Below, in pieces: positions 1 through 25,346 of a DNA stretch of 25,346 nt; within the stretch, counting starts at the first letter, position 1; each line of letters opens with the position of its first letter. The stretch comes from a virus: positions 1-25,346 of the IMG/VR virus record IMGVR_UViG_3300011116_000621, one strand, 5' to 3'. The notes beneath the pieces are model-generated. The model was not told the DNA's origin. It saw nothing but the letters and a program-made list of their open reading frames with translations, and made no database searches. Both the position numbers and the translations under genes were made by a program.

Positions 1-54
1 GGTTCCGCGAGGCGCGTCTTTTAATCGAGTGTTGATTTCCAAAGACTTATATCA

Positions 55-633
55 ATGAAAATGACGCAAGTAGAGCTGGCAAAACAGCTTGGGATGGATC
101 CTGGGCAGTTGTGCCTTATGAAAAAAAAGGGAATGCCGATTACGGATGCTGAAAACGCTAGGATATGGTTGCAGCGCAATCGGATGAGATCCAGAAAGCA
201 GTCTCCTAAAACGGCTCCACAGTCGATTCCGATGGCAAGCGGTTCATCTGGAAATCCCTCACTGGCAAGACAGAGGGCGCGGGATGCCGAAGAAGGCTGC
301 TACAAGGTAATGACGGAGGCAATTACCCGCGGGATACCGATTGAAATAAAGACGGCGGCGCAAGCTTGGCGCGACGCTCAAAAGGCAGTATCGGAAGCTG
401 AAAGGCAGTTATTTGATTATGAAACCAAGAACAGAACTACGGTTGGACTGGACGAAATAAACGAAGTGTTCGCTCGTCATCTTGGCGGTTTGCGACAGTT
501 GATAGACTCCCTACCAGCATCCCTAGCTGGAAAGTGTAATCCGGCCGATCCCGATCTCGCCAGGCAAGTTCTTGAGGACGGGGTGGCTCAAATCTTTGTA
601 CAAATTGAAAAAGCCGAAGGTGCCTTCTCTTGA
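55..633 (+). CDS. Terminase small subunit (Nu1-like, putative)
   Basis: This 192-residue protein probably recognises the packaging site and recruits the large terminase. An N-terminal helix-turn-helix of the TQVELAKQLGMDPGQ type (about residues 4-30) is followed by a basic linker (about 42-60). The helical C-terminal half contains a 'RQLIDSLPASLA' segment typical of Nu1/DUF1441-type small terminases. ATG codons at 55 and 61 are both possible starts and no clear SD precedes either. The stop overlaps the start of the large terminase, the usual small-large order. Identification rests on the HTH, the size and the position, since small terminases are poorly conserved. Confidence 0.75.
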   Translation: MKMTQVELAKQLGMDPGQLCLMKKKGMPITDAENARIWLQRNRMRSRKQSPKTAPQSIPMASGSSGNPSLARQRARDAEEGCYKVMTEAITRGIPIEIKTAAQAWRDAQKAVSEAERQLFDYETKNRTTVGLDEINEVFARHLGGLRQLIDSLPASLAGKCNPADPDLARQVLEDGVAQIFVQIEKAEGAFS

Positions 634-2426
634 CCGCATTAGATAAAGTAGAAATCGGCAGGATGATCAGGTCGTACCTCTTGCCGCGGGAAAAACTTGG
701 CCCGGTAGAGTGGGCGGAAAAAAACTTAATTCTTAGCCCCAGAACCACAAACAGTCCCGGCCCCTACAGGACAATCACCACCCCATACTGCAGGGAGCCA
801 TTAGAATGTTTTGGGCGAACAAATGTGAGGGATTTAACATTGGTCTGGGCAGCTCAAACCTCAAAAACGCAAACGATCCTCGCGGGCATAGCGTACGTTT
901 TAGATCGCGACCCAGCTCCGACTATGTGGGTGGCGCCAAGTGAAAGCATGGCTCGCAGTTTTTCAGAAACTCGCTGGATTCCATTGGTAGATGATTGCCC
1001 AGCCTTGGCGGCCCATAAACCAAATGACCTAGACAAATTTAAACTACTAGAACAGCACTACGACAAGATGAGCCTTTGGTTCGTCGGAAGTAATAGCCCA
1101 GCCAATCTTGCATCTCGCGCTGTGCGTTTTTTGGTTATGGATGAAGTCGATAAGATGGCGGAGGCAGGTAAGCGCGAAAGCGGAGCCGTTCAATTAGCCG
1201 AGGCCCGTACCTCCACCTATCCAACAGCTCTGCGTGTAAAGACTAGCACGCCAACAATCGAAGATGGCCCGATTTGGATCGAATGGCTTAAAGGGGATAT
1301 GAGATATTATTTTGTTCCGTGCCCGCATTGCGGTGAATTTCAGCGCCTAGTCTGGTCGCAGGTAAAATGGGAGGGGAAAACTGAGAACGGCTGGGATATG
1401 ATTCAGGTTAGAAACAGCGCCTATTACGAGTGCGAAAAATGTCATGGGAGAATATCGGACGGACAAAAATCGGCAGCTTTAAGAAAAGGTGAATGGCGTG
1501 CAACTAATCCGGGCGCAGAGCCAGGGCGGAGATCCTATCATCTTTCGGCCATATATTCGAGCTGGTCTACTTTTGGGCAGCTGGCGGTTAAATTCCTACA
1601 AGATCGATCGAATGGCCTGATCGGCCTGCAAGATTTTGTAAATAGAGTTTTGGCTGAGCCTTGGGTCGAGCAAAACGAGGAACAGCAAACAGGCGCTAGT
1701 TTTGGCGGTTATCGAATGGGAGAGCCTGCCCCCATAGGCAGTAAAGTAATCGTCTCTGCCGACATTCAAGAGAGTGGCGGGTGGCATTGCTGGGTAGTTG
1801 TGAGGGCGTGGCAGGCGAACGCCGGATCTCGTTTGCTATGGTGTGGCCGCCTGGAAAGCTGGGACGAGTTGCGCTCAAAGCAGCTAGAATTTTCCGCTCC
1901 AGATGAAAATGTTTTTTGCGACGCGGCGGATCAGACCAGATCCGTGTACTGGAACGCATGCCGTTTTGGTTGGGTTTGCCTTTGGGGATCGGACATGAAA
2001 CATTTTGCCCATTTCACTAAAGGCGGCCGCGCCAATCGTCCATTTAGTCCAGTAAGCGTTGGAGATCCTCTGGCTGGTAAGGTTGGCGACACTACTGGCC
2101 TTACAAGGCGGTATGCCCGCGTTTTCAAGTGGAGCAACCCAACGGTTAAAGACATGCTCTTAACTTTGCGCCTTTCTGGATCTTTCCTAGTTCCAGACGA
2201 TGTGCCAGCCGTGTATCAGGAACACATTACTTCAGAGATTAAAAAGGAAATTAGGAACCCCATGACAGGACGTGCCCGAGTAATTTGGAAGCAGGTAAAA
2301 AAACAAAATCACTTACTGGATGCGGAGCTAATGGGAGTTGTTGGAGCCTTGCTACACGGACTAATCAATTCAGACCCAGCGGCAATCCAAGAAACTAATT
2401 TAAGCCAGGATTCGTCCTCGAAATAA
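630..2426 (+). CDS. Terminase large subunit, GpA family
   Basis: This is the ATP-driven DNA packaging motor and headful/cos nuclease, 598 residues, close to lambda gpA in size. A Walker A-like segment AAQTSKTQ lies at about 74-81 and a Walker B segment FLVMDEVD at about 167-174. A four-Cys zinc knuckle pairs CPHC (231-234) with CEKC (268-271). The C-terminal nuclease domain begins near SADIQ (D378) and includes CDAADQ (about 430-435). The start is a TTG overlapping the TGA of the small subunit in a TTGA arrangement, indicating translational coupling. The P-loop has Ser where most family members have Gly (QTGKT). Confidence 0.95.
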   Translation: MTALDKVEIGRMIRSYLLPREKLGPVEWAEKNLILSPRTTNSPGPYRTITTPYCREPLECFGRTNVRDLTLVWAAQTSKTQTILAGIAYVLDRDPAPTMWVAPSESMARSFSETRWIPLVDDCPALAAHKPNDLDKFKLLEQHYDKMSLWFVGSNSPANLASRAVRFLVMDEVDKMAEAGKRESGAVQLAEARTSTYPTALRVKTSTPTIEDGPIWIEWLKGDMRYYFVPCPHCGEFQRLVWSQVKWEGKTENGWDMIQVRNSAYYECEKCHGRISDGQKSAALRKGEWRATNPGAEPGRRSYHLSAIYSSWSTFGQLAVKFLQDRSNGLIGLQDFVNRVLAEPWVEQNEEQQTGASFGGYRMGEPAPIGSKVIVSADIQESGGWHCWVVVRAWQANAGSRLLWCGRLESWDELRSKQLEFSAPDENVFCDAADQTRSVYWNACRFGWVCLWGSDMKHFAHFTKGGRANRPFSPVSVGDPLAGKVGDTTGLTRRYARVFKWSNPTVKDMLLTLRLSGSFLVPDDVPAVYQEHITSEIKKEIRNPMTGRARVIWKQVKKQNHLLDAELMGVVGALLHGLINSDPAAIQETNLSQDSSSK

Positions 2427-2679
2427 TTTCGTCTCTCTTTTCTTGGCTTATGTTGCTTTGTTCTAATTGCTCTAAAATTTTCTTCTGTATATCCAGAGAT
2501 TCCTGCCGCTTGCATTCCTCTGCATAGGCCAATGCTTTATTAAGAGCCCGTTTTTTGCCAATCCAAATACAGATGTAAGCGATAATAAAACCCCAAAGTA
2601 CCGTATTTAAAATTGCTGGATGAATAGATCCTATGGCATCCACGAAAGAGCTCGACCAAAACTTATCGCGCCAATCCAT
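2395..2679 (-). CDS. Small single-pass membrane protein, antisense to the late operon
   Basis: I do not recognise a family. The 94-residue product has one strong hydrophobic segment (about residues 22-41, TVLWGFIIAYICIWIG) followed by a basic stop-transfer patch (KKR). A charged helix or coiled-coil tail follows (about 45-90, rich in K, E and Q). It fills the 293-base gap between terminase and joiner and overlaps the terminase 3' end by 32 bases. No good SD is visible. The membrane topology and amphipathic tail look like a real protein rather than a shadow. A superinfection-exclusion or host-modifying 'moron' is one possibility, by analogy only. Confidence 0.6.
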   Translation of the reverse strand: MDWRDKFWSSSFVDAIGSIHPAILNTVLWGFIIAYICIWIGKKRALNKALAYAEECKRQESLDIQKKILEQLEQSNISQEKRDEIISRTNPGLN

Positions 2680-2700
2680 GCCGGTAAGCTATTGGAAGTG

Positions 2701-2706
2701 TTGACA
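2701..2706 (+). promoter_or_regulatory. TTGACA start-proximal motif before the joiner gene
   Basis: TTGACA begins 19 nt before ATG 2720. The region between motif and start has no SD. See the finding on recurrent TTGACA motifs. Confidence 0.5.
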
Positions 2707-2719
2707 CAGGGCAAACAAA

Positions 2720-3016
2720 ATGGCCGCCCTTTCCCGCAGACTGATTCGGGCAGTCGCTACCGATTACTTGGCTCAAGCCAGCGGAGTGACTGCATCCGCC
2801 CTAGTGTCGCTCGCCGCTGACCGCAAAAGCGCTATGACGGGCGCAGCTTCCGGCCGGGCGCTTGTAGGATCTTCAGCTGGCGGCCAATCCGCGTCATTTC
2901 AAATTGACTTGAAGCCTACTGACCGAGTTGAACTTTTCCAAAGCGCAATCGATTATCTCAATGGGGTTGCCCTAACTAGGACATCAGCGGACTTTACGTT
3001 CGTGATCGACAGTTAA
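2720..3016 (+). CDS. Head-tail joining protein, gpW-like (by position)
   Basis: The 98-residue product is encoded between the large terminase and the portal, the place of lambda W. The N-terminal third is helical (SRRLIRAVATDYLAQASG). The middle is a flexible Ala/Ser/Gly stretch. The C-terminal part (TDRVELFQSAIDYLNG) could be the second helix and beta hairpin of a gpW fold. The stop TAA shares its last base with the ATG of the portal gene. Sequence similarity to gpW itself is weak, so the name rests mainly on synteny and size. Confidence 0.55.
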   Translation: MAALSRRLIRAVATDYLAQASGVTASALVSLAADRKSAMTGAASGRALVGSSAGGQSASFQIDLKPTDRVELFQSAIDYLNGVALTRTSADFTFVIDS

Positions 3017-4815
3017 TGGCTAAAGTCTCCCTAGTTCGTCGGTTAGGCGCAGGCATTAAAAGTTTTAGCGCTGGATTTGGATCTGGCATCAGCACGTTCC
3101 AACCGTACGAGGCCGCTGGATTTAGTCGCAAACGGCCAGTCATATACGGAGCGCATGCACGCGATTCCTCACTGGATTTAAGCGAATGGACAAGAGTAGA
3201 ACTTCTTAAGCTCGCTCGGCACATGTACAGGAACGTCGGCCTCATTAAAGGCGCTGTAGATTCAATCGCTGCCTATTCGGTAGGCCCAGGACTACGGCCA
3301 CAATATCGCGGTGCCGATGCTGAGTTTGGTAGATTGGCCGAGCAATATTGGCGTGATGTGGTGGCACCGAATCCAGAAGTAACAGGACGGATGACCTGGA
3401 CAGATCTGCTTTTAGCACTCAGCAGATCGATCGATGTAGACGGCGACGTGTTCGTTATTATGACCGATAAAGGAAAATTGCAAGTGGTTGAAGGACACAG
3501 AGTTTGCGAGGGAGATAATTATGAAAGCACGGACGGAGTGTTCGTCGGTAAAATGGGTGAACCCACTGCGTATTTATTGGAACTCGGAGAAACATACCGA
3601 AAGATTAGTTCAGATTTAGTAATTCACTTAATGGAAATGGAAAGGCCAGATCAGATCCGAGGAGGATCCAACCTGGCGAGAGCACTTAATCACGTGCGCG
3701 ACTTAAAACTTTTGGGCGAATTTGAGAAAGACGCATTAAAACTACAGGGATCAATCGCCGCGGTTATTACTTCTAATGAAGGCGATGCGCTTTCTGGCAG
3801 TGGCGGATTCTTTGGAAACATAGCCACTTCAGATCTCGGAGATAATTCCATTGCCCGCGAACAGATCACAAGCAGCGCCACCATTCCGCGGCTCGCACCA
3901 GGTGAAAAGATAGACATGGTTGCACCGAATCGGCCTAACAATGGATTCGAGCCATTCGCCAAGTTCCTAATTCGTGACGTAGCCATGGGCCTCGGCCTGC
4001 CGATTGAATTTGTTTACGATCCAGCCAGCGTTGGGGGGGCAGGGATGCGGTTTATTGTAGCGAAGGCACAGCGCAGATTTGAACAACGGCAAAGGCTTTT
4101 GATTGATCGATTCTGCAATCGCGTGTGGAGATATTTTATCGGTGGAGCTATCGCAAATGGCGATCTACCGCCAGCAGAAGATTACAGAAAAGTAAGCTGG
4201 CAGACTCCAAAGTCTTTGACCGTGGACGCCGGTCGTGAGGCACAGCAGGCACGAGAGGATTACAAGGCGGGCCTGATAAGCCTGCAAACCTACCACGGAG
4301 AGCTAGGAGAGGACTGGGTAGAACAAGTCGATCAGATTAAAGCTGAGCAAACATACATGAGTGGTGGGGTGGAAGTTTCACCACAACCTCTTATTGCAAA
4401 AATCGGTGAGGGTGGAGCCAGGTCTATTGCGGCAATCTTGCAATCGATTGGAACTGGTCAAATTACAGCCGAACAAGCAGAGGTTATTCTTGTATCAGTA
4501 TTTGGGTTAAGCAAAGAAGATGCTGTAAAAATAGCTCGTGGTGGTGCGGCCACACCGACGGCCAATGCAAATACTTCGATCACCAAAGAACCTAAAGCAG
4601 ACAACATTGCTACCGACAACCTTACGCCAACCGAAATTATCACAGATCCTAATCAACCAAACCCAAGCCCCGACAATGCGCCAGAAGAAATGCAGGCCGC
4701 AACTGAATCATTTATAATGCCCGACGCACCAGATTTTAACCTAAGCACTAAAGAGCTAAATATGATCGTGCAGGCATTGGGGATCGGTAAGTCAAAATCA
4801 AAAAAGAAAAAGTAA
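3016..4815 (+). CDS. Portal protein, lambda gpB family
   Basis: This 599-residue protein would form the dodecameric DNA channel at the unique capsid vertex. Family-typical stretches are ELLKLARHMYRNVGLIKGAVD near 60-85, the SIDVDGDVFV segment near 140 and the IRGGSNLARALNHVRDLK segment near 215-235. RDVAMGLGLPIEFVYD near 320 and RQRLLIDRFCNRVW near 360 complete the set. After about residue 440 the protein becomes low-complexity (Asn/Pro/Thr-rich) and ends in a poly-Lys tail (KSKSKKKK). That tail is longer than in lambda gpB and may be removed or may contact DNA or scaffold. Confidence 0.95.
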   Translation: MAKVSLVRRLGAGIKSFSAGFGSGISTFQPYEAAGFSRKRPVIYGAHARDSSLDLSEWTRVELLKLARHMYRNVGLIKGAVDSIAAYSVGPGLRPQYRGADAEFGRLAEQYWRDVVAPNPEVTGRMTWTDLLLALSRSIDVDGDVFVIMTDKGKLQVVEGHRVCEGDNYESTDGVFVGKMGEPTAYLLELGETYRKISSDLVIHLMEMERPDQIRGGSNLARALNHVRDLKLLGEFEKDALKLQGSIAAVITSNEGDALSGSGGFFGNIATSDLGDNSIAREQITSSATIPRLAPGEKIDMVAPNRPNNGFEPFAKFLIRDVAMGLGLPIEFVYDPASVGGAGMRFIVAKAQRRFEQRQRLLIDRFCNRVWRYFIGGAIANGDLPPAEDYRKVSWQTPKSLTVDAGREAQQAREDYKAGLISLQTYHGELGEDWVEQVDQIKAEQTYMSGGVEVSPQPLIAKIGEGGARSIAAILQSIGTGQITAEQAEVILVSVFGLSKEDAVKIARGGAATPTANANTSITKEPKADNIATDNLTPTEIITDPNQPNPSPDNAPEEMQAATESFIMPDAPDFNLSTKELNMIVQALGIGKSKSKKKK

Positions 4816-4816
4816 T

Positions 4817-4822
4817 TTGACA
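4817..4822 (+). promoter_or_regulatory. TTGACA start-proximal motif before the protease gene
   Basis: TTGACA begins 19 nt before ATG 4836. A second, imperfect copy (TTGACC, 4826) follows. It lies two bases after the portal stop codon, so it is intergenic. Confidence 0.5.
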
Positions 4823-4835
4823 CCTGTTGACCAGC

Positions 4836-5780
4836 ATGGCCAACAAACTCTCCAACGTATCCATTTTAACAGTAGGCGAGGCCAAGGGCCACAACCTACT
4901 GATCGATCAAACCTCACTCGAGCAAGCGCTAGCCGTAGCGCTGTCTATGAAACGCATCAAAGTGACCATGGGGCACGGTGCTGAAGTCTCTGGCATTCTC
5001 GGCTATATCGATGGATTTAAGATTGAAGGCGATCGCCTAATGGGTGATCTAACTCTGTTCAACACAAACGAAGCTCAATTTGTTCAGCATCTTGCAAACG
5101 TACTGCCTGAAGGATTTGGGCTATCTCTTACGTTTAGCGGAATACCCGAACAAGTAGCAGGCGATCGTTTTGCCAGGGTAACTGAAATCTACGATATCAG
5201 CGTTGTAAGCACTCCAGCTGCAAACCCGGCTGGGATGTTTTCTGCATTCACGGCAGTTGACATCAAAAAACTGCAAATGAACGAAGCATCTGTTGAAGTC
5301 AAAAAAGAGCTTAGCGAACCTGCCGTTGTGGCAGCTCCCGCAGCTGAAACTCCTGCAGTTGAAACTCCCGCAGTTGTCGAAGCACCGAAAGCCGAACTGG
5401 CCGAAGTGCCTGCCGACAAGCCTGCGGAAAAAATGGCAGAACCTACCTTGACCGACATCGCGGGGATGCTTGCGGAACTGCTCGCGCTGATGAAAGCTGA
5501 CGCAATTTCTGACGTTGTCGAAGCTCCCGAAATGCCATCTGAAGATATGGCGAAAAAAGAGATGAGCGCCATTCGGATATCCGACCTCGCAAAGATTGAA
5601 GAAAAGGCCGACGAAAAGGCCGTGACTACTTTGGAAAAAGCCAAGGCCGACGCTGCTGGCGCAGTGGCGGTTCCCGCTGAATCGAGCCAACCGCTCGGCC
5701 GGGCTGAGATCCTCACACAATTCAACGCGGAAAAGAATCCGACCCGTCGGTCGGAACTGCTCCGCAAACTCGGACTGTAA
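4836..5780 (+). CDS. Prohead protease with fused scaffold-like C-terminal half
   Basis: This 314-residue protein would mature the procapsid. The N-terminal 135 residues fit the phage serine-protease fold: H47 in VTMGHGAEVSG, S97 in GFGLSLTFSG, and an acidic strand EIYDISVVSTPAANP (117-131) near the end of the domain. Residues from about 140 to 280 are Ala/Glu/Pro/Lys-rich with predicted coils, as expected for an internal scaffold. A conserved-looking tail (RAEILTQFNAEKNPTRRSEL) ends the protein. The fusion mimics the lambda C/Nu3 arrangement in one polypeptide. A TTG nine bases upstream (4827) is an alternative start, but ATG 4836 fits the MANKL N-terminus better. Confidence 0.8.
   Translation: MANKLSNVSILTVGEAKGHNLLIDQTSLEQALAVALSMKRIKVTMGHGAEVSGILGYIDGFKIEGDRLMGDLTLFNTNEAQFVQHLANVLPEGFGLSLTFSGIPEQVAGDRFARVTEIYDISVVSTPAANPAGMFSAFTAVDIKKLQMNEASVEVKKELSEPAVVAAPAAETPAVETPAVVEAPKAELAEVPADKPAEKMAEPTLTDIAGMLAELLALMKADAISDVVEAPEMPSEDMAKKEMSAIRISDLAKIEEKADEKAVTTLEKAKADAAGAVAVPAESSQPLGRAEILTQFNAEKNPTRRSELLRKLGL
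5340..5376 (+). repeat. 15-bp tandem repeat in the scaffold region (2.5 copies)
   Basis: Units GCAGCTGAAACTCCT (5340) and GCAGTTGAAACTCCC (5355) are followed by a partial GCAGTTG (5370). They encode the repeat (A/V)ETPA in the flexible scaffold part. The two full units differ at two bases. Confidence 0.8.
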
Positions 5781-5805
5781 TCCAGTCCACTAGGAGAACA
5801 CTACA

Positions 5806-6696
5806 ATGGCCAACTCAATCGGAACAACGAATGCCAATGTAATCGCTCAGAGGGCTCTCGAGATCCTCGTGGCGGATTACAGCTTCCTCAAGAACTCAGT
5901 AACGAATTTCAGCAGCGAAGCGGCTAAATACAACGCGTCGATCTACACACACCGCATCTCTGCGACGACCGCACAGGACTACTCGCAGACCAACGGTTAT
6001 GTAGCGACCGCGACCACTCAGACAGACGTGCAGATCACTCTCAACAAGTTCAAGCACGTTTCCTACTCTGTGGACGATCAAGAGCGCACCAGCTCCAACA
6101 TCAACCTGATCGAGCGTTTCGCCGGCGCAGCCGCGCACGCCCTCGGCTTGCAAATGGTTGGGGATTTGTTGGCTCTCGTCACCTCCTCCACCTTCACCAG
6201 CGCATTGACGGTTGCTTCCAGCGCCTTCTCCTACCGCTCGGTAGTGTCGGCCGGAATTACCCTCAACAACAACAACGCCCCGGTCAACGGCCGGTACGCT
6301 GTTCTTAACCCCAGCTTCTACGGCGCTCTCTTGAACGACAGCACCGTCGTTGCAAATCCTCAGATCACCGGCGATCTCGTTCGCACGGCTGGGATTGGAA
6401 ACGTTGCTGGATTCAACATCAACCAGTACAGCGCAGTGCCTTCCAACAGCATCACGCTCGGCGGATTCTTCGCCCAGCAGGAAGCGTTGTTGATCGCGGC
6501 TCGCGTTCCTGAAGTTCCTACCGGCGTTCCCATCCCTGGGGACATTTCGGTTGTGACGGAACCCCGCACTGGCCTTTCCGTCCAAGTTCGTGAGAACTAC
6601 GACGTGGTTAAGGGCATGCTGCAACGCACCTACGCTCTGATCTACGGCGTGAAAGCCGGAGAGCCGAACAGCCTCGTGCGTATCAACGGTAGCTAA
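5806..6696 (+). CDS. Major capsid protein (HK97 fold, inferred)
   Basis: The 296-residue product is the likely shell subunit. It starts with GTTNANVIAQRALEIL, an N-terminal pattern common in coat proteins of this type. It contains VDDQERTSSNINLIERF near 90-106 (spine-helix region) and ends with a beta-rich part around VVTEPRTGLSVQVRENYDVVKG. It has a good SD (AGGAG at 5792-5796, about 10 nt before ATG), one of the few in the window, consistent with high expression. It lies directly after the protease/scaffold and is followed by a strong hairpin. Codons are noticeably more GC-ending than in the neighbouring genes, again fitting high expression. Confidence 0.92.
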   Translation: MANSIGTTNANVIAQRALEILVADYSFLKNSVTNFSSEAAKYNASIYTHRISATTAQDYSQTNGYVATATTQTDVQITLNKFKHVSYSVDDQERTSSNINLIERFAGAAAHALGLQMVGDLLALVTSSTFTSALTVASSAFSYRSVVSAGITLNNNNAPVNGRYAVLNPSFYGALLNDSTVVANPQITGDLVRTAGIGNVAGFNINQYSAVPSNSITLGGFFAQQEALLIAARVPEVPTGVPIPGDISVVTEPRTGLSVQVRENYDVVKGMLQRTYALIYGVKAGEPNSLVRINGS

Positions 6697-6707
6697 TTCA
6701 CTCGGGG

Positions 6708-6741
6708 AGGGCGGTGGGCTGAAAGGCTCACCGCCCTTTCC
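6708..6741 (+). terminator. Strong hairpin after the capsid gene, probable (attenuating) terminator
   Basis: AGGGCGGTG (6708-6716) pairs with CACCGCCCT (6729-6737); an inner G-T and GC pairs leave a small TGAAAG loop. TTTCC follows at 6737-6741. The short T run suggests partial termination or an mRNA-stabilising 3' end for capsid mRNA rather than a full stop, since tail genes follow on the same strand. Confidence 0.75.
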
Positions 6742-6748
6742 ACTTTAA

Positions 6749-6756
6749 GAAATCCT
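6749..6756 (+). promoter_or_regulatory. GAAATCCT start-proximal motif after the capsid hairpin
   Basis: GAAATCCT begins 11 nt before ATG 6760 and directly follows the capsid hairpin. It replaces a recognisable SD. It is one of three such hairpin-plus-motif units. Confidence 0.4.
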
Positions 6757-6759
6757 CTC

Positions 6760-7059
6760 ATGTCTGAATTTACTGAATGTCTTAAGGAAAGTCTGGCCGC
6801 TCTATACGATCAAACTGGCACGGCCGCCACTATCGGATCCACAGGCGTCACTGGAATCCTGTCTGCAATAAGCCGAAAAGAGAACGTGGATCTTGGCGGG
6901 TTTGATTTGGATCTAAACTCTACCTTCACCATTGACGTGGCGAACCTATCCACCACTCCCACCATTGGATCTATTCTGCTGGCCAACTCAGTCAGCTATC
7001 GGGTGGCATCGATTGATACTTCCGTCGGCAGTTACGTGCTTGGGTTGCGAGAGGTTTAG
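6760..7059 (+). CDS. Head-tail joining protein, gpFII-like (by position)
   Basis: This 99-residue, beta-rich protein lies just after the capsid gene, the place of lambda FI/FII. The strand pattern FTIDVANLSTTPTIGSILLANSVSYRVASI, ending GSYVLGLREV, resembles small head-completion proteins that make the tail attachment surface. It is the last recognisable head gene before the five-gene metabolic cassette, so it marks the left border of that insertion. Function is inferred from size and order. Confidence 0.6.
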   Translation: MSEFTECLKESLAALYDQTGTAATIGSTGVTGILSAISRKENVDLGGFDLDLNSTFTIDVANLSTTPTIGSILLANSVSYRVASIDTSVGSYVLGLREV

Positions 7060-7060
7060 A

Positions 7061-8746
7061 ATGACTACTCGAAATCCTAAAATCTCCATCTACATGATCG
7101 CCGGGCACGAGGCGCAATTTATCGACCGCTGCCTTACCGCATTTAAGCCATACTGCGACGAGCTGGTCGTGTGCATTGCCCAGGGCGCTCGGCCTGACGA
7201 TGGCACGCGGGCGATAGCGGAGAAGTCGGGCGCAAAGATAGTCGAATACAAAAACGCACCTGCAGGGGCGAGCTGGCCCCACGTCGATAACTTTGCCGCT
7301 GCCCGCAACACGGCACTGGATGCCTGCACGGGCGACTATGCGGTATGGGTGGATTGCGATGACTTGCCACATAAAGACCTCAAAAACGCTCTTAAAAGGG
7401 GCGTGGAAGCGTTTGAACAGAATCCTAAGCTCGGCATCTATGCAGGCGTATATAACGTCATTAACGCCTCTTTACGGCCCGTACGTGAGAGGATGGTGAG
7501 GCGTATAGACGGCGTATGGTCTGGAAAGTGGCACTATGCCGTACATGAGGCGCTATTGCCTAATGCTGGGCTGGAATCTGTAGGCGAGCAGGCGGTGTGG
7601 GTGGAGCATCACCCCGGCGGATATAAGCCAAACAGCGCCGATCGGAATCTCCGTATCCTGCAAGGCCAATTAAGCGAGGCGGGTAAGTACGCCTACTACT
7701 ACCAGCAGGAACTGTTCTTAGGAAATCGACGAGTTGAATCTGAACCGTGGTCACACGTTGCGGCCGTCTGGCCGGGACAAGAAGCGACGCTGGCATACGA
7801 GGCGGCATGCAATCAGGCCACAGCTACGCAAGATCGCAATGTTCGGATTAGCCTATACCAAAAGGCACATCAGATGAACCCTGGGCGCAGGGAAGCGATC
7901 TACTATTTAGCCAGGGAAGAGGCCAGCGTCGGCGCATGGTTACAGGCTTATCACTTGCTTAAGTCTGCAATGGTTCAACCCGATCCTGGTATAAAAATCT
8001 GGAACGCCCAGCGCACCGTGTACGACTTTGAGTGCATCGATCTTTACCTAGCGGCTTGCAAAGCTGTGGGCGATACCACCGAAGCGCAGAAAATCGAGAA
8101 CATGTGGAGGGCACAGAAGCCAGTCAAGATTACCGTCTGTCACGCAACGCGAGGACGCCCACAAGAAGCCATCAACGCTCGTATCCTTTGGATGAAAAAG
8201 GCGGCCGATCCAGCCTCGATTGAGTGGATCTACTCAGTCGATGATGATGATCCAAAAGCCGACATGCTAAAAAATTGGGGAACTGTTAAAGGCAAAGGTG
8301 GATGCGTTGCAGCTTGGAACAGAGCGGCAGAAGCGGCTCGCGGGGAAATCATCATCCAAGGCTCCGACGATTGGGATCCTCCGCTGCATTGGGACACGAT
8401 CATTACACAACGGCTGGGCGATCTAAGTAAACCTGCTGTGCTTGCAGTATCCGACGGTCATCGCAAAGACGATCTGCTTTGTATGGCGATTCTGACTAAA
8501 ACGCGACTAAAGGATCAGGGCGGAATGTTTGCGTCTGAATATGACGCATGCTCTGGAATTTTTAGCGACAACGAATTTTCTAAGCGAGCCGCATACGATG
8601 GCGTGATTATTCCTGCCAAAGACATCGTCTTTACCCACAATAATCCGCTCTTCACGGGCGCAGCACAGGACGCGGAATTTAAGCGCCATAACGCCAAGGA
8701 AAACTACGAGCTTGGCGAGAAGATATTTAAAGAACGTAACCCGTGA
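7061..8746 (+). CDS. Two-domain glycosyltransferase (GT-A + TPR-like linker + GT-A)
   Basis: The 561-residue product most likely transfers sugars from nucleotide-sugar donors. Domain 1 (about 5-180) is family-2-like: SIYMIAGHEAQFIDRCL at the start, DFAAARN-like VDNFAAARNTAL (75-86) and the metal-binding DCDD (98-101), resembling WaaE-type LPS-core glucosyltransferases. A helical TPR-like part follows (about 240-350). Domain 2 (about 356-530) begins KITVCHATRGRP and has a second acidic motif DDDD (394-397) and SDDW (435-438). ATG 7061 lies one base after the previous stop. An open upstream extension to 6932 overlaps the joiner gene and is unlikely. The stop overlaps the next gene's GTG. Confidence 0.85.
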   Translation: MTTRNPKISIYMIAGHEAQFIDRCLTAFKPYCDELVVCIAQGARPDDGTRAIAEKSGAKIVEYKNAPAGASWPHVDNFAAARNTALDACTGDYAVWVDCDDLPHKDLKNALKRGVEAFEQNPKLGIYAGVYNVINASLRPVRERMVRRIDGVWSGKWHYAVHEALLPNAGLESVGEQAVWVEHHPGGYKPNSADRNLRILQGQLSEAGKYAYYYQQELFLGNRRVESEPWSHVAAVWPGQEATLAYEAACNQATATQDRNVRISLYQKAHQMNPGRREAIYYLAREEASVGAWLQAYHLLKSAMVQPDPGIKIWNAQRTVYDFECIDLYLAACKAVGDTTEAQKIENMWRAQKPVKITVCHATRGRPQEAINARILWMKKAADPASIEWIYSVDDDDPKADMLKNWGTVKGKGGCVAAWNRAAEAARGEIIIQGSDDWDPPLHWDTIITQRLGDLSKPAVLAVSDGHRKDDLLCMAILTKTRLKDQGGMFASEYDACSGIFSDNEFSKRAAYDGVIIPAKDIVFTHNNPLFTGAAQDAEFKRHNAKENYELGEKIFKERNP

Positions 8747-9507
8747 TCCATACCCACAATGCATTACGGCTGGGCGACAACCTGGTACAACTAAACTTTC
8801 TGCGTCGGCTATGCTTGCAGAATCCTGATCTTAAAATTACGCACTACCATAATCCAGAGCTGTGCAAGTTTGAGGAAATTGACGCCTTGCGTAGCGACAT
8901 ATCCTTACGGTTACGCATTCGCCCCATCAGCGAAGCGCCTGCCGATAGTATTGATTCTTGGCGCAACACGGGCGGATATTGGGAGCGTCACCCCGATAAA
9001 CTAAACTTTGCTCAATTTCATCTGTGCTGGTTTGAGGAGCTGGCCAGTAGAATGTGCGTTAAAAATCCAATCCGCAAAGTTGAAGATCTATTATTTGATT
9101 ATTGGGCGTTGGATTCTTTTATGTCGATGACGCCAGAGTGCGACATAGTAGTCATCAATTCACCTGGACTGTCTGGTCAATTTACAAACTTTAACCATGA
9201 CGATTTTCGCAACCTAGTATCTAAACTAGTTAGCAAGGGTCATCGGGTAATCAGCACCGTCGATACTGGATTATGCCCAGCGTTTGATAATAAAAATGTA
9301 ACCTGGATAGGTGCGACGGCTGCCAAAGCAAAAGCCGTGATTGGAACATCCACCGGGCCGAGCTGGCCGTGCCTAAACGTTCACAACAAGGATGCCTTCC
9401 ACTTGCTTTGTGCTGATACAGAAACAGTCATATTTACCCAACGCGGGCAGATGGCTAGGAGCGCATTTCACGCTCTACATATTTTGGAAGAGGAAGGGTT
9501 GCTGTGA
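8743..9507 (+). CDS. GT-B-like glycosyltransferase-family protein (heptosyltransferase-like)
   Basis: This 254-residue protein starts THNALRLGDNLVQLNFLRRL, the glycine-containing first loop seen in ADP-heptose/GT9-type and related GT-B proteins. Its second half has a Rossmann-like pattern: DIVVINSPG near 134, GHRVISTVDTG near 166, and AKAVIGTSTGPSWPCLNVH near 196, the usual donor-binding 'T.TGP.WP' style loop. It is shorter than typical GT9 enzymes (about 350 aa), so one half-domain is reduced. It begins with GTG in a GTGA overlap with the preceding stop. Activity is not certain; it may be a non-catalytic partner of the upstream enzyme. Confidence 0.65.
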   Translation: MIHTHNALRLGDNLVQLNFLRRLCLQNPDLKITHYHNPELCKFEEIDALRSDISLRLRIRPISEAPADSIDSWRNTGGYWERHPDKLNFAQFHLCWFEELASRMCVKNPIRKVEDLLFDYWALDSFMSMTPECDIVVINSPGLSGQFTNFNHDDFRNLVSKLVSKGHRVISTVDTGLCPAFDNKNVTWIGATAAKAKAVIGTSTGPSWPCLNVHNKDAFHLLCADTETVIFTQRGQMARSAFHALHILEEEGLL

Positions 9508-10022
9508 AGCAAGAGATGACGCAGGCAATGGATTTACTGGCGGCCGATCCAGCCGTCAGGTTTATAGGGTATGGAATAAAGATAGGCGGGCGGGCAGCGG
9601 GGACGCTTAATCACGTATCAGATTCACAACTCATCGAAACGCCCGTCGCTGAAAATCTAATGGTGGGACTAGCCACCGGCCTGAGTTTGGCAGGGCTGAA
9701 ACCCGTTGTCTTTATTGAACGAATGGATTTTATTTTGAATGCGCTAGATGCGATCGTGAATCACCTGGGCGCTGCGGCTAGGATAAGTTGCGGTCGATTT
9801 TATCCAGCAGCCATTATCAGAGTAGTTATCGGAAATAAAAACAAGGCGCTTTTTACAGGGCCAACCCATACGCAGGATTTTACCCAGGCAATTAAGCAAA
9901 TGGTTGACTTTCCAGTCATTGAACTAAAAAAAGAAACTGTAATCGGCGAATATCAAACAGCACTAGACGGATTGAGATGGGGTAGATCCACCATGCTTGT
10001 CGAGCGAAAGGATGAGTGGTGA
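9504..10022 (+). CDS. Stand-alone transketolase/E1-beta-type Pyr domain
   Basis: The 172-residue product matches the pyrimidine-binding domain of TPP enzymes (transketolase or 2-oxoacid dehydrogenase E1-beta). Visible hallmarks are MTQAMD...DPAVRFIGYG, the ETPVAENLMVGLATGLSLAG block with E50 as the Glu expected to activate the TPP pyrimidine, VVFIERMDFILNALDAIVNH, and HTQDF (122-126). The C-terminal third domain of E1-beta is absent; full E1-beta is about 325 aa. It starts GTG in a GTGA overlap. It should need the PP-domain protein at 11107 to form an active site. Together they may make or break a C-C bond next to a keto group. Confidence 0.85.
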   Translation: MKQEMTQAMDLLAADPAVRFIGYGIKIGGRAAGTLNHVSDSQLIETPVAENLMVGLATGLSLAGLKPVVFIERMDFILNALDAIVNHLGAAARISCGRFYPAAIIRVVIGNKNKALFTGPTHTQDFTQAIKQMVDFPVIELKKETVIGEYQTALDGLRWGRSTMLVERKDEW

Positions 10023-11110
10023 AGCAAAATAAATACAGCGATTACAAAATCTTTTCGTTTCCAGATAAAATAGCCAGCTTTCGGGACGATATTATCACCG
10101 CGCCCATCTACGTGCGGATTAAACCGACAAATATCTGCAATCACGCCTGCCGTTTCTGCGTCTATTCTGACGGCACAACAAGGCCAAAGGATCGGCCTGA
10201 TTTGCATCTGCAAGCAGGAATGCACTCCAGCATGAACGAGCGGGATGTGATGCCACGAGATAAGGCGCTGGAACTAATCGACGATCTGGCAACTATTGGA
10301 ACAAAAGCCGTCACGTTTAGCGGTGGCGGAGAACCTTTGCTGCATAAAGACATCGTGGAGATTATGACTAAGACAGTTTCGTCTGGTTTAAATCTGTCAA
10401 TTATTACCAACGGTCAACTACTTGCAGGGGAAAGGGCGGAAGTATTGGGCAACGCAAAGTGGGTTAGGATTTCAATGGACTACACAAGCGCAGAACAGAT
10501 GGCGTCGAGCCGTAACGTGCCCGACAGATCGTTTGATTCGGTGATGCAAAACATAAAAAACTTTTCAAACACTAAAACGGAAAGCTGTGATCTTGGGATT
10601 AACTTTATTATTACTCGTTACAATTACGAGGGATTGGTTCCGTTTGCCAAACAACTCAAGGATGCGGGCGTAAGTAACGTTCGATTTTCGCCCGTCTACG
10701 TTCAGAACTTTAAGGAATATCACAATACAATCGCGACTAGGGTCAGGGAACAACTGGCCGAGTGCCAATCATTCTGTGACGACGACTTTACCATTAACAC
10801 AACCTATGATCTGGATAGTCCAAGCAAGTCGCCTGTCAGGCCATTCCATCGATGTCTTTATGCTCAGGCCGTGTGCGTTGTCGGTGCGGATCTAAATATC
10901 TACGCATGCCACAACACTGCGTACAGCGATCACGGCCGCATTGGATCAATAAAAGAGCAATCGTTTAAACAGGCTTGGTTTAGCGAGGAAGTGCGTAAAT
11001 GGCATAAGACGTTTAACCCTGGCGTCAGTTGCCTGCACGAGTGTGCGAATCACGCCAAAGTTGCTCTATTTGAAAGGCTGGCCACGGATAGCCACGACGC
11101 TTTTGTATGA
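10019..11110 (+). CDS. Radical SAM protein with SPASM-like C-terminal Cys cluster
   Basis: The 363-residue product carries the radical SAM cluster motif CNHACRFC (C40, C44, C47; CxxxCxxC), the SAM-contact GGGEP (102-106) and the ITNGQLL strand near 129. The C-terminal part has C279, C286, C297, C338 and C342 in a pattern like the auxiliary-cluster region of SPASM/twitch enzymes. It would use 5'-deoxyadenosyl radical chemistry on a sugar, peptide or related substrate. GTG codons at 10016 and 10019 are both possible; 10019 gives the same GTGA overlap as the two upstream genes. It sits between the two halves of the TPP enzyme, which argues for a shared pathway. Confidence 0.9.
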   Translation: MKQNKYSDYKIFSFPDKIASFRDDIITAPIYVRIKPTNICNHACRFCVYSDGTTRPKDRPDLHLQAGMHSSMNERDVMPRDKALELIDDLATIGTKAVTFSGGGEPLLHKDIVEIMTKTVSSGLNLSIITNGQLLAGERAEVLGNAKWVRISMDYTSAEQMASSRNVPDRSFDSVMQNIKNFSNTKTESCDLGINFIITRYNYEGLVPFAKQLKDAGVSNVRFSPVYVQNFKEYHNTIATRVREQLAECQSFCDDDFTINTTYDLDSPSKSPVRPFHRCLYAQAVCVVGADLNIYACHNTAYSDHGRIGSIKEQSFKQAWFSEEVRKWHKTFNPGVSCLHECANHAKVALFERLATDSHDAFV

Positions 11111-11721
11111 ACAAACAGGATCTGATTGATTTTGAATTGAGGATCAAAGCTCTGTTTGAGCAGGGCAAACTGCCTTATTTGATTCACCTATGCGGCGGGA
11201 ATGAAGATCAACTTATCGAGATATTTAAAGACATTAAGCCAGGCGATTGGATTTTCTCTAGCCATAGATCCCACTATCATTACCTACTGGCTGGCGGAGA
11301 TCCAGATGCGCTTGAGCAGATGATTAAAGAAGGTCGCTCTATGTTTGTATTTGACCGAAAGTTGAATTTCTACACTTCCAGCGTGTTGGCTGGCACATGC
11401 GGGATAGCGGCCGGAGTGGCGCATACACTTAAAGAACAGGGAAGCGCGGAAAAGGTATGGTGCTTCTTAGGCGATGGCGCAGAGGACGAGGGCCATTTTT
11501 ACGAAGCCGTGAACTACGTGGCTGGGGCAGATCTACCCTGTACATTTATTATTGAGGATAACGATCGCTCCGTGGACACGCCAAAGGCCGCCAGGGGAAA
11601 GGCCACGATGACTTGGCCTGATTGCGTAAAGCGATATCACTACACCCCAACATTTCCGCACGGTGGCGCAGGTTGTAAAACCATGGTCACATTTGATCCC
11701 GCGATCCGTCCGATCTGGTGA
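11107..11721 (+). CDS. Stand-alone transketolase/E1-alpha-type TPP-binding (PP) domain
   Basis: The 204-residue product matches E1-alpha/transketolase-N PP domains. HRSHYHYLLAGGD (53-65) resembles the E1-alpha 'fRsH..yLa.G' segment. The TPP/Mg motif is GDGAEDEG (122-129) with the distal Asn in IIEDNDRSVDT (N152), spaced as expected for GDG-x(25-30)-N. Typical E1-alpha is over 320 aa, so the C-terminal part is missing or has been shed. ATG overlaps the preceding TGA as ATGA. It is the likely partner of the Pyr-domain protein at 9504 and the last gene of the cassette before tail genes resume. Confidence 0.85.
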   Translation: MNKQDLIDFELRIKALFEQGKLPYLIHLCGGNEDQLIEIFKDIKPGDWIFSSHRSHYHYLLAGGDPDALEQMIKEGRSMFVFDRKLNFYTSSVLAGTCGIAAGVAHTLKEQGSAEKVWCFLGDGAEDEGHFYEAVNYVAGADLPCTFIIEDNDRSVDTPKAARGKATMTWPDCVKRYHYTPTFPHGGAGCKTMVTFDPAIRPIW

Positions 11722-11738
11722 CAAAAGGCGTCTAGAAT

Positions 11739-12185
11739 ATGCCAGCTGTCACCATGCTCGATCGTTTAATTGAAGCTGCTTTTCAGGAGCTTCTATCTGC
11801 AACCGTCACCGGGCCTACCTATCACCTTTCGCACGACAAAACGGAAAACGTGCCGCCTGCGATCATCATTAAAGCTAGCCTGGGAACGGAAGAACCAGTA
11901 CGCGGATCTGGCGTTTTTAGCATCCCGGTTGAAATTATGGTGGATGATTCTTATGACGATATAACCGTTGAGGCTCACACTCAAAAATGCTCCAAGATCC
12001 TGCAGTGCTTTTACGATTCTACTAGCCTGTCATTCAGGCTTAATGCCACAACGGCGATTGGATCAGCCCGTACCTATAGCGCAAAACTGGAATCTAGCGA
12101 AGCCAGCGCCAATAATGAAGAACGCTCTTACACGCAAAACTATAAACTTACTGTTATCGCCTACCCTAATTCCATCGCCAGTTGA
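11739..12185 (+). CDS. Tail terminator / tail completion protein (putative, gpU/gpZ position)
   Basis: This 148-residue alpha/beta protein starts with an amphipathic helix (TMLDRLIEAAFQELL) and alternates strands with a long helix (EAHTQKCSKILQCFYD). The C-terminal strands (ERSYTQNYKLTVIAYP) are typical of tail-terminator folds. It precedes the tube-like gene, matching the lambda U-V order. A TGACA sequence that includes the cassette's last stop lies 20 nt upstream of the ATG. No enzymatic motif is visible. Confidence 0.55.
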   Translation: MPAVTMLDRLIEAAFQELLSATVTGPTYHLSHDKTENVPPAIIIKASLGTEEPVRGSGVFSIPVEIMVDDSYDDITVEAHTQKCSKILQCFYDSTSLSFRLNATTAIGSARTYSAKLESSEASANNEERSYTQNYKLTVIAYPNSIAS

Positions 12186-12187
12186 CA
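12182..12187 (+). promoter_or_regulatory. TTGACA start-proximal motif before the tube-like gene
   Basis: TTGACA begins 22 nt before ATG 12204 and includes the TGA stop of the preceding gene. The spacer is A-rich and lacks an SD. Confidence 0.5.
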
Positions 12188-12203
12188 CCAATAAAAGAAC
12201 ATT

Positions 12204-12551
12204 ATGGCAGCAACAACTATCGGAACGAGCGGCTTAAGTTTTGGAATTACGGCTGAATCAGGCGGTCTTATCCAGTCATTTACTGAGACGCGGAATGTTC
12301 AACGAGCAGAAGTACGCAACCAGTCCGGAGAAGTTGTGGGCGCGGCCATGTATAACCCTACCGATACCTTTACCTTTACCACCACGGCAACAGGCAGCTA
12401 TGCGACTACGGCCGGAGCAGTGATTACGACCTTGGCCAATGCCACAAGCACAGGCGGGAAAATGATTGTTGATTCAGTGGCGACCAATAAAAGCTCTGAT
12501 GGATTTGTTACTGTTAACGTAACCGTAACTCGCTTCCCCAATATGTCCTAA
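12204..12551 (+). CDS. Tail tube-like structural protein (putative)
   Basis: This 115-residue, Thr/Ala/Gly-rich beta protein contains SFTETRNVQRAEVRNQSGEVVGAAMYNP, resembling the start of small tube-type proteins in which a loop with a conserved acidic/Gly turn precedes the core strands. It lies between a terminator-type gene and the G/GT chaperones, the place of lambda V. At 115 aa it is shorter than lambda gpV. It could instead be a tail-decorating protein, but no other tube candidate is present. Confidence 0.55.
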   Translation: MAATTIGTSGLSFGITAESGGLIQSFTETRNVQRAEVRNQSGEVVGAAMYNPTDTFTFTTTATGSYATTAGAVITTLANATSTGGKMIVDSVATNKSSDGFVTVNVTVTRFPNMS

Positions 12552-12576
12552 CCGCCTATGGCGGGTATGAAATCCT
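12552..12576 (+). promoter_or_regulatory. Short hairpin plus GAAATCCT before the 12584 gene
   Basis: CCGCC (12552-12556) pairs with GGCGG (12560-12564) around a TAT loop. GAAATCCT follows at 12569-12576, 15 nt before ATG 12584. The hairpin has no T run, so it looks less like a terminator than a start-associated RNA element. Confidence 0.4.
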
Positions 12577-12583
12577 CTTATTT

Positions 12584-12955
12584 ATGATTGAGACATTTTG
12601 GGGAACAACAAATTTAAAAGTAGCTGCAGCTGTGGCTACTTATGGGGCAACCCTTCGGGCCGTCGATCCAGTAACTTGCATAGTTAAAGACGGACAACGC
12701 CAGTTTACTTTTTGGTTTAATGATGCTGGAACTGGTAGCGCAAAAGAAGAGATGGAATGCAGCTGGGCTCAAATGAAGTCAGAGCCTGAATCGGCTATTC
12801 GCTATATTAGAGCTGCCCTAGAAAACCGAGAAACACTGCTTGGCCTAATGAAGCGTGCCGAGCCAATTATCGCTATCAAACGCGGCGAACAAACCATTCT
12901 AGTCAGCGAGCGTGCAAAACCAGAACTTAAGAGGGCGCTCCTCAATAAAATGTGA
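12584..12955 (+). CDS. Conserved-position tail protein of unknown function
   Basis: I do not recognise this 123-residue protein. It has an N-terminal beta/Ala-rich half (FTFWFNDAGTGSAKEEMECSWAQ) and a helical half (PESAIRYIRAALENRETLLGLMKRAEPI). Its stop overlaps the ATG of the G-like chaperone gene (ATGTGATGG arrangement). Position suggests a role in tail assembly; a chaperone or tube-associated factor is possible. Confidence 0.6.
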   Translation: MIETFWGTTNLKVAAAVATYGATLRAVDPVTCIVKDGQRQFTFWFNDAGTGSAKEEMECSWAQMKSEPESAIRYIRAALENRETLLGLMKRAEPIIAIKRGEQTILVSERAKPELKRALLNKM

Positions 12956-13338
12956 TGGACGACAATTCTTTAGATTTGGAGCTAAATAACGCCTTTATTA
13001 GCCCCGCAAAAATGTGGCAAGGGCAAGAGCTTGCGCCTTATACAGAAGGATCTCGGCTTATTATGAGCCAAGTAAGGAACAAGGAGGATAGCGGCATATT
13101 CTTTATTTATTCATTCCTATATATTCATTTAGAATTAAAGAAAAATCGCAAGGCACTACTGAGACTGGCTTGGAACATTGAAGAGTTTAGATCGAGCGTG
13201 ATGGATTTCGCCTGCACCATAAAAGACAGCGAGGCGGCCACTGCTCTTGTCTCATCCATATTTGATGAAGCTGCCAAGGCTCAGTACGAAATTGTTGATA
13301 CAACGGGCGGCCTGCTGGCTCCACCGGGAAACGCTTGA
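12952..13338 (+). CDS. Tail assembly chaperone, G-like (0-frame product)
   Basis: The 128-residue, mostly helical protein is in the position of lambda gpG, just before the gene that precedes the tape measure. Its last codons hold a slippery heptamer G-GGA-AAC one codon before the TGA stop. That permits a fraction of ribosomes to slip -1 into the 13335 frame. No enzymatic motif is present. The sequence is Asp/Glu-rich at the N-terminus with a helical core (RKALLRLAWNIEEFRSSVMDFACTIKD). Chaperone assignment is by position and the recoding signal. Confidence 0.7.
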   Translation: MMDDNSLDLELNNAFISPAKMWQGQELAPYTEGSRLIMSQVRNKEDSGIFFIYSFLYIHLELKKNRKALLRLAWNIEEFRSSVMDFACTIKDSEAATALVSSIFDEAAKAQYEIVDTTGGLLAPPGNA

Positions 13339-13374
13339 CGCCAGCGAATGCCGCCATGGGCGCCTTTCCGCTGG
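13326..13374 (+). promoter_or_regulatory. Programmed -1 ribosomal frameshift site with downstream stem-loop
   Basis: GGGAAAC (13326-13332) is in register as X-XXY-YYZ with the 12952 frame. The 0-frame stop TGA is at 13336-13338. Eight bases after the heptamer, CCAGCG (13341-13346) can pair with CGCTGG (13369-13374), enclosing a nested CGCC-ATG-GGCG hairpin. Slippage gives CGC TTG ACG..., the frame of the 13335-13538 ORF. Confidence 0.8.
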
Positions 13375-13538
13375 CTAAAGAATTTGGGTGGTCTTTTGAA
13401 TATATTTTATGGGATCTACCTTTAAGCCTATTTTATCAGGCTCATTCTTGGATCTTTTGGAAGAAGGGCATTCCAATGAGATATTTTCACAAAACAGAAC
13501 AGGACAGGGATGACATAGCTCGCCTGCTTGGAGTATGA
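13335..13538 (+). CDS. T-like extension of the tail assembly chaperone (-1 frame)
   Basis: This 67-codon frame is best read as the T part of a G-T fusion made by -1 frameshifting. The fusion would run 12952-13538 and be about 195 residues. The frame opens upstream of its TTG, so independent initiation is not required. Content is aromatic-rich and helical (FGWSFEYILWDLPLSLFYQAHSW), with a short charged tail (KTEQDRDDIARLLGV). The small second chaperone segment in siphophages often looks like this because it contacts tube and tape measure. Stop overlaps the next ATG (ATGA). Confidence 0.75.
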   Translation: MTPANAAMGAFPLAKEFGWSFEYILWDLPLSLFYQAHSWIFWKKGIPMRYFHKTEQDRDDIARLLGV

Positions 13539-14332
13539 CCGCCAACAAAATCACAGTAGATAGCGCTATGGCCACCCTACGAACAGAGATGAAGGACTAT
13601 TTGGCCTACACCTCAAAAAGCGTAGAAGAGGCATTAGCTCACACTGCACGCAAAGTAATACTCGGATCAGGCGGTGGAGATTACGGGAACAGAAGGGAAG
13701 GGCTTTACGATCTTACTCGTTCACTTGCGTACAAAAAACGCACTGAAATTGACGCTATGATGGAGAGCAAAAATTATCGGATTAAACGCATTTACTCCAG
13801 CCGAGCAATCGGAGGAATGGGCGCTCCTCTTGCTGGAGGATCTGGGTTGAGCGGTAAAATGTATAGATCGTCAAATAGCGCAAACTACAAAAAACAAACC
13901 GCCGCCATGTTTGCAAAAGGCATTTTAACCAGACCCAAAGGAACTAAAGAAATTATTTACACTCGGAAAAAAGATATTGATTACAATACCAGCGAATCGA
14001 TGCGTCGTTTTAAGTATTCGCGTTTTCTTTCAGTAGGCTGGCTACCAGCCACCTATGTGTGGAAAAACCTTTGGAAAACAGGAATGGTAAAAACCTCCGC
14101 CCTTAAATCAAATTCCTCTAAATATGGGTCGATTGAGTTTTCGGGCAAGGATTATGGATTTTCGGTTGTCATTACAAACCTTTTGCCAGGCTTTAATGTA
14201 GTCGATCAAAAATACGGCATTGTTGCGAAAGCGCTTGCCAACACCGCCCAAGATATTCGTACCTATCTAGCAGGAAAATTTAGTTTTCGTAGGGATTGGA
14301 AGTTTATTAAAGGACAGCCGGTAGTTGCATGA
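13535..14332 (+). CDS. Tail protein of unknown function, HK97 gp10-like N-terminus (weak)
   Basis: The 265-residue product is basic and rich in Lys, Arg, Tyr and Ser. Its start (MKDYLAYTSKSVEEALAHTARKVI) resembles the opening helix of gp10/minor tail proteins. The middle (about 90-170) is Gly/Ser/Lys-rich with no catalytic motif. The C-terminal helix (VAKALANTAQDIRTYLAGKF) is amphipathic. It is encoded between the chaperone pair and the tape measure, which is unusual for gp10-type genes (normally before the tube). ATG overlaps the upstream stop and its own TGA overlaps the tape-measure ATG. Confidence 0.55.
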   Translation: MTANKITVDSAMATLRTEMKDYLAYTSKSVEEALAHTARKVILGSGGGDYGNRREGLYDLTRSLAYKKRTEIDAMMESKNYRIKRIYSSRAIGGMGAPLAGGSGLSGKMYRSSNSANYKKQTAAMFAKGILTRPKGTKEIIYTRKKDIDYNTSESMRRFKYSRFLSVGWLPATYVWKNLWKTGMVKTSALKSNSSKYGSIEFSGKDYGFSVVITNLLPGFNVVDQKYGIVAKALANTAQDIRTYLAGKFSFRRDWKFIKGQPVVA

Positions 14333-15732
14333 GCGCAACAATTAGAATTGATGCAGAAGGATCTGCCCCGGAATTTGCCGATAGGGTAGCGGGCGCCTTT
14401 GATCGCCTCTCTCTTTCAGAGGGCAAGGTTAAGGGCGCAATGCGTGGCATTAGTAACGCATTGGACGGAGCAACAAGTGCTGCCGATCTTGCCACAAAAG
14501 GTGCCGACATTCTGGCGGACAAACTGGTTAAAGGAGTAGGCGGGGCCGCGGCAGTAGGAGCCGGAAAACTTATTGCGGATGCAATGCGTAGAGTAGGAGC
14601 CGATCTTACTGCTGCAGCTGACGCGGCTGGCGCAGCATCAAAAGCTTTTAACGCCCTAGACTTTAAAAGTGCGATTGCCTCTTCAAGTCAAATGAGCCAG
14701 GCGATCGACAAAATTAGGGCTAGCGCAGACGCCATTCGCAATTCACCAAATCCATTTGTTCAAATAGCTAATTTCGCCACAGGGGCTACTAAAAACATGG
14801 ATGAATTGGCTAACGCTACAGAACGAGAAAGACAAGCACTAATCAGTTTAGCCGCCCAACAGGATCGCATGGCAGCAGAAGCCAAGGTGGGGAAAACACC
14901 AGGACAGCGTGCAGAAATAGATCGCTTAGCTCAAAATAAAAGAGAGCTAGACCAAGCAAATTTAATTTCAGATCCAGCAATGCGCAAAAGAGCTCGTGAC
15001 GATATAGCTAGGCGCCAAGCTGCGGAAGAGCAGATAAAAGAGGATGATCGGCACGCAAAAGCTGTTGAACAAGTGGGGAAAGAAGCTGCTCAACAAGATG
15101 AAAAACTTATGGATGCAGCCGCCAAAGGAGAAGCAGAAGCCAGAAAAATTGCGGATGAATTTGATGCCAAAAAAGCTGAAGAGGCGAAAAAGGCTGAAGA
15201 GGATGCAGCAAAAGCTCAAGACAAGTCGGATCGTGAATCTCGACCTTCTTATGGTGGTGGCGGTGCTTTGGCGGCATTACCAACCGGAATGTCCTCTCGT
15301 GATGTTGCTGCACAGTCTGAGTATGGTCGCCAATCAAACAAGATGAGCGATATTGCAACTGCCCGTGCTATTGAAGAAGAAAATTCAAGAGAGGCGCAAA
15401 GATCATTAGATGCTACAAAAGCACAGATAAGGAAAGAGCGCGACGCTGCTGACAAATATCAATCACATAAAGATGATCAAATCAGCAACGTAGATGCCCT
15501 TAATAGACAAAGAGCTGACAGAGAGGCTGCCGAGAAAAAAGCCAGACAAGAGCAAAGAAGGGGAAGCGGAAAATCTGAGGGAGGCATGGCTACAGGCGGG
15601 GAAGATGGTAAGGAAGCTGAAGGTAAGCGCGGCGCTGGGAGCGGAGAAAAAGCTGCATCCGATTTGGCGGGCTATCTTCAAAAAGTGGACACCCTCCTCA
15701 CCCAGCTAACCCAATACGCCCACGTAACATAA
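14329..15732 (+). CDS. Tape measure protein, short (467 aa)
   Basis: An Ala-rich, glycine-patterned N-terminal part (about 40-110) is followed by a long charged region (about 165-300). That region has repeated K/E/A-rich helices (DAKKAEEAKKAEEDAAKAQD), then a Gly-rich linker and a second coil (about 340-420). The C-terminal helix is LAGYLQKVDTLLTQLTQY. Coiled-coil content and position after the G/GT pair support a tape measure. At 467 residues it predicts a short tail, roughly 70 nm on the usual 1.5 angstrom per residue rule. Clear transmembrane segments are few, with a hydrophobic Gly/Ala patch near 75-85. Confidence 0.7.
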   Translation: MSATIRIDAEGSAPEFADRVAGAFDRLSLSEGKVKGAMRGISNALDGATSAADLATKGADILADKLVKGVGGAAAVGAGKLIADAMRRVGADLTAAADAAGAASKAFNALDFKSAIASSSQMSQAIDKIRASADAIRNSPNPFVQIANFATGATKNMDELANATERERQALISLAAQQDRMAAEAKVGKTPGQRAEIDRLAQNKRELDQANLISDPAMRKRARDDIARRQAAEEQIKEDDRHAKAVEQVGKEAAQQDEKLMDAAAKGEAEARKIADEFDAKKAEEAKKAEEDAAKAQDKSDRESRPSYGGGGALAALPTGMSSRDVAAQSEYGRQSNKMSDIATARAIEEENSREAQRSLDATKAQIRKERDAADKYQSHKDDQISNVDALNRQRADREAAEKKARQEQRRGSGKSEGGMATGGEDGKEAEGKRGAGSGEKAASDLAGYLQKVDTLLTQLTQYAHVT

Positions 15733-15733
15733 T

Positions 15734-16426
15734 ATGAGCGCAACCTATTTGGGGGCATTTCCCGTCAGAAAGATTGTTTCTACCAACATAATTGGTCAGG
15801 GGATTCTGGTTAAGACCGAAAAGATCATCGTTCCCAGGGATTCTGCCGCTTCTTATGTGCCTGAAATAAATTCTGAGTTTGTTCAGGACAACAATCTTTG
15901 GGTGACTGATTCTAATTTGGAATATCGGGAGGACGGGCTGGCCGAGATTACTGTTGTGGCTCATGGTAAAAATGAAAATTCCAGCACTACGGTTGAAATT
16001 CAGCCAGGCGGGGTTTTTATTTCTGGCTTGCTTGTTAAACAGGAACTCAACCTATATCCGCCCGCAAATTCATCATCAGGGGCAACGGTGAAAGTTAGCT
16101 TTGTGGACAGCGTAAATAATGAGGCTGACGTAATATCCACTTATTCACTTGAGCGCATGCCAAGCGAAATAAACGGAATCAGCCTGCCGCCATATACATC
16201 ACCAGGTATATACGGTAATCTTAGTCTTGGCTCTGGGCCCTATAATGACCAAATTCCCAGCCCTAATTGGCGTATTACTTACAAGGGTTATATTTGCAAA
16301 GACATACAAACACAAAGACATGGATCAGCGTTGTCCGTGTCGTTATTCTATAAAGAAAGCGGCTTTCTTGAGTATTTTGAATTAAGCGGTTCAATAGGCA
16401 CCATAAAAAAAGCATGGGAATTTTGA
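15734..16426 (+). CDS. Tail-tip / distal tail protein, unknown family
   Basis: This 230-residue beta-rich protein follows the tape measure, the usual place of distal-tail or tip proteins. It has no catalytic motif and no signal peptide. The pattern of short strands separated by Gly/Asn/Ser turns (GLAEITVVAHGKNENSSTTVEIQPGGVFISG) suits a beta-sandwich. The 16430 gene follows after only three bases, suggesting co-translation. I do not recognise a named family. Confidence 0.6.
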   Translation: MSATYLGAFPVRKIVSTNIIGQGILVKTEKIIVPRDSAASYVPEINSEFVQDNNLWVTDSNLEYREDGLAEITVVAHGKNENSSTTVEIQPGGVFISGLLVKQELNLYPPANSSSGATVKVSFVDSVNNEADVISTYSLERMPSEINGISLPPYTSPGIYGNLSLGSGPYNDQIPSPNWRITYKGYICKDIQTQRHGSALSVSLFYKESGFLEYFELSGSIGTIKKAWEF

Positions 16427-16429
16427 TTT

Positions 16430-16771
16430 ATGCCAGAGCCAAAATTAGCTATCCTGCCGTCTGGCAATTTAAAAATCCACGCTGAGCATTTCAGAAAGGT
16501 GGTCAGGAGGATTGAGTGCATCAAACCTATTGCCGGGGATAACATCACCTTAAAACCCACGGAGGATGGGATACAAATATCTTCAACCGCAGCTAGCGGA
16601 GGTCAGGTCTTTGGATATTATGGCGAGTGCGGTTTCATTGCTCAAGGCTACAGCTCTCTCTTTAGAGTCATACAACTCAATGTATGCTCAAATGGAGTGC
16701 CGGATCAGATTGCCGTTTTTGCACCAATAGAAAACCGAGCCGGAGAAGGCGGTTTTCTTTGCGAAATTTAA
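16430..16771 (+). CDS. Small tail-tip-associated protein, unknown
   Basis: The 113-residue product has an N-terminal 'LAILPSGNLKIHAEHFRKVVRRIECIKPIAGDNI' segment that reads as a strand-helix-strand. A beta-rich C-terminal half follows with three Cys residues (C627-equivalent positions are not conserved enough to propose metal binding). It may be a tip or fibre-linking protein by position. Nothing in it points to a specific function. Confidence 0.55.
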   Translation: MPEPKLAILPSGNLKIHAEHFRKVVRRIECIKPIAGDNITLKPTEDGIQISSTAASGGQVFGYYGECGFIAQGYSSLFRVIQLNVCSNGVPDQIAVFAPIENRAGEGGFLCEI

Positions 16772-16788
16772 AATGTTAATGCCAGCTT

Positions 16789-16794
16789 TTGACA
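16789..16794 (+). promoter_or_regulatory. TTGACA start-proximal motif before the 16810 gene
   Basis: TTGACA begins 21 nt before ATG 16810, in a 38-base intergenic gap without an SD. Confidence 0.5.
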
Positions 16795-16809
16795 TGGGCG
16801 TAAAGAACC

Positions 16810-17982
16810 ATGCCAGATATTGATTTAAAACTGCTGCGCACGGGCGGCTTGTCGCCAGATTACTACAATGTGGCAAACCAGCTAAAACCTCTTTACACGG
16901 GCGAAAGCAACAAAATTAGGCTGATTCTTACCTCCAACGGGGGGTATCAATACATCCCGGCGGAGGCAGTCACCTTTACGGTGAATTTCGGCCAGCCGGA
17001 TCAGGGGCCGGCGCGTGGTGAGTGGCAAATCGCCACGGGGGCGGCCACGGCCACTGCGGTCTCCTTTAATGCCACCACCACCCAGCTGCTGAACGCCATT
17101 TCCACCGTGTATGGCGCCGTCAATATCACCACATACGGATCCACCGTCACCGCGGGCTACATTATTACGGCTGCCACCGCCAACACGGCGCTGACGATTA
17201 ACGGGCAAAGCCTGTCGCTGGTGCCGTCCAGCACCGTGGAGGTGATTAACTTCGTCACGCCATCGACCGGGGTTACCGCGCAAAAGCTTGTGCGGTTAAG
17301 GAGAAATCCTGCGATTTCCGCCACGCAGTACCTCAATGTGGCAAGCTTTGCTTTTACCACGATTTCCGCCAGCGGCCCCAGCTCCGTGTGTGGGCCCTGG
17401 TATGTTACCATCCCCGCGGACGCCGTTGATTATCCGGAAATGCTTACATTTTATCCCTCTTTGTCTGGCAGCGTAACGGCTGCCTCAATTTACCCTGGAT
17501 TCATCTATAGCAATCAACGCCGGGAAAATCTTGTTGATGGCATTGCTGGCACCGCTACCTCAAGGGGGATTGTCAGGAGACAGCTGGAAGATATCTCATT
17601 CATTAACACCTCCAGCGCCGGAGGGGCAGTTGCAAGAAACACCAATTTTAACACCACGACTTTCTATGGCACCACCCTTGGGGATTTTGTCGGCTTTAGA
17701 GTGGAGGCATGGCAGGATAAAGGACTAAAGATTACCGCCGTGCCGGTCACCTCTGGTATCATTACCGCACTGACGATGGGGGGAAGTGCGGGCCGGTATT
17801 TGCTAAGCCAAGGGTATTACGACATGGGCTACGTCACGTTTTCCGGGGCAGACTTGGAGGAGGAATTTAGAGAGGCTAGGTCAGATCGCGTTTCCTTGAC
17901 CATGGAGATCAATTTGGAGGAAAACGGGAAAAAAAATAATTTGGCCCAACTTCCTGTCACCATTATCCGCTCCATCAAATAA
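16810..17982 (+). CDS. Large beta-rich tail / receptor-binding region protein, unknown
   Basis: The 390-residue product has an N-terminal half of repeated Thr/Ala/Val-rich strands (about 40-130), a middle with PWYVTIPADAVDYPEMLTFYPSL, and a C-terminal segment (DLEEEFREARSDRVSLTMEINLEENG). The last looks like an assembly or attachment region conserved among tail-tip proteins that share a capping domain. About 16950-17400 is richer in GC than either flank, suggesting the N-terminal module was acquired separately. Stop TAA shares its A with the next ATG. Role as a tip or receptor-binding component is inferred from position and composition. Confidence 0.6.
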   Translation: MPDIDLKLLRTGGLSPDYYNVANQLKPLYTGESNKIRLILTSNGGYQYIPAEAVTFTVNFGQPDQGPARGEWQIATGAATATAVSFNATTTQLLNAISTVYGAVNITTYGSTVTAGYIITAATANTALTINGQSLSLVPSSTVEVINFVTPSTGVTAQKLVRLRRNPAISATQYLNVASFAFTTISASGPSSVCGPWYVTIPADAVDYPEMLTFYPSLSGSVTAASIYPGFIYSNQRRENLVDGIAGTATSRGIVRRQLEDISFINTSSAGGAVARNTNFNTTTFYGTTLGDFVGFRVEAWQDKGLKITAVPVTSGIITALTMGGSAGRYLLSQGYYDMGYVTFSGADLEEEFREARSDRVSLTMEINLEENGKKNNLAQLPVTIIRSIK

Positions 17983-18155
17983 TGGATCCTGCCGTGGGCT
18001 TTACCTTCCTTGGCTACTATCCGTTTTGCGTGGATACTGAAACTTCCTCATCCACCATTACGCGGCTGGAGGACATCATGCTGCTTTGGTGGCTCATTAA
18101 ATTCGCCAGCCATCGCCACATATCGAATCACCGTCATTGGTTATTAACGAGGGGC
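17982..18155 (+). pseudogene. Short ORF, probable truncated paralogue of the 18176 gene
   Basis: A 57-codon frame starts with ATG overlapping the previous stop. Its FLGYYPF segment, followed by a Cys/acidic stretch and then LEDIMLLWWLIKF, parallels FPGYFPF... and LEMAMAAYWRVKS at the start of the 18176 protein in the same order and spacing. The frame then runs into His/Asn-rich sequence and stops, where the paralogue continues for 140 more residues. It looks like a decayed tandem copy. A functional miniature protein cannot be excluded. Confidence 0.5.
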
Positions 18156-18175
18156 TAATGCCCTAACGAAATCCT
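18152..18175 (+). promoter_or_regulatory. Small hairpin plus GAAATCCT before the 18176 gene
   Basis: GGGC (18152-18155) and GCCC (18160-18163) can pair around TAAT; GAAATCCT (18168-18175) abuts ATG 18176. Four base pairs make only a weak hairpin by itself. Confidence 0.3.
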
Positions 18176-18739
18176 ATGGGCAAAGTTTTATTTCCGGGCT
18201 ATTTCCCTTTTACGGGAAATGTACCTTGTGATTCAATAGAAGGTTGGGGAGGACTCTCTCTTGAAATGGCAATGGCCGCCTACTGGCGGGTAAAAAGTTG
18301 GCAAGTATCATTTGGTTTTACATATCCAGATGAACCAAATGTTATAAACAAAACATTAACTCAAACATTTAGCGTAACATCGCCCGATTTTGGAATTGCA
18401 GTAACCGCAGAGGAACAGCTCGTTTGTGATCTCGGATCAAGAGGTTGGGATTTTTATATTCCAGAAGCTCCTCCAGATTATACTAATGCCTTTAGTAACG
18501 CAAATTTCAGTATGTATAGTGATGCCTGGAGGTTTGGTTCTGATTTTACGGAGTTTGGTGAGTTATTTTTCCCCTATACCACAAGCGAAACGCCACCAGA
18601 TTATATACTCCCAATTACAATAACCATCGAAAATTTAACCACAGTTCTCCAAGCCGCTGGTTTTGATGATGGTAGTGGCATTGCAGGAAGCGGAAGTGGC
18701 TCAATTACAGCGGTTGAATTTTGGCCTTATTCAGATTGA
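18176..18739 (+). CDS. Tail-associated protein of unknown function
   Basis: The 187-residue product starts LFPGYFPF then LSLEMAMAAYWRVKSWQVSFGF, the segment shared with the truncated ORF upstream. The rest is Thr/Ser/Pro and aromatic-rich, beta in character. The end is Gly/Ser-rich (GIAGSGSGSITAVEFWPYSD). No signal peptide or catalytic motif is seen. AT-rich wobble use contrasts with the GC-richer 16810 gene. It is likely a tail fibre or tip accessory protein from its position. Confidence 0.55.
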   Translation: MGKVLFPGYFPFTGNVPCDSIEGWGGLSLEMAMAAYWRVKSWQVSFGFTYPDEPNVINKTLTQTFSVTSPDFGIAVTAEEQLVCDLGSRGWDFYIPEAPPDYTNAFSNANFSMYSDAWRFGSDFTEFGELFFPYTTSETPPDYILPITITIENLTTVLQAAGFDDGSGIAGSGSGSITAVEFWPYSD

Positions 18740-18745
18740 TCTATT

Positions 18746-18934
18746 ATGAATTGTTGTCGTGGCCTCGTAAAATCTACAGCTCACATTTTGGCTAAAGAAA
18801 TCTTAAGGAAAAATAGGTTAGATTTATGTAGGAAATGTGAATTTTTTATTGGTAACTTTTGTAAAAAGTGCAAATGTTTTATGCCAGTAAAAGTACGACT
18901 GGCCAGCTCTACATGTCCAGACGGTCGTTGGTGA
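18746..18934 (+). CDS. Small Cys-rich (zinc-ribbon-like) phage protein
   Basis: The 62-residue product has CRKC, then CKKCKCFMPVKVRL and a terminal CPDGRW. This CxxC-FxxxxxxCxxCxC-FMxxK-(x)n-CPxxxW layout recurs in small proteins of many tailed phages. Cys spacing suggests a structural zinc site. A basic N-terminal helix (KEILRKNRLD) precedes it. It lies alone between tail genes, a common position for this family. Function is unknown. Confidence 0.75.
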   Translation: MNCCRGLVKSTAHILAKEILRKNRLDLCRKCEFFIGNFCKKCKCFMPVKVRLASSTCPDGRW

Positions 18935-18939
18935 AGTTT

Positions 18940-18945
18940 TTGACA
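18940..18945 (+). promoter_or_regulatory. TTGACA start-proximal motif before the 18959 gene
   Basis: TTGACA begins 19 nt before ATG 18959. A TTG at 18947 in the same frame could also serve as start, but would place the motif only 7 nt away. Confidence 0.5.
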
Positions 18946-18958
18946 TTTGTATTCAAGA

Positions 18959-19294
18959 ATGGCTGCAGGCGTATACAATTTAACCATTGAACAAGGCGTT
19001 GATCTTGCCCTAGAAGTCGCCGTTAAAGACTCCACTGGAGCGACCTATTCTCTGGCTGGCGCTACGGCAGCCGCCCAGATTCGCGATACCTACAACGGCA
19101 ACCTGCTGGCTGAGTTTGCAGCCGTTACGGCTACTGGCACGACCGGCAGCCTTACCCTGGCGTTAAACGCTGCCACGGCATCAGCTCTGCCTATCAGTGG
19201 CGGAAAGTGGGATCTACTGCTTACGACAAGCGCGGCTACTAAAATCCGCCTTTTACAAGGCTCCGTGACGATTGCGGGTGAGGTAACTGAATAA
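18959..19294 (+). CDS. Phage beta-sandwich protein upstream of fibres, unknown role
   Basis: The 111-residue product opens AAGVYNLTIEQGVDLALEVAVKDSTG, continues with a Tyr/Ala-rich AQIRDTYNG strand, and ends KIRLLQGSVTIAGEVTE. This is the recognisable pattern of small proteins found just before tail fibre genes in many siphophages. It probably forms a beta-sandwich linking or capping fibre subunits. The stop TAA shares its last A with the next ATG (19294). Confidence 0.65.
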   Translation: MAAGVYNLTIEQGVDLALEVAVKDSTGATYSLAGATAAAQIRDTYNGNLLAEFAAVTATGTTGSLTLALNAATASALPISGGKWDLLLTTSAATKIRLLQGSVTIAGEVTE

Positions 19295-19425
19295 TGCCTA
19301 TCACCGCCACAGTCTGTGGGCCTGCGAGCATAACCGTGGCGGTTGGCACGCCCATCGTGGCTGGAGTGGCCGCAGCCGGCGTTACCACAGGCACGGCCGT
19401 GGCGCTGGCGATTTCCCTGGGATGA
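19294..19425 (+). CDS. Tiny Ala/Val/Thr-rich ORF between tail genes
   Basis: A 43-residue frame (MPITATVCGPASITVAVGTP...) overlaps the previous stop by one base. It ends 16 bases before the next start. Its low complexity is collagen/strand-like rather than membrane-like. Similar very small ORFs sit at this position in related phages, but I cannot name it. It may be a fibre adaptor or non-functional. Confidence 0.45.
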   Translation: MPITATVCGPASITVAVGTPIVAGVAAAGVTTGTAVALAISLG

Positions 19426-19441
19426 CAAGGAGCACAAGAAA

Positions 19442-20638
19442 ATGAAACAGATCTGGCCTAATTATAGCTACAGTCCTACGTCAAACGTTCTTACGCTTAC
19501 CGGTCTAAACATTGATCGCGATCAGCTCCTGCTTGTAGCGGCGCCAGAACGCGGTCGGATCATGTACAACTTTGCGGATAGCTCAGTCACCGCTTCCGCC
19601 TTTACGTCTGGCGCTAACACCGCACTTACTTTGGTCGCGACTACCGCCGGGCTAACTACCACGGCCGCTTTAATTATCTATTACGACGATCAGCTTCAGA
19701 GCACGTCCGTCTCCATCTCCAACCTACCATCCACACAAACGATTGCTGGCACGGTGACGGCAAATGCTTTTGGGAAAAGCGTAATTGGTTCTACTAATTT
19801 TCCAATACCTATTATTGGCTATGATGAAGATATAATATCGGCAGACTTGCAAATTACAGTTCCAGTTCAGATTTCAAGTCTTAACGGAAGTGTCGGGTCT
19901 AGTAACCCTCTCCCCATCTCTGGCACGGTGACGGCGAATGTTGCTGGGCAGTATTTCGATATTGCAAGCGGTGATACAGCACAACTTACAAATCCAGTTT
20001 ATTACGATGGAGAAGTATTTAGAGTTTCTCCATCTCGTCCTTTACCAGTTGCTCTAGCTACTGGATATAATTATGGGGCATCAGTCACCATAGGAAACAG
20101 CCTCACCATCGGCTCTGCTCTCCCCGCAGGCACAAACCGCATCGGCGTGGTTACGATTGGCGGTGGAACGGTAACGATTGGGGCCGGTACTTCGCAAATT
20201 GGAAGCGTAACGGCCAGCATCAGCGGTACAGTGCCCGTATCTGGCACATTCTGGCAGGCGACACAGCCCGCGTCCTTGGCATCGTTGCCCGCGTTGGCGG
20301 CTGGCACAGCCCAGATCGGCTCTGTCACCGCATCCATATCGAACAGCGTAGTCACAATCTATCCGATGCAGGGGACGAGCGTATCTAACACAAACTTCAC
20401 TAGCGTAACGGCGTCCACCACGCTTGTCTCAGCAGTGGCAAACAGGGAAGTGCTGACTGTATTTAACGAGGGAGCTGGCAATCTACACATCTCGCCCGGA
20501 GCGACCTGTACAACCGTAGCCTACCAAGTGCGTCTATCGGCTGGCGATTATTGGGAATGCCCGGAGGGGCAACTCTCCCTCGCCCATACCGCAGTATTCG
20601 CCACGGCTGGCACGGCTAGAGTGACCGAAGTTAGCTAG
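19442..20638 (+). CDS. Tail fibre-like protein with internal repeats
   Basis: The 398-residue product is Thr/Ser/Gly/Val-rich, with repeated (A/S)GTVTAN(A/V) and IGSVTASIS units suggesting a trimeric beta fibre. At DNA level a 21-base stretch beginning CTGGCACGGTGACGG occurs at 19746 and 19920 with one difference. A distinct C-terminal domain (NREVLTVFNEGAGNLHISPG ... AGDYWECPEGQLSLAHTAVFA) resembles the sort of tip domain attached to many fibres. ATG 19442 has an AAGGAG SD nearby; the open frame reaches back to 19343 but that part overlaps the tiny ORF and is discarded. Confidence 0.7.
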   Translation: MKQIWPNYSYSPTSNVLTLTGLNIDRDQLLLVAAPERGRIMYNFADSSVTASAFTSGANTALTLVATTAGLTTTAALIIYYDDQLQSTSVSISNLPSTQTIAGTVTANAFGKSVIGSTNFPIPIIGYDEDIISADLQITVPVQISSLNGSVGSSNPLPISGTVTANVAGQYFDIASGDTAQLTNPVYYDGEVFRVSPSRPLPVALATGYNYGASVTIGNSLTIGSALPAGTNRIGVVTIGGGTVTIGAGTSQIGSVTASISGTVPVSGTFWQATQPASLASLPALAAGTAQIGSVTASISNSVVTIYPMQGTSVSNTNFTSVTASTTLVSAVANREVLTVFNEGAGNLHISPGATCTTVAYQVRLSAGDYWECPEGQLSLAHTAVFATAGTARVTEVS

Positions 20639-20647
20639 GAGTAGGCG

Positions 20648-21469
20648 ATGCCTATTTTTAGATCGCCTCTTGCCACATCACTTGGAACAGCACCAGATGC
20701 AGATGCGGCCATCTATATTGCTTCTGCTGGAATAACCAAACTAGAGCAACAAATTGGAATCAATAAACTAATCACATACCTAAAAGCCGAAAGTCTCTGG
20801 ACAACCTTAAACGGAGGATTTTTATTTGGAAACGATGTCCAGAAAAGCGGAACATCTTTAATTGATTTAAAAGCTGGGGCATCCGCCACGCTTACTGGTG
20901 GTTCAAGGGGAACAAGTGGAATTTTGCTTACTGGTGCAAATGCAGATCAAATTAGTTTTGGGGCTAGAACATTTACGAATAACTATATGCCGTCCGTCTA
21001 TCTTCTTTTCTCCTCTTATGTCAGAACATCTACAGCATCATCAAATAGAATAAACTTCGGCCCTCTGTCATCTGCTGGTTCTTATCGAGGATTCCAACCG
21101 ACAACACACGGGCAAACTGGCTCAACATCATTAACTCATTTGCAAGCATATAGAGCCGATGGATTCCGTTATTACACATCAGTAATAACTGATCTTTTGG
21201 GTGCTTTTGTGGGATGCTTGTTTTCTTCTGGTGACCAAAAGATTAGGTCTGCACAGAATGCTATTGGAGACGGAATAACAAGCAATGCGGCTTCAGTCTT
21301 TACATATGCCGCTGGTGCTACTTGGTTACTTGGGCCGTTTGAAAATACATCTACAACAAGCACAGAAATAACCATCGCCTCGGCTTGTCTATTTTGGGAT
21401 TCAAATGTAACGATTACACAAAAGCAAACTAGCGATATTGATTCACTAATCAGATCATTCGCACTCTAA
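20648..21469 (+). CDS. Putative receptor-binding / tail fibre tip protein
   Basis: The 273-residue product has a helical N-terminal segment (KLEQQIGINKLITYLKAESLW) followed by a beta-rich body with many Ser/Thr/Asn. That resembles lectin/LamG-type jelly-rolls (SVYLLFSSYVRTSTASSNRINFG, FENTSTTSTEITIASACLFWDSN). It is the last gene before lysis functions, where host-range determinants commonly lie. An SD (AGGAG at 20637-20641) precedes it. Codons are AT-richer than in the 19442 gene, consistent with exchangeable host-range DNA. Binding target is unknown. Confidence 0.6.
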   Translation: MPIFRSPLATSLGTAPDADAAIYIASAGITKLEQQIGINKLITYLKAESLWTTLNGGFLFGNDVQKSGTSLIDLKAGASATLTGGSRGTSGILLTGANADQISFGARTFTNNYMPSVYLLFSSYVRTSTASSNRINFGPLSSAGSYRGFQPTTHGQTGSTSLTHLQAYRADGFRYYTSVITDLLGAFVGCLFSSGDQKIRSAQNAIGDGITSNAASVFTYAAGATWLLGPFENTSTTSTEITIASACLFWDSNVTITQKQTSDIDSLIRSFAL

Positions 21470-21591
21470 TGCCCCTCCTCCTCCTCACCCTCTTGCTTTG
21501 CTCCTGCTCTCCAAAGCCTGCCGATACCGACGCACAGCTTCCGCGGTATTCGGACATGGGCGCTGCGGCCGATGCGGGCCGAGCAAAATGA
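21469..21591 (+). CDS. Tiny probable lipoprotein
   Basis: A 40-residue product starts MPLLLLTLLLCSCSPK: a short hydrophobic signal and a lipobox-like LLCSC, then a polar tail (DTDAQLPRYSDMG). ATG overlaps the fibre gene's stop (TAATG). Lipidation at either Cys is possible. It opens the lysis region and could be a spanin-type or exclusion lipoprotein. The signal lacks an N-terminal basic residue, which lowers confidence. Confidence 0.5.
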   Translation: MPLLLLTLLLCSCSPKPADTDAQLPRYSDMGAAADAGRAK

Positions 21592-21747
21592 ATGAGTGCG
21601 CTGGACGATCGCAACACGCCAGGCTGGCGTGAGTTCACGGCAAGCCTCCGCTGGCTAGAGGCGGAAGGCTATATCGAAATGTTCTACAACGAGAAGGGCG
21701 AGGAAATGGTGCGGATCGCGGAAGGCGCAGAAACGGCAACCCTATGA
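21592..21747 (+). CDS. Small hypothetical protein (51 aa)
   Basis: The product MSALDDRNTPGWREFTASLR... is soluble, acidic and helical, with two Trp residues. An ATGA overlap couples it to the next gene, and the start directly follows the preceding lipoprotein stop. The tight spacing argues that it is translated. No family recognised. Confidence 0.6.
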   Translation: MSALDDRNTPGWREFTASLRWLEAEGYIEMFYNEKGEEMVRIAEGAETATL

Positions 21748-22004
21748 GCACCGACCAAGTCGCCGAACTTTCGGAGCGGTTAAGCCTAGTCCGTGAATCA
21801 ATTGCAAGAATCGAAACCCGCCAGTCAGTAATTCTTGATTTATTAGAACGCTCGCAAGCCAGCCTGGGCGAGTATCACGGCCGCCTTACCAACATGGAAC
21901 GCGATGCCCACACGATTAAAACGAAGCTGTGGCTAGTCGCCCTTGTATCCGGGGCAGTAGTAAGCACTGCGTGGGAGTTGATTAAACGCCGCTTCAGCCT
22001 TTGA
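21744..22004 (+). CDS. XhlA-like membrane-associated lysis protein
   Basis: The 86-residue product has an N-terminal coiled coil (ELSERLSLVRESIARIETRQSVILDLLERSQ, about 8-38), a short linker, and a C-terminal transmembrane segment (KLWLVALVSGAVVSTAWELI, about 61-80) with a basic end (KRR). This layout matches hemolysin XhlA-type proteins that partner holins. Position before the small hydrophobic proteins and endolysin supports a role in timing membrane disruption. Confidence 0.65.
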   Translation: MSTDQVAELSERLSLVRESIARIETRQSVILDLLERSQASLGEYHGRLTNMERDAHTIKTKLWLVALVSGAVVSTAWELIKRRFSL

Positions 22005-22011
22005 CCTAGCT

Positions 22012-22028
22012 TTGACACCCCGTCAAGG
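22012..22028 (+). promoter_or_regulatory. TTGACA motif within a small inverted repeat before the 22031 gene
   Basis: TTGACA begins 19 nt before ATG 22031. TTGAC (22012-22016) and GTCAA (22022-22026) form an inverted repeat around ACCCC, so this copy might fold. Confidence 0.45.
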
Positions 22029-22030
22029 GC

Positions 22031-22201
22031 ATGGAACAACTCATCCCCGCACTACTTAAGATCGATTGGCTTGGCGCCCTTGGCGCACTTACCGCCCTCT
22101 TGGCAGCTGTCGCAGCCGTGGCCGCGTTTATCCCTGGCGATGAGCCGGAGCGAACCCTCGGGCGTATAGTGGATTTTCTGAGTAAATTCTCCAGAAAGTA
22201 G
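22031..22201 (+). CDS. Small holin candidate
   Basis: The 56-residue product has a central Ala/Leu/Val hydrophobic stretch (about 13-35, WLGALGALTALLAAVAAVAAF). An N-terminal helix precedes it and a charged tail (EPERTLGRIVDFLSKFSRK) follows. One transmembrane segment, small size and position between the XhlA-like protein and endolysin suit a class III-like or pinholin-type holin. Confidence 0.55.
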   Translation: MEQLIPALLKIDWLGALGALTALLAAVAAVAAFIPGDEPERTLGRIVDFLSKFSRK

Positions 22202-22207
22202 TCGCCT

Positions 22208-22378
22208 ATGATCGCCGGAATCTTAACGGCGCTGGGCGGGATAATCGGAATCGTACTGTGGTTCTTGAAACGCAAATCGCCCTTACAGCGCAACTTTGAG
22301 GCGATCGAGCTGGAACGCCGCAAAAGACTGAGAGACATCGATGCGTGGTGGACTAAACGCCCTCCTACTGATCAGTAG
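22208..22378 (+). CDS. Single-pass membrane protein, possible i-spanin-like partner
   Basis: A 56-residue product with an N-terminal transmembrane segment (about 2-20, IAGILTALGGIIGIVLWFL) followed by a basic, helical tail (RKSPLQRNFEAIELERRKRLRDIDAWW). The next gene, a lipoprotein, starts inside its 3' end. That is the arrangement of overlapping Rz/Rz1 spanin genes, though the tail is shorter than typical Rz. Confidence 0.5.
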   Translation: MIAGILTALGGIIGIVLWFLKRKSPLQRNFEAIELERRKRLRDIDAWWTKRPPTDQ

Positions 22379-22589
22379 CCTGGCGCTGGCATCCTGTGCC
22401 ACGACATCGCAAACGCAGGACGGCCCGCCGCCAAGCCCGGACAGCATCAGCTACTTCATCTACGCATGGGACAAAGCCGAACGAACAAACCCACCCTGCC
22501 CACAGGCTTACCGAGATCTGTTTGCGGAATCGCTCAAAGCGCTATCTGATTGCTTGGCAGAAGTTGAAAGAGAGCGAGCGAGGCAGTGA
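22341..22589 (+). CDS. Lipoprotein, Rz1-like (o-spanin candidate)
   Basis: The 82-residue product has a signal MRGGLNALLLISSLALASC with a clear lipobox (LASC) and mature N-terminus CATTSQ. A Pro-rich stretch (GPPPSPD) follows, then a helical tail containing two further Cys. Pro-rich mature parts are common in Rz1. It overlaps the upstream membrane-protein gene by 38 bases in another frame and the endolysin GTG by four bases. An outer-membrane lipoprotein supports a Gram-negative host. Confidence 0.65.
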   Translation: MRGGLNALLLISSLALASCATTSQTQDGPPPSPDSISYFIYAWDKAERTNPPCPQAYRDLFAESLKALSDCLAEVERERARQ

Positions 22590-23104
22590 CCAGCCTCGCG
22601 GAAGCTAGTTCCCGCACCTTGCGGGCCATTGATTCGTTAGACTCCAGCTTTCAAAAGCAGGTAAGGGGATGGGTAAACGAAATGGTGACGAGCCGAATTG
22701 AGCCTCTCATCTACTGCGGCCGTCGCACTATGGAGGAGCAGGCCGCGCTGTATGCGAAGGGAAGGACGGCTGGCGGCAAAATCGTGACCAAGGCCAAGCC
22801 AGGGGAAAGTTATCACAACTACGGCCTCGCGTTCGATTGGGTGCCCTTAAAACAGTCAGCCAAGAACGCGGATCTATGGATCGCGGATTGGGACAACGAA
22901 AACGCTTTTCGCTTGGGCGAGCATGTGGGCGTGAGCTTTGAACTAGCCGCAATCTCTTGGGAAACAGGCCACTTGCAATCTAGTAAATACAGGTCGTGGC
23001 GTGACATCTCACGCAACCCTGTGGAACAAGTAGTGGCCAAGGACATCCGAAAAAAGAGCAAGGCCACAAGCCTAGTCAGCAACAGGCCGTGGAGTTCACG
23101 GTGA
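22586..23104 (+). CDS. Endolysin, peptidase M15 (VanY / L-Ala-D-Glu type)
   Basis: The 172-residue product would cut peptidoglycan stem peptides at lysis. The M15 zinc motif is visible: SYHNYGLAFDW holds S75, H77, G80 and D84. The second motif SWETGHL provides E126 as catalytic base and H129 as third zinc ligand. Upstream GRRTMEEQAALYAKGR is also typical of this endolysin group. No signal peptide, so release depends on a holin. GTG start is in a GTGA overlap with the lipoprotein stop. Confidence 0.9.
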   Translation: MTSLAEASSRTLRAIDSLDSSFQKQVRGWVNEMVTSRIEPLIYCGRRTMEEQAALYAKGRTAGGKIVTKAKPGESYHNYGLAFDWVPLKQSAKNADLWIADWDNENAFRLGEHVGVSFELAAISWETGHLQSSKYRSWRDISRNPVEQVVAKDIRKKSKATSLVSNRPWSSR

Positions 23105-23415
23105 CGCCCGAACACGAAAAGCATCTGGCAGGCATCCTACGCGATTTAACCAGGGATCTAGACGCCAAGTACCGTAAAGGGCAGGAGGAGCACGGCGGAG
23201 CGTTGTGGCGTAGGCCCGTGTGGAAGGATGCGTGGGACGAGATACTGGATCTATGCACCTACCATCACACGTTAAAGATGCAGCTCTCCGTGATAGCCGA
23301 GATCGCACTGATCGGGGCCAGCGACGAAAGCGTAGTGGCGGCTCAATCGCGGGAAAGTTGCCGTCAGATTTTAGCTGTGCTGGAAGGATTCCCGTCAGCG
23401 GCAGACAAAAAGTGA
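23101..23415 (+). CDS. MazG-like phage nucleotide pyrophosphohydrolase-related protein (tentative)
   Basis: The 104-residue all-helical product contains KYRKGQEEHGG (24-33) and DEILDLCTYHH (46-56). This spacing of Glu/Asp residues resembles the metal-binding helices of MazG-like enzymes that hydrolyse (d)NTPs. Two GTG starts fit; 23101 gives the recurrent GTGA overlap with the endolysin stop, 23089 would extend it by four residues. Substrate cannot be deduced. Confidence 0.55.
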   Translation: MTPEHEKHLAGILRDLTRDLDAKYRKGQEEHGGALWRRPVWKDAWDEILDLCTYHHTLKMQLSVIAEIALIGASDESVVAAQSRESCRQILAVLEGFPSAADKK

Positions 23416-24161
23416 AAGTCATCCGCAAGTGGAAACGGTGGCTGGCGGTGAGCTGTAGCCACGGACACCTTGCGAATGCGGCCGCCTGCAAAGCTGCCTT
23501 AGAGATGAAGCGCCGGTGGCGGCCAGACGCCGATTCAATCCTACACCTGGGCGATTTTGTCGATCTGTCTGGGCTAATGGGTAGCGCAAGAAAAGATCCA
23601 GACTCGCCCGAACGCACCGCATCCATCCGCGAGGACTTCGATGCTGGACTTAATTTCGTTCGAGAATTGGCGCCACGCTACATCTTTGAGGGCAACCACG
23701 AGCACCGTCTAACGGCTCTACAATACTCGCCTAGCGCAATCGTGGCTCACTGCTGCATGTCCGCCAAGTCGGAGATCTACAACATGTGCAAGGATCTAAA
23801 GGCAAAGTATATCCCTTACGACATAGAGACAGGATGGCGGGATCTGGGCGGGACGGCGTTCGGCCACGGGTTTATGTTTTCAGAATCAGCCGTGCGCGAC
23901 CACGTAGAGATGACTAGAAAGCCTGTCGTCATAGGCCACTTGCACCGGGTAGATCGAGTGGCAGGCCGCAGCATCGGTGCGCCCGTGGGCTGGTCGATCG
24001 GCTGCCTAGCCGATATTCCCAGCATGCACTACGCCCGGCGCCAGCGATCGGTTACCAGATGGCAGCACGGAGTGGCGTGGGGCGAGTACGTAGAAGGCGG
24101 GCAAGGATGCACCGTGAACGTGCTCTCGCCAGTAGGAGGCGTATGGCGTTACCCAGTGTAA
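23412..24161 (+). CDS. Calcineurin-like metallophosphoesterase with atypical first motif
   Basis: The 249-residue product has LGDFVD (46-51), GNHE (94-97), a GHG (151-153) and GHLH (175-178), the four later metal-binding motifs of the family. The first motif reads SCSHGH (14-19), lacking the usual Asp of D-x-H. It might hydrolyse a phosphodiester or monoester in host or phage nucleic acid or a signalling nucleotide. GTG 23412 overlaps the TGA of the previous gene. The open frame back to 23220 lies over the MazG-like gene and is not used. Confidence 0.85.
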   Translation: MKVIRKWKRWLAVSCSHGHLANAAACKAALEMKRRWRPDADSILHLGDFVDLSGLMGSARKDPDSPERTASIREDFDAGLNFVRELAPRYIFEGNHEHRLTALQYSPSAIVAHCCMSAKSEIYNMCKDLKAKYIPYDIETGWRDLGGTAFGHGFMFSESAVRDHVEMTRKPVVIGHLHRVDRVAGRSIGAPVGWSIGCLADIPSMHYARRQRSVTRWQHGVAWGEYVEGGQGCTVNVLSPVGGVWRYPV

Positions 24162-24442
24162 AGTCAGATTGGGCAACCGTCCTGACTGAGTATGTCGCTG
24201 GGTATCGGCAGGAGGTAGTGCCAGCCGGGTGGCTAACCAAAAACCAGATAGCAGAGCTGTGGGGCAAATCGGCAAATTATGCGAATAAACTGCTGGCGCG
24301 ATTGATTAAAGACGGTAGGGCCGAGAAAAAAAACTACGTGATCCGCTTGCCTCACGTTGACTCAAACGGGAAAAAGTTTCTAGGCCACTGCCGCAAGATA
24401 CCGCACTACCGCCTTACTGCAGGCAAATCGACCAAATCCTAG
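24143..24442 (+). CDS. Winged-helix/HTH DNA-binding protein
   Basis: The 99-residue product has a recognition-type segment WLTKNQIAELWGKSANYANKLLARLIKDGRAEKKNYVIR (about 30-68), reading as a helix-turn-helix followed by a beta wing. An AGTAGGAGG SD sits just before ATG 24143, inside the end of the phosphoesterase gene. The longer open frame to 24059 is Arg-rich out-of-frame phosphoesterase sequence. It probably regulates phage genes. Confidence 0.65.
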   Translation: MALPSVKSDWATVLTEYVAGYRQEVVPAGWLTKNQIAELWGKSANYANKLLARLIKDGRAEKKNYVIRLPHVDSNGKKFLGHCRKIPHYRLTAGKSTKS

Positions 24443-24582
24443 CGTCTATTTTCTTTAGCCAGCTCTTTTACGAGCAGGGTGGTAATAAAGGCCGAAAGAC
24501 TTAATCCGCCTTTCTTGGCTAGGCGTTCTCCGTTGCGTTTTATTTTGGGGTCGATTGTAAGGTTCGTTTTTACCTTTTTCAT
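24439..24582 (-). CDS. Ribbon-helix-helix regulator A (47 aa)
   Basis: The product begins KKVKTNLTIDPKIKRN and ends GLSLSAFITTLLVKELAK, the beta-strand, helix, turn, helix order of Arc/CopG-type dimers. It aligns without gaps to the divergent RHH protein at 24690 over KTNL..., LA and SLS..T.LL. Its stop overlaps the 3' end of the winged-helix gene tail to tail. A TATAAA box on the minus strand (24604-24609) lies inside an inverted repeat, suggesting autoregulation. Confidence 0.8.
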   Translation of the reverse strand: MKKVKTNLTIDPKIKRNGERLAKKGGLSLSAFITTLLVKELAKENRR

Positions 24583-24597
24583 AGGGCAAGATAGTAT

Positions 24598-24612
24598 GCG
24601 TAATTTATACGC
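24598..24612. promoter_or_regulatory. Operator O1: inverted repeat over the regulator A -10 box
   Basis: GCGTAATTTATACGC has 5-bp arms GCGTA/TACGC with a 5-base centre. Read on the minus strand the centre and right arm contain TATAAA, about 22 bases before the regulator A start, so binding here should block its transcription. Confidence 0.65.
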
Positions 24613-24662
24613 CCCGCAAGATTGAAAGAAATTTTAATAAATAAAAAGAAAGTTGTGGACAA

Positions 24663-24690
24663 TACGCAGACTATGCGTAGTCAAGGCGTA
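24663..24690. promoter_or_regulatory. Operator O2: TACGCA-N5-TGCGTA plus a third half-site
   Basis: TACGCA (24663-24668) and TGCGTA (24674-24679) are inverted arms around GACTA. A further GCGTA (24686-24690) lies 11 bp, one helical turn, after the previous one and ends on the A of ATG 24690. RHH proteins usually bind such phased short sites. Confidence 0.65.
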
Positions 24691-24851
24691 TGCCACGCCG
24701 CTTTCTTAATGGTAACAAAGCAGAAAAGACAAACCTTGTCCTGCCGTCGGCATTAAAAAAGGCAGCGCAAAAACTGGCTATTGCCCGTCGGATTTCACTT
24801 TCCCAGCTCGTTACTCAACTGCTGGCAAGGGCATCGGGAGAGCAAAGCTAG
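24690..24851 (+). CDS. Ribbon-helix-helix regulator B (53 aa)
   Basis: The product contains KTNLVLPSALKKAAQKLA followed by RISLSQLVTQLLARAS, again strand, helix, turn, helix. A basic N-terminus (MPRRFLNGNKAE) precedes the strand. It is divergent from regulator A across a 107-base gap holding five GCGTA/TACGC half-sites. No SD is visible; ATG overlaps the last half-site, so bound repressor would cover the start region. Confidence 0.75.
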   Translation: MPRRFLNGNKAEKTNLVLPSALKKAAQKLAIARRISLSQLVTQLLARASGEQS

Positions 24852-24858
24852 ATACGCC

Positions 24859-25224
24859 ATGAGCTTGGGGCGCCTCAACGATATTGCCATGAAACTGCGT
24901 CATCAGAACCAAGCTCTTTCCCTTCGCCAACTAGGCGCCGCTTACGGTCTAGGCTACGTGCGGATCAAGCAAATGCAGGCACTGCCTGGATTCCCGCTGC
25001 TCGCGGGAAAGGTAATTCCGTCTGACTTTGATCGATGGAGACTGATGCAGACTGCCCCAAATTCACTGCATCGCGCAGATCGTCTACGCAGTGCCGCTGG
25101 TAAAGTTCATGCACTAACGTCGAGGAGTGATTCACGAGTCTCATGGCGACAGATTGAGAACAGCCTGAAAGCCGCAGTCGAGTCACTCTCGTTACCCTCA
25201 ATGAGTGAAAACAGTGACGCTTAA
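24859..25224 (+). CDS. Excisionase-like HTH protein; 3' part antisense to integrase
   Basis: Residues 1-62 look real: a helical start, then SLRQLGAAYGLGYVRIKQMQ and PGFPLLAGKVIPSDFDRWR, the helix-turn-helix plus 'DFD.W' pattern of excisionase/MerR-like domains. From about residue 65 (25050) on, the frame lies over recognisable integrase codons on the other strand and has no evident domain. The true 3' end is therefore uncertain. ATG 24859 is 7 bases after the RHH stop; the open frame extends to 24781 over the RHH gene. It may act with the integrase or be a regulator. Confidence 0.55.
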   Translation: MSLGRLNDIAMKLRHQNQALSLRQLGAAYGLGYVRIKQMQALPGFPLLAGKVIPSDFDRWRLMQTAPNSLHRADRLRSAAGKVHALTSRSDSRVSWRQIENSLKAAVESLSLPSMSENSDA

Positions 25225-25346
25225 GGCCGCATATATCCAGCAGCCTACGCCAGCAAAGCGAGGCTCGCGTGCGGGGGACTTCGCAAGTGATCTCTCGGCC
25301 CTCGGCCTTCATCTTGGCGAGCATGGGTTCAATGGCGGCCGGAATT
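24965..25346 (-). CDS. Tyrosine recombinase (integrase), C-terminal part; continues beyond the window
   Basis: The visible part holds FHSLRVTRVTRLRLSG (the H-x-x-R box, H40/R43 counting from an internal Met at 25324), VNHSS (His box, H66) and VHELYQRH with the nucleophile Tyr75. The frame stays open to the right edge, so the N-terminal half and the first catalytic Arg lie outside. After about residue 87 the sequence (QSASVSIDQSQTELPFP...) is no longer family-like and runs antisense to the HTH gene. It would integrate or excise the element. Confidence 0.85.
   Translation of the reverse strand, partial: IPAAIEPMLAKMKAEGREITCEVPRTRASLCWRRLLDICGLKRHCFHSLRVTRVTRLRLSGCSQSVAMRLVNHSSTLVHELYQRHCVDDLRDAVNLGQSASVSIDQSQTELPFPRAAGIQAVPAFA

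Follow-up and report, generated by a model that had tools for sequence, protein, structure and literature searches.

The viral contig analyzed here (25.3 kb; IMG/VR record IMGVR_UViG_3300011116_000621, positions 1 to 25,346; hereafter, the window) raises the question of why genes for glycosyltransferases (GTs), a radical SAM enzyme, and the two halves of a TPP enzyme should lie between the head and tail genes of a phage. A preliminary description read these five genes as one cassette, inserted at a border otherwise empty, that would build an unusual glycan and attach it to a virion protein, phage DNA, or the host envelope. Its remark that no described phage system has this combination still holds, in that we found no description of a TPP enzyme, a radical SAM enzyme, and GTs together in phages in the open-licence PMC literature.

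RESULTS

Gene layout at the head-tail border

Five intact ORFs, all on the plus strand, occupy 7061-11721 of the window, as first described: 7061-8746 (ORF1), 8743-9507 (ORF2), 9504-10022 (ORF3), 10016-11110 (ORF4), and 11107-11721 (ORF5), with successive overlaps of 4, 4, 7, and 4 bases. Upstream, 1 base separates the ORF1 start from the stop of an FII-like head-tail joining gene (6760..7059, plus strand), which adjoins the MCP gene (5806-6696; PHROG 283, 1.1e-31), has no family match in domain and PHROG profile searches, and is conserved at 75-94% among relatives. Downstream, 17 bases separate the ORF5 stop from a tail-terminator-like gene (11739..12185, plus strand), which is recognized by position and synteny; the same searches returned no family match for it, and its equivalent in L301 matches PHROG 176, tail terminator. 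Promoter-like sites are not in excess in the cassette region (3 versus 9.4 in shuffles, counting sigma-70-type sites only), and the gap-free position in the late operon suggests that the cassette is transcribed late. No TM segments were found in the cassette proteins. Pfam and AF2 models confirm the domains originally proposed for ORF1 (double GT-A), ORF3 (TPP Pyr), ORF4 (radical SAM), and ORF5 (TPP PP), and the “GT-B-like” label given to ORF2 can be refined to GT9-like from its Foldseek matches to heptosyltransferases.

The AF2 model of ORF1 (pLDDT 88.6) is that of a bidomain glycosyltransferase, in which a stretch of TPR-like helices links one GT-A domain to a second. The protein matches Pfam GT2 (1.3e-13) and PHROGs 13126/14945, its best PDB sequence match is GmaR (2.5e-6), and the best Foldseek matches to the model are SunS/ThuS (E about 4e-16), with K4CP among the next; TPR matches occur in 8 of 16 ORF1 homologs. 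ORF1 therefore has the GT-A plus TPR architecture of the SunS/GmaR-like polypeptide GTs, its best structural and sequence matches among solved structures, but it is only about 15-17% identical to them in the fold match and has a second, C-terminal GT-A domain. The curated SunS NCBIfam score is not reached (17 bits versus 350), and the likeness to SunS, as judged from the predicted model, is a structural resemblance only. GT2 folds of the SunS/GmaR type occur in polysaccharide synthases, too.

Exchange of cargo behind a fixed glycosyltransferase

In all of 61 distinct close relatives, the double GT-A glycosyltransferase is present at the border between the FII-like gene and the tail terminator, and no empty slot was detected among MCP relatives spanning the border, all of which carry the GT. 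The view of a five-gene insertion into an otherwise empty border must therefore be abandoned: the GT is fixed there, and only the cargo behind it varies. Pairwise comparisons delimit an exchangeable slot (8747..11738, plus strand) that begins where the GT stops and ends where the tail terminator starts, the cargo breakpoints lying no more than about 5 bases from either point, and one of at least five interchangeable cargo types fills it. Cargo type changes 19 times on the MCP tree, compared with a shuffled mean of 22.1; cargo is exchanged almost at random with respect to capsid phylogeny. In cargo B, the radical SAM gene and GTs are kept, and the TPP pair is replaced by a different, transketolase-type split pair. 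The five genes do not form one indivisible system: the unit at the border is the fixed GT together with cargo that can be exchanged behind it, and the TPP-redox pair constitutes a separate module, found elsewhere with other GTs.

Distribution of the cassette and of the TPP family

The viruses concerned are of freshwater type and infect bacteria; MCP identity to the nearest isolates reaches no more than about 30% (Verrucomicrobia phage P8625), and a tyrosine integrase is present in 13 of 18 long relatives. The TPP family, abundant in phages (567 or more viral stretches), is very seldom found in cells. The window’s own cluster holds 142 of the 271 PP loci retrieved, in scans limited to 80 loci each, and its gene order recurs beyond what chance would give. 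Only 2 of 539 sampled cellular genomes contain the cassette, both of them search seeds, a rarity that is an estimate, given that cellular sampling covered two phyla and that the listing of contigs is incomplete. An assembly artifact or a host chromosomal operon, either of which would have spoken against the original reading, is ruled out by hundreds of viral contigs versus these two genomes. The TPP lineage looks mainly viral and not recently borrowed from hosts.

The cassette adjoins major head protein genes in phages whose head proteins are unrelated (PHROG 283/267, 1005, 617, and 771), the kind of recurrence that had been expected of a defined system and that lends support to the claim of a glycan cassette. 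The TPP-redox module also stands apart from the set, with other GTs and outside structural regions: it lies in the recombination-gene region in L066 and L393, and in cyanophages and large phages it belongs to sugar islands. With the module also outside structural regions, a virion destination of its product is not universal. The TPP genes examined have GTs, epimerases, nucleotidyltransferases, dehydrogenases, or methyltransferases as neighbors.

A split TPP enzyme with one redox partner

ORF3 (172 amino acids) is an E1-beta-like Pyr domain (Pfam Transket_pyr, 2e-6; PDB E1-beta, 2e-15), and ORF5 is a minimal, E1-alpha-like PP domain (Pfam E1_dh, 1.5e-17; PDB PDH E1-alpha, 2e-19). Both match PHROG 34187, ORF5 at positions 13-194 (7.6e-72) and ORF3 at positions 240-403 (1.2e-42), and the catalytic motifs, GDG...N in the PP domain and Glu50 in the Pyr domain, are invariant across homologs. 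PHROG 34187 itself is annotated “unknown function.” In sequence matches to solved structures, the two halves are nearest to PDH E1 and then to DXPS. They have the PP and Pyr domains and conserved TPP motifs of a PDH-type E1, which DXP synthase and transketolase also possess, but the window enzyme differs from all three in being a minimal, two-domain protein lacking both Transketolase_C and an E2 partner. Curated family scores are far from reached (E1-alpha, 85 bits versus a cutoff of 394; dxs, 29 versus 466). Because neither Transketolase_C (PF02780) nor E2 acyltransferase (PF00198) was detected in any of the 18 long relatives, with positive controls for both and with records that may be incomplete in the case of E2, a PDH-like dehydrogenase complex is ruled out.

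The same TPP family includes the cyanophage “transketolase central region-containing protein” (S-SM2 and P-TIM68; PHROG 34187), which is encoded in sugar-gene islands. In cyanophages, PP and Pyr are fused into a single chain and the partner is a zinc alcohol dehydrogenase, whereas in the window the halves are split around the radical SAM gene and their order is reversed.

That gene, ORF4, matches Pfam Radical_SAM (1.5e-18) and SPASM (7.8e-5), both above cutoffs, and has the motifs and auxiliary cysteines of a radical SAM enzyme with a twitch/SPASM domain: CxxxCxxC (C41/C45/C48), GGGEP (G103-P107), and C280, C298, C339, and C343 are invariant, making up a single auxiliary-cluster site, as in twitch enzymes. 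Its best PDB sequence matches are BlsE (2.4e-11), MoaA, and DesII. BlsE and DesII, radical SAM sugar enzymes, are the nearest solved sequences, but the similarity amounts to only about 47 bits, and ORF4 falls far under every curated NCBIfam cutoff shown; its many weak matches to NCBIfam rSAM/SPASM maturases include none near a curated cutoff.

Across the 49 TPP clusters listed, a locus never has more or less than a single redox partner, be it an ORF4-type radical SAM enzyme (18 clusters), a zinc alcohol dehydrogenase (28 clusters), or another radical SAM enzyme (3 clusters, all cellular), and in none do both partners occur together. A profile check detected the dehydrogenase in 0 of the 18 radical SAM loci and the ORF4-type enzyme in 0 of the 28 dehydrogenase loci. 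The partner switches at least four times on the PP tree, and in L111, a cyanophage-type fused TPP enzyme lies beside a window-type radical SAM enzyme (71% identity). Because each TPP locus has one partner and never both, and because switches are repeated, the two enzymes look, from these gene comparisons, like functional equivalents. BtrN is a radical SAM dehydrogenase of sugar/cyclitol alcohols and offers an analog for ORF4, which, solely on account of its interchange with the zinc alcohol dehydrogenase, may carry out a BtrN-like alcohol oxidation.

A GT9-like enzyme and an indirect heptose connection

ORF2 is a minimal glycosyltransferase of 254 amino acids whose sequence has no match in Pfam, PHROG, or NCBIfam. 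Its AF2 model is confident (pLDDT 95), and the best Foldseek matches are the heptosyltransferases WaaC (5.8e-7), WaaF, and TibC (5.6e-5), so that ORF2 has the fold of GT9 but not a GT9 sequence-family match. With these enzymes it shares the fold (E 6e-7) and an N-terminal LGD motif, which is invariant in ORF2 homologs, but it is shorter (254 amino acids versus about 320; TM 0.61), and where WaaC has Asp at its ADP site, ORF2 has Ser. In a profile comparison with the GT9-like proteins of other cargoes, the N-terminal LGD motif is the part for which likeness is clear, and we do not assign these proteins to a single family.

Heptose-kinase-like genes occur in 10 of the 28 dehydrogenase-type TPP clusters, one of them passing the NCBIfam cutoff for HldE domain I (352 versus 345 bits). 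The heptose connection of the window cargo is indirect, because such genes are absent from all 18 radical SAM clusters. The matches do not support taking the S-SM2 “phosphoheptose isomerase” genes for GmhA (SSM2_207 weakly matches a HAD phosphatase model); the heptose link therefore rests on kinase, nucleotidyltransferase, and epimerase genes only.

DISCUSSION

That the cassette synthesizes a glycan is well supported. We consider it about an even chance that the locus is a late-expressed glycosylation slot whose unusual, C-C-extended sugar is attached to a virion protein by the GT2-TPR enzyme. Virion decoration, already favored in the preliminary description, remains the favored target because the fixed GT is polypeptide-GT-like, the late operon is gap-free, and neither flippase, membrane, nor base-modification genes of the thymidylate synthase type were found; a virion protein is the probable acceptor.

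The main competing reading, which we regard as unlikely but well short of negligible, is that LPS or another surface glycan of the host is altered during infection or lysogeny, for superinfection exclusion or serotype conversion in the style of gtr operons. Cyanophage versions are annotated as LPS clusters (PMC3037559), cellular homologs lie in glycan clusters (in L198, beside lpt export genes), and the GT9/heptosyltransferase fold of ORF2 is that of LPS-core enzymes. The relatives are often temperate, to judge from their integrases, making lysogenic conversion possible in principle, but the late operon leaves no room where a promoter or terminator could sit, and a lysogen would therefore be unlikely to express the cassette. 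Moreover, polypeptide GTs are the closest matches to the fixed GT, placement beside MCP genes is repeated, and no membrane GT, flippase, or GtrA was found. Serotype conversion of the gtr type is rejected, with GtrA (PF04138) in 0 of the 18 long relatives and no TM segments in the cassette proteins.

Three further readings are far less probable. Radical SAM enzymes are present in hypermodification pathways, which counts toward the idea that the sugars are placed on modified bases of virion DNA against host nucleases. Phage GTs are also known to glycosylate DNA (Pyle 2024, as cited in PMC12619734), but the cassette is late and away from replication genes, the likeness of the GT is to peptide GTs, and a thymidylate synthase/hydroxymethylase homolog is found in 0 of the 18 long relatives; this rejects the 5-hydroxymethyl-pyrimidine route, the exclusion covering that route and other routes not exhaustively, and leaves DNA modification very improbable. 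We give scarcely any weight to a glycosylated RiPP or metabolite released at lysis, as the product of a radical SAM/SPASM enzyme and a SunS-like GT. SunS glycosylates a bacteriocin, its fold is matched by ORF1, and weak maturase scores of ORF4 are many, but these never come near a curated cutoff, the best PDB matches of ORF4 are sugar and cofactor enzymes, no small precursor gene is seen in the gap-free operon, and the fact that elsewhere an alcohol dehydrogenase takes the place of the radical SAM enzyme accords with oxidation of a sugar, not with maturation of a peptide. Equally remote is a role of the TPP enzyme in feeding host central carbon metabolism: cyanophages do carry pentose-phosphate and carbon-metabolism genes (PMC3037559), and the annotation “transketolase central region” points the same way, but the TPP genes examined sit amid sugar-type neighbors, the E2 partner is absent, and cells very rarely carry this family.

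Under the favored reading of a virion glycosylation slot, the fixed, cytoplasmic, bidomain GT2-TPR enzyme would start the glycan, with a virion protein as its most likely acceptor, and the outer sugar would owe its chemistry to the exchangeable cargo. From a 2-oxo acid or a ketose, the TPP enzyme, with Pyr and PP as its two subunits, would generate an acyl anion and add it to a sugar carbonyl, forming a C-C bond as DXP synthase, transketolase, or YerE does, to yield a branched or higher-carbon (heptose-like) sugar. ORF4 would oxidize an alcohol to the carbonyl, a step given elsewhere to the zinc alcohol dehydrogenase, and the GT9-like ORF2 would transfer the resulting sugar. The exact chemistry of this pathway is hypothetical; the C-C-forming reaction, the order of steps, and the identity of the sugar are those that the gene content suggests. 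Phage-encoded GTs decorate the capsid and tail-tube subunits of mycobacteriophages (Freeman 2023, as cited in PMC12619734), and the window likewise encodes its own GTs, but it differs in combining a fixed bidomain GT with a predicted TPP/radical SAM sugar-building cargo in the head-tail block and in belonging to a family in which cargo types are exchanged between near-identical phages.

More tentatively, and at somewhat less than even chances, we propose a largely virus-borne pathway in which a minimal TPP carboligase, with its acceptor supplied by a radical SAM enzyme or a zinc dehydrogenase, makes C-branched or higher-carbon virion sugars, the slot being a virion serotype locus. The TPP family of PHROG 34187 is a rare case of a metabolic enzyme lineage that is apparently mainly viral, and the one-partner rule gives a testable function for an uncharacterized radical SAM family. 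If the proposal is true, PHROG 34187 would acquire a role as well as a chemistry, and virions would have a “serotype” locus, composed of a fixed attaching enzyme and a cargo swapped among near-identical phages, in parallel to the O-antigen loci swapped among bacteria; this would imply strong selection on the particle surface, e.g., by grazers, antibodies, receptor masking, or environmental stability.

The five-gene cassette and its enzymes

The window, a single viral record of 25,346 bases, contains all five overlapping ORFs of the preliminary description, exactly where that description had placed them. Pfam and PHROGs assign ORF1 (7061-8746) to GT2 glycosyltransferases, ORF3 (9504-10022) to Transket_pyr, ORF4 (10016-11110) to radical SAM (rSAM) with SPASM, and ORF5 (11107-11721) to E1_dh, such that ORF3 and ORF5 represent the Pyr and PP domains of a split TPP enzyme. 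ORF2 (8743-9507) matched no sequence family in Pfam or PHROGs; its predicted structure (pLDDT of 95) best matches GT9 heptosyltransferases (WaaC, 5.8e-7; TibC, 5.6e-5). In ORF1, a TPR-like helical stretch separates two GT-A domains; the solved structure closest in sequence is GmaR (2.5e-6), and the closest folds are those of the peptide S-glycosyltransferases SunS and ThuS (~4e-16, with a low whole-chain TM of ~0.3). Among the remaining genes of the window, at 23220-24161 and in the 3' part, are a metallophosphoesterase (PHROG 221) and a VanY-type peptidase; one further match, to integrases, is weak (0.0067).

Conservation of catalytic motifs was read across 23 PP, 21 Pyr, and 13 rSAM homologues. 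The GDG of PP is invariant and its partner Asn nearly so, the Pyr glutamate is invariant, and rSAM retains CxxxCxxC, GGGEP, and four further invariant cysteines compatible with one auxiliary Fe-S cluster; by these motifs, all three look like working enzymes. The Pyr protein of the window is only ~80 to 85% identical to most close relatives (L020, at 94%, is the exception), against mostly 93 to 98% for the adjacent rSAM and PP.

Distribution and redox partners of the TPP enzyme

Viral contigs contain homologues of PP in abundance, on at least 567 stretches; the carriers include a 735-kb phage, the cyanophages S-SM2 and P-TIM68, and a 469-kb contig. Sampling of 539 cellular genomes yielded only the two that had served as seeds, and there are at least five cellular PP loci, all five within glycan-type clusters. 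In loci L197, L198, and L201, from bacterial and archaeal MAGs, the TPP enzyme is accompanied by a GT2 and by other radical SAM proteins, two or three per locus; L198 adjoins LPS-export-like genes.

When 271 PP loci were grouped at 85% identity, the resulting 49 clusters contained either the window-type rSAM (18 clusters) or a zinc alcohol dehydrogenase (28 clusters), never both, and three cellular clusters had other rSAMs as partner. Profile searches in all frames detected no dehydrogenase in the 18 rSAM loci and no window-type rSAM in the 28 dehydrogenase loci; they returned one distant rSAM match, in L283 (47 bits). The PP tree requires from four (dehydrogenase) to six (rSAM) changes of partner. 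Locus L111 pairs a fused TPP enzyme of the cyanophage clade with an rSAM 71% identical to that of the window. Because the two are repeatedly exchanged beside the same TPP enzyme, we propose from genomics that rSAM and dehydrogenase perform the same oxidation. We found no description of a TPP plus rSAM/dehydrogenase module in the open-licence literature; LPS-type clusters of cyanophages have been noted, with no function assigned (PMC3037559).

In the TPP locus of a 199-kb viral contig (L057:5142-7265), the rSAM is 707 amino acids long, with an intein-like insertion directly after the first cluster Cys region ('...CFFCLVAGTRVVTENGE...'). In one phage clade (L066, L070, L071, and L393), PP-Pyr-rSAM-GT2 lies beside RusA-type and recombination genes, away from structural genes; L393:10603-11733 is a C5-cytosine-methyltransferase-like gene between PP and Pyr, where related loci also have a gap of ~1 kb or more.

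Possible product and target

Established chemistry of DXP synthase, transketolase, and YerE is decarboxylation or C-C bond formation onto a carbonyl. For PP and Pyr, PDH E1 is the closest match and DXP synthase the second closest, with scores far under the family cut-offs, and long relatives contain neither E2 nor a Transketolase_C domain; by analogy, one or the other of these reactions would be expected of a stand-alone TPP enzyme of this type. A heptose-kinase-like gene occurs in 10 of 28 dehydrogenase-type clusters (in L290, above the curated HldE domain I cut-off), which, together with the heptosyltransferase fold of ORF2, suggests a heptose-like or branched sugar as product. As the kinase-like gene is absent from all 18 rSAM clusters, the heptose link is a lead for the window.

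Virion glycosylation by phages is known (Freeman 2023, as cited in PMC12619734), and virion decoration was the target favored initially. Consistent with a virion-protein target, the cassette lies without gaps inside the late genes, shows no promoter excess, encodes only soluble proteins, includes a glycosyltransferase similar to polypeptide glycosyltransferases, and follows the major head protein in phages of at least four unrelated head-protein families. Such a target is nevertheless not certain, given that 13 of 18 long relatives encode an integrase (most being temperate by that criterion) and that the TPP-redox module is also found outside structural regions. Neither GtrA nor a thymidylate synthase/hydroxymethylase was found in the 18 long relatives. 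Just upstream of the TPP/GT cassette in L401 (3325-5367), two tandem 339-amino-acid genes encode GGD(S/T)TSTTGG-type repeats, possibly Ser/Thr-rich acceptors.

An exchangeable slot in the late genes

Slot loci were collected with the capsid protein as query. For these and for the TPP loci alike, most records are metagenomic contigs, and each set comprises the best 80 matches per scan, such that frequencies are not population estimates. On contigs that span the slot from FII-like gene to tail terminator, ORF1 always follows the former, and the rest is one of five cargoes: GT9-like, Pyr, rSAM, and PP, as in the window (A); GT9-like, another PP and Pyr pair of transketolase type, methyltransferase, and the window's rSAM, the converse of L111 (B); a methyltransferase and a GT9-like protein (C); a different methyltransferase and a GT9-like protein (D); or a DUF5672 protein, a methyltransferase, and a GT9-like protein (E). 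The GT9-like proteins of cargoes C to E are putatively related to ORF2 on the basis of a single feature, a common LGD motif. We found no account of an exchangeable late slot in the open-licence literature.

The capsid-gene DNA tree (61 distinct genes) requires 19 changes of cargo type (shuffled mean, 22.1; minimum possible, 4), and different cargoes occur in phages whose capsid genes are up to 97% identical; these shuffles and trees are evidence for repeated exchange, not for its cause. In most pairs, homology ends within ~5 bases of the ORF1 stop and restarts within ~6 bases of the tail-terminator start. These breakpoints, together with the cargo changes on the capsid tree, indicate that ORF1 is the constant part of the slot, behind which cargo is exchanged in cassette-like fashion.
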